A stretch of DNA of 64,000 bases from positions 27,551,615 through 27,615,614 of the forward strand of contig NC_091947.1 of assembly GCF_041260155.1 (NCBI RefSeq), written 5' to 3'. This document shows positions 1-64,000 of this stretch, piece after piece; position 1 is the first letter of the stretch, and each line of letters starts with the position of its first letter. This DNA is from Ptychodera flava (taxonomy: Eukaryota > Hemichordata > Enteropneusta > Ptychoderidae). Made by a program: the position numbers and the translations under genes. The notes under the pieces are model-generated. The model did not search any database. It had not been told where the DNA came from and saw only the letters and a list, made by a program, of their open reading frames with translations.

Positions 1-296
1 GTTGAAAGACATACCTACGTAGTATAAAGCCATGCAATGTCGATGCCTCACATGTTACATGCATTACAAAAGAATATTCTTTAATCTGCTGTTTTCATCG
101 TTCAAATCGTCATCATCGCATAGGAAGAACATGCATATTGGTGTACGCACGATGATCATCAACCAGCATCGCCATAATTCTCCTCCATATTTTATGCAAT
201 GCTTAAAGCCATGTAAGTCAATGAAGAGCCAAACTTGTTCCTTGTTTGTGATTCCCTCACTCTTATGTTCTTGATGCTCGGATTGACATAATATGA

Positions 297-420
297 GGTT
301 ATTACGAAAATACTGCAAAGGATGCACGAAGATATTGACAGCGTATCGCCCGACAAGAAGCGAGGGCGATGTGTAGCGGCAATGTCCGAGTGCATCCTTT
401 GCAGTATTTTTGTAATAACC
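297..420. repeat. Foldback hairpin, 31-bp arms
   Basis: GGTTATTACGAAAATACTGC at 297 is repeated inverted at the end (GCAGTATTTTTGTAATAACC), with one mismatch over 31 bases. The loop contains a second stem, TCGCCC..GGGCGA. This is a MITE-sized palindrome of unknown class. The flanks 1-296 and 421-895 hold nothing else I can identify. Confidence 0.7.
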
Positions 421-895
421 TTATTATTATACATGTTACATTCGTGATTGGGTGTCAAATTGTCACAGTAGTGACCGTTTTTGTGCATTGTCAACAATTC
501 TATTGTTCTCGATGGTGGATTTATAATAACATTCATTATCCAGTCTACCCTGTTCTTGCTTCCCCAGAATAGGAGCAGCTATTCTCTTCAAGCTTCATCA
601 TGACACATTTATATTATCTTTAATAATCGTGTCAGACTCTTTAAATGGTATCGTTCAAAAGTGATGTACATGCTCGTACAAGAAGCTTTTGCTATCGTTG
701 TAGTAAGCCACCACAAATATGGCCTGCCACTCGCCTTTCATGGTTTTGTATTCCATCTGTTTACTCGTGAGCCTGAAGCCAGTCCCTGCCACCGACAGTT
801 CTGAAAAAGCATCCAACTCATTGTGAATACCCAGTTGCACTCTGGTACACTGCTCCGTCGGCCATCATGAGTAGGTGCTGCAGTCTCTGAGTATG

Positions 896-2296
896 TTTCC
901 TTTTATAACATGCCACATGCTTCATTCCGGTCACGATTTGCCAGAATACGTCACGTGACGAGAAATAGATACATCTAGTCCCCACTTAATCGACAAAAGT
1001 GATGTCAGAGGGTATTTTTTCAAAAACTGTTTCCCTAGGGAACTAGTTTTGACCAAATTTGGAAAAGTGCCCGGTCACGTGACCATAGTGTCGTCTGCAG
1101 CTTTCAAACGATGGCGGGTGACTAGAACCTGATGAGCGCCCGGAATGAGCGACGAGCCCCTCTCTAAGCAAGATAGATTTTCCATTCCAATGGCATCGGA
1201 ACTTGAACAGTTCATCGACGGAAAAGATTCAAGTGCAACCAAGGATGTTGCTAGGTATGTTTAGAATATTTATTGGAAGAAGTGGTACCATGCAACCACT
1301 GTGGAACCATCGCCCAGTCAACTTATCGTAATGGATTGTTGTGGTGCAAAATATCAAAGCACATTAAAAACTGTCAATAATACAACATGAGCGTGTGGTG
1401 TGTTACAAAACACCTATAACCTGGTCTTTATTCGGGCTAAAGCACACGTTTATTATCCCTTGTGGTCGTGTGTTACCAGAAACCATCAATATACACCTCG
1501 GCCTATGGCCTCGGGGAATAGCGATGTGTTTCTGGTAACGCAAGGCCCCGTCGGGGTAGCAAACGGGCGCTATAGCCCTCATGACCAGGTAATAGGTGTT
1601 TATTATAACACGCCACATGCTCATTTTGTATCGTATTCACCAGAATACGTGACGTGATGAGAAATAGATACATCTAGTCCCAAAAGTGACGTCAGAGGGT
1701 ATCTTTTGAAAAAGCTATTTCCCTAGGGAAATAGTTTTGACCAAATTTGGAAAGTGTCCGGTCACGTGACCATAGTGTCGTCTGCAGCTTTCAAACAATG
1801 GCGGGTGACTAGAAATTGATGTGCGCCCAGGATGAGCGACGAGCCTCTCTCTAAAACAGATAGATTTTCCATTCCAACAGCGTAGGAACTTGAACAGCTC
1901 ATCGACGAAAAAGATTCAAGTGCAATCAAGGATGATGCAAGGTATGCTCAGAATATTCTTCTGGAAGAAAGTTGTATAATGTACTTTTGTAATCGCTGTG
2001 GAAATATCGTCAATAAACTTATGATGGATTTTTGTGGCGCAAAATATCAAAGCAAATTAAAAACTATAACATAATACAACATGAGCGTTGGTGTGTTATA
2101 AAACACCTATGACCTAGTCTTTATCCGGGCTATAGCGCCCGTTTATTACCCCTCGTGGCCGTGCATTACCAGAAACACATTGCTATTGGCCTACGGCTTG
2201 GGAATAGCGATATGATTCTGGTAATGCACGGCCCCTCGGGGTAATAAATGGGCGCTATAGCCCTCATGACCAGGTAATAGGTGTTTACTATACGAC
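896..2296. repeat. Tandem duplication of about 690 bp, each unit ending in a palindromic MITE
   Basis: Copy 1 (about 905-1624) and copy 2 (about 1606-2296) align throughout. Each has a conserved CACGTGAC-containing stretch, a short open segment beginning MSDEPLSK (1146 and 1831), and a 215-240 bp palindrome (1386-1624 and 2081-2296). The palindrome termini read ATGAGC, with ACACCTAT and ACCTGGTC inside each arm. The second MITE has lost its outer right end. Confidence 0.8.
1146..1265 (+). pseudogene. Fragment of an N-terminal exon (MSDEPLSK..), duplicated at 1831
   Basis: The open stretch reads MSDEPLSKQDRFSIP followed by ELEQFIDGKDSSATKDV. It resembles the short N-terminal helix region (E..KDS..TKK) seen in Crypton-type tyrosine recombinases and the host genes derived from them. 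The second copy at 1831 carries an in-frame stop after IPTA. No recombinase domain follows. Assignment to that family is tentative. Confidence 0.35.
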
Positions 2297-3229
2297 ACTT
2301 TACAGTAAGTTATAGTCCGCATTTCTGCTGTTGTATCTTAGGCATATTTCCTAACTGAATACCGCCTAGTGTCATCTCCATTCTATCCTTCCCGTGCATG
2401 AAGAGGTCTCTATAGCATTCAGGTATGTCGTAAATACTGAGATCGAAATTACACCCCATCAAATTTCAGTACCATCTGACTCACAATATTTTTGGTTACA
2501 TTTTGCTAGACTGGTTTATTTAATTGACCTTTACCATTTAGATGGAAGATCAATCACATGACTGGCTATCTGATATTTTCCATGGTCACATTGCAATCCT
2601 ATTAATGCTTGTAAATGCTCCGTCATACTTCATAACCCTCGGTTCAAGTTTGTATTTTACACTGATCGAAGTTAGCAAGCGATAACGTTAAAAAGTTACT
2701 TAGCGAACATAAACAGTTCAAAATCAAAGCTGAAAGCAGCGTTGACGGAAGAGTCCAAGAAAAATGAGTTCTTGCAGCATGATATGGTGGCATAATATTT
2801 TGTTTAAAAAGGAGAAAGGGTAGTAATTATTAACAAAAAGAAAGACGGGGAATGAAGCGAGAAAAATGGAGCAAAACAAGCGGAGAAAAATAAACAAAAA
2901 AGTGAGGGTTTCAAGAAAGCTTTGCCTTTTGAAAACAATTACAAAGGAAAAATAGCATGCCATCTGTTATTGAAATATTCAATTTTTCCATTCCTTTTAG
3001 GTTTTTCATTTTCTGTACAAATTACATCATTACATTACTTACTCAATAAGACAGCAAAATAAGGCTTTTTTATGCATCAATCGAAAATAGAATAGAGTAC
3101 TTTTGATGTTTACTATAAATAGTAAGTGATTTAAAAAGGTTAGTTGGTTTAATATGTTGAACATTGTACATTACACTTTGCCTGATAACGATATTTTAGT
3201 GTTTGCTTGGATTTGCTGGAGGAATTCTT
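2297..3229. other. AT-rich intergenic sequence, nothing recognised
   Basis: Open frames here (for example 2724-2963 on the minus strand) are short and of low complexity. No motif or splice pattern is seen. Confidence 0.6.
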
Positions 3230-5560
3230 GGAATGTACCTTGATAAAGTTTCTTTGCAGTGCAAAATTACTAATAAATATTCTATGGTCTCTTCTAGATG
3301 ACAGTGTTGACATTAAATGTTTCTTCAATTTTGTTGTTTATTCGAAATTCATTTGTTGCTAAAATACGGCACAAGACTTTGAATTAAAACATCTGTGGTT
3401 TCGTGTCTTTGATTGTTTCATAGATTAGTTTCCATGGCTTTTTCAAGTTTTGAGTAAAATTTTTGGGATGTGGATGACATAGATAATAGGTACTAGGTTT
3501 TAAAGAATTCATGTTTGTTTCATATTGCCTGTTTAATTTAAGTGGCATTTTCTGAAGACAGTGTAATCTTTGTATTTCCGTTTGGTGTATGAGTAAAAAT
3601 TTGGTTTCTAAGTTTAGGATAATAATAATAATATAATAATAGTATTTATTTCGGGAACATGCTCATAAAATATCCTCTGGACTGAAACCACAAAATGGTA
3701 CCATGTACATGGTAAAATAGAAATTCTTCACACGTCTTAAAAACAGTCATCGATAATTCTTCTACACAAAAAGCATTTTTTTCTAAATACATCAAAAGAT
3801 AAAATTGATTTAATCAGGATATTGTCACTTTCATTCAACCTACAATAAAACCTCCATGGAGTTAGTGCGTTGTTTTCTGTCAAAAGTCATAATACAGTTG
3901 TTTACAAACGTTTGAGATGCTAATATGCCGCCTTATGCCAAGCGAAATTCTAAAAGCATTATATTGTTATAAGAAACTCGTATAAAAGCATGTTTCAGTT
4001 AAAGGGCACCTAACATTTTTGATAACGCTGAACAACTAAAAGATCCCATTCTCCCGAATTAATGCCAATCGTGCTAAACGTGCTTGACCATATGTTGAAG
4101 CCATTTTGTTTATAAGATAACGTACTTCCACCAATAGTAATGACTTTATTTCCCAAAGTATTTGTGAAACTGCATCTCGAGCTGTGTGGATATATATTTT
4201 CTTGAGATCGGCAAACTTACAGTGGTTGCTTTGAAGCATTGGCATTAGACAAACTAGACATATTGTCAAAATCGAGGCGTTGCCAATACTGTCGGGTGCA
4301 ATTGACAGCTAAGCAGTAACATGAGTCGATCATAAAAAAATCAACTCTGAAAAAGTTGAAACATTGTCGAGCAGGAGGTCAGCCGCAGTCTAAACAACAC
4401 CACCACATATGTCCAAGCACTATCCAAGTCTTATCACTTGCTTTCAGGTGTAGTTGTTTTGTACATCTGACCTGCTGTAAGACAATGTTTCAACTTTGGC
4501 AGAGTTGATTTCACTGTGATCGACTTGAATTACTGCTCAGCTTTGGCAGAGTTGATTTCACTGTGATCGACTTGAATTACTGCTCAGCTGATAGTTACAT
4601 CTGACAGTGTTGGCAACACCTCAATTTAGAAATATGTCTACTTCGCGTAGTTACGATGCTTCAAAGCAAACCACTGTATATTAGTATGTTAGTGTAAAAT
4701 GAAGGTATTTTGAGAGGAATAAAATAGACGACATAATTGATACATCTATCGAAGACAACTTATCTTTCAAAAGCAATTTCAAGTAGGACGATTTTAATGC
4801 TTTGTTTTTTTTGTGTCGTGTCAATCATTTTAAACCCCCTTTTTGTGTAACCAACTATTGGCCTGGCTTGTTCTTTATATGAACTTTCCTATTATTCCAC
4901 ACAATTTAGATAGGAAAAAATTTGCACTATTTATAAAAGTTTAAGGGACAGATGTACATCATTGAAAAATTCAACTTCATCTTAAATTTCTTCAAGGTAT
5001 TTCAGAAATTGAATTTCGTACCTTTTGCTCTGTCGTATCCGATCTACTCGTAGAGAAATTTTAGTTTATTTTGTTACAGATATGGAAGAGTATATCGCCC
5101 AAAAACGTCATGTTTCCTGTTTTACCGTAGTTTACTTCCAAGCCTGAACAAAATTGGTGAGACAATGAAAATGTTTTAAAGCTTAAGTGTTTCTGGTTTC
5201 ACGTATATTCAAGACGACGGTGTTGACATCACATATTTTCTTTAATTTTGTTGCTCATTCGAAACTCATTTGTTGCTATCGTACGGCACAAGATTATGAA
5301 CGAAATACTCTAGGTTTTTTCTTTTTGATTGTTTCATATATTTAGTTTCCATCATTTCTTCAATTCAATATTTTAAGCATATTGTAATTTTGAGTAAACT
5401 TTTTGCGATGTAGGTAGCATAGATTTACAGTTTTAAAGAAGTCGAAAGTTTGTTTCGTACTGCCTGTTTTAAGTGGCATTTCCTGAAATCAATATAATCT
5501 TTGTATTTTAGTTTGATGCCTGAGTGAAATTGTGAATTTTAAGTGTATTTCTTTCTACTC
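3230..5560. repeat. Diverged direct repeat pair (about 3290-3600 and 5210-5545) around a mariner-like MITE
   Basis: The two blocks share long runs such as GTTGACAT, TTCATTTGTTGCT, ACGGCACAAGA, TTGATTGTTTCATA and AAGTGGCATTT in the same order and orientation, 1.9 kb apart. They are two copies of an unclassified repeat. Confidence 0.65.
4220..4676. mobile_element. Tc1/mariner-type foldback MITE with TA target site
   Basis: The ends are CAGTGGTTGCTTTGAAGC and its imperfect inverse, each flanked by TA, which fits Tc1/mariner insertion. The inverted similarity extends inward over about 160 bp. The right arm contains a 47-bp direct tandem duplication (about 4492-4538 and 4539-4585). There is no transposase. 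Confidence 0.65.
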
Positions 5561-5989
5561 CTTAGGTATTGTTACTACAATAATATTGCGTGTTAGATAT
5601 TTGACCTTCATATTAAACTTTTCTTGAAAAGCATGCCAAGAATTTGAGATTCCGTTGTCACAAAATAAATCACTAACAACACGATTGGATCCAATTTGCA
5701 AATTCAATAAACTTTTCTATTTAGTGTGCTGTGTCTATACTGTATCAATTTAATGAAAAGCGTGACAGATATAGATCTTTGTTTTGTAATAGCGTGCCGA
5801 GATATTAAGAAGTATCATGTCTTATAGTTGCTAATTTTCATATCTAATAAACTTTGAGAGTTTGTGCACCCTTGGTACACTTGATCTTATAGCGCTCTAA
5901 TAGATATGTACTGATACTAAGGGGTTTCGTTTCTGAATTACTTGCTTTATTTGCAAATTTAACAAATGCTAGCATTTTTAAGGTGAATG

Positions 5990-7060
5990 CCAAGAACCAC
6001 TTGAACAAATGAATAAAACTTGGTACATATGATTATCTCACAGTGTTATACAGGCGTGCTAAAACATTGCCAACTTCCTGTCAATTAATTACTTATCGAC
6101 ATATTTAATGACCTTTGGTAATTCGGGTGGTAGGCCAGATTGGATTTACTTTTTGACCACCATGGTTTGGACTAACCCATTTTTTTCTGTGGCAATGTTG
6201 GACCCCTAAAAATGGAAAAATGTTTCTAAATAACGACTGCACTAAATCTGATGACATTTGTGCAGATGTTTATCATACATAGAGTTAATAGTCAAAAATA
6301 CATTAAGCGGTATCAACAGCGAATTATAGTAAGTCTCTACTATAATGATCACAGTACATGACATAAATAATTCTGTCCAACTTGGTTAAAGGACATGTCT
6401 CTTCACAAATCAATACGGGCATCGGTCACAGCGACGTCTTTGTTACCCTCGTTTCTTCTTAGTCTCAGTGAACAAAGTCAAGAGGGGACTTATACACAAG
6501 TCATGTCCGTTAGTCTGTCCGTCTTGGCATGCGTCACCAGCTTTTTCTCAGACACCTGTGAAGGAACTTTTTAAAAACTTGGCAGAAGTTTAGTACACAA
6601 TCAAGATTGGCCCCAAGGATTCACATTTTTGGGATAATCGGAGCTACATCCTCTGAATCTGAATCCAAAATTGCCCTTAGTGTCTGGTATTCATACTTGT
6701 ATTGTCTGAATCTGAATCTAAAATTACCCTTGTATCTTCCCAATGTGAATGTGTAAAGACACTCAAATCATTCTTGACATTTTAAGAAATACTGACTCAA
6801 ATCTGATGAAACTTGGTACAGATGGTGATATACAAGAGCTGTAATAATGTTCAAAGATACATATAGAGGTGTCATGACAAATAGCTGCTAAATTGAACAT
6901 TTGACGAACTTTCGTAATTAGTGAAGTAGGTCCAGCAATTCAATGAAACAGGGTACAGATATCTAACTCGCAATACTGTAACAGTGTACAAACATAGTGC
7001 TGGTATTTAATTTTGTGTGTACGATTACCAGTCAGAGTAAGTGAGAATTTGTAAAAAGGA
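5990..7060. repeat. Decayed copy of the pearl-like tandem-repeat family
   Basis: Scattered monomer phrases (AATTTGATGAAAC-like, GCATATTTAATGA-like, ACAGATATCTAAC-like) repeat at intervals near 150 bp, as in the clearer copies at 10908 and 19163. The copy is heavily diverged, with no intact ends found. Confidence 0.45.
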
Positions 7061-9054
7061 TTTCAAATTGTCACGTGGTTTTGCGGCCATATTATGATTT
7101 TTCAGAAAAAAACTGCGATAATCATGGAATAATATTCCAGTTTTCTTCTTCAAGCTTGAACAGTTTTTAACATGTATTATTGTAATACATGTAATATTAC
7201 TGGTGTGTAAAAGGCATTTTAATCGGACGCGTGATTAGAGATCATATTGTGATAACCAATTGCAAGGGTGGAATATTATTCACATGTCTTTTCCAGAACA
7301 ATACACTACTTGGCATATATTTTAGTGCGTATCATCAATAACGACCTACTGTTAAATTCGACCTCCTGACCGACGCCAAATTGTATTTAAATTGTTTCAT
7401 TTTGGATTAAGAAGGTGACTTTGAGTCTACCTCTCCAGTGAATGTTTTTATTGAAAGAAATCAAAATTGTACTCACGAAAAACACTGTGTTCATATGAAT
7501 AAAGCGAAAGTAAAATAATAATTTAGGTTCGTTTCATGAAAGCACGCGTCCAACGTGAACACAGTGGCTTTATACAAGAAAAATCCGGCGACAACATTCT
7601 ATAGGAAACTCAAACAAAAGTGTTCACCCGACAAGAAGTACGTGGGCGACTTAATTATCGCTACCTCGAGAAAAACTTTGGTAGAACTAGGTAAGTGTTC
7701 TGGATTCACTCATAACTCTTTCTAATGTGTCAACACTTGAATTGCTCCGGCAAAACAATTTAAAAGTATTTATAGTCTGTTTTTAACACAAACAAAAATG
7801 TAATCAGCCAGTAAGACATTCCGGCGTGCTCAATAACCTGGTGAGGTAGACAGTGTCTGTGACTAACCACTTAATGTTCAAATGGTCAAATTCAAGGGAA
7901 AGTTTTTAGTGGGACTATGTCAGTGTCAATGACTGTTTTCTCAAAAAGAAGCGCACTATTTGATCTTTTGTTGTGTAGGCACTGTTTTACCTAACAGTTA
8001 TTTTGTTTCTTCAACTACTGGTAACAGAACCTACGAGTTTGTTAAAAATATTCAATCAGCGCATGATTTTTAGCCCTATTGCAATTTTCGAGAAACTATG
8101 AAATCACATTCATAAATTTTACTCTCCAAAAGAATTGTACTATTCGAGCTGTACAGTTGTGTGTATTACTAGTAGTAAGAGTACGTACAAGTTTACTAAC
8201 GAGCCGCCACTCTTTTGCATTGTATAACAGACAACTTAGAAATTATAAAGAACTTCTGAATTATTGTAGAATTTGCTTCTTACCATCACTTTAAATCAGT
8301 AAGGGGCTTGCGGACGAATAAATGCCTTGATTATATTTGAATTTACCTCTGACATACGCTGTCTAGACTTTCTAAATAACGGGTGTTTCAACGTACATAC
8401 TTTTGCGAGTAGAATGCAACATTTCAATTAACGTACAGAACAAAAATAGTTTAAAACATTTAGTCTCTGGAGACCTGACCATAACATTAAAGACAATTTA
8501 GGGCACATGTCCATCATTTAAACCGTTCTTTTTGATGTACAACAGAACCATTCAACGTTTTTCTTATGTAACTGCACGAACTGCGAAACCTAAATAACCA
8601 GTAATTGCGGCATCGTCATTACCGACCTCGTTACCTGATAAAAGCGACTTTGTTCAATTTTGCTTTCCAATCACGTGCGACTGTCTATATGCATTGTTTT
8701 ATATGCATGTAGTCAAATCGAAATACTGAAGCGATAATCTCCTAAAAATTATGCTGTGTTCTTTTCACGCCGTTGTGCATACAATATGTGAGTATATACA
8801 CATGCTAGCTTTAAAGGAAACCATATTGAAACCACTATAATGCTGCGTAGATGAGAAAGTCGATGTACATACTTTCCTCGTGAAATCTGACGCGCCTGCA
8901 GTTTCCACATTTTTGATATTATGTGAGTCCTTTGTAAACAGTAAACCTGTTAATCAGACGTAAAAAAATTCTCGCAAAAGTTGCTGTCAATAAAAACGAA
9001 AATTTCCCAAGTATATAAATGTTATTACTCATTGCAAAGATAATTACATTTTAT
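7061..9054. other. Intergenic sequence, nothing recognised
   Basis: No gene, splice pattern or repeat boundary was seen. The 71-codon frame at 8079 has no recognisable motif. Confidence 0.55.
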
Positions 9055-9755
9055 ATATTTCTGTCTGGCTGACTTACTGACACAAAGCTAAATGTGGTAC
9101 ATATTACGTGCCAAACTGAGCCACCACATCTTTAAAATGATCATTAGAAGTGAAAAATATTTTATCTCTAATAAAATCGATAATCACACAGTAAAACCAC
9201 TAAGTACGGGTGAAAGTTGACCACATAAATTGAGCGATGGCCGAATATAGCAGTTTGTCTGTGTTAAACATCATGGAGGGCGCACTTCTGCTGAGACAGT
9301 GAACAGGCCACTGAACGTCGATCGAGCAAAATCCTTTTTGAACTTCTGTCAAGTGGCGTATTTGTCGTCTTAAATGAGCTTACCTGTATTATCATACCAT
9401 ACGTCAGCTTACTTCATAATTTGGAGTTTCAGTAGTCCAGTTGCGCCAGAAAGCTGGGTGCTTTTGAAATTTGTCCCAAGAAAGTGGTGTTGAATCCATG
9501 GAAGTTTCTTGACCGACTAAAATGTGAGTCTAAGTGATTTGTGTCATTTTCTTTCTCAGTCTTACCTTGTGTGGTGATGTCGAAATTAATACTTGTCCAA
9601 AGTTTACGTCTTCTGTCAATCGACCAGAAGGCATTCTAACAAAATAGTCGACCATAACAGAAACAGTTCACTTAAAATACACCAGAAGCCTCGACCTCTC
9701 CTTATTTAAATCCGCCACCTGTTAAGCTAGTGCTACGAACACTGAAGAGCTCGGT

Positions 9756-10019
9756 ATGGTCGATAAGTTGAAAGCGTTAATTGAGACCAGTATGACCAAG
9801 TTACAGGACTCAATTGAAGATAGATTAAACAAACTAGAAGCAAAAGCGGATAAAGGCTGTGAGGAAATTAAAGATAGTTTAGAAAAAGCTCAGAGACATT
9901 TGCAGTTCAGAAACTGGCTTCAGAAAACGAAATTAGAGCAGGATCGTCAGAAACGCCAACTACGTAGAGAAAACTTATTACATCACGGAATAGCGCTGAA
10001 TCTCAAATTCAAGAAGTAA
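9756..10019 (+). pseudogene. Coiled-coil ORF1-like fragment of a non-LTR retrotransposon
   Basis: 87 residues starting MVDKLKALIETSMTKLQDSI, rich in Lys/Glu with heptad-like spacing. The end reads RRENLLHHGI, like the (R)RENLLFHGI motif after the coiled coil in many non-LTR ORF1 proteins. The frame then stops. A second copy at about 12290-12350 keeps the QKTELKQDHQ-type and RRNNLL-type coding but has lost the start. No RNA-binding domain remains. Confidence 0.5.
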
Positions 10020-10907
10020 TTTCTTAGCAGCTTGAACTGCCCAGTGATGTTGCTTATTAACTTCAGGCAGAGATAAAATCAATTGTGCCGAGCATTGATC
10101 GGATATTTGTAAAACAATACATTTTTGCTCCGAAATGACGTTACATAAACCACCGCATATGTATATCGTTTTTAGTCTAATGCTCAATTTTAAGACAGTT
10201 TTCAATAAACGTTCGGTTGGTATTTTGTACAGAGCATGTCGACTAAAGACATATAAAGGTCCAGATTTCTCCACAGTATGAATTTAAATGCCTGTATTAC
10301 AATTTACTGTACAGTGGAACCACTACACACCAAAGTAGCTACTGGATATTTACTTCACTAACGTGGCTACAGCAAATCTTAATAAATACTTCAACACTCA
10401 AGAGCAACAACTTTTAAGTATAGTCTAAATGTCTACAGTTGTCTTTGCTTTGGCGCGTTATGATAAAACACTTTTTAAAAACGACGAACAATGTAAACTT
10501 TTCATATAAGGAGAATATGATTGGAATAGATTTTTGGAATCTTAAGAGTCATCTTTGGTCAATTACGTGTATTACAATTCTGGCTGGCTGCAAAATGACT
10601 GACTGACTGACTAACTTATAAATGGATGAAGGCTAAATGCAGTGTGTCTAATGTGCCCAACTGAGACCGCACATCTTTAAAATGATCAGTAAAATTGTGA
10701 AAAATTATCATTTCTAATAAAATTGATAATCATACGGTAAAGTCAAAAAGTACAGATGAAAGTTGATCTCATCAAATGGAACGATGACTAAATATGGCAG
10801 TTTGTCTGTTTTTAAACATCACGGGCGGCACGCCTCTACTCAAACAGTGAATATGCCAGGTAACGTCGATCCAGCAAAATACTTTTTGAACGTCTGTCAA
10901 GCGGCGT

Positions 10908-10982
10908 TTTTAGCTCACGTGTTCACACACGTGAGCTAATGTCATAGCGATGTCTGTCTGTCTGTCTGTTCGTGTGTGAGTG

Positions 10983-11035
<53 letters not shown>

Positions 11036-12085
11036 GCCTGTCTGTCTATCTGTTTACATGATAACTCAAAATCGCCTAAACAGATTCAAGTCAGATTTGG
11101 TAGACAGGTACCATATGCTACTTGCAAGAACTGATTAGATTTTGGTTAGTGTGGCTTGCATAGTAATGAAGTTATGCAATATCATTTTTTTTCATATAAT
11201 GGTTTCCCTATGGAGACAGTAATGACAGTGTCGACATATATCAAGAAATACTGCACAAAATTTCATGAAACTTTTCACAGATGACAATCTCAGAACATTA
11301 TGATGATACTGTGAGTGCCATGTCAATTATCTGCTCATTTGCATATTTAATGAACTTTTGTAATTAGTGAAATAACTCTGAAATTCCTGCACCAAATTTG
11401 ATGATACATGCAACAAATGTTGATATGATATATATCTAATTGTACTTAGAAGCATTGGGCAGTGTCAAGTTAATAAATAGCTCATTTGCATATTTTATGA
11501 AGTTTTGTAATTAGTCATATAACTCCGAAATAAATGCACCAAATTTGATGACATCTGCTGCAGATACTGATCCGACAGATATCTGACTGTGTTGTAAAGC
11601 ATTTAGTAGTGTGAAGTTAATTAAGGGTTCATTTACATATTTAATGAACTTTGTAATTAGGTATATAACTCTAAAATTACGGCACCAAATTTGGTGAAAC
11701 CTGCTACAGATATTGATCTGATAAATATCTAATTGTGCTATGAAACGTTGAGCAGTGTCAAGTTAATTAAGGGTTCATTTGCATATTTAATGAACTTTGT
11801 AATTATTGATATTACTCCAAAATTACAGCATTAAATTTGATGAAACGTGCTACATATGTTGATCTGATAGATATCTAATTGTCCATGAAGTATTGAGCAG
11901 TGTCAGGTTAATAAACAGCTCATTTGCATATTAAATTAAGTGTTGTAATTAGTGATTTTACTCTGAGAGTACTGTGTGAAAGTTGATGAAACCTGCTACA
12001 TATAACGATATAACAGATATCTGATTGTTCTGTGAAGCGTACTACTATTAGTAATAAACCTGTTGTAAACACGTGAGCACTTTCA
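10908..12085. mobile_element. Pearl/DINE-1-like non-autonomous element (Helentron-associated type), copy 1
   Basis: It starts with a hairpin TTAGCTCACGTG/CACGTGAGCTAA (10910-10939), then a (GTCT)n tract (10951-11050). Next come five tandem monomers of about 145-150 bp (CATTTGCATATTTAATGAA-like starts near 11332, 11477, 11627, 11772 and 11917). It ends with ACACGTGAGCAC near 12075. A hairpin plus GTCY microsatellite plus central tandem repeats is the layout of DINE-1/pearl elements. It interrupts the unit described at 9055. Confidence 0.65.
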
Positions 12086-12800
12086 GTTCACATCGTGTTA
12101 TCATCTTTAAGTGATTTACACTGTATCATCGTACCATATGTCAGCTTATATTCACAATTTGGAGTTTCAGTGATCCAGTGGCGCAAAACAATCTGGTTGC
12201 CTTCAAAATCTGTGCTAGGGAAAGTGGTGTTGAATCAACGGAAGTTTCGGACCGACCAAAATGTGAGTCTAAGTAATTCGAGAAAGTGACTTCAGAAAAC
12301 GGAATTAAAGCAGGATCATCAAGAAGACCAAATGCGTAGGAATAACTTACTACTTGACGGAAATGCGCAAGTCGACGACAATGGAGACTGGGCTACTTCT
12401 GAATCTTAATTTCCTAAAGCAATTTTCCAGGAGTTCGAACTGGCTGGTGATATTCTTTATGAACTGCAGGCAGAGGTAAATCAATTGAGCTGAGCATTGA
12501 TCGGATATTTGCAAAACAAGACATTGTTGCTCTGAAATGACTTCACATACAACTGTACGTATACAATGTAAACTTTTGATTTAAGGAGAATAAGTGACTT
12601 GGAATAGATTTTTGGAATCTTCAAAGTAATCATAGGTCAATTGCGTGTATACAATTGTGTATATTTCTGACTGGCTGATTTAATGACTGACTTATATATA
12701 TAATACACAATAGCTAAATGCGGTATATCTCTTATGTGCCCAACTGAGACCGCACATCTTTAAAATGATCAGGAGAATTGTAAAAAACTATCATCTCAAA

Positions 12801-13313
12801 TATATTGATAATTGAGGCATGGCTCAGTATCTTTTGACACTATAGGGGAAATAACTGTATCGAATTGGAATTGAGTTGTAGCATTTGTCTCTGCGTGACA
12901 AGATATACTGTGAAGGGGTTCGGTACCGATAAATGCACAAGATAAATTTTATAAATTAGCGAGAACAACATCGTCCCACATATTTATATCGGAAGAGAAG
13001 TGAACACTTGTTTTTGGTCGGTAGAGTACGTGTACTTTAGGCACTGTATTTATAACTATATTACGTTTAGCTGCAAGCCATTCAACAAGTAGATGTAGAT
13101 GATAGGGAGGAAGTCATCGCGAAATAAGTGTTCATCTCCAAAATGGTTTGCCCAGTACGAATGGTATATCTGAACGAAGTGTAAGACAATACAGTCTCCA
13201 TCATGATACCAGACGCCTTCAATTTCAAGACTTGGATCTGGTTGAAACGGATGCAATTCATGAGTGGGCCGGCGTAAGGTTAAAAACTATGACTGGGTAT
13301 GTATATCATTACG
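12801..13313. other. Intergenic sequence, nothing recognised
   Basis: No motif or repeat boundary was found before the inverted-repeat element at 13314. Confidence 0.5.
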
Positions 13314-13742
13314 CAATCTGATTAAAATCAGATGTAGAGTACGGCGACGTCTTCTTATGCGTACGCGGTATTCTCTCGCTGTCGCCTCTCACTACATCTG
13401 ACCAACTCCCATAGAAGGTCGCGTTCAAATCTCGCGCTCTGGCCAAAACAGCCGACCTATCAGAAGACGCCTTACAGAGAACAATAGGTATGACTCGCAA
13501 GCATGCATATGTACGAAGAAGACGCACGGAAATCAAAAGTGTGTAAGCGAGCTATCTACCCAGTTGTTAACAAAGGCGCACGGCGAGTTTTCAAATCACC
13601 CTTCTGTAATTTTAATGTTGAAACATGCCTTTTATTAATAACTGTGCAAACGGAAATCATGCAGTGAGAGGCGACAGCGAGAGAATACCGCGTACGCATA
13701 AGAAGACGTCGCCGTACTCCACATCTGATTTTAATCAGATTG
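13314..13742. mobile_element. Mutator-like long-TIR element with 9-bp target-site duplication
   Basis: Ends are CAATCTGATTAAAATCAGAT and its inverse. The arms are about 85 bp with very few mismatches (13314-13400 and 13658-13742). The 9-bp direct repeat ATCATTACG flanks both sides (13305-13313 and 13743-13751). A 9-bp duplication with long inverted repeats is typical of Mutator-like elements. The 260-bp interior has no transposase. Confidence 0.75.
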
Positions 13743-15425
13743 ATCATTACGCAGAGCATCTACAGCATCATTGCGTTCGTCGATCTTGAACCACATTCTA
13801 CTTGGAATCTCAACTTCAACTAAAATAGACGAGCCAGCACGTACTAAGATTGACAGCTCAATATATTGATCAGGTATAATTAAACACGGATGCTGCAGTA
13901 TTATCGGGCAGATGGCTGTCACAATTTTGTACAACGTACAAGTTTGCGACATTGACGGGAAGCGCGCAAAACTTTAGCGGGCAGAGGTCAGCTAAGGTCA
14001 AACTGATTATATCGGACTTTCCTTTCCCGGCGGCATCAACACTATTGGTTCTTTGTATGTTGATTGGTTACTCGATCCATTGAAATCAAGTTGCCCGCGC
14101 AAATAACTCACAATTAGGCCGAAGATAGCTACTATCGGCTGCCACGCGCAAAATAAAATAGGAAAATGAGATCTTTGATAAATTTAAAACGTGACTGGGA
14201 AGACGGAAATAGTGCATTGCTGGAAATAAAGTTTGTCAAAGGGAGATTTGGATGGCTGCAAAGTGCCATCCTCACAGCAGTATATACCTATTTCCTATAT
14301 TTCAATCTCAGGTCAAAGATTTTAAATTTAAAAATCGGCCTAAAAGTTAATAATCAAGATGATTAAACCATTTGAAAGGTGAAAATTAATTTCATTTCAA
14401 TTATCTGTTTTGAAGGTGCAAATTGGTTTATTGGTTGACGGACACATGCCACGGAATCACATCTCATCAAACTGAACGATCGCCGAATGCGGCCGTTTGT
14501 CTGTGTATAATATCACAGAGGGCGCACTTCTTCTCAGACAGTGGACAGGGCTAGGGCATGTTGATAACTTCACAATGCTATTCGGAATGCGGAAAGTCTA
14601 CCAGGTTCAATACGGAGCTGTACTTAGCTGCAGTTTTGTTATATATTGTTGCTACATTGGACATTGCTGCCAGAAATTGGGACAAATTTCGCCACTGCAT
14701 TCCTGTTGTTGCACTTGTGGTCTTATCGTTGATACGTTTTCGAATGTCCATCGTAATATTGCTAATTTCCAAAATGTCAGCAAATTTTCACATATTACAA
14801 AAAAGAACAATGACGTCATTTGGAAACATTCCTATTGAAATACAAATTAATTGTTATAAGAAAGGATCACTTATTTGCGAACAATGAGAAGAAGGGATGG
14901 TCAGGATTTTTCGTGACAGCAGTCAGGAGAGGGTCGGTATTTTCCTTGCATCATGTACACCTTTGAAAGCACCAGCCTCTCCCCTATTATTCTGTTCAGG
15001 CCTTCGTCACCATTATGATAGAAGTACTTGAATGTGACCTTGTCGTACAGAGGTCAGCTCTTACGTTTGTATATTTTACCAGTTTTGAGTAAACCCAAGA
15101 ATTACAACATGTTAACTCGTAGCGCAACAATATCCTCACAGTGTTTTCTGTAAAGGAAAAGGAAGGAAAACCTTAATCATGTTAATGGTAATTGAAATTA
15201 TTCTTACAGTAAACACAACATTCTAAGCTCAATACCTGATTCAGCATCTTCATGGGAACAAAAAACGCGGTCACGTTCAAAACATGCACATTGAAATGCA
15301 AAACATCCGAAGGTCGCGTGATTATAAGGTTATAACTTTTTGTGGTAGTCAACAGTCTGTCCGCTCCTGACTCTTAGTGGTTAGGACACTTATTCACGGA
15401 ATCTGAGGATATAAAACTTTTCGAG
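13743..15425. other. Intergenic; fragment of the 9055-type unit at 14430-14600, otherwise nothing recognised
   Basis: 14460-14560 repeats the GCCGAAT..GTTTGTCTGTG..GAGGGCGCACTTCT phrases of the array. The rest, up to the start of the VioB-like gene, shows no gene. It should contain that gene's promoter, but no convincing core element was seen. Confidence 0.5.
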
Positions 15426-15525
15426 ATGATTGCGAAGTTGGTAGTGTTAACGTCGTTCTTTGTTGCAGTAACCCATGGATTCAACAAAGACGAATGGCTT
15501 CGTAATGCAGGAACTCAAGATCCAG
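15426..15525 (+). CDS. Exon 1 of VioB-like gene: signal peptide
   Basis: The ATG at 15426 opens a hydrophobic leader (MIAKLVVLTSFFVAVTHG) followed by a polar stretch. The exon ends in phase 1 at a CAG|GTATTG donor. It has no counterpart in the bacterial proteins. A TATA-like ATATAAAA lies only about 15 bases before the ATG, too close to be a normal promoter box for this start. Confidence 0.82.
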
Positions 15526-18500
15526 GTATTGATAGATTTAGGAGCAATATCCACATTCAACTTTCTCAAAATAGCAACCATTTTTTTTCTTTAATTTACT
15601 TTAATATTTGAGGCTTCGGAGACCGAGTTTATACGTCGGAAATTATTTAGCTCATATTTTTAAAATGTTACAACTGGTGCTTGCATTCTTTTCCCAGTTT
15701 AACGCTGAGCCAGTGTAAGTTACTATAGAGCACAGTTAATATCAAGTGAAAATCCGCATGTTGTTATGACTTTGGTATGAGTATATAATTAACTAGAGAT
15801 AAGTCGGCAACAACAAAAGTCGCTCTAAACTACGTGGATTGCCGAGCCGGATGAAACGAACTGCTTTGGATGCCAAGACTCGACGTCCGTTAGGCAGTAG
15901 TTGAAAACAATACATCAATACAGAAGATAAATGGTAACTTCAAGGTCCGGAAAATAAGCGAGTGAGATCCTTCGCACGCTTCGACTTCATGTAAGGTTAC
16001 TATGAAGTCATTGTAAATCGTCAAAACCAAATTCAAAAGACTAAAATATTGAACAATAGTTAGGTGACATTGTGACTTCATCCTTCTCCATAAACGCTAA
16101 TACATAAGCGATAAACAACCATTACAACGCAGTAACTCATTTCTTTAACCAAAGCACAACTATATACTCACTACAACGCGAAGATCAATCTCTGTGATAG
16201 TGAGAACATATTAAATGATCACTAGATATCTCTATGTTTTAAACTTTCCCATAAGTCAAAGAATACGTTTTCCAGATACGGAGACTGTTATTTCTACCGT
16301 TGAAAGAATACCAAAGTCGCATTATCATGAAGGTACGTCACTCCACCATTGAAGAAACACCGATGTCATCGTCTCTTTTGAAATGCAAACATTTTGGCAT
16401 TGACCTAAGTGAAACGTGGCTGGAGCAAGTTGATAATGCATCAATATATATGACGTCTTTTCTTATAATTTCCTTTATAAACGTAGAAACAGTTCTGAAG
16501 GTGGAGGCGTTGATCTTTACCTACACGAATCATCATCATATACCGTAATTGACTCAGTTTTACTCTGTCATTGCGAATGCATTTTTGTTGAAACTGTACT
16601 TGATAGGCCACGGTCATAATAGATGTTATCTACCACAAACAAAATACGCATCCTCAGAAAGGCCTGACCATCGACGATTGTCATGTAAATTTCCAATGTT
16701 ATTCCATTAAAGCTGGCACTATTGAAATTCATATAAGTGACCTCTATCCCGTTTTTGCCATTTTCAAAGGAGCTACGTCATGTGTTCAATGTCAAAACGA
16801 CTGATTACAAGTACGACTGCTGCTCTTTCGATTCAGTCTAATTCAGGGTTGATTTGGCTAATAATTTATAGTCTGATTTTAAAATTGAAATGATTCAAAT
16901 GCTGCTTACAACACTTGTTATAATTTTTGCACATGGCTATTTAGACAAATGCCGATCAAACGCCTATGTCTAAGAATACGCTCCAAAAAATCAAAAGATG
17001 ACAATAATCCTGGCAACGTTGTCATGAAAAGCATAGATGCTGCTGACGCACGCTGCTAATGCTTTAAAGTGGCTTCACAAACAACATGTAGCACTAATTT
17101 CAGTGATTACCTTCATGATCGGTAATCTCATTCGTTCTTATTTCACCCTGTTCAGCCATTTGATATAGTTAATAATAATCCATTATATTACCGTGCTCTG
17201 TCCATTGCACTTCAATTGGTCGAGCTGAACCGCGTGACTGCAAACAAATACACTGTAATGATTTGTTTAAATGCCCGTGAATATGAATAATATCGTAAAC
17301 ATAGTAACTTAACAGCTAAAATGAAAATTGTGTTTTGTACAAAGATTATAATCAATCACAAAATAAAATGGAGCACTTGTGGGCTAAGTTTAGACACTTT
17401 TTTCGAATAAATCTCCGGATTTGCAAAGTTTTTGCAGCGCGCACTACTCACTGACAAGTTCTGGGGCCCCGTTGTCGTTCGCACGGGAAATTTTCGTAAA
17501 TTTTGAGGGGTTCGTTGACAATATAATGGAAATAACGGATGACACGCTGACCATTAACGTTTATTTATGGACGAGGGCTCGAGGAAAGCCAAAGTCAATA
17601 ATTTTTGGCTTTCTTCTCGCCCTTGCCCATAAATAAACGTTAATGGTCAGCGCGTCTTCCGTTATTTCTATAATAGATCCTTATAAAGCTCAAGGCTTTG
17701 ACGGAATATACCTCAGATTTGTAATATAGGCAGTTGAATATGAATTAAAAACCATGTATGAGCAAACCCGTCCAATGCAAGAAGTCTTGTCATATCCAGA
17801 TATATTACCACTGGACCAAATCCTTTGAAATTCTGATATTCAGTGCAGCATTACTGACAATTATTCACATACCGACATTCCTGGGATCGGATTCACAAAA
17901 TGTAGATCTGCGTACTTTGTGTTTTGTCAGTTTCCTAACAAATGTCTATTCGTGTCGCCTATTCCCTGTAAAAGGACTCAAGTTTGCAAAAATCAGCTTG
18001 TGAAATAATCAAATGCATAATCATTGGGAATTGGTCTTGTCGATTAAAGTGCCCATACATGTACTAGGTATTATAACGAGGGTCCTTCAAGTAGATATCA
18101 CAGTTACTAGTGACCATATAGCCATACGGGAGTTACCGATTAGGATCAAATAATGACTAAATAATGGCTTAGATCACTTGTCCAAAGATTTTACAAATAC
18201 CAACAAAATTGTTTGGTGTTAAACTTGTAATGCTTTATGTATGTTGCAGTGTCCAATATTACTGTTAACAGCTGAAGGCCTGTGTTTATTGGCATCAATG
18301 TTGTCACAATAATATTGCAAAATGTTCCTTTAGAACAGATAATAATAAAAATTTTATCAAAAGTAACAAGTATTGCCCCCTTAAATACGTTGTTTGTGTC
18401 TGCCTGTAATTGAATAGACGTTCTTAAATACGTATTGTGTCTGTCTTTAATCGAATGGAAGTTTTTAAAATCTGTCCAGATGTGAGATACTGCCAGATCT

Positions 18501-21500
18501 TTTATACATTGAGTAATGGAAAAACTGTGATTTAAACACACAGAGAACAGCAGTTCCTACCTCGACTGGCCTCGGATCCACTTCTCTGGCAGCGTTTTGA
18601 CCGACGTGCCAACTGTGAACAACTTAGGCAAGAACTTCGACATTGACACATTCGATGAAAGGCTACGAGAAAATTCGTCTATTCTCGGATACAGCCCTGG
18701 TGGCTCAGGCAGTTTTCAATTGAAAGCATGTGAAGTTTCTTCAGTCTGCTACAGCTTCGGAGAATGCACCACCCATTTAGGAGAGGACGCACTCATAGGA
18801 GCAGACCTTCTGAGTAAGTACATTCTTCTGAGTAAGTACATTGTACAAGGCAAAAGAGAAATATTGGTTAAGTTGCGGGGGAACTTGTTTTGAATCCTAT
18901 CACAACGACAAATAGCAGTAAACCTGGTATTCGCAATGATTATTCCTTGAAATGTTCTTCTTGTTCTTGGCTTCATGATATTAAAAACACACAAATGGTC
19001 CTATTTGGAAAGCTATTGTGTTATGACTAATATAGCAACAAAAATATTGGAAAAGCTCTAAAAGCCAGACATGGTTTTAGACATTAAAAAACTGATATCT
19101 TCAAGTTCAACATCAAGTAAGGTAATTTAACGTTGCAAACCTTTTATAGGCGTTGCTTTGCTTTAAGCGCACGTGTTCACACACGTGAGCTAATGTCGTA
19201 CCGATGTCTGCGCGCGCGCGCGCGCGTGTGTGTCTGTCGGTGTACACGATAACTCAAGAACGCCTGAACGGATTCAAGTCATATTTGGTAGACAGTTAGC
19301 ATATGCTAATGGCAAGAACTTTTATAATTCTATTAGTGTGGCTTGCATATTGATGAAGTTGTGAAACATCAATTTTCACATAATGGCTTCCTATGGAGAA
19401 AGTGATGACAGTGTTTACATATATGAAGACATACTGCACAAAATTTCATCAAACTTTTCACTGATGATAATCTCAGACCGTTATGATGATACTGCGAGTG
19501 TCATGTCAATTATCTGCTCCTTCGCATATTTAATGAACTTTTGTAATTAGTGACATAACTCCGAAATTTGTATACCAAATTTGACAATACCTGCTACAAA
19601 TATTGATCTGATAGATGTAATTGTACTGAGAAGCATTGAGCAGTATCAAGTTAATGAACAGCTCATTTGCATATTTAATGAAATTTTGTTATTAGTCATA
19701 TAACTCCGAAATAAATAACTGCCTCAAATTTGATGAAATCTGCTGCAGATACTGATCCGACGAATACCTCACTGTGTTATGAAGCATTTGGTTGTGCAAA
19801 GTTAATGAGGGGTTCTTTTGCATAAATCAATGGTTTTGTAATTTGTGATATAACTCTGAATTATGGCACCAAATTTAGTGAAACCTGCTATAGATATTGA
19901 TCTGATTAATACCTAATTGTCGCGTGAAGCACTCAGCAGTATCAAGTTAATTAAGGTTCATTTACATACTCAAAGAACTTTGTAATTTGTGATATAACTC
20001 CGAAATTACAGAATTAAATTTGATGAAACGTGCTACAGATGTTGATCTGATAGATATCTAATTGTCCCATGAAGCATTGAGCAGTGTCAAGTTAATTAAC
20101 AGCTCATTTGCATATTAAATAAATTTTGTAATTAGTGATTTAACTCAAAAAGAGGGAAAAATCATAGACCCTCGAGAACGAGGGTCTATGGACAAATCAA
20201 ACAAATTTCTAAATCAATGTATGCCCACAATTCTTAAAACAAATGTTTTAGCAACAAGTCACTACTTTCATTCATATATAACACTTGTTCAATTGCTACA
20301 AAATCCACAATTCATATGATTTACTTTTTCTACTCAGGAGCGTGTACTACGAAATGAACCTATAGTATACCACGTGGGCACATTCAGTTCACATGTGGTT
20401 ATTATTTTTATCTTGTACTTCAAGTGCAGACGATACCACACTTCATGTGTCCAACAAGTCTTTAAACACCATATCTACTTACTTGAACACCGATCTGCAA
20501 CGAGTTGAATATTGGTGTCTAAGACACCAATTCAGTTAGTTAGTTAGTTAGTTAGTAAGAATCTTACCGACAAGTTATGTATCGACCCCAGTGAAAACAA
20601 AATCAATGATCATACAATTTTGTGGAAGAGAGGTACATAGACACTGATAACTTAAACCTCCTCCTTGTTAAAAAGTCGTGATTCCGTCTAACAAGACAAG
20701 TTATTAAGGGCCACCATTACTAAGAACTTAGAATGGTCCGAATATATCTTAATTTAAACAATATCGATTCTTAATTGTTTCTATTAGCATGTATCAGAAA
20801 ATGTCTTCCTCTCCACTATAATGTTAATGTTCCTTTTTACCAAGCATTAATTACTGTTCAAATGTTTGAGACTTTACTGCTTGTAACAATATCTATGCCT
20901 TTGGGCATCTATAAAAACGTACAATAAGACTTATTCTTGACACTTCACCATCTTTTCCCACTCGTCAGATGTATACTCAGCTTAATTGGTTTCTGATTAG
21001 CTTGAAACTTAGACTGAACAGCTTGACCCGTTATATACAAAGCAACTCATAATTTAATTCCTTATTATACAATAGTTTCCGCCAACCTGAACCTGTTAAA
21101 GGATTCTCCGAGCATGTAAAACACGTCATCGAAACAGTTTGTCTGTTACAGGTGTAGATGAATACGACCATACAACCACAATCACTCAATCAAGTGCCAG
21201 AAATCGCTTTGTGTAGTTGCCATGATACAACCTTCTCCCCAAAATAATCAGCACTCTATTTACTAGCCTGGTTCTTCTTAAGTTTCCCTGCTTTTCATGT
21301 GTTTCCAATTTTTATCTGTCTGTTGCCTCTCTGCTAGGCGACTGATGCCGTATGGTGTGAGTTATTAATAATTTCTTTTTCCACCATAGCAATAGTTTTA
21401 CTTGTGAAAACGGCACAGACTGTATGACACGATCCATCAACTTTCTCACCTACCGATACTTCTTGATCTGAAGCCAGTTTCATTCTTTTCGATTTCTCCA

Positions 21501-24110
21501 GGTAATATCGACCATTCCCAGGCAAAGATAGTAGATCTGGACCCTGCGTACCAGCAAGCATCGACTATTTTTGGATTAACACTCCACATACCAGGTTTTT
21601 TCAACGCCCGTTTACTTGAGGCAGCAATAAAAGATTTGTTTAAGAAGAAACCTGGAGCTAAACACTTTGGAGTCTTTGGGTCAGACTTCATGTCTTTACT
21701 TGTTGATGTAGAATGGGAAAATGATGTGAAGGACTCCCAGATTGTAAGTGAGTTCAGAGACATTGCGTTCAAAAGTTCCAACCCACATGTTCTTTCCATA
21801 AAATTTAACATCGAGGTTGACTACTCTGGGTCTAATTTTGAGTCTTCTGGGCCTCAGATAGGTAAAATAGTCGGTACTATAGGCCTTGCTGGAACTGCCG
21901 AACCTTTGCATGCTCTCCGTCATCGACAACTCACACCTCTTGAAGGCGACAATCATTTTGGCAGGGCTTACTTTCGAGTGTTCAAAAACCGACAAAAACT
22001 TCTGATTGACCTAGCAAATGCTATGAAACATAACCTTATGGGACTTCCAGACCCAGACTTGAATCACATTCTGCAGATTGCCTATCCCTCAGGTACCGCA
22101 GATCCTAGAAGCTGCAAAACAGAAGTCACGGTTGTTGGCCAAGTTAACTATACAAGGAAGTTTTGGTATCAGCATACTGCAGGTGTAATTTCAGTGCCCG
22201 AAACGACTGTTCTGACGTTAAAGCAGCTTGATGAAATATCAAATCGGCCACTTATGATCCGACGGTTGGACACGCAAACTCTCCAGTGCGTACAAGTCAT
22301 CCTTGCCGAAAGGAGAGACGGAAAAACAATCGATTTCATGGGGGACGGTATATTCAGACAAGACCCGGGGGACACCTGGCACGTTTACGCTTTCGCGACC
22401 CAATTCGGCAGACCCCTTACCGAACCCTTACAGATAAGAAGGGCGAAATTGGTCGATGTAAACAATGTCTCAGATGATACAATAGCTGTCAATCAACCCG
22501 CCAATGCTATACAATACTCCAATATGAAGGCAATGGGCAAATATGGAATAGCTGTTTTTAATTTCACAGGAAAGAGTCCCGGAAATCCGAGAAGAATAAT
22601 TGATGGACAGATATATCTTTTTGACATTCAGGCCAACGTTAATAATTTGGTTACTTCGAATCACCCGATAGTTGTGCGCATGTACGATGACTTCAGGGTA
22701 TCATCAGGAGGGCCTACATGGCATCAGGACATTTATCCGATATTCAAATTATATGCAAATATGTTTCCCAGCATGACAAGTATCATAAATTTAGCCTGTT
22801 ATGAAGACGTACGACGCAAGACTAAAATGATGAAATTGGCAATGAGCTTGCCATTCACAGATCCAGCATATATGCCGGTAACAAGAGATTTATCAAGGCA
22901 GAAACAGCAAGCTATACTGAAATGGTTAGACAACCCAAAGATTGGTAACTCAGTTACATTGAGCCTGGAAGAGTTGAAAAAGAACCTTCAGATTGCCCTT
23001 GAGATTGAGCTAGCTACCATACCTCCCTATCTAACTGCGTGGTTTTCTATCAAGGAAGGGCACAATCAGCAAATATCAGAAACTCTGAGGAGTATTGTTA
23101 TCCAAGAAATGCTACATATGACTTTAGTAGCGAATATTCTAAACAGCATATGCGGGAACCCAATTTTGGACAACGTTGGGGTTATACCTAAATACCCTTC
23201 AAAACTCCCAGGTGGGGTCCATCCCCATCTCACTGTTTCTCTTGGCAGACTCAGCAAAGGTCTCATAGAGGACGTGTTCATGAAGATCGAGGAACCAGAC
23301 GACACTCTTCCCATTACCTTGCGCCAAACAATGCTTCATGATGATCAATATGAACCAGAGCGTGACCCAGTCTGGCATCATCACCATAATACAATTGGAC
23401 AGTTTTACTACAAGAAGATATGGCAGTTACTCAGAGACCTTGCTAGAGTAGATGAAAACTTATTCAATTGTGGAAATAATAACACGCAGATCACCAAGGA
23501 TGACTGGTACAGTAACATTGATGAAACACCATCTCCTGTACGCAATATTAAAGATGCAGGAAGGGCGATCCATAAGATCATTATGGAGGGAGAAGGTAGT
23601 TCCCCAACCAACCCATATGACTCAGAAGGAGAACTCTCTCATTATTATAAATTTTTGGAAATTGTGATAGGCAACAAAGTCGAAATTGGAGAGGCAGTGG
23701 GTGACGTTGAGACAATTGATGTCAAAGCTGCCGCAAATACATTGAAGTTCTGTGGCCGAGGTGATAAACTATGCCATCCGATGTCATACACTTTAACAGG
23801 AGAGAGAATGCCGTTTCATGATGATGGTATTTGGCCGATAATAAATGATCCCGAAGACCATAAATATCCTTCGGACTCTAAGGTCAAGCAACTTTCTGGT
23901 CTTTTTAACGAGGAGTATTCAAACTTGCTGCGGTGTATCCATGGAGCTTTCAACGGCAATCCACGGAGGATACAGACGTGCATGTCCATGATGGCGAGAC
24001 TTGAATCACTAGGACGACAATTGGTCAGGACTCCAATTGATCCAAATGGCGACCCTAACGTTGGTCCAAACGGTGCACCAACATTTGAATTCATTGCTGT
24101 CCAGGCTTGA
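15426..24110 (+). CDS. Secreted VioB/RebD-like ferritin-like protein (iminophenylpyruvate dimer synthase family), 4 exons
   Basis: Coding exons are 15426-15525, 16276-16332, 18544-18813 and 21502-24110. Splice phases match at all three junctions (phase 1 each time). The CDS is 3036 nt, or 1011 residues plus stop, close to the roughly 1000 residues of bacterial VioB/RebD. Residues 1-18 form a signal peptide. Similarity to the bacterial family starts at residue 58 with LDWPRIHFSG, then DVPTVNN (72-78) and VDLDPAYQQASTIFGL in exon 4. The C-terminal half is a ferritin-like four-helix domain. Its candidate di-iron ligands are E643/E645 (ALEIELATIPPYL), E678 and H681 (QEMLHM), and E853/H856 (GELSHYYKF). 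Bacterial relatives couple two tryptophan-derived imines in violacein, rebeccamycin and staurosporine synthesis. The animal substrate is unknown, and secretion argues for a different job. The family call is strong; the catalytic role is inference. Confidence 0.88.
16276..16332 (+). CDS. Exon 2 of VioB-like gene: 57-nt linker exon
   Basis: A short exon between a TTTTCCAG acceptor and an AAG|GTACGT donor. It is phase 1-1 and open in the frame set by exon 1, giving a polar 18-codon linker between the signal peptide and the enzyme-like core. Because it is symmetric (57 nt, phase 1-1), it could be skipped without a frameshift. Exon 1 could also splice straight to exon 3. Transcript data would decide. 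Confidence 0.65.
17522..17676. mobile_element. Foldback MITE in intron 2 of the VioB-like gene
   Basis: Arms of about 65 bp (GAAATAACGGATGACACGCT and its near inverse) are separated by roughly 10 bases. Core 17529-17668. No target-site duplication could be fixed. It would form a long hairpin in the pre-mRNA. Confidence 0.7.
18544..18813 (+). CDS. Exon 3 of VioB-like gene: start of the bacterial-like core
   Basis: The acceptor after CACACAG at 18543 gives phase 1 entry. The exon encodes LDWPRIHFSG, DVPTVNN and a stretch with three cysteines (KACEVSSVCYSFGEC), ending GADLL before the donor A|GTAAGTAC. An 18-bp tandem copy of the donor follows directly (see 18807-18842). Confidence 0.82.
18807..18842 (+). 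repeat. Tandem 18-bp duplication carrying two identical splice donors
   Basis: CTTCTGAGTAAGTACATT occurs twice, at 18807-18824 and 18825-18842. Both copies contain the donor A|GTAAGTAC in the same phase. Use of the second donor would add six residues (SKYILL) and keep the frame. The duplication is read directly from the sequence; alternative use is inference. Confidence 0.9.
19163..20400. mobile_element. Pearl/DINE-1-like element, copy 2, in intron 3 of the VioB-like gene
   Basis: It has the same hairpin (CACGTG TTCACA CACGTGAGCTAATG), a CG/TG-rich tract at 19210-19232 in place of GTCT, five monomers of about 145-150 bp, and an end at CACGTGGGCACATTCAG. A small extra palindrome, CATAGACCCTCGAG/CGAGGGTCTATG, sits near 20163-20190. 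Confidence 0.65.
20423..21230 (+). pseudogene. Decayed LINE reverse transcriptase, 3' part (CR1/jockey-like)
   Basis: Translation from 20423 gives CADDTTLHVSNKSLNTIS, then YLNTDLQRVEYWC. This is the YADDT catalytic motif region and following helix of non-LTR reverse transcriptases. Later pieces in shifted frames read like the thumb and C-terminal region. Many stops and frameshifts; not functional. It lies in the intron 3 of the VioB-like gene. Confidence 0.65.
21323..21362 (+). repeat. tRNA-like SINE head fragment, copy 1
   Basis: GCCTCTCTGCTAGGCGACTG followed by ATGCCGTATGGTGTGAG matches the fuller copy at 34118. The B box is not preserved here. Confidence 0.4.
21502..24110 (+). CDS. Exon 4 of VioB-like gene: 2.6-kb uninterrupted core with ferritin-like domain
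   Basis: The acceptor TTTCTCCAG ends at 21501, and GT completes the serine codon split with exon 3. The exon runs 869 codons to a TGA with no intron. It holds a middle beta-rich region of unknown fold, the conserved DIYPIFKLYANMFPSM segment (about residues 552-567), the MPVTRDLSRQKQ segment (about 600-611) that also precedes the ferritin-like helices in bacterial VioB, then the ferritin-like helices and a C-terminal helical tail. All the enzyme-like chemistry would sit here. Confidence 0.88.
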
Positions 24111-24235
24111 GTCCCGAGGACAAAGCAGAACTTTGAGATTACCATTGTTCGATTGCTTTCTTACGAAGTAGCCCAAGTGTGGGACATAATAACTTTAAAA
24201 TAGGCATTGTGACAGCGGTGATTCAGATATAAAAA

Positions 24236-24241
24236 ATTAAA
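24236..24241 (+). promoter_or_regulatory. Possible poly(A) signal ATTAAA of VioB-like gene
   Basis: ATTAAA lies about 125 bases after the stop codon. No AATAAA is seen before it. This is a weak call based on hexamer and position only. Confidence 0.3.
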
Positions 24242-24435
24242 GGTCAACAGCGGTATCAGAAATGTGAACGCGTTCTTAGCTTATAAAAGGGTGTTTATTT
24301 TCACAGGTAGACAATATCACAAAAACAGTTCTCAAACCTTATCGATGTTTCTAGCATAAGGTATTGTGTTTGCACTAGCAATTTCGGTATTTGACCTTGA
24401 GAAAGGGATAAACTCGCCCTTAGATATTTTATGAA

Positions 24436-24439
<4 letters not shown>

Positions 24440-24489
<50 letters not shown>
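24440..24489. repeat. (AG)n microsatellite, about 25 units
   Basis: Uninterrupted AG dinucleotides in the 3' flank of the VioB-like gene. Confidence 0.95.
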
Positions 24490-24492
<3 letters not shown>

Positions 24493-24550
24493 ATCAAACA
24501 ACCCGATATTTTTGCAAGTGATGAACATGTTCATCGTGTTTTAGTACTTC

Positions 24551-24706
24551 ACACGATTGGAACTAATTTGGGATAATTGGATTTTCATATTTTTCAAATT
24601 TCTCAAAAGTGTTAGGTGCCATATAGCTGAATGTTCCAATATTACAAATTAGATTAAATCGGCATTACTTCACCATCCAATTATCCCGAATTAGTTTCAA
24701 TCGTGT
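24551..24706. mobile_element. MITE with ACACGATTGGAACTAATTTG termini, copy 1
   Basis: Terminal inverted repeats of about 30 bp (ACACGATTGGAACTAATTTG and TTAGTTTCAATCGTGT). A second copy is at 62217-62431 and a partial inverted one at about 4001-4073. All share TCAAATTTCTC and GTTAGGTGCC inside. Confidence 0.7.
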
Positions 24707-25970
24707 TACATTTAAGCAAACGAATAATATCCAGTCTTTTTAGAAAAATTGATGTTCCTACATTCTTTTGCACGAATATTGAACTAAAAGTTGTCATCAC
24801 GCAACCATTTTACTTTAAGGATTTTCCTGTTTGCCGCTCTTAGCCTGCACCACTCTAATTGAATACATACGCCAAAATTTTTTGCCGATTTTTTCAGACT
24901 TTTATATACTTTTTTCAACAAACGTCACTGTTTTGTGGTGGTTTAAATATTTTAACATTAAAATTCTGTCTACATTGAGTCCGCTCGTCATATGATTTCT
25001 AATTTCTTTAGTGAACACTGCGTTTTTCGAAAGGTTATTCCTGGCCTTTTGTCATACTTTGTTTACCTTATTTCATTGTCAGCGATGAACTAACATAGTT
25101 ACACAAATCATTCTGTTCTACCTGTTACGCCGATATGGCAATATAACGTTTTTTCTAAAGGAGCTGTCATTATTTACGGAAGACCTTTCAAATTGTGGTG
25201 TACCCTGCTAGATTATCATCGGTTATCTCATAACGACTGAAACAGGTGAAACCAACAAAATGAAGTTCAAAGTAAAAAAATACAGATATAAAATCTCATG
25301 CTATGACAAATACCCAACCATATAGCATTGTTTAATTTGGATGGGTATCATGACAGGGTCTTCACTAGGATATCTGACTGGGCAGAATTTGAAATTGAAG
25401 GGGAAGAACACGCGAGAGGCTGAGGGCGAAAGTGTCAGAGGGGATGTTCCCTATCTTGTGTGAAAATTTTTTAGAAATTGATGTGTGCAATGGTGTAGTC
25501 TGGTGCAATCCGAGAGGCGTTTTTCATTTGTTTTTTTTTCTAGGTAAAACTCTTAGAACATCCCAAGGAGGAAGGGCACAAGAGGGGGTCCCTTTTCTCG
25601 CATCGAAAGTTTTGACAAATTGATGTTTGTAATGGTGCTATTTGAGTGGTGTTTCAATTTATTTGGCACTCAGTAAAGCTGTTTGAAAATGACATTGAAC
25701 ACTGATATTTTTATTACATTTTTTGCATGATCAGTGTTTGAGTCACAATATTCAACAAGCGAACAATGACAATACATTGTGTAAAAAAACAGTTCTCTGT
25801 TTGCCATGAGACTGAAGAGCAAAGAATATGCAGGAATGGAAAATCTGCGGCCTTCTTGTGCCATTTGCAAAATCTTACATTTCTGTTAACGATATTAGGC
25901 GGACCATCAGTCGGAGTCAGTATTTTTCTAAGCTTTTCATTATTAGTTTGCAACTTCGCCGGCCATATGT
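24707..25970. other. Intergenic; small diverged tandem duplication at 25430-25650
   Basis: The duplicated block carries the phrases GAAATTGATGTGTGCAATGG and CAAATTGATGTTTGTAATGG, plus G-rich runs similar to those inside the Harbinger-like element at 34800. Otherwise nothing is recognised. Confidence 0.5.
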
Positions 25971-26719
<749 letters not shown>

Positions 26720-26779
26720 TTATAACGCTATGCTTTTTGCATTGAGCACTGTAATTTCCCTCGAGGACATCTGTATACT

Positions 26780-26782
<3 letters not shown>

Positions 26783-26852
<70 letters not shown>

Positions 26853-26863
26853 GTATATATTAT
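26783..26863. repeat. (TA)n microsatellite
   Basis: About 40 TA units, slightly interrupted at the right end. Confidence 0.95.
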
Positions 26864-26989
26864 AATATAAGGATGAATTCACACAGTTCAGTTTTGTCCT
26901 GGATCCCGTGAAAAATTTGAGAAATTGATGAGTATAATGGTTTCGCATCGAAAATTACCTTGTCGATTCACTTGATCCTAATACTGTTG

Positions 26990-29400
26990 CACATTATAAC
27001 ATTATTAAAGATCAACGTGAACAGTTGTATGATTATCAGATGGAAGGAGCTACCGTTAGAGCAAGAGCAACCTGGTCTGCAAAGGGAGATAAACCTAAAA
27101 AACATTTTTCTCGATCTTGAAAGATAGCACGCCCACAGTAGCAATATTGCAAGTTAAGTTTTTACCACCACTGAGGACATCTTAGCTGAATGTATGGACT
27201 TTTGTAAGCTATAAGCTTCTAGCGACATCCCTGATGACGCTATATAGCTGACAATTCAATTGGCGCGCGTTTTAACTGATAACGAAAAATATAATATATA
27301 TAAAGTGGTTTTACGTTCACTGAATGCACCGATGCTGTCAATTGTCTTAAAATGGGTTAAAAGCCCGGACCTGATTGTATCCCGACCGAGTTTTACAAGA
27401 CATGCCAGGAGTTTCTTTGGCCAAATTGTTTTCAATTCAATCATTGAAGGTTTATTTAATTGAATATTGTCCCCCACTCAACGGAGAGTCGCTATCAAAC
27501 TTATTTACAAAATAGAGGAACATGACCAGCTTTATAATTGAAGACCTATTAGCATTCTCAATAGTGATTATAAAATCTTAGATGCAGCTTTATCTACCAG
27601 GTCACAAACTTTACTCCCATATTTAATTAATTCTGCAACCCTCAAAAAGTCTACTTTAGTAACTTTTTCATTAACAAATTAAAACAATGTATAATTCCTG
27701 CGAAAGTTGCGTGATTGACAATAACTGGTCTTCCTCGTATTTTGCACTTGATCGCGGAATTCGACGAAGTTGCCCTCCCTCAGCCATGCCTTTTCTACTT
27801 GCTGTTGAAATAATGGCCAACCACATTAGGCAAAATCAATTAAGTCATCCATGGAATTGAAGTCAATATTAATTTGTCACACTTCCAATTTCACAGAAAA
27901 ATCTCCCAAGTTGCTGACGATACTTCACTGTTTGTTACGGAAGTTGTTTTAATTCATTAAACGCTATTGATGAGGTTCAAGCCTTTGGATGAATGTTCGG
28001 GCTTCGACTGAATGTGAGTAAATCGGAAGGACTGTGGCCTGGGTTTTGCGAGAATAGACGGGACACACTGGCTGGTTCAAAATGAAAACGCCATCCAATA
28101 AAATCATAAGGGATTTACTTTGGTTATGGCCGTTTAAAGTGTCTGCTACTAACCTGAGACAAGAAAATCGCTTTTGAATCTTTGGTAAAGGCGAAAGTTA
28201 AGTCTTTATGGCAAAAATCACCATCACCAAATAATTAGCTCTTCTAAAACTTTTTTACGGTACTGTTAAATCTTGAAGCCTCTGATGAACTCTTGAAGTT
28301 GGTCAATTAGGCAGTCGTTCAGTTTTTATGGAATAATGGGCCTGGCAGAATAAGAAGACTTGCACTGATTGGTTCTCATACGTGAAGGTCTAAAAATGCC
28401 CAAAATCTTAGCTCTTCATGATGCGTTCTGTACTTCGTGGATTCGCAGATAATGTGATTCGACAACCGCTCGCTGGAAAGCTTTGCCATTAAAATGACAA
28501 GCCTTTATGGAACTGATTTTCTAATTTTCCATTTCAACTTCAGAAACTTTTCCAGTTTTCCATGTTTAGACACAGTACCATGTTTTGTCAAGTAATTATT
28601 TACGCTGGACACAAAGCAGGTGGCGCCAAAGCCAAGTCATTTAGATATTCGTAATCAAATTAATATTAACATTTCTAACAAAGGGAAAAACTATGTTTTA
28701 TCCATACTGGATCAGTTCGAATATTATTTACATTATTGACATTTTCGAAGGCCATGGCGACTTTCTTTCGTCTACAGTGTTGTTAGAAAAACTGAATACA
28801 ATACTAATTAGATTGTTGAGTGGAAAAAGCTTTCAAAATCTCATTCCAAAACAATGGAAACGTACTCTGAAAGACACCAGTCTTGACCAGATGCGTAGCC
28901 AAAAAGAATTTGTATATGTAAACAGAAAATGATTTTCTCTTTAACATGGACTGATCACTGGTATATCCAAGTTGTTTATGACCTTTTTGCTGCTAAACGT
29001 TTCATACATCACATCCCTATCGTGAAGAGATGTGGAATCGTCATTTTGAACAAAAAATTATTTGGGTAAATCACAGAGAAGGAGCCTTGTCTGTAGGTCA
29101 CAACAACATGCAATTGCCCCAAAATTTACATAACAACAAGACTACTTGCAACAAACTGAACAATAGAAAATTTATGTTTCGATTACAAGTGGATAGAGTG
29201 GATAGGTGTCAAGATGAATCTCTACTGAAACTCACTGAAGTGACACGTTTTTGAATGAACCAATCACCACAACATACTTCAAAACCCTCATAAACGTCAA
29301 GTATGGGTTATACTGGAAGACAGACTCGGCTATCGATGTACAAACTTCAACTCATTTGAAAGTACTGCTTTGTCTGTCCTTGCTTTTAAACAGTTTCGCT
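26990..29400 (+). pseudogene. Decayed L1-like LINE: reverse transcriptase and C-terminal region
   Basis: Pieces in several frames read in the right order: MEGATVRARATWSAKGDKPKKHF near 27040 (pre-finger region), a GPD-type substrate loop near 27360 (KARTP then PTEFYK), RPISILNSDYKIL near 27540, RGIRRSCPPSAMPFLLAVEI near 27755, and the catalytic-site region VADDTSLF near 27915. PLWN/QFLWNN-like and other C-terminal pieces run to about 29400. Stops and frameshifts are many, so it is long dead. The order fits an L1-type ORF2. Confidence 0.65.
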
Positions 29401-32400
29401 AACAAGTAGTACTGGTAAGTGATGTAGTGTCAGCATAGTCAAAGACTATTATTGGCCACTAAGTAATGTTGAAATGCTGTGTCCATGGTTTCTAAGAAAC
29501 CTAACATATATGCTTAAATGATCAACCCCACCCTTTTTGAAGTAACACCGACATTTATCTAATGTCATTTTAGTACACAATTTATGTTCACTGTTAGGCC
29601 ATGCCAGTATGCACAGATTATAAAAAATCGAGAGAGAACAATGGTGTTTTCAGAAAACTTGACTACTGGAAGACTGGTGTAGTTCTTAAGATAGGCAATA
29701 CATCAATGGCAATCTTTTAAACTGAGGTAGAAGTACTAGTTCAAACCCCACTATAATTATGGCATGCTTCTTTAGGTTCCCTAGCTTTTAACCGGTATTC
29801 TCCATCAACTTTAACAAAGTGTCTACTGATATATTTCTTGGCTAACAGAATTAAGAACATTAAACATTCAACATGGTTTATTTGTCCAGATGCAGGCTAA
29901 CAAAGTTCAGGAGTAGATAAACAATCCAAGTTCAAAGGTAAATAAAGAAGTAGAGTTTACCGTTAATAATAATTAACCATAGAGTAATGAATGAAGCTTC
30001 AAAACACACATTCAATTTGTACGGAACGCCACTTCAGATGATAAATGAATTACATTGGCTACCAAGTAAATTTTCACAAGTGGGTTTGTATGGGGTGGGC
30101 TTATTTTTCCTTTGGATATTTTGGGGGATTTTTCATTCAAATTTATTTTGCAAAGCATGTTCACAGGAGGATGTTCAGTCACCATACCCCTGTTTCCGTG
30201 TTCAGGGAGAACTCTGAATTGATGCTAACTTGTTATCCATAAAGTTCCAGTCACTGGCTCAGTGCACAACTGCACAAATATAATAACAACTTGATTTACA
30301 GTACATTTTCCTGAATGCACTAGCAATGTCTAACTGGTATTATCAGAGATAAGTACATCAATATTTCAGCTTGAAAGTTCACGTAGATGGTTAAAATTAG
30401 CTTCATTCTGTACACATCCAATATTGGTATCCAGAGCACGCCACAAGAAACATAAGCAAGTTACAATTTTGACCAATCTTTTTCAAGTTTAATTTCAAAT
30501 GAGAATTTCACATCTAAGTGTGCTGAACGAATAAAGTAATACAATGATGCCATGATCACGTCAATGCAAACCTATTCCTTCATTTGTTATGCCATGATGT
30601 GATCTTTTTTGAGTCCCAAGCCTGGTTTGCAGACTTTTTTCCTGTCTTAATGAGTGCTAATCACGTCAATTAATACAAGGGTAAGTCACTGGCACGCACA
30701 GTGGTTTAGAACAAGTTTACCTTGTATGTGTGTGTGTGTGTGGGTGGGTTTGGGAGTGTAGGGTAGATGAAGTGACGAGGTAGTCTTTCCTTATCAGAAT
30801 CCAATTCAGATTCAGATCACCATCAAGATTGCATCATGCTCCAGGCATTTGGCTTCCGTGCAAAGGCGTGGTGAAATTCCTGTTTAGAAATCAATTTCTC
30901 ATTGACAAATTTAACATTCTTTTTAGTATCATTTTGCCAAGTGCCTTGCCAAGAGAATGTTGCAAAGTTGGCAGAGAATTCACTTTAAATCCTTCATGTG
31001 GGCAAAGTTTGAAACTAAAGAAAAGAATCTATGATTCTCAGAATTGCTATGGTTTACCAAACACAGGCCCACACTTCAGGATTGTTGTTGCAGTATCATG
31101 AAAAAACATAGATAATATATATCAAATATAGCATTCAGCAAATAATAAGTTATGAACTCGGCCTTTGCTTGAGAACAGAGTATAAAAATACCGCAATTAT
31201 ACGGTGTCGCTCAAATTTGATCAGAATTGGTATATACCAGTATGGGTTACCAATGATCAACAATAAATGTTGTTTCTCTCTGTTCAGTGGAGGAAAATTC
31301 TACGTTGATGTTATGGCAATGATTTCTGCACAGTACAACCAGAAAAACAACAAGAAATATTTAAACCAGAAAAACAAGAATGACAAAAGTAATTAAGGTC
31401 TAACTTTAGGTACTAGAGGTCAACTTTAGCAACATGCATAGCAGAAACAAGCCCCTCTTAGTTTAGTATAAACGGTCTTCCCCCATCTACTGTCTATGGT
31501 TGCAGCTGGTCTGTTAATATGTAACAGTTCATAAACAATGACAGGAAATGAGTCAAGATCAGTGGAGTTTGCCTGTTTCTCACTGCCATGCCTCCTGCAC
31601 ATTTGCAGGATTTCACTTTTTCTTACCTCATTTGCACATTTTTGACACTGATGTGTTCATTTGAACAAATTCACATCTCAACCCCTGCATCTACCTGTAC
31701 ACCAAATACCGAGATGGTAGCTTTGGTGGTATGGGAGCCTTTGTGTGTGACGGACATACATCTGCACATACCCACAAATATACAGACATACAGACATGCA
31801 AATCAGATGCAAATGACTGATTCAGCTTATACGATAACCTCACATTGGTACACCAAATGTGAGCTAAAAATGGCTTCCTTAAAAGGTCACATAGAGATAC
31901 TGAAAGTTACAGTGGCAGTGTGCGCCTCAAAGCTGAAAGTTTTCAAATTTTTCTCACACTTCTCTGGAAGACTCATAAATTCTTAATATTTAGGAATACA
32001 AATAATGGCTCAGCATGAAAATTTTGGTATAACAGTAACAAAGTAACTGAAATTTACCAATATTCCAATTTCGAAATGGTCGCTATTCCCGATGTTCACT
32101 CTATGTGGAAAAATAAAATTTTCGAATTTCACAAAAACAAAAAAAACAATGCCATCAAACTTTGATCGCTCTACAGGCTTCATAGTGAGTTTACACAAGA
32201 AGCAAGTAGGCAAGTATTGTATAAATGTTAGATTCCAACCATTTGTTGTCAAGGCACATTTTACCCTGATGGGATCTCAGAACAGTGTTCTCAGGCGTGT
32301 AGCTCTGATATTATAACTTTTAAATGCCAAACAGTGGACAGAATATGGCATTCAATGACTAGACATTTCTAAGTATTCAAATCTTCCCAACTGGTATATG

Positions 32401-32635
32401 GTATTTTCAAGATACTGTAAATTTTCATCCTGTCTCCTTTATAAAATGAACCAGCTGCCCTTTCTAGCTCTGGGTGCTCTGGGCACAAGCTAAATACAAA
32501 TGTCTTTATAAGCACACTGCATACTCAAGTATTGTGCAAACGTGCTTAAAGACATGGCAGTTTCATGGCAACACCAAAAGTTATAAAACGCTAAGTCACA
32601 GTTGCTTGGGGAAATTTGGTAACACAGACACTTCA
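29401..32635. other. Intergenic and LYAR 3' flank, nothing recognised
   Basis: A short (TG)n sits near 30725-30745. Frames at 30829 and 31588 have no motif or splice context. The LYAR 3' untranslated region must lie just below 32636, but no clear poly(A) hexamer was chosen. Confidence 0.5.
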
Positions 32636-32776
32636 TCACGACTCTGCAAGCTTGACTTTCTCCTTGTGTACTTTGAACTTTTTGTTCTTTTGAATTTTAC
32701 GATTGAAGGTTGCAAGCACGTCCTCTTCTCTCTTCAGTTTATGGTCGCCTCCTTGAGACCAAAATTCACTGAGTAC
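32636..32776 (-). CDS. LYAR: LYAR coding exon 7: conserved C-terminus and stop
   Basis: Acceptor TTTCACAAG, phase 0. It encodes VLSEFW, EDVLATFNRKIQKNKKFKV and KVKLAES followed by a stop. It matches the vertebrate C-terminus ending KDKVKLVK. Confidence 0.9.
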   Translation of the reverse strand, partial: VLSEFWSQGGDHKLKREEDVLATFNRKIQKNKKFKVHKEKVKLAES

Positions 32777-34704
32777 CTTGTGAAAAGAAAAGAAAAAGAA
32801 CATTAATTTCATGAGATTGATAAAAACATACAAGAATGAAATTTTTTGCAATTGTGATTTCAAATTTTTCTACGTGAGATGTAAGAGCTGTAACTGCACA
32901 TCTGATTCTGATGTTATTTTTGAAGCAATGTAATAGTACACCAAGCCAAGTCTTTCTCCCATAGCAAATGAAACCAGGTGACAGTACAGTCCCAAGTCAA
33001 AGTTTAAAGTGACAATTAATGCAACAATAGATCAAACATGATTTGGACCAATACAGTGAACTTTCCTTCAAATGAAGTGGGGGATTCACTTTTATTGCTA
33101 ACAAAATATAGTGCATGGATATATTAATTCTCACGTGGCCAAGGCCAATTTAGGTGACGGCCTACTTCTCAGAAAGCTAACAGCTGATGAATTCTGAGTA
33201 AAACAATTTTGAAAACTATACTTCAATTTTTAAGTAAATTGCAAATTTTGATGATAGCAAGAGAAATGTTGAAACTGCACAAACCACATCATGAAAAGTC
33301 CTTTCACAACTGTTCTGAGGTATATGTAATATATGTATCCAAAAAATCAACCTAAACTTCTATATGAAACCATATGTGGGTTAGAGTTCAATATAAAACA
33401 GCACACTAGCATACTGGTATGCCATCCATTTCACGGTTTGCTACTTTTTAAGACTTTGCACTCATACATAAATATGACACACACTGCGGCAAGATTCATG
33501 ATATTACATAGATGTTGATTTTGTGTAACTTTTCTTGGTATTTCTTACCTTCTTCCTGAGTTTTTTAATTGACATTGCATTGTCTTCAGCTGTTTCAAGA
33601 ACTGACTTGATGGTAGACTCCCAGCGAAACTTCTCTGTAATGTAAAAGATATTTGTATGGTATTTGTACAATGTTTTTTTTTTCTGTATTGACTAATAAA
33701 ACAGGCAATACCTAGCATATTGTAATAATCATTTACTGGTCTCTGAAATTTGTAAGAATCTTTTGACATCAGTTAAGGTAGTTAACACCTCGAAAAACAA
33801 AGACTTAAATTTTAAACTTGCTCAAACTTCCTCCATCAAGCCTTCAACCATTCTCTTTCAAAGTCAAGAATAAAATATTTCAGGGTCACCGTGGATATTT
33901 TTGTACTATATTAAACGGGTGGAGAAACAAATTTTGCAATATTTGAAATTCAAAATAGCCACCATTTCTGTTTTTTTTCCTCATTATCACTAAACTAAGC
34001 CAATGAAACTTTTCTTGATTTAATAAACTAAATGAGCCCCAACAAGTGGTAGGCCAAAACAATATTGGAAAAGGTTGAGAGTTCAAATATCTGTCCCTGA
34101 GGTGCATTCTACACTAAGTTGGCCTCTCCGCTAGGCGACTGATGCCGTATGTTGTGGGTTCGAACCCGATTGAAAACTAGCCGTATTTGGACTAAGGGGC
34201 CGTCGATAATAAAAGCTGACGCACGACAAACGTAATTCTTTCGTTTAGGGGGGAGGGGGTAAAAGCTCATTTCGTTTTGTGTGCGTCAAAATCGCATAAG
34301 GATTTTCTATTGTTTTCGAAGTGCGACTTTGCAGCGAGAACACAAAACTACCTTCGCGTTCATCGAGAACAGAATGACCACAAAATACGGAGACAGAAAA
34401 GACAACGAAAAGACATGAATGTGAAATAAAAACTTGTATGCTTTTTCAACGTGAAACATGTACCGGTATGTGAAACATTTTCCTACATGCGAAAGACATT
34501 AAAGTGTTCTGTCTAAAAAAAATGAAACACGTAAAGTGGAGATTTCCTGTGCCCCTCCGGTATATTTTCATGGGCATGCGGATCTGAGAGGTGCGTGTGG
34601 GTTTGTCAGAAACGGCATCATAATACAGGGTTCTCAAAATTTTTGAAGTAGGCGGAAAATTCAGAAAAGTAGGCGGTTAGCTAATGTGTGCAACCAGGTT
34701 CCCT

Positions 34705-34748
<44 letters not shown>

Positions 34749-37700
34749 GGGGAGATAGTTCTAAGCAATTTCAAGCATTCTTATACAGTGTATAAAAGGC
34801 TATTCCAACATACACACAGGAGGGAGGGTTTCAGGGAGGGGGTCCCCTCCCAGAAAGCAAGAAATTTTTAAAATTTGAAGACATTTTGGAGTAATTTCAT
34901 GCATTATTGTACTGTATGAAAAACCATTTCAGCATGAGAGTGTTAAGGATTATTTTTAAATTTGAAGACATTTCTGAGCAATTTCATGCATTCTTATACA
35001 GTGTATAAAAGGCTATTTCAACATACACAAAGGGGGAGGGTTTCAGGAACGGGGGTGGGCAAGAAATTTTTAAATTTTGAAGACATTTTGGAGTAATTTT
35101 ATGCATTCTTGTACAGTATTAAAGACCGTTTCAGCATACAGAATAATCATTATCATTGCCAATTACAACATGTTTTCAAGGATAAAGTTTTAAAAAAAGT
35201 CAGAAAAATTAATTTGATATCACTTGGGCCTGTCAACTACATTCAGTTGACAAGGATAATAGCAAAATTTCACCAGACTGTTGTGTAGAATTATGTTTAG
35301 CTCATGACTTGAACAAACATTTTGAAATACATCCTAGAATGGGGCCTAGGGTTTTCACAACCCAGGTAACGATCCGCTAGAATCCTGACCAGCCTGGCTG
35401 TACAAAGTGTTTTACTGATTTAAATAAACTTGATTGAAGATACAGTAAAATCAAAGAGTTTATTCAATTCAATGAATTGTAGGAACACAATTTTCAGTGA
35501 TTTTAATTCACTGTACTAATTTCACAATAAAACGAATCCGCGAGCTGATTATTGATTTTTTGCTGATGTTGAATATAATTGAAAAAGAGAGCTAAATTTT
35601 AGTGTTCATGTTTGATAAAACCTCAAACTATAAACGACACTGAACGCCAGCCTGTACTACACTGGTAGTCAATTGTAACACAGTACACACAACGCGATAT
35701 CGGTCGACCTGAAATTTGACACTGTGATCGACGTAGCGTTTCAAAAGTACGAAAAGTGAGACCAAGTAATTTTTTGTTTATTTAGATTTGACCTAAACCT
35801 CCCATAACCAACAGACAAAGTCACAAAATCAAAGTTTCAAGCGTCGACTTTCTCTTCCGCGATGCACACAACCACAGCCCCTCCACAAAGCGCGATGTCG
35901 ATCGACTTGAGTTGAATATTGACATCGTGATCGACCATGGATAGATTGACGTGGCGTTTCGAAAGTATGAACAGTGAGACTCAGTAACTTGTGGTCGCTT
36001 TAGATTTGATCAAAAACCTACCAAACCCATCAGACTAGGCCCTACCCTTACGCAGAAAACCAAAGCTCTCAAGCGTCGACTTTCTCTTCCGCGTTTGAGC
36101 GAAACAAAAGTCGGCTTCATTCGGAAATGGTCGGCTATTCGCGGGCATAACGTAATTGTATGTTAGTCCAATTTTCGGCTATACCCGATGTGAACGTCGG
36201 AATAATTCGGGCTGTGATCGGGCGAGCGAGGTTGACCTCGAGAGCGATGCCCAGTGTATAGTACAACACGTTCGCTGATCGCGGTACTACAGTGATAGCA
36301 ACAAGTTCACCGCGTAAATTGCTAGACTACATATAGCCACATCGGCACTTCTGAAATATTATCTGCGGCTTGCAAGACCACCAAAAAAATCTAATTATTG
36401 TTATCAAAACCAGAATTTCCGGCCAGAGAGCGAAACAGTGCTGTAAAGTACCGGCCAAAATACGAAAGTAGCCGGTCAATTTGGCCGGCATCCGGCTAAA
36501 AATGAACACGCTGATAATACGAAATTGATTTCGCATAAGAACTTTCGTTTTGAGAGGGGAGGGAGGGGGTTTCAAGTAAAACGAAGGAATTACGTTTCTT
36601 GTGCGTCAGCTTTTATTATCGACGGCCCCTAAACACACAGAAGTACAAGCTGTGGCTCAAGTGTCATCTTTTTATGTCTGTGTGCAAGTGTGTACACGTG
36701 TGACAACATTCCTATGTTTATTTCTAAATTGCAAGGAGAATTGAACACATCACTTCTATCATATTTTATTATGGCTTACATCTTTTGAAATCTAGGTCTT
36801 GATGTTTGATAAACCTTTCAGTTCGAAAAAGTTTTTAAAATGTTTGTAGAAAACCCCTTACTTCTTGGTGGATCATCACTGTCATGAGTTGTGTCCATCT
36901 CTCCTTTCTCAGAATCTTCAGCTTGTGTTTCTGTCACAGTGCCTACATATATGACCAAAACCAGAGTATCTGTTACATTTCATAAGGCAGTACAGTAAAT
37001 GTTTGCTTCTATGTCCAGACTGAGGAATCCTGGGCTCATGATAAGTTGTAGTGCAAGTTAACATTACCTTAGGGGGTATGTTTGTATTTATTCACCACGA
37101 AAGACACCCTAGCCCAGGGTTCCTCAGGAGTGCTATATGTTCATTACACTTCTTCAGTTACTGTGGACTATTTTATTTTCACTGGAATTTATTTTAGCTG
37201 AAACCAGACTTTCAATGTTTCAATGTGATCTTATTTCACTTTGTCTGGTCTGACTATATGCAAAGTATAGAAAATTAAAATTTTCACTTGGATTTTATTT
37301 TAGTGGAAAAAAGGTCCAGCGAAAATTAATTCCAAGTGAAAATAAAGTATTTCACAGTAATATGAAATGACACATTAATCTACTGAAGAAGGAGCTGCAT
37401 ACATTATACCTGATTCAAGATCATCAGAAAATTTGAGGTACCTGGAAGACCACTGTGACACACACAACCATGGAATTCACTATCACCACCAGGTCATTCA
37501 GGTTAGAAAAAGTAATGTTTACATGAGTCTCTGCACGGCAAATTGATGACTATCATGTTTGGGTATACTTGAGGAAGCTTTAAAATGGTTAAGGCTGTTG
37601 ACATTTGTTATGTTGGACTTTTTATACTTTACTGGTTTTAATGAACTTGACCTGATTGCAAAAGTGAAGCTTGGGGTCATAAAATTGAGTACAATGGATC

Positions 37701-40700
37701 CAGTATAGTTAACAAACAAGGGGTTCTAAAAATAACCTATACCTGGGCCTCTAAGTTTATGACATATGAACATTATTTGTAAACATGAATGTAAATTAAT
37801 GCAAATATTTTACATTCATACACATAAATAATTTAGAATTATACAAATGTCCACTTATAAATGTAAATAAATTGAACTGCAGGAAAACTTGTTACAAACC
37901 TTCAGTTTCATTGAATTTCCTCTTTCCTGGTTTCAAATTTCCATCATTTGTTTGGTCTCCATCTTTGGTAATATTTTCTCTCTTTTTATCCTTCTTTCTC
38001 TTCTTCTTTGTGGAAATTTCAGACTCTGTGATGTTGCTCAAGGCTTGGTCCCCAGATTCTGTGTCATCAATTTTACGTTTCTTTTTGGTCTTCTTCTTTT
38101 TTCCTTCCTTCTTACTTTCTCCGTTTTCAACAGGTTCGTCTTCAGAGATCTGAATATCCTCCTGCATCACTCTTCTCTTCTTCTTTTTCTTTTTGGTTTT
38201 TTCTGAGCCCGCTGCATCAACGTCTTTTTCTATAGTTTGGTTCACACCGTTAACTTTATTTTTCTCTTTTTTCTTTTCTTTTCTTTCTTTCTGTCTTTCT
38301 CCATTTTCAACAGCTTGCTCATCAATGTTTGGTAAATCCTCCCTCACCTTCTTCTTTTTCTTTTTCTTGGAATAATCAGATTGAGTGAGCTCAGAGTTGG
38401 AATTTAAGGCCTGGCTAACTGTCACAGTTTCATCAATTTGATGCTTCTTCTTACTCTTCTTCTTCTTCTTTTCTTTCTTAGTTTCTCCATTCTCTACTAG
38501 TTTCTCGCCTTCCTTCGATTTTTTCGCTTTCTTCTCTTTATCCACTTTTTGAACTGTTTCATCTTCCTTGTCATCATGATCCCCATCCTTGTCTTTGTTC
38601 TTGACCTTGACTTCTTTCTCTTCCTTGTTTTCTTTTCCCTGTTGCGATTTCTGCTTGGCTGGTTCCTCTGACTTGCTAACTTCTGGCTTCTGTTCATTAA
38701 CTGCAGTTTCAGCAGCCTTGGGCTCAGACTTTGCCTGTACATACAGACAACAAATACACAAAAGATTATGTCAGATATATTCTTGATGATCTAAATGATA
38801 ACACATACATAAGCTGAAGAAATTCAGTGACAAGCTTGTGAAATGAACACATAGGTGAAAAGGTTACATGGACAGAAAAATACTTTACCCCTTCATGCAA
38901 AATCATTCTTTACACCTTACAACAAATTTTTCAATAAGTCACAAAGCAATATAACTATATCCGCAACAAAAGCAAGCAAATGTTCCAAAATTTTTAACCT
39001 GGTCACCCTCAATTCACTGTAAACAGGTCCAAAATCAACATACAGATCAATTTGTTTGGGTCAAACCATGATGTTACGGTGACTTGAATAATGCCAACTT
39101 ATCGTTTCTCATGAGTTGAAGTTAACACCATTCCACATGACAGCACAATTAGCAGCTGATGTTTAAATTTAGTGTGTCCAGAAGTTTCATTTTGTTGGAA
39201 TATGAGAGAGGTGATGTACTATGGGATGGTCTGGAGTCATTGCAACCTGCTATGGTGGGAATTGATAAGCCAATGAAGTTATACACTGATAATACAAACT
39301 TTAAACCATGGATCTGAAACAGGTACTGTCATCATTAGTGTGAGAAAAAAAAATACATTAAACTGTCATTTGTGAAGACTTGGCTGCAGCAATCAAAAAA
39401 TTTCACTTCCTGAATGATATTTACAAGGTGCTATTTTGTATTTTGTTGCAAAAACTAATATGTTGGTACTTTTTTACAGCATTTTTCTGAAATACATGTA
39501 CATACCACCTGAAAACTGGAAAAATGTGACACTTTAAGATCATTGAGATTAATTATAGCCAGTAAAACTTGCCAGATTGATTGTTCTTTTAATAAACGCA
39601 AATTTAACAAAAAATCCACTCACCTCACGATTTGCTGAATCAAAAATCTTCCAGAGTTCTTCACATGTCTTTTGATCAGTGACCCGTATACTGTTATGCA
39701 GAAAGTTCTGTAAAGGAATAGTCAAATAGGGTTTACAAGTCTTGCTGTTGTAGTGGCTGGCAGGGCCTTTAATGTTTGACTCTGACACAGAGAAGACCAT
39801 ATGTAAGAAGTATTGTGTGATGGAAAATTGATGTACCGTATTCCTCCTATTATAAAACCCCCTTTTCAGAACCAAAGGTAACGGAAAAGCTGTGGGGGGC
39901 TGTATAAACGGATGTCACCGCGAAATCGAATGCCGTAGTTAATTTATGCTAATTAATGCAATGTTATGCAAATTTTATGCCAATTTTTTTTTTAATTCAC
40001 GCGAGCACTGCAGACAACTCATACTTTGTGATATCGACTCATGGCCATGCTGCGTTGATACTGACAGTCAAATCTGTACGGTATTAATTAAAATTAATGG
40101 AGATCTACAAGTTTTGAAATTTAGCGTATTTGCCATAACCTCTTTTGCCAAACAATACGATAGCAATAAATGTTCGTATTTCGTGTATAGATAATCACCA
40201 CGATACTTCGTTGCGCTCCACAGCAGCAGCTTGCTCCCCATAGCATGGCCACAAAGGTCAGACAATGAGTAAAGGGAAAGTCCCTAAAGTTCCGCTGGCT
40301 GTGATTGGTCAATTCACGCAATAAGTCAAAGGTGTTAGTGCATGAGGTCAGGGTAAAGTTCTGTTCAGCACATGCATGTGGTGGTGTCCATCCGATGTTT
40401 TCTATTTACGATTTTCAATTAGCGTACTCCTTTAAATAAACGATCAACTACACGTTTATTTTTGCTCCTACGGTAGTTTCAAAAAGTGTAACCGTATCTC
40501 AAAACCAAATGTGATCTTACGAACAGGCAGGCACTAGGCTCGAACTGATAAAGTGTTGAAACATCGGCTGGCCATGGCCGAGACGAAAGATTGCTACGCC
40601 AATCTGCTTACGATTTGATGAATTGAATTTTTGGCAATAAATCTTTGAAGTTTTTTATTATTTGTATTGGTGAACGAAATGTCTCTTGATGTGGAATTCA

Positions 40701-43700
40701 GTCATCTATGATCAACTGTTCGGAATATGGTACAAACATGCACGTTTTTGTTCTAACTGTAAGTGTATAGGGCCGTTTATGAGGTTGGGTATTTTTCTCT
40801 CGCAAGACTTCGAAAGCATGCATAATCTTGAAAATCTGTTACACTATCACCTACTCATTCAGGGCTCGAAATAACTTTTTTCGCTAGTAGTCCCATTGGG
40901 CTACCATTTTCTGAAGTTGGTAGCCCAGTGACAAGGTCTGGTAGCCCATGCATGAATGAAGAGTTTTTTTTGTAAAGGATATGATATTTTTATTTATAAT
41001 CTAGACAATGAGAGATTTATTTTGCATGATTCTATCCAGGAAGTGAATTTTCTAGCCGTTTGACATCAATGCCTGCAGATTATAGCCTTAGGAGAATGGT
41101 AGCATGTGTAGTGGACAACGGTGACGCCTCAAAGTTTGACGACCTATTCACACATACATAGAACTTATATACAAATTTTTGATGTTCGCCTTGACAACTT
41201 TTCACTCAGCACGTGTAAACATAACATGGCTAAAAATTTCAGGATAACAACTTCGTACAGTCATGTTCCTAATACTTTTGTCGCAATTGGCTATATTTCT
41301 CCACCATAGTACACTATCATGGGATGATCTGGTACACTTCGGAAAGCGTGATTTGTGGATGGCCCGACAGTTTTTTTCTTTCCAGTTTGAATAATTTTGT
41401 GTATAATAATTGTGATTGCTACATTGTGATAATAACTATGAATAATTTTGTGTATAATAATTGTGATTGATACATTGTGATTAAATAACTATGAAAATGA
41501 ATTTTCATTGGCCATCATTTCCCGAGCCTGTCATCCAAGTACATGTACATATAAGTTCAGATAATGATATTTTATTGAAAGTTTGTCGCATAAATTCGAC
41601 TGCACTGTTGCATTTTAATTTGCATAAAAAAGTCATAGTCTGGCCTTTCTGTGTCAAGCTTGGTTGACTGTCGGACCGAGCGTATGTCATCTCAGAGCGA
41701 TCAATATCATGTCGCCCACTAAGTAATTTCATGTCCCAGGCTTTGGTAGTCCGTGTGGGCTACCATTTCATGGACTTTGGTAGCCCCAGGGAAAAGTTTG
41801 TAGTCTGTGGACGCGGGATTACCGCTAATTTCGAGCCCTGTCATTGCCGGGACTAGTTCAGGAAACGGACACACACAAGCAAGAAATGCCGTTCAAACAA
41901 TAAATACGGTACATTTATTACATGAGAAAAACTATGTGCAAAATTGATAAAACATTCACGAAAGAAATTCAAAGAATTTTCAGTTCATGCGCGGAAGAAA
42001 CTTCGGATGTCGCGTTTGTCGATACGATTGCCCTCTTCATCAAAGTCAAACCCGTCGAAGTCTATATCGTCATCTTCCCCCTTGTCATCAAACACGAGTC
42101 CTACGGCTTCATTTTGTCATCGAGTGCCGGAATCTCCTCGGAAATCATGATGTCTTCAGTTCCGTCGAGTGCATTCGCGATACCCGTGGAAAGGAACGAT
42201 ATTTTCACCACGTGAAATGAGCGAATAGTACTTGATCGACATGTTCAAAAACTCGACTATTGTAATGTTCATGTAATGGTAGTCAAATGGCATCGAAATA
42301 TTCGATTCGTACTTGATCAAGATGTTCAAAAATCTGCTTATTTTGACAGTAGCAAAATGACAGTGACGAAAAGACGGCATTGTACTAGATCGAGACGCTC
42401 AAAAACCCAACTCCTATAATGTTCATTTGCATAGCGAAATCCAAGCGGAATTTTATCGCCAGGAACGATAGAACTGTTCCTGATTAAAATGTTCCAACAC
42501 CAAATAATAGTGTGCTTGTTTTCAGCTTTGATACTTCACTTTGGCACTTGTTTGTGACTTTGATAAGCAACGTAGGTGTCTCGGGTATCCTTGTCTCATT
42601 ACATGACAATGGCTCTATTGTTCCAGTCAGAATTTGGGTGTACCCCCCTGGGGGGCATTATAAACGAACTAACAGCCAATTACGAATCGATAAAAATAAA
42701 AATAATCCTGGGGGGCGTTATAATCGGGCGGGTTTTAGAATCGGAGGAATACGGTATATCCAGTAGCAGAGAAGGAAATGACTGCCTCTCTGCCTGCATG
42801 GGCAAGAACATTTTTATCTTGGTCCATATACTCAAAATCAAGGACTTTCTCTAAGACTTTTTCAGAAATTTTCACTGACTTTCTAGGACTTTTTCAGGTA
42901 TTGTCACTGGCTTTTTAATGTAACAATATTTTTTATTAATATTATTTTTGAAGTATATAATTTTTATTTTTTAATTATTACTTTTACGATAAAAACACTG
43001 ATCATCTTGCCCTTTTTGAAAATTGTGGATGGATTATCACTTTTCTAGGACTTTCCAGGACACTCTAGAATGCTTTAAAAATCAATGACACTAAACGTTG
43101 ACTTTAAAGAAGCATGTGGACCCTGATTCCTAGTAGGGCTGGTAAAATTTCAGAGTTACCTGCCCTGTGGATGGGTGAAAATGATTTCTAAATTTGGGTT
43201 GACTAAGATAAGAGCGAGGCAAGGTATAAAGGGTATACATTATGCAATAAAGAATTATCTTGGTATGTACTATTTTTTCTCAGACAGATGACTTTTCAAA
43301 ATTACTTGCACAGATGTCTGGCTGTTAGTTTTAATGAATTTCATACTCTGACATAAGATATGTACCTGGTATGTTACAGAGAACAGTCAACTTTGTCTCT
43401 CTTTCACAACCTGTAAGCCAAATTTGGTATTTCTCCTGACTGTTTTCAACACAGAGGATAACCTGTACTTGAGGAAAGAGAATGACGGGATTTACACAAT
43501 TAGTATTTATGGCTATTATCAAATGTGTGACTAACCAATAGAGGCCATCTCCACTAGTGACTGTGGTGAGGGTTATTGTAACCTAGCTAGAGAGTCTCTG
43601 AGTTTTTGACCACCCACACAGACAAATCTCTGTTGCAGGCAACATTTTACACCAACTTTCTTGGTGTTGTGCATTTTCTATAGTATAGATTTTTTTGTCA

Positions 43701-45542
43701 TTTAATGTTTAACATTTCAAACTAAAACAAAGGATAAATAAGTACATCAGTGTCAATATCGATCCTCAAATCCGTGAACACTTTCAAAACATAGACCTTG
43801 CTCTTGGTTACATAGATGTCAATCAACTATTGAGATGGCAAATTCCCCTATAGCGGTAAGTTTTACAGACGCCATTGGCAAAGCTATGGCAGATTATGAT
43901 TTTATTCTATTATGTATGAGAAGTGTTATCACTTCCCAGCTTCTCTCAAATCTGAATTGTCTGCCATGTTCATTGAGCCATCTGGGCACACACAGGACTG
44001 GAAGAAGACCCAGTCCAGAATATTTAAATTTGCCTGCAGTAGAGATCAGTGTAGCTACTGGTGAGACTCCCCAGCTTGGTTATAATTATCCATGTCATGC
44101 TAAAATGTCTGTACCTTGAACTTGGCTTGCTTTCTTGGGATGTTGATGTACCCAGTTACTTGCTTGACAAGGCCAGCCATTCTTGGACTAAGTTTTTCAG
44201 CTTCTGATGCCTGCTTTACTTTTTCCAGCCAGTTTGCCTGTTTTACTTCCCCTTTGGAGAGTTTTCCTGCCGATGCTTTTTCTTCCATGTTTCCATATTT
44301 TTCATCTTCTGTGATACATCTAATGTGACTGTTGTACTCGTCACCACTGTTGATATAAGAAATACAATTTTGAGTCAAGCCAGATTCCACATCAAAAGTT
44401 TGAATTTCCATCACTTCATACAAACTTCAGAACTTGAAAACATTTGACAAAATAATCATAAATTGACTATCTTTAAAATACACTAATAAAACAAACATGC
44501 ACAGCAACAATATATACAACATAGTGTTTCTTTGTAGGACACATTATTTCACAGTGTTTCTCAAAGAACTGCACTTGGGTGATGTTCTCCCATCTGTTGT
44601 ACTCATTCCGGTAAGTTGAGCTACAGTTTGGACTTGGGCCAATGTGGACTTTCGGACAAATGCTGGCCAGTAATATTCATCTCCAATGTTTTAAATAACG
44701 TGCACGTTATAACGTATGACAATAAATCCTAAGGCTGTATGTTTGAATATTGCAATGGCTTTTTGAAATTTCACTGAGGGTGCAGGACCATAAAGTGTGA
44801 TGTTACATGTAGTTTTGTTCAGCTTTTTTGTCTCATCACATTAGTTTTTGCATGTGAATGGAGTGAACTTTAAGGAAATACTGCCACTTTTCACGCAAGT
44901 TACCTGTTAATACATGTAGAATGCAACTCGAGGACAGAGATTTAGACTCAAAATTCTACAATACTTTGCTGCTTTGCCACTCGTGTGGGCTCATTTTGAG
45001 ACTTGTTGAGTACATGAAATCTTCACTGTATACAGTCTTTTGGAAAATTGAAAAATTTTATTTTTCACCATGGAGATAACACTGCAAAATTTGCACAGTG
45101 ATGTAGACTCCATGAGGAAAGTTTTATAACAAAACGTTACAGTCTTTCAGTTTTAAACTGCAAACTGCTTTAAGAAAATATTGATCTTGACAGTAAATTA
45201 AATGTACATGTAGAAAATCCTACAGACTGTACAACACATTCATGGGCAAACCCAGAAAATAATTGAATGGAATGGAATTCAGGCATGATCAAACAAGGTG
45301 CCCAAACACTCCCCTGATTTTAGTAGAGTAGGTGAAAATACCCACAGTTGAATGCTATCGGGAAGAAACTGGATTTGGATACTTGACATTCAAAGAAATT
45401 CAAAAGAAAACACTCACTAGAATTCTTTGCCACAGTCAAGGCATGACAGCACCTCACACTGGGGACATTTGGTTTGGTAGTGTTTCTCCACTTGGTTTTT
45501 CTTCACTGTCTGTCCGCACGCATTGCAATTGAAGAACACCAT
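32636..45542 (-). CDS. LYAR: LYAR orthologue, cell growth-regulating nucleolar protein, 7 coding exons
   Basis: Minus-strand exons in order: 45542-45418, 44346-44115, 39707-39624, 38734-37900, 36942-36862, 33634-33549 and 32776-32636. All phases match, giving 1584 nt and 527 residues. The N-terminus MVFFNCNACGQTVKKNQVEKH is read through two zinc fingers with ligands C6, C9, H21, C26/C29, C34/C37, H49 and C52, followed by the family segment CITEDEKYG. Next come IPRKQAKF and EELWKIF, a very lysine- and glutamate-rich region (about residues 148-452), and a conserved C-terminal winged-helix-like module (KFRWESTIK, IKKLRKK, FNRKIQKNKKFK, KVKLAES). LYAR is a nucleolar protein linked to ribosome biogenesis and growth. 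This copy is longer than human LYAR (about 380 residues) because the charged region is expanded. Confidence 0.93.
33549..33634 (-). CDS. LYAR: LYAR coding exon 6: conserved C-terminal module, first half
   Basis: Acceptor CATTACAG and donor AAG|GTAAGA. It encodes KFRWESTIKSVLETAEDNA and SIKKLRKK, matching the family KFNWKGTIKAIL and IKKLRKK. Confidence 0.9.
34118..34174 (+). repeat. tRNA-like SINE head fragment, copy 2, with B-box
   Basis: GCTAGGCGACTGATGCCGTA contains a GGC..GCC stem around a seven-base loop. It is followed by GGGTTCGAACCC, a perfect tRNA T-arm/B-box. The acceptor stem and A-box are not convincing, so this is a tRNA-derived repeat rather than a working tRNA gene. Confidence 0.5.
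34196..36629. mobile_element. PIF/Harbinger-like non-autonomous transposon, 2.43 kb, in LYAR intron 5
   Basis: Terminal inverted repeats start GGGGCCGTCGATAATAAAAG and match for about 50 bp at the far end (CTTTTATTATCGACGGCCCC). A TAA duplication flanks both sides (34193-34195 and 36630-36632). A three-base TAA/TTA target with GG-starting ends fits PIF/Harbinger. The interior has a 43-G run, two alternating AAGACATTT..ATGCATT..GTAT-type repeats (34760-35150) and a 200-bp duplication at 35690-36110. No transposase was found. Confidence 0.75.
34705..34747. repeat. Homopolymer of 43 G
   Basis: Uninterrupted G at 34705-34747, followed by AGGGGAG. It is capable of forming G-quadruplexes. The length reported may be unreliable because such runs are hard to sequence. 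Confidence 0.9.
36862..36942 (-). CDS. LYAR: LYAR coding exon 5: acidic linker
   Basis: 27 codons, phase 1-1, acceptor ATATGTAG and donor A|GTAAGG. Residues are acidic (EDSEKGEMDTTHDSDDPP). The exon is symmetric, so skipping would keep the frame. It is supported mainly by splice signals and phase rather than by conservation. Confidence 0.75.
37900..38734 (-). CDS. LYAR: LYAR coding exon 4: long lysine/glutamate-rich low-complexity region
   Basis: 835 nt, about 278 codons. The exon holds repeated blocks of the form VENGE followed by KKEKKKKK, ending GKRKFNETEG. The blocks recur four times or so (about 38500, 38310, 38130 and shorter ones), which suggests internal duplication of one charged module. 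It is probably a disordered nucleolar-targeting and RNA-binding region. It enters in phase 0 and leaves in phase 1. Confidence 0.9.
39624..39707 (-). CDS. LYAR: LYAR coding exon 3
   Basis: A 28-codon exon between a CTTTACAG acceptor and a GAG|GTGAGT donor, phase 0-0. It encodes NFLHNSIRV and EELWKIFDSA, which align with the family segment NWMKNSLKV and VWNIFSEA. Confidence 0.88.
40860..41840. mobile_element. CAGGG-terminus element nested in the pogo-like element, 5-bp target duplication
   Basis: Ends CAGGGCTCGAAATAA and TAATTTCGAGCCCTG with TCATT on both sides (40855-40859 and 41841-41845). Inner subterminal copies of GGTAGCCC and GGGCTACCA occur in both halves. CAGGG ends suit the hAT superfamily, some groups of which make 5-bp duplications. 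No transposase is seen. Confidence 0.7.
41985..42216 (-). pseudogene. Pogo/Tigger-type transposase, C-terminal remnant
   Basis: The minus strand reads KISFLSTGIANALDGTED, like the conserved SF..CGISNALDGTED segment after the DDE domain. After a stop and frameshift it runs into an acidic tail (DDDIDFDGFDFDEEGN). The catalytic domain is missing. Confidence 0.6.
44115..44346 (-). CDS. LYAR: LYAR coding exon 2: end of second zinc finger and conserved helix region
   Basis: The acceptor is ATCAACAG. The exon encodes YGDEYNSHIRCITEDEKYG, the KQANWLEKVKQA helix and IPRKQAKFK, and ends in phase 0 at AAG|GTACAG. It matches the family order up to the RKKAKF segment. Confidence 0.9.
45418..45542 (-). 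CDS. LYAR: LYAR coding exon 1: start codon and zinc fingers
   Basis: The exon runs from ATG (45542 downward) to KEF plus TA, then the donor GTGAGT. The split tyrosine codon is completed by exon 2, giving CGKEFYGDEY. The exon is too short to appear as a long open frame. It is identified by the LYAR N-terminal motif and the spacing of its cysteines. Confidence 0.9.
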
Positions 45543-45590
45543 GGTTCTGTCTCTCTCTTTAACTGAAAAATATTTCCAGAAGCTGTATTT

Positions 45591-45592
<2 letters not shown>

Positions 45593-45641
<49 letters not shown>
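45593..45641. repeat. (GA)n microsatellite just upstream of LYAR start
   Basis: About 24 GA repeats begin 51 bases upstream of the LYAR ATG (a CT tract on the LYAR sense strand). It lies in the likely 5' untranslated region or promoter. A GAGA-type regulatory role is possible but not shown. Confidence 0.9.
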
Positions 45642-45646
<5 letters not shown>

Positions 45647-46294
45647 TACATGTAGTTTTTGAAGACTATATGGCCCTTAATTACTAGTACGCTGGGTTAG
45701 AGCAATCTTACTGGCCAAATATTGAAGAACTTCAAGCTGAAGAGTTTAGCTGCATTTTCCTGCACTATTTGTGGGGGTTAAATGCTGGACATATATGTGA
45801 CAACTCATATCCATGCAATAATATCCAGCTTAATTATCCTCTAGCTTTTGACTTTTAAGTATTTTTGCTCAATATGTATAAACAGTTTTTTGTCCGCTTC
45901 CTGTCTTTGGTTTATGGCACGTCACTCTCAGAGGGTGATATGCAGTGTTGTTATTCTTGACGATGGAATTGGACTCTCGAAGTCTGATCTGAATTTAAAA
46001 ATCAACATTGATGAGTACCTGTACAGTCAATGTTGACAAGCTGAAGTTCAGCTCGTAGGATAGCGTTATGCACCATGCTGCAGAATGTATAGACCTAGGC
46101 TATAGCAACCATTATCGACACATGCAACACAAGCTTGGGAAAAATTGTTGAAAGTTACATTTCAAGTTTGTAATGCTACCATACTTGTTTTGATGTGCAA
46201 GCCAGTCAATAGACTTCATGCACCCTCGAGCAGGTGGAGGAAAATTATTACACGCATTGCGTGCTACATGATTGATATATGAATGGCTGCATCG
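45642..46294. other. LYAR upstream flank, nothing recognised
   Basis: Presumably holds the LYAR promoter. No TATA box or clear initiator was identified. Confidence 0.45.
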
Positions 46295-46408
46295 TAGCCC
46301 TGCGTACCGTGCTGTGTGTTCCTGGCGTTACGGCCCCCACCCACAGTGGTTGGGGCCGAGTAACGCCGGGATCACCCCGGGATCACACAGCACGGTACGC
46401 AGGGCTTA
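46295..46408. mobile_element. Foldback mini-element, TAGCCCTGCG ends, 10-bp target duplication
   Basis: Arms TAGCCCTGCGTACCGTGCTG and inverse (one inserted T on the right). The 10-bp direct repeat GGCTGCATCG lies at 46285-46294 and 46409-46418. It shares its terminal motif TAGCCCT(G/A)CG with the palindrome at 47894, so the two belong to one family. Confidence 0.8.
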
Positions 46409-46673
46409 GGCTGCATCGGTATTTTTAGGCACAGAATGATTGGGGGACTGTCGACAGTCTAGCGAGTTAAGTGTGAAAGTGTGAGGCTAAACACAGTCCC
46501 TCCACCAAAAGGGACTGTGGGCTAAAGTATGTGCATAGAGGCGAGCACGCTTGAACATGGAATTGAACCCATTGCGGAGCCATCTTACGATGAATTTCAG
46601 CTCACCTGGACAAGGCTTCACGGTACCAGATGTTCTGAATCAGATGACATGGCATGTCAAGTTTACTTTGTGT

Positions 46674-47331
46674 TAGCTGTGATATCGCAGCGGGACTTGT
46701 GGCGTGTATTGAACGCGCTCGGGTCATTGGGGTCATCGCCCACAGTCCCGCTGCGAGCCAACGCATAGGCTTCGTTGGCAGTTTACTATGAGACCGACCG
46801 GTATCGTAGATTTAGCTCGCAAAATAATAAAATAGATAAAGCATGCAAAAAATAAAATTATACCTACTGTATCACTGACTATCTGAGACTCATCTTCTAC
46901 TCCTGCTAACGAGCCCGACCATGACAACATGTATTTTCAACCGTTTTTCGGAGTCGTCGATGGTTCCTGCTTGAATTTGAACTTTTGACCTCCAACGTAT
47001 TCAATGCGTTGTACGCGCGATCGAGCAAACATCGTAGAACCGTCGACGGCTCACGGGAAAATGGTCGAAAATACGTGTTCTTATCTTCAAGAAAGTTAGC
47101 AGGCGCACAGAATGAGTCTCAGATAGTCAATGATAAAGATGATATAAGTTTATTTATTCAAAGGCTAATATAGTTCATTATTTTGCAAGCTAAATCTACG
47201 ACACCGGTCGGTGTCGTCGTAAACTGCCAACGAAGCTTATGCGTTGGCTCGCAGCGGGACTGTGGGCGATGACCCCAATGACCCGAGCGCGTTCAATACA
47301 CGCCACAAGTCCCGCTGCGATATCACAGCTA
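46674..47331. mobile_element. Mutator-like foldback element with 9-bp target duplication
   Basis: Long inverted arms of about 250 bp begin TAGCTGTGATATCGCAGCGG and include GCGCTCGGGTCATTGGGGTC, with few mismatches. The flanking repeat ACTTTGTGT is exact at 46665-46673 and 47332-47340. No coding region. Confidence 0.8.
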
Positions 47332-47499
47332 ACTTTGTGTGTGTTCCTTCCCCCCACGGTCAGACAGCGGCCCCGGGACCGTGGCGCACCGAAACGCCTA
47401 CATCTGCGGGCCCACAAGAATAGTATGTACTGGCCGTGATGTTTTCAACTGCTGAAAGCAACCTTGTAGGTAGACAGCAAGCAAACAAGACTCGCTTTC

Positions 47500-48655
47500 G
47501 ACATATACTTGCTCCACATATTACAGTGGAATTTGATCGAGTGTCCGTTTTGCCTTGCAGAGCTCGACAAGTCTACATGTTGCTTATCATTAGAAAAGTA
47601 AACATTTGCAACAAATTCAGTCTTCGTCTTTGGTTGGTGTTAGATTACAGCGCGCGGCAAACGTTTCCCATACACTGTCTCGTCACGATCACTGCAGTCG
47701 TTTCAGCATGTCACTCACAACAAGCTTAACACTGCACTATGCACATTACCAGTTTTCTTTTAGGTGTTTACTTTTGAATTGGGAAGAAAATTATGAAGAA
47801 CAAGTAAAATCTTTGAAAAAAAACCTTTCTTCTCCTCTCGATGTCAGCAATCACGACAACAGTTCCTTCAGCATGTAGTCTGTAGCATTGCCATAGCCCT
47901 ACGAGTATGGCGAGAGTGTCCGGCTTTGGCTACGCCGCGGCGTAGCCAAAGCCGGACACTCTCGCCATACTCGTAGGGCTAGCATTGCCAGTGCAGTCTA
48001 CTCTATCAACAAGTTTGACACGATACAACACTGAATATTGTCAAGCAGAAATGCTAAACACTCCTGCATGAAACTTAATCCCGCTTTCTCTTTTGTCCCA
48101 GCTAAATGAAATTTTCTCAATTGACACTTCTCTGAGCTACAAAATAGACTTGAAGAAAAGTGTTGATTTTGCACATGCAAGTGCAATTCAATCAACACGG
48201 TACATTTTGCGCCATTGAATAACACACCCAGTGTTTCTGAAATAATTCACTGTATTTGGCACTTAATTTCCCGGACGACATCATACACGCCCAGCGTCAG
48301 TCCGTTTGATGTTGAGGATTGTTCGAGAAAAATATGCCAATGATTTTTATCTGAGTTGTATTTCCCAAATCAAAGTACACAAAATTAGCTGAAAGAAAAC
48401 TTTGATGATGTGCTATAGCTATAGTGCGGTGTCAAGCTTGTTGTGCATGAGTGGCATGCTGAAACGACTGTCATGATTGTAGACTAGACAGTGTATGGGA
48501 AACGTTCGCCGCGCGCGCTGTATAATCTAACATCAAAGACTCAATTTGTTGCAAATGTTTACTTTTCTAATGATAAGCAACATGTACACTTGTCGATCTC
48601 TGCAAGGCAAAACGGACACTCGATCAAATTCCACTGTACATTTACAACCGACATA
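47500..48655. mobile_element. Long inverted repeat, arms about 280 bp, loop about 580 bp
   Basis: The left arm (47500-47790) and right arm (about 48365-48655) share runs such as GTGGAATTTGATCGAGTGTC, GTTGCTTATCATTAGAAAAG and GTTTCCCATACACTGTCT. Arms are about 85% alike, so this is older than its neighbours. Outer boundaries are not fixed. Confidence 0.65.
47894..47981. mobile_element. Perfect 88-bp palindrome with 9-bp target duplication, nested in the 47500 inverted repeat
   Basis: TAGCCCTACGAGTATGGCGA.. reads identically on both strands through 44+44 bases with no spacer (centre GCCG|CGGC at 47937/47938). GCATTGCCA flanks both sides (47885-47893 and 47982-47990). Exact symmetry and exact flanks suggest a young insertion. 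Confidence 0.88.
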
Positions 48656-49495
48656 TTGACTCGGAGACTCGAGTACACGTGGGTTTACCAACACCGCACC
48701 AGTGTACATACTGAACGCTCGCGCACATGGCGACGTACTGAGCATTAATCGTGTTTACATGAGAACGATCACACGGTTATGATGTCAGTGGGTCGATAGC
48801 CTTCACACGAATACATCTATAGCGTTCATTGTCATTTCAAGATTCAACGAAATTTGAATTACCTTGAGGCTTTTGTGAGTCCTCTGCTACAAGTATCTTC
48901 GTTGACCCCAAACAGCTGATGTACTGTATGTGTCAAGGGTGACGTTGAGGGCGTACATCATGATAGCAAGCCGCGGCAGTGCAGAAATATTTTAATACAC
49001 CGAGATAGTACTAAGACAGGTACAATTTAGATCATAAACTGGAGGGACTGTGGCTCGATCGAAACAATAAATGATAGGATGTAATGTAGTTCAATTGAAA
49101 GCTCGTTCCGGCCTTTGTCATTACTTCCAAAAGGCAGCGTTCCCAAAACCTTTGGAAGGGCCGGGGGTGAGGCGACTGGTAAATTTGGAATAAAGATTGT
49201 TTTCAAGCTCTCGAAACCCTAAAAAAATTCAAGTACTTCTTTCCCACCAACAGTAATGTTTAAGTAACTCTGCCTGTCGTGTGCAAACGGTGTCAACTTT
49301 TTACTTTCTTAGTGCTGTAATTCATAAAAATTTAGAGAAAAAGGATAGCAAATTTCATTGGCGCGTCGCCCATGCGCATAAAGAGTGTTATGGAGTGAAG
49401 TACATGTAGTTTGTGTACCCCTATATGGCACTTTGATGGACATTCTAGAGTCCCGTATATTGCAACTGAAGGTATCAGCTGAAATGATACAAAGC

Positions 49496-49527
<32 letters not shown>

Positions 49528-52500
49528 TATCATACCGCTTATGAGCAGTGTAGGAAATCAGACAACAACCTGCCGCACCTGCCAACTTTGAAACGTTGTC
49601 TGTTCTTACTATGTTATATAACTTACAAGACTTAGCCTTATTTAATCACTTCTCGTGAACATATACCAAGTATATCTCGCCTCTGATCTCAGCAAATAAA
49701 ATTTGGAAATCATTCCATCTATCTATCAGGCAGGTACATCAAATGTTCACACTGCCCAACCGACTTAGAAAATCTTTACCTGTCCCGGGTAAGCGGGCAT
49801 GCAGTCTGTGTTTTGAAGTAGTTAGCAACAAAATCTATGATATCGTCCGAATTAAATTCCAGTCTTAGCATGTTAGAAAGAAGACGTGTCTTCTCCCTAA
49901 CACGTGACTCCAATATGGCGGAAAGACAACATGGACGATTTTATTATCAGCTATGATGATAATCCTATAAAACGGCATGCGAGACATACAACCTTGTCAA
50001 ACGGTTGACACTATTATTGTCGATGTTATTGATTTTGACAGATATTATGCACTAAAACAACCACAGGGCCAGAAGGCGCTAGGAGTCATAACAAGTTGTA
50101 AATGTTGCATACGCTAATACTAAATTTGTGATTATGGACATAGTTCATAAAAATGTGATATTTCTATCATTATTGTACACTTAGACAAATAATCGATCTA
50201 TACGAGAGACTGCGAAGCCAATATTGTGACCACGCATTATTGTGCAATATCAGCTATAGACCCTTATTTCCTAGGACCGTTGCTGCAAGAGCGTATTTGG
50301 CCTAAGTTCTGAAAATTACCGGGATTCCAGTATAGTTAGGTATCTATTTAATGTCATAATTTTATCAAAGATGTTCATAAATTTATTACTGGCATTTCAT
50401 TTTTGACACATTTTTTATGACTAATAGTGCCACGGTCCTGTACAACAGCTTGAGTTATGCCTGCCGATTCTCACCATCTCATAACAATTATAGACGCTAC
50501 GCGTACTTATGGAACGTAATTACATGTAACCAAAGAGCTGTAACTTGGAACTTCGAGTTGGACGATGCCATCAAGTTTAATAATTTTCCCCTTATATTTC
50601 CTTGTTGGTTACTACTACACATGTCAAGGTCACCGGTGACGTCGCGGCCTCCAGAGCAAGTACTATCCACTCACGTGGAATTCCAAAAAATATGGCTATA
50701 CAATCGAATTATACTCAGTCTGAAGAAAACGTCGTGAAACTCTCTCACAGCCCCTTCGTTCGCTACGCAGGTATGCGCCCTCAACGGTCTTTCTGACAAA
50801 CGACGCTCACTGAGCCAGCCGTGCTATAGCGTAGCGGACCTTTAAAATAGCCTTAAAAATCTTCATGTCCTTTTTACGGGACAATCTATAAGGGGTCACT
50901 CTGGATTTTGAGAGATAAATATTCGAAGTGAAAATTTTATATTTTCACCACATGCTTTTTATTTTCAAAAATCTTTATATGACTTGAAAGTGAAGAAATA
51001 TCACCACACAATTCTGGTAAAACCGTATCCATGTATGCCAGCAAACTATTGTAAGAGGTGACGTCAAAAGTTCGATGTAAGATAAAAATACTAAGTCCGT
51101 TAAATTTTTGGATGGGGAGATTCGACCCCTTAAAGCTTCTGTTCGACAAATCGATTTTAAATAAAATTTGAGAAATTAAAAATATAAAGAAATCAAATGC
51201 ATATTTTATTGAAACTCGGCGAATATGGAATTTGCTCAAACGCATTTGTGGCTACCCGGACCAACTTTCGCGTCGAAACTGCGAATTTTCGATGCAACAA
51301 GAATTACATATCGACGTTCTTTTCATACAAAATATGTAGCTATAGTGGTTTTGATCGGCGACTTCTTATAATTGGTTGGGAGTTCCAATCCGATAGAAAA
51401 TAAACATTTAATTTACGGCTATATAACGTAACCTGTTGTATGCATACCATACACTCGAATTCAGACACGGCCCCCCTTGCTTCAGACAAAACCCACTGGT
51501 AAAAGAATCATTTTTCGTGGACAGCTTTTGATGATGTGGCTCTTTGCTACATTTTCTTCATGCAAACAGGAAGAAGAAGTCTACGTCTTGCGTGTAGGAT
51601 GAGTTGGTAAGTTGTTTTGACCACGGCGGATTCAGGGTTCGTACTCAACCATCGTCGAAAACCACGGACCCCTCTACAGCAACCTGAACCAGCTAGTCGT
51701 AAAGCCGTTAAGATTTTTAATTTGATTAGATTTATTCTGATTTTTGCGCTCGTTTGTGTTGTAGAAAAAAAACACTTGCTTGCGAGAATGGCACACAACG
51801 TGCCCAAGGACAAGAAGAAGACACTTTGATTGACACCCAGGAAGAAGACAATTTGATTGATTGGTGTTCTTGTCAGTACATGGTTACGCTACCCCATATG
51901 TGGGGTAGAGTAACCGTGTATGTACCTTGATGTAACGATGAAGTCTGAATTCTTCCAGTAAAGATGTTATGTCGTTTTAATATTCAATTCAACCCTGGAA
52001 TACTATACTATAATTTGCTTTATTTGACGTATAAGAGCCTAGCGATTGGGTTGATCACAGTCCTGCAGGGACTGTGGTTCGATGTAAACCTTAGTTGTGG
52101 AAATTTATCTTGCGTAATCATGAAGCCCTTCATCCGATATTAACCTTGCGACGACACTTTGCAGCGAAAAAATGGATTGTCTCACTCTGACACCCCTCTA
52201 TATATTAATTGGTGTATGCCTTTACTTAGGCAAACAGTAGTTCATTGTTTACCGCCTGGTTCAAACCACGGTCCAGACAGTCTGTCCGTGGCATATCCTG
52301 TTGCCTCCACTGTAAAATGGCTTTTAAAGAATGGCATATAAAGAAATTACAGTAACCGGTTTTCGTAGGTATGATTGAAATGAAAAGAACAACAACAAGA
52401 GGTCTGTATCGTAGGGGAATGTAATAGACGATACCTAAACTCTTCTCCAACCATCGTCTCTTCAGGAAATGACGTATTCACTTTAACTGAGAACAGCGTT

Positions 52501-52560
52501 CTCGAATTTTCTCTCCATGGAAATGAGTAGTGAAACACAATGTTGTTTTGGTATGGCCAA
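48656..52560. other. Intergenic; (GA)n at 49501-49527 and a small hairpin at 51876-51924
   Basis: The hairpin is GGTTACGCTACCCC with an imperfect inverse. Several short frames (50417, 51547, 51617) have no motif and no splice context. Nothing else was recognised. Confidence 0.5.
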
Positions 52561-52565
52561 GACGG

Positions 52566-52571
52566 TATAAA
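52566..52571 (+). promoter_or_regulatory. TATA box of IGFBP7-like gene A
   Basis: TATAAA lies 118 bases before the ATG, which would put the transcription start near 52596 and leave a short 5' untranslated region of roughly 90 bases. Called from sequence and spacing only. Confidence 0.45.
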
Positions 52572-52683
52572 TTCATTCTGTGCACTGGAGGTCGGCGGAC
52601 CACAGTAGGTAGGGTGTCGTCGGATCGGTCGGAAGAGAAAAACGCCGCACAACTACAATCACAGCTCTAACTGTGGCGCGAAA

Positions 52684-55471
52684 ATGAAGTTTCTCGCTCT
52701 GTTGATTTTGTCGATTGTCGGTATTTCGGCAGCCGACCAAGCCGAAGAGTGTCCACCCTGCAACTGGGAGGAATGCGAAGAGCGCGGTTGCAGATCATAC
52801 ACGTATGGTCACTGCGATTGCTGCTACGTCTGCGAGAAGATAGAAGAGGAGACGTGTGGGGGCGATAGGTTCGAACACGGCAAATGTCGCGATGGGCTGG
52901 TGTGCGAGAAAAAGCCAGGTGAAGAGGAAGGCGTGTGCTTGTGTACAGAACAGATGGGAAGTGTGTGTGGGTCGGACGATAAAGACTACACCAGCGTCTG
53001 CGAACTTCGTTTAGCGAATGAGAAGTTGAAGGCCGAGGGAAAACCAAGCGACATTGAAGTAAAAAACCAAGGCGCATGCCAAAGAGGTATGTTTTTATTC
53101 AGCCAACATAGATCTCATCGCGAACTCTGGCACAAGAATACCTTTTCCAGACCGAAAAGTTTTAATATTACTCTCGTTCACTGTACTACTGTGTACTGTA
53201 AATTATATCTCCGGTTATGACTGGACGCTGTCAGCCACACGGCTGGAACGGAAGTGCTACGTGTCATTCCAGATGCTTATTTGCATTTCAATTCACGTAG
53301 ATCCAGAGTTTTCACTCCGTCGGCGGCCTTAGGGGTGGACCATTTGAACTTCGACACTGTTTTGGCACATGAGCAAGTTCGCTGCTGTATCAGCCGTCTG
53401 GCAAAGGATTTAATAAGAGCAGCAATTTTCGTTAGCTTTGTCGTCATTTTTTTTTCAGTTTCTTCAAACCACTTTCTCTGTGACAGTGAACCTAATCATT
53501 TACATCCATGACCTAATTGTCCTTGAGCCATAATCGCTTTCCCTTCAGGGTTAACAAAGGCATGTTGATTCCGCAATCACACTGTGAATAGTTTTTGCAT
53601 AAAGTGATGGAGGCACTGTGGTGGGGGCAAGTTAGGGCCAGTGACCATAACTCTAGTAAGAGTAAATATTATCAATAGTCCTAGCTCAGGTGAAATTTCA
53701 TTGTGATAGGATCTGTACTCTAATAACTTTCGTGTCATTTTCTTTTCCGTTGAGTGCTCCTTCTTGACTTGCAAGACGTTGGTTTCACTTTTTCCCCAGC
53801 TCCAACCATAAAGGTGACCAACGAGAACTCGACCATCGAAGAAGTTTCCGGGGCAAACTTGTATCTGAGCTGCACGGCGCACGGTGTGCCAACACCAAAA
53901 ATCTCGTGGCATTTCAAAGGCGACGAACTGCCCGGCGACAACGACAACGTTCAAGTTCAAATGATGAGAGGCCGATCACGTTTCGAAACGAACAGCTTTA
54001 TGGTTGTAAGTAAAATTTTGTGACTCTGTAATTTCGTATTTAAATGTCACCATCTCGGAAGGTGTTAGCCCATTGGTTGGCTGAATCTTCACGGTTATGA
54101 CTGAATAATACAATTAGACTCCCTAAGTTGCCATGAATAGTGACAATCGACCAATCAGATATAACCTTCCGAGCACGCTGCACATCAGCAGACGTTAGGT
54201 GACCGGTGGTGGAATGTACCGCTGCAATGTTTACATAAAGCTTGGCCAAATGCATGAGTTTACGTCATTTTGTTGTACCATTGCTCACGTTAATGTTTAG
54301 AGCACTGGGATGTAACCTTGATATGTCCCTTTGCAATACAAAACTGAATAGTTTAAACTTTCATGAAGACGATATGGTAGAAGATATGGCCACGTAAAAG
54401 GGACAGAGCTTTTTATCATGGGTAAATGGAAGTTTTCACACACCTGACGTCTGGTAGTCTGCCAAACAAAGTAAAGTTAGTTCGCGTTCACAAAGGCTAG
54501 TGTGTAGTGTATGTACGGTAGGATTTGATTTGTGATTTGTTTTGTTTGTTTTCTTTCATCTTCCAGTTAGTTGTCCCTCGACCAATCGATTCTGGGAATT
54601 ACACTTGCAAAGCTTCGAATTCTAATGGCGAAGCATCCGAAGAAATTTCAGTCACCATACACCCAAACTTAAAGGACAAAACAGGTAAATTCCTCAAAAG
54701 TGCCACTTGTCACACGCAAGACAGGGAAACAGTATTAGTCCCTCCTAAAGTACTTTATTACCAGAATTGTTCAAATTCGTGTTTTTGTCAAGGAACAAAA
54801 AAAATCTCATTCTCTGCGAAAGTAGCTTCCTCGGCACTTTGGTGGCCAAGCCTGGTTTAGCAGAGAGAAAGCGATTCATGCAAGTCTATGACGCGCATGC
54901 GCAATAGACCTTTGAACGAACGAGGTTTCTCGCCACGTTCCCGTGTGTGGCGGGACTGTTTTAATTAATTCCGTACACTTACAAGAAGGCACGGTGTCGT
55001 CAGAAAGGGAAATCAGGCACTATGACTTATTTATTGTTCTTAATTGTACATGTACATTCGTCTGATAGGATGTTGATTCGGCTGGTAAGTTGCGGTAAAA
55101 GGTCAGTGAAATACGATTTACGCTGAAAAAAACTCAAAACATCTACAGAATTGTTGTTGAGTGATTTAATGATGCACTCATTTGCTAAAGGATGGCAATG
55201 TTAACATACTCTGATTAGTGAATAGTTGCATGTCTTTTTTAAACAGTGCTGAGATTTTCGAATGTAGGTATTAGATTCACAAATTTGGCACAGTTCGCTC
55301 CGTCTAATACAGAAGTTATCCAGTATCAAATAAAGATAGTGTAGCATTTGCCAATGGTATAATATCATCTTAGACTCTCCTCATCATCTAAACTCAGTGA
55401 CAAGTTTTTGAACCGTACAACAATTGTGATTAATACCATTCTCTTTTTTCATTTCGATTTCAGAGCTCTAA
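52684..55471 (+). CDS. IGFBP7-like protein A (IB-Kazal-Ig, secretory pathway, C-terminal KTEL)
   Basis: Exons are 52684-53086, 53800-54005, 54567-54684 and 55464-55471, with matching phases (1, 0, 1), giving 244 residues. There is a signal peptide at about 1-17. An IGFBP N-terminal domain follows with twelve cysteines (C23, 26, 31, 36, 44, 46, 47, 50, 58, 68, 74, 85), including CDCCYVC and CGG..FEHGKC. A Kazal-like domain (C87, C95, C106, C132; VCGSDDKDY) comes next. An I-set Ig domain is split between exons 2 and 3 (C159, W171, C217 in GNYTC). N-glycosylation sequons are at N144 and N214. This order is that of IGFBP7, IGFBPL1 and KAZALD1. The last coding segment adds only EL, making DKTEL at the end. 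Vertebrate relatives are secreted modulators of growth-factor signalling; KTEL hints at ER retention. Confidence 0.92.
55464..55471 (+). CDS. Terminal coding segment of gene A: completes KTEL
   Basis: Acceptor TTTCAG ends at 55463. AG CTC TAA completes the split glutamate codon and adds leucine and stop. The exon continues as 3' untranslated sequence to a poly(A) signal near 56103. Confidence 0.8.
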
Positions 55472-56102
55472 GGCAAGTCATCCCGAGAGTGCTTGGCGAT
55501 ACTAGTTGATTTCAAGTGGTGCTAACCCTTCAGTAGAACTTGAACTTAGACGTCTAGCAAATTTTTATACGTATTCAGTGGTTTGATAGGTATACTTTTA
55601 CTGATTTCTTCGTTTGCAAATTGTCAAGATATATATATCTCGATTTGTCCACTTTGTCAAGTACCCTGAAAAGTGTTGCATGGCAGCCCTTCTTTAGTTT
55701 TTGTTAGGACGCGATGAGAGCTGTTTAAATTTCGAAGCGAACACTTCTTCATTTGAAAGACCAAAACTACAAGGTTATGGTAGTCAGGAATTTGTATCAT
55801 CGTCTGATACAATCAGTGCATGTAGTTCTGACAGTTGAAGTTGAAGGTAGAGGGCACCCATCTTTAGAACTTTAAAAATTGAATCGGAAAATATCGGAGG
55901 GAGTCTGAGGGAGGGTGCATAATACAGTTAGGAGTCTTATAAACTTGAGAAATTCACCAAGGCACATAAGTTCATATGAAGTCAACTGTTTGGTCATGGT
56001 TTTACGTCATATTGAGTTGTCATCGAACATTTCCCAAACAGGTATGTCCGTAGCATTTTGTTGTTTTGATGTTGAGTGTAGTACTGTAAAACGCTATGAT
56101 TC

Positions 56103-56108
56103 AATAAA
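56103..56108 (+). promoter_or_regulatory. Poly(A) signal AATAAA of IGFBP7-like gene A
   Basis: First clear AATAAA after the KTEL stop codon. It sits about 630 bases into the terminal exon, is followed by a T-rich stretch, and lies on the coding strand. Confidence 0.45.
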
Positions 56109-56130
56109 AGTATTTTTTTCTGACGACCAT

Positions 56131-59100
56131 TGCTGTGTGTACTATTTCAGTGTTTAAATAGAGTTTTTAGTTGTCTTTGCGTCCTTGCGGCTGAAGAAAG
56201 GCGAATGGATCATTGTCGATAGTGTTGAGTCAATAAATTCATTCAACGGCAAGATCTTTGCAGGAACCCACCCAGTCTATACGCCCCACTTAACCCTTTC
56301 ACCACCATGGTTTTACCCAAACCCATTATTATCAATGGTGATCTTGGACCTGTTTACAGGGAACTGAAGATGAACAGGTTAAAACGTAGCACACAAAGCC
56401 GAAACGAAGGGATCGCCAATGATCTAGCATGATCGTCGATATGAAACCAAATTAAGTGCGGCCCAACAGAACTTACATGGAAATATCAGTTCTCTTTCTG
56501 TCTGTTGATTTTATACAAGTGCATGGTTAGTAAATAAGTACTGAATTTAAAACTTTGCATGGAATTCGGAAATGACAGTTCATCACTCATGGGATCGTTA
56601 CCCGGGTATTTCAGGGCCCATAGGTGATTGCACAAATTCATTTCTGAGTATCTCTGGATGCTTCTCCTGTAAACTCCAGTACCAGACTTTTCAAGCTGTT
56701 AACTTAGAAATACACCTATGCCAAGCTTTCGAACAGTTATCCTTTTGAAAGGACATGCAGCGTATTTTGCATTGGATTCCGATGCAAATAAACTGCCAGA
56801 TTTTCACCAGTTTCATACGGAATCCTTTTGCATATGCCATGCATATTCCGCACCGCAAGGAGTCATGTGTACATGAAACTGTCCTCTTGAGCTACCGCAA
56901 ATTCTTCCGAATCTTTTGTATCAGTGATGGGGATGGAAGGGCTCTTCATGTCTACTTGGTGTCGTGACTTACGGCCACCAGGATCGGAGAAGACGGTTAC
57001 ACAGTCGACATGTCGACTGGAAAAGTGTAAAGCTGCGTTCAATAAAAAATGGTGAGAGGGGCTGGAGGAATTAACAGGGAGGATTCGAAAATTCAGGGGG
57101 TAGTCGAGGGGGGACTTGAGGGACCTGAAAATATTTTGGTTTCCAACATTTTGATGTCGTTCAATGGTTCTGATGTTAGTGATAAATAAACAAAATCTGG
57201 AACTGTTTTGTCGCATTTTATGACTTTAATCTCGAAAAAAGTCTAAAAAAGTGTGAATGCCATTAAATTTTCGTAAAAACAAGTTGACCTTGTAGCGGGG
57301 CAGGAACTGCGACTGTTGATATTTTTTTCAATATTTCTGTGCAATGTATCAAATACAGTTTCTTGGTGTCTCTACAGCATGCTAAAAACACGATATTCAG
57401 TTTGTCAACAAAGCCCGTTCGTCTAAATTAGAGTTCAGACTTAAAGTTTATGTTTGTCAATGATACAAATGCACGGTACACGTTGGCTGTGTTGGCAAGA
57501 CTGAATACTGGACAGTTCAACATGCTGTAGGGAGTAGAACAAGAACGCAGTTGTATAAACTGAACCAAAATATTGTCAAAATACAAAGTTAATACAGCTA
57601 CCGCCCTGCTACTGCCTACGGGTAGTGTCACTGTCACTGCATACCGGCAGGGACAGTGATAGCTCTGACTCTGATGTAATTGCTGAGTTGAAGAAGAGTT
57701 TCGGTCATAGGACTCTCAATTGACAGTGAAACATACTTGTACACAAGATCAGGCCAGAGTGCAACACATAGAAGACTAGGAGACTTATTAACAGTTACTA
57801 TGGATTTGTCAATTCTGGCATATGAGAATAATCAAATATTAGAGAAAAAAGATGGGGTCACCATGCTTGATCTTATACAAATGTACGATGAAAAGTCACA
57901 GTTTTTATTATAAAACCATTCATTCCAAGTTCATGCAGTGAATGAAATTTTCACATCTCATCGTACAATAACACAAAAGTAAAACTTTGAACAGTAAAGA
58001 CTCTAATTTAAATGAAAAAATGTGTGACTATTAAAATGGAATTCTTTATTTTTTATCAAATTTGCCATTAGTACATTATTACACCCAAAATTTCTGAGAT
58101 TAAAACATTTATTCGATGGAATATTTAAACTCTCCAGTACTGTCAATTTTGTAAAACATTTATAAGTAGCATCCATGTTGTATATGTCTTGTACTTTTGG
58201 GGAAAAAAAAACATTCGGTAGGTCTATGTGCTCACTTCTTCACAATTTGGCAAAATGTAGCCAGGAATTCACAATTTGCATACTCTCTCATGAGAGACTC
58301 TAACATTATATAACATAACATGAACACAAAAACGAAAAAAATAGTGTATGAGATGCGTGGAGCCGTTTTCCCTTTATTGCAGTTCTGAACGTATCAAACG
58401 CAAGGGCTAAATCGGTTAATGATTGCATTTGGTCTGCATTCAGATCATTATGGCGACGACGACTCGGTCTGGACCGCATATGCAGCAGGTAAAAAACAGA
58501 AGACAAGCCTGTACCACGTCGTTCATTTCAGCCATCTTGTTACAATGCATGGCGAGACGTAGCCGTAATCTGGCTGTCGAATGACAGTGTGATCTTTTGA
58601 CGCTACGTTTCGAAACCAGTGTGGTTCTTCCTCTGTCGCTTTTTCGATATTTTCTCCCCTTGGATTTTTGTTTCACTCTTTGTGGCTTAATCATTGTCAG
58701 TGTTTTGTTTGTCCAGTAAGGAGGCTAGAATATTTATATTCGAGTCAGTTGATTGTGTTTCATTTTGTTCGGTCTTTTCTGAAATATTGTGTACTTGTGC
58801 ATTTATGAGCGACTCTAACATAGCATAACATATATTTATATGTCTAAAGTGCCAATGTCGCGGTATCCTCTCATCGATCATGGACCGATCGATTAAGTCC
58901 ATCCAGCTACCGATGCCGGTGGAATCATAAACTGATAGCAAACGCACAACAAAGACCGAGAAGCTTCCACTGATCTTTGGCGAGGACACATGCACCCTGG
59001 AGATGAAATTTGACTTTCAGATAAGCCTACCATTGTTAAGTTCAACCTTGAAGTTAATTAAGATGTGGCAATTGTTTACTAGTATATGCTAATAAGTAGT

Positions 59101-60722
59101 TGCGTAATTGATTTTAATAAAAATCAAAGGACTTGATGTATCTGACCGCGTTGCCTGTCGTCCACCGATACATCCACGCACGGTCCCTCGATGTGTATAT
59201 ACGAACGGACAAATATACATCAATATATTTCTAAAGCTTCTTGCCTGCAAATATTATGGTAGAACCCACGGCCCCTCCATTAAGGGACCGTGTAGAACCC
59301 TATCGTTTTGCGGAGTATCTGTGGGGAAATGTGTTGAAAATGTTTAAACAGTCAGTCGATGACGCAACATCTTGATATTAAGCTTCAGATGGAGCCCTTT
59401 ATATTTATTATGTCACAGCATTACTCTAACCTGACTAAAAGCGTCCTAAATCTATGTATGGCACAACACGTTTTTTTACGTCTCAGATATGTAATACTTG
59501 ATGAGCTTGGTTACAGATTTATAAGTCAGATTCTTCAATATTAAAAATTTTGGCATTTTCAAAACGCAGCAGCGGATATCAGTTGCCCCGCTAATTTCAA
59601 ATGGAATAGTTGGTGGCTATTCCCGAACTGACAAATTCATTTCAAATCTTGGGAATGCCACAGGTAGTAGATTGCTCCCAAGCCAAAGTTAATCAGGCAT
59701 GTCTGCAACAATAGACGGTGTGTCTATGCTGCAACCTATACCGACAGTCACTATGACGACAGATATATTGAAACCGCTGAAAGAGTTCACACTTTCCCAC
59801 CAATCACGTCCTGTATTTTGAAATCCTTTCATCGTTCATGTGAGATCATAGGGGTGTAATCTACTTCAGGGGTCAAGAGGTGACGAGCATTTATGGAACG
59901 TGTTATGTTCTGTATAACGTACTGTACTCATGGAGGTACAATAATTTCATGCGTCTACGATGAGACTTTACTATGGGGTTTCTTTTAGGTCCGGATCCCT
60001 TGGAGATAATGTGAGCGAACAGCAACATTGTTCTATATCAATCATTAATAATAAAATTACGCAACCAAGTGTTCAGTATTTACACAATTGAGTAGAAAGA
60101 GACTGACAAAAAATCATATTGACATGTGAACTCTTCATGGAGTTCAAACCATATGCATAGACCCTGGAGAAAAACTTCGAGGGTCTGTGTTCAAACCATG
60201 GAATGTTCGAACATGGATTTCGACCGTCTGTGGTCCGGGCAATAAACAGACAGTCCACTGTCTTGGCGAATAGAACGTCATAGAGCCTCTGCCTAGCAAT
60301 TGGTTACGAGCTGTAACTCCGCCGCACAGCGAACAAATGATAGTGAGCCTTTAGTCTCGTCCAGTTCCTATACTCGGTGTTCAGCTCAGTTGACTGCCAT
60401 GTCAACGCATCACTATCTTCGCCACATCCTCACAATCTTTGGTATCCATTGTTGTAACTCCATGCTTTATTATTGACAGAAGGTGTTTTGAACAGACCAA
60501 TCGGTACTTGAAACTGTTGGGTCAAGTTTGGGTCAAGCCTACTATTTATCTGGCCTTGTTCCGTGCAACAATTTCTTTTCTGGTATGGCCTCTGATTTAA
60601 AATCGTTCTGAATGTTGATTTGCTCCTTGTACACAACAACACAGCGTCGAACAGCCAGCGTCGGACCCTGAGCGTGAGCAACGCAGTACCGTTCTGGTAG
60701 CCTTGAATGCGAGTTTAGAAAC
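56131..60722. other. Intergenic between the two IGFBP7-like genes; two overlapping unrecognised minus-strand frames at 58440-58995
   Basis: The frames (58687-58995, then 58440-58694) are adjacent, overlap by a few bases and show no family motif. A possible acceptor (TCTCCAG) lies just upstream at about 58998. The rest shows no gene. It should include the promoter of paralogue B, for which no TATA box was found. Confidence 0.4.
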
Positions 60723-62133
60723 ATGAAAGTATTCCTTGTCTTCGTGCTGGCCTCTCTGTGCCTCGGTGCACCTCAAGAGGGTTCGGAGGCGGACGGAGAA
60801 TGCCCTCCTTGCAAGAAGGAAGACTGCCAGTTACGGAATAACTGCATGGCTTACGCTAAAGACGACTGTGGATGCTGCTTTGTGTGCCTACGAAGCGAAC
60901 AAGAAGCTTGCGGCGGTGAGAACTGGGACACCGGCAAGTGTCGGGAAGGACTCGATTGTTACATAAACCCCGAGAAAGAAGACCAAACTGAAGGCACCTG
61001 CATTTGCGTGGAGGACTCCGACAACCTATGCGGGTCAGACGATGTCGATTACAAAAGTATCTGTCATCTACAATGGGCCAACAAAAAATTAGAAAAGGAT
61101 GGTAAACCAGGCAACATTGAAGTTAAGAGTAAAGGCTACTGCAAAAGAGGTTTGTATGAATTATTTATGCGTAAAGAACCGGGGACGCTGTGATTCTCTT
61201 TATCGCCCATGGAGGAGCCAGATAGTTAAAACCCAGACTTCTTTCAAAATACAGTGTGTATACACGTGAAAATGTGCGCTTATCTTTTTTGCTCAGGTGT
61301 AGCGTCCATCTTTACTGTTATTTCCAGAGGTATAAAGGCTGAAAAGCAGACCGATTCCAGACGGAACTGCCACGTGTGACTTTCTGCATACCAATACATA
61401 CTTCCGGTCGCTTAGTATGCTAATAACCCCAATTGAACCCCGACGCATTCTTCAAGTTGCAGTGAAGGGCTGCCCTGCACTCGCCCCATGGGCCTATGCC
61501 CTACAATAGAAGAGATTTGTCGTATTTTGCCATCACCGTCTGACCGCGTAGGCTCCGTCCTCCACGGTCACTTCACTCAAATGTGCGCAATTCGCTCAAG
61601 ACCGAAGTTACCATCTTTCAAAGATGGAAATTGAGCCAATATAGCAAACGTATTTGGAATAGCATTTTAAAGTTCATCGTGTTTGGAGGTAGAAGCAAGA
61701 CTTTTTTTTCTACCTCCATGATAAGCTGATGTGCATAGACAGTTTTATGATCTATGATATGTGCAACTTCGCATGTTGCTCAAGGGCCTTATTTCCTAGT
61801 AGCCAGCATGGAACCTGGAAATCTGGTTGTTGTTGTTTGTATTGTTGTTTATATTTATATTCGTCGTGATTTTGTTGTTGTTCTTAATTATAGGAATAGA
61901 GTGTACGTTTGGACAGAGTTGCATTGGGTCAAATGATGTGTCCTTGTAGTGTTTCTTGTGACATCTACATTACGTTTGAAACAACAAAATAGTTATGTTC
62001 GTCGAATCTTATTTATTTATTTATTTATTTGCAAAGAAAACCAACGGGAATAAGTCAAACTTACAGGTTCCACAACAACAACGACAACAACAACAACAAC
62101 AACAAACATTGGGAATATAAAGATAAACAATAC

Positions 62134-62178
<45 letters not shown>

Positions 62179-63973
62179 CCAGATTTCTAGGTTATCTTTG
62201 AGTACCTTTGCATTGAACACAATTGGAACTGATTTGGGATAATTGGATTTTCATATTTTTCAAATTTCTCAAAAATGTTAGGTGCCCTAAAGCTGAACGT
62301 TGCGATATTACAAATTACTCATAAAAAAAGTGAAGTGTGTAACTTAAACAGAAAAGTAGCTGAACTTACATTTGCAGATCAAATAGACATTACTTCACCG
62401 TCAAATTATCCCAAATTAGTTCCAATCGTGTTATTGATAGGTAACCTCGACTTACTCCAAGTCTGTTGGCATTAAAGTATCAAAACATAGTAGACTGTTG
62501 CTTGGCCCAGCCAGTAACTCAGCTGCCGAGAAAAGCCAAGTGACTAGCGGCCAGTATATGCGTAACCTTTAATACTCCTAAAAGCAACATAAACGATCGA
62601 TCACGGGGTTGTTTGGGCTACGGCCTCAGGAAGACTAGAACGGGACCTCATACTGTTTGTACACTGCTTATATCACTCAGACCATGGGGATAGCAGCGGA
62701 GACCCAATACAACCTCAATGGAGGGTCCTCTGATGAAAGTAACCGATTTTCCTTTATTATCCACAGCCCCAACGATCAAAACACCGAATACCACGCTAGA
62801 CCATATAGCTGGATCTGAGATGTATCTGTTCTGCAAGTCTCATGGGGTGCCCACCCCTAAAATGGCCTGGTTCCAGGGTGATGAAGAGTTGCCCGGCGAT
62901 AATGAAAACGTTCAGTTGCAACTGATCAGAGGCAACGAACGAAATGAAATGATCGCCTACCTGATCGTAAGTACTCTTGCTCTCATACTTGTGACAGAAA
63001 AAAAATGTTTTCCATGCTAGCTTTCACATAGGCAGTACTGCTCCTGTTCTGAAAAAATGGCGACTATCTGCTATGGAGAACAGCAAAGAACAAGCAAAGG
63101 TGAAAATGTCACCATCTCCATGTCGTATTTTAATCAGACTACCGCTCCACCCCTGTTACCAGGGTTCTGTGACCTAAGTGCTGTTAAACTTATTGTTTGT
63201 GTGTGGATGCTGTTTACACAGATTCATGAGAATACAATAACCTAGAATTTATATTCATAGCGAGTTGCCCGAAATTTGTATGCGCATTCAGATGGCGACA
63301 AAATGCAGACCACAGAACAACGCAGAAGATACGGCTTTGTGTTGGATATTTTTCATATCATAGAAGAAATAATATTCAATTTTTCCCAGATCTAACATGG
63401 GTAACATGATTTTCTTTTTTACGTTTTCTCCACCCAACATCAGTTCATCGAACTGCGTCCAATCGATGCCGGAGAATACACCTGCACGGCAACAAATTCT
63501 GAAGGCGACGCCAAAGAAACTATTACGCTCAATGTTGCTCAAAACTACAAAACTGGTAAGTATGGCCTTGCCCGTAAAGCTAACCCGTGCCCATGAGTTA
63601 ATTTCAGTTAGATATCCCAAAATACTGTCTTTCATAAAAAAAATCTCCATAAATGATAAGTTATCAGTTATGGGTAAAATATTAAGTACGTGAACGATTG
63701 TAACAAAGTAACACATCTACAGTTGTGGCATTTGCCATATTGTGCTCAAGGATATGATGCCGATTGGTTTCATCATTTGTGTTTAATAGTCGTTACTCTA
63801 AATTTAATCCTTCCAGTGTGTGATGTATGATAACCTCTTATTTTCCTGTGAACCACCGTTTATGTGGCAAAAAAATTGTTTTGCCGGTACCATGCCTTCA
63901 GGGAATCACAAGGGGTGTGTGGACCCAGCACGTTCACTAACTTCTCTGTACCATTTCTTTTTCAGAACTTTGA
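60723..63973 (+). CDS. IGFBP7-like protein B (IB-Kazal-Ig, C-terminal KTEL), tandem paralogue of A
   Basis: Exons are 60723-61149, 62767-62966, 63444-63555 and 63966-63973, with phases 1, 0, 1 exactly as in paralogue A, giving 248 residues. It has a signal peptide (about 1-16), an IB domain starting CPPCKKEDC with DCGCCFVC, a Kazal-like domain with LCGSDDVDY, and an Ig domain with APTIKTPN, MYLFCKSHGVPTPKMAW, ELPGDNENVQ and PIDAGEYTCTATNSEGDA. It ends NYKTEL. Both copies share the GVPTPK, ELPGDN and PIDSG/PIDAG segments. The terminal coding segment ends 27 bases before the window end, so its 3' untranslated region is not seen. Confidence 0.92.
61809..62195. repeat. Inverted repeat around (CAA)n / (GTT)n tracts, in intron 1 of gene B
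   Basis: GAAATCTGGTTGTTGTTGTT near 61817 is mirrored near 62190, with both arms including GTTTGTATTGTT. The right arm has expanded to long CAA runs (62070-62178). Confidence 0.65.
62217..62431. mobile_element. MITE with ACACAATTGGAACTGATTTG termini, copy 2, in intron 1 of gene B
   Basis: Same family as 24551-24706, with about 60 bp of extra interior. The right end TTAGTTCCAATCGTGT mirrors the left. Confidence 0.7.
63966..63973 (+). CDS. Terminal coding segment of gene B: completes KTEL
   Basis: Acceptor CTTTTTCAG ends at 63965. AA CTT TGA gives Glu-Leu-stop in the same phase as in gene A. The codons differ from A (GAA CTT against GAG CTC) while the residues are the same, which suggests selection on the protein end. 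Confidence 0.8.
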
Positions 63974-64000
63974 GGGCGCAAGACCTGGTTGTGTGGTAGT

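Follow-up and report, generated by a model that had tools for sequence, protein, structure and literature searches.

A probably secreted ferritin-like protein of acorn worms belongs to an old animal gene family related distantly to VioB and chromopyrrolate synthases

The acorn worm Ptychodera flava carries an intron-containing gene for a probably secreted protein of bacterial type, whose sequence places it in a sister family of the VioB and chromopyrrolate (CPA) synthases, as their distant cousin. The gene, its family, its fold and its age within animals are well supported; the reaction we infer by analogy. Within the window, that is, the whole stretch of 64,000 nucleotides analysed here, the gene occupies positions 15426-24110 of the forward strand, and its three exons give an open frame of 2979 nt that encodes 992 amino acids plus stop. 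The translation of the joined exons is identical to P0001, which bears the NCBI name 'uncharacterized protein [Ptychodera flava]'. The features are as follows (the slash marks the splice junction).

15426..15525 (+), exon 1: start codon, hydrophobic leader and short linker, ending in phase 1 with the donor CAG/GTATT; identical (100%) to residues 1-33 of P0001
15526..18543 (+), intron 1: 3018 bases, phase 1, GT-AG ends
18544..18813 (+), exon 2: start of the N-terminal module, SYLDWPRIHFSG ... DVPTVNN, with a weak TIGR04492 match at its beginning
18814..21501 (+), intron 2: phase 1, GT-AG, donor GA/GTAAGT, acceptor CCAG/GTAATA
21502..24110 (+), exon 3: remainder of the beta-rich N-terminal module, Ig-like domain, linker with MPVTRDLS, ferritin-like domain, stop
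Residues about 394-519, in exon 3: Ig-like domain
22974..24095 (+), ferritin-like domain, residues about 607-986, located by tblastn with the split bacterial ferritin-like protein from locus L002

An earlier note on this DNA had placed an animal gene with introns at these positions, and the exact match of the joined exons to P0001, with two introns that are both in phase 1, bears it out; the motifs quoted in that note are present in the order it gave. The four exons and 1011 residues it proposed do not hold. The border between exons 2 and 3 is contiguous in the annotated protein and in the paralogues P0002, P0003, P0005, P0006 and P0007 (LLS/N, ILS/N, VFS/N, VIS/N), with no insert; P0004 is uninformative at this border, its model lacking much of exon 2. 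The additional exon that the note had placed within intron 2 is thus unsupported. Its 19 surplus residues could have originated in one of two open 57-nt AG...GT stretches of intron 2, 19279-19335 or 19631-19687, and we found no other support for either as an exon. Long simple repeats lie just downstream of the gene, at 25816-26370 and about 24440-24490 (ATAC/TA type and GA type).

The ferritin-like character proposed earlier was recovered by both a profile search and structure prediction. In the exon 3 frame, the Pfam profile PF12902 scores 193.8 bits (cut-off 22.3; E 4.9e-57), and the domain is predicted to adopt a helical ferritin-like fold with a structural match to Caulobacter CC_0557 (PDB 3hl1), a short ferritin-like protein that itself lacks the N-terminal module. 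As modelled, the overall build is a beta-rich N-terminal module that includes the Ig-like domain, joined to the PF12902 domain. Alignment column counts identify E626, E659, H662, E720, E821 and H837 (protein numbering) as conserved, residue 626 being K in one lancelet row; E834 of the expected ExxH is variable rather than invariant. We infer that E626, E659, H662, E821 and H837, together with E720 or E834, hold iron, probably as a di-iron centre of the kind that other ferritin-like proteins have.

The likeness to VioB noted earlier is true and full-length but remote: when a profile built from 53 relatives of the acorn worm protein (A1) is compared with one built from 29 VioB/CPA synthases (A4), the alignment spans 844 columns and reaches from the first conserved motif to the C-terminal part, at 20% identity and E 4e-59. 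Shared with these synthases (RebD, StaD, EspD, Tjp2) are the N-terminal R..F.G....PT motif, the ferritin-like domain and the six conserved Glu/His, which are present in 14/14 VioB/CPA rows. In contrast, TIGR04492, the NCBI equivalog profile for VioB, scores 17 bits against a cut-off of 1250 and matches at model positions 2-24 only; the true VioB proteins found in 20 of 245 genomes score 1779-1908 bits. Nearer kin than VioB are bacterial proteins of a separate ferritin-like family of long-form or split type, with 32% identity to P0018 over nearly the full length, compared with one 143-column patch at 27% plus a weaker N-terminal patch for the VioB protein P0157. Median identities to the long-form and split proteins are 28% (N-terminal part) and 37-39% (ferritin-like part), those to VioB 18% and 26%, respectively. 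S188, T629 and P631 are kept in all 73 rows outside VioB/CPA and replaced in all 14 VioB/CPA rows, with L/I/V and L at the positions of T629 and P631, so that residues beside the site differ. VioB is further distinguished by an insert that separates the first ferritin helix from the second and by the lack of the extra N-terminal residues.

Three trees were built. The 92-row tree included 17 of the 18 named animal proteins (P0011 was left out), 18 listed bacterial proteins, 16 of 28 fused loci and 20 of 32 split loci; for the 88-row tree, ten rows were removed (UNK_P0060, BAC_P0055, L081 and L043 as long branches, six for thinning) and six added; the third, built with more care, has 39 rows. 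Each of the three splits VioB and CPA synthases from everything else with full support, the separating branch measuring 1.55 to 1.92 changes per column, and a grouping of the acorn worm protein with either fails; it falls on the non-VioB side with 100/100 support. This long branch and the 17-bit TIGR04492 score argue that the protein is not a VioB/RebD enzyme. The designation 'VioB/RebD-type' in the earlier note therefore stands as homology within the VioB superfamily and falls in its strict sense, and the accompanying caution that the reaction may differ was apt.

The animal proteins form one clade (SH-aLRT 99 for 23 rows in the 92-row tree, 100 for 26 rows in the 88-row tree, 98/99 for 13 rows in the 39-row tree), which holds hemichordates, lancelets, the octocoral Dendronephthya, P0015, P0016, P0056-P0059 and others; the stony corals Oculina and Desmophyllum lie inside it in the 88-row and 39-row trees, and P0060 lies outside it in the 92-row tree. 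Ptychodera flava has three copies, and further hemichordate relatives come from Glandiceps and Saccoglossus. Within the clade, cnidarians and deuterostomes form separate supported groups, as expected from vertical descent. Because the copies of hemichordates, lancelets and corals are one clade, the gene is an old animal gene rather than one worm's acquisition; the note's idea of a bacterial gene taken up and kept by an animal survives as regards the bacterial type and the retention, and does not survive as an uptake by a single animal. The eukaryotes may group with the fused bacterial forms (85/64 in the 39-row tree). Since diversity is far greater on the bacterial side and the outgroup is bacterial, the transfer probably ran from bacteria to animals. 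Our literature search found no paper on an animal member of this ferritin-like family. Ferritin-like (PF12902) domains are among the commoner ones in Schistosoma haematobium vesicle proteins, according to a passage of PMC7563238 that fits either this family or ordinary ferritins.

The bacterial relatives come in two main arrangements. We assembled 85 loci, the best 80 of 555 from a scan of species genomes plus five from plasmids (a sixth plasmid locus, the short-form Rhizobium one, was excluded), and sorted them by our own rule into 28 fused loci, 32 adjacent pairs, 15 unsorted and 10 uncalled. Fused proteins have about 900 amino acids and split ones about 600 plus 360 residues; the acorn worm protein is of the fused form. 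The long-form and split bacterial proteins (L002, L004, L011, L030 and others) share its side of the tree and its motifs; unlike the animal protein, they begin at the SYL motif with no leader, lack the animal cysteines and are often encoded by two genes. Many bacterial proteins of about 600 residues (P0061 and most of P0063-P0120) match the N-terminal module alone; they have no precomputed Pfam domain and make up a domain family that has no name and whose fold is predicted with confidence. For family members outside the VioB/CPA synthases, we found no report of activity, metal or substrate in the literature.

Several features make it probable, and in our view reasonably supported, that the acorn worm protein is secreted. 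Residues 1-15 are the most hydrophobic 15-residue stretch of the protein, and the leader, rightly noticed in the earlier note, extends by eye to about residue 18. S38-Y39-L40 align with S2-Y3-L4 of the bacterial proteins, of which 12 compared begin with M/V-S-Y-L, one residue ahead of the S38 position, and have no leader; the animal proteins have extra N-terminal residues relative to them. Intron 1 lies about three residues ahead of the start residue of the bacterial relatives, so that exon 1 looks like a leader-coding exon fronting a bacterial-type gene. A strongly hydrophobic stretch near the start is present in 7/7 hemichordate rows and 5/9 lancelet rows and absent from four of the nine lancelet models and from P0015. 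Of the 23 animal or unnamed rows, 16-18 carry the cysteines at 108, 328, 874 and 950; none of the 54 bacterial rows does. P0008, P0011, P0017 and P0030 carry precomputed Pfam accessions that we take to be F5/8C, fibronectin type II, LDL-A and EGF modules. The hydrophobic N-terminal extension, the animal-only cysteines and these modules argue for an extracellular or secretory-pathway protein.

Gene neighbourhoods of the bacterial relatives give some indirect indication of function. Open-frame clustering of the 85 loci, including the best 80 of 555, yielded the ebo gene families as the most recurrent neighbours: 21 loci have at least one ebo gene, which in 18 of them lies within 1 kb of the family gene, and 16 loci have four or more of the five families; 64 loci, both Azospirillum plasmids included, show no ebo gene in the stretch examined, some of the contigs being short. 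As a control, we searched 245 genomes of the taxonomic family assigned to Massilia aquatica (L036), counting matches with E up to 1e-40 as members of the ferritin-like family. The family was found in 10 genomes and EboE in 7; all 7 EboE genomes carry it, compared with 3 of the remaining 238, and the distance between the two is at most 10 kb in 6 of these 7. When the three genomes known beforehand to have both (L036, L040, L081) are removed, the counts are 4/4 versus 3/238, with 3 of 4 within 10 kb (chance probability 2.5e-7, kinship ignored). Among the 20 genomes with VioB, one has EboE, far from VioB.

In the genus of Pseudomonas cichorii, 53 of 398 genomes have EboE. Relatives detected with A1 (E up to 1e-10) occur in 25 of these 53 and in none of 20 sampled from the 345 without EboE; for 23 of the 25, EboE is no more than 10 kb away. 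Without G013, known beforehand, the count is 24/52. Close to EboE, the likeness is remote and restricted to parts of the N-terminal module, and the ferritin-like part was not seen in the four Pseudomonas ebo clusters that we read. These four (L127, L128, L129, L130) contain stand-alone relatives of the N-terminal module of about 795 amino acids, and L127 at least also has the start of a second one. A family of about 322 amino acids with a hydrophobic start and no Pfam match is found in Pseudomonas ebo clusters and in 14 of 86 other loci. Passages of PMC6282210 state that the monomer of scytonemin, an indole-phenol, is moved to the periplasm by the ebo cluster and that P. fluorescens NZI7 has a full ebo cluster within its EDB cluster; passages of a review (PMC9655573) describe EDB as converting external tryptophan to nematode-repelling indole compounds. 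Judged via the other Pseudomonas ebo clusters, the EDB cluster would resemble the loci of our family in having stand-alone N-module relatives and the 322-residue family, which also lies beside ferritin-like pairs, and, judged from the four clusters, would differ from them in lacking a match to the ferritin-like part.

The ebo genes are not the sole recurrent partner, since an ABM/glyoxalase-type gene is nearly as frequent (16/86 loci, by tblastn). Genes for a P450 (6/86) and a class I/II aminotransferase (4/86) also occur within the stretch examined. In the actinomycete loci L039, L033, L029 and L032, the ferritin-like protein is accompanied by an aminotransferase in an uncharted biosynthetic cluster; the aminotransferase is joined to a methyltransferase in L039 and L033, and a P450 is present in L039, L029 and L032. 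In four of the 85 loci (best 80 of 555 included), LodA and LodB-like genes flank the family; those of L061 and L083 were checked with Pfam. The known substrates of LodA-type oxidases are lysine and glycine, and tryptophan is not known to be one. A PF12902 ferritin-like gene lies near lodA in five fungal lodA loci, as stated in part of PMC4417212.

In the 64,000-nt window, no relatives of ebo, LodA, P450 or aminotransferase genes were detected at E 0.01; the 26 queries, two of which were the family itself, matched only this gene and no pathway partner. Pathway genes of animals need not be clustered. Elsewhere in the window, the stretches 52609-54857 and 60678-63017 (+) each show a frame that has an apparent leader and matches IGFBP-like and Kazal domains, followed downstream by Ig-domain matches; they are probably tandem genes for secreted IGFBP-Kazal-Ig proteins. 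An open frame of 292 residues at 37895-38770 (-), rich in charged residues and with no Pfam match, is of uncertain gene status.

VioB and RebD act on the indole-pyruvate imine. Taken as a whole, the data may best be explained by a secreted animal ferritin-like oxidase of an aromatic small molecule, derived from a bacterial family, a reading to which we give an even chance; it draws on the analogy to VioB/RebD, the amino-acid oxidase and aminotransferase neighbours in some bacteria, and the ebo clusters known from indole export. Using O2 or H2O2, such an enzyme would oxidise or couple a small molecule that is aromatic and stems from an amino acid (an imine, keto acid or indole), with chemistry like that of VioB/RebD in a differently lined pocket (T629, P631). 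Animals would have placed a leader-coding exon ahead of the old start and thereby moved the reaction to the secretory pathway or the cell exterior, the likely role being chemical defence or pigmentation in mucus or skin. Counting against this reading, partners vary among the bacterial loci, most of which show no ebo gene in the stretch examined; E834 is variable, some lancelet models have no hydrophobic start, the Pseudomonas matches next to EboE miss the ferritin-like part, LodA-type oxidases point to lysine and glycine, and the window has no pathway partner among the gene types searched. An indole substrate is plausible, with some indirect support from the bacterial neighbourhoods. RebO plus RebD yield chromopyrrolic acid from tryptophan, according to a passage of PMC10784701.

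As phenols and quinones are likewise abundant among enteropneust compounds, the substrate could be an aromatic other than an indole. The same fold may act on a phenol, a quinone or another non-indole aromatic or aliphatic molecule, with ebo-linked relatives serving diverse exported metabolites; we regard this as possible though rather unlikely. The sources consulted offer it some backing in part: ebo clusters extend to many phyla beyond scytonemin producers (PMC6282210), a UbiA-type enzyme of an ebo cluster farnesylates quinoline acids (PMC9235831), and enteropneusts accumulate halogenated aromatics (PMC6315191, whose reference list includes a paper on the brominated quinones of P. flava). Against it, the indole links (scytonemin, EDB, VioB/RebD) outnumber the others found. 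It is less probable still that the protein is a secreted iron or peroxide handler, such as a ferroxidase or a catalase-like enzyme, with no biosynthetic role: the ferritin-like fold and the H2O2-giving LodA-type oxidases adjoining some bacterial relatives would suit such a function, but the large conserved N-terminal module would be superfluous for it, both parts are kept as an adjacent pair in 32 of the 85 loci (best 80 of 555 included), and the P450, aminotransferase and ebo neighbours look biosynthetic. We likewise doubt strongly that the protein is a true functional counterpart of VioB, RebD or StaD that couples two indole-3-pyruvate imines into a bisindole; full-length homology and the shared Glu/His favour this, and the TIGR04492 score, the separate clade, the replaced S188, T629 and P631, and the low median identities speak against it. 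Assembly contamination or a dead gene is a negligible prospect, given that nothing but the bacterial-type protein itself favours it, the gene has introns and an open 2979-nt frame, P0001 lies on a contig of 39134633 bases with the paralogue P0002 listed on a contig of equal size, and other hemichordates have relatives; we consider the gene to be real.

Extending the secreted-oxidase reading, we can envisage, as a rather unlikely possibility, an ancient animal extracellular pathway of bisindole formation or indole oxidation, in which a bacterial enzyme acquired before the cnidarian-bilaterian split was retargeted to the outside by a leader-coding exon and came to produce a repellent or pigment in acorn worms, lancelets and corals. 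If so, some indole or phenol compounds of marine animals would be made by the animal itself, not by its microbes. To our knowledge, the VioB-type superfamily of natural-product enzymes was previously known from microbes only. Here it turns up in three groups of animals, as a gene family that is old, has duplicated and probably encodes secreted proteins. The findings also draw attention to a family of uncharacterized bacterial enzymes with ties to ebo clusters, and they bear on whether the aromatic defence compounds of acorn worms are the animals' own products.
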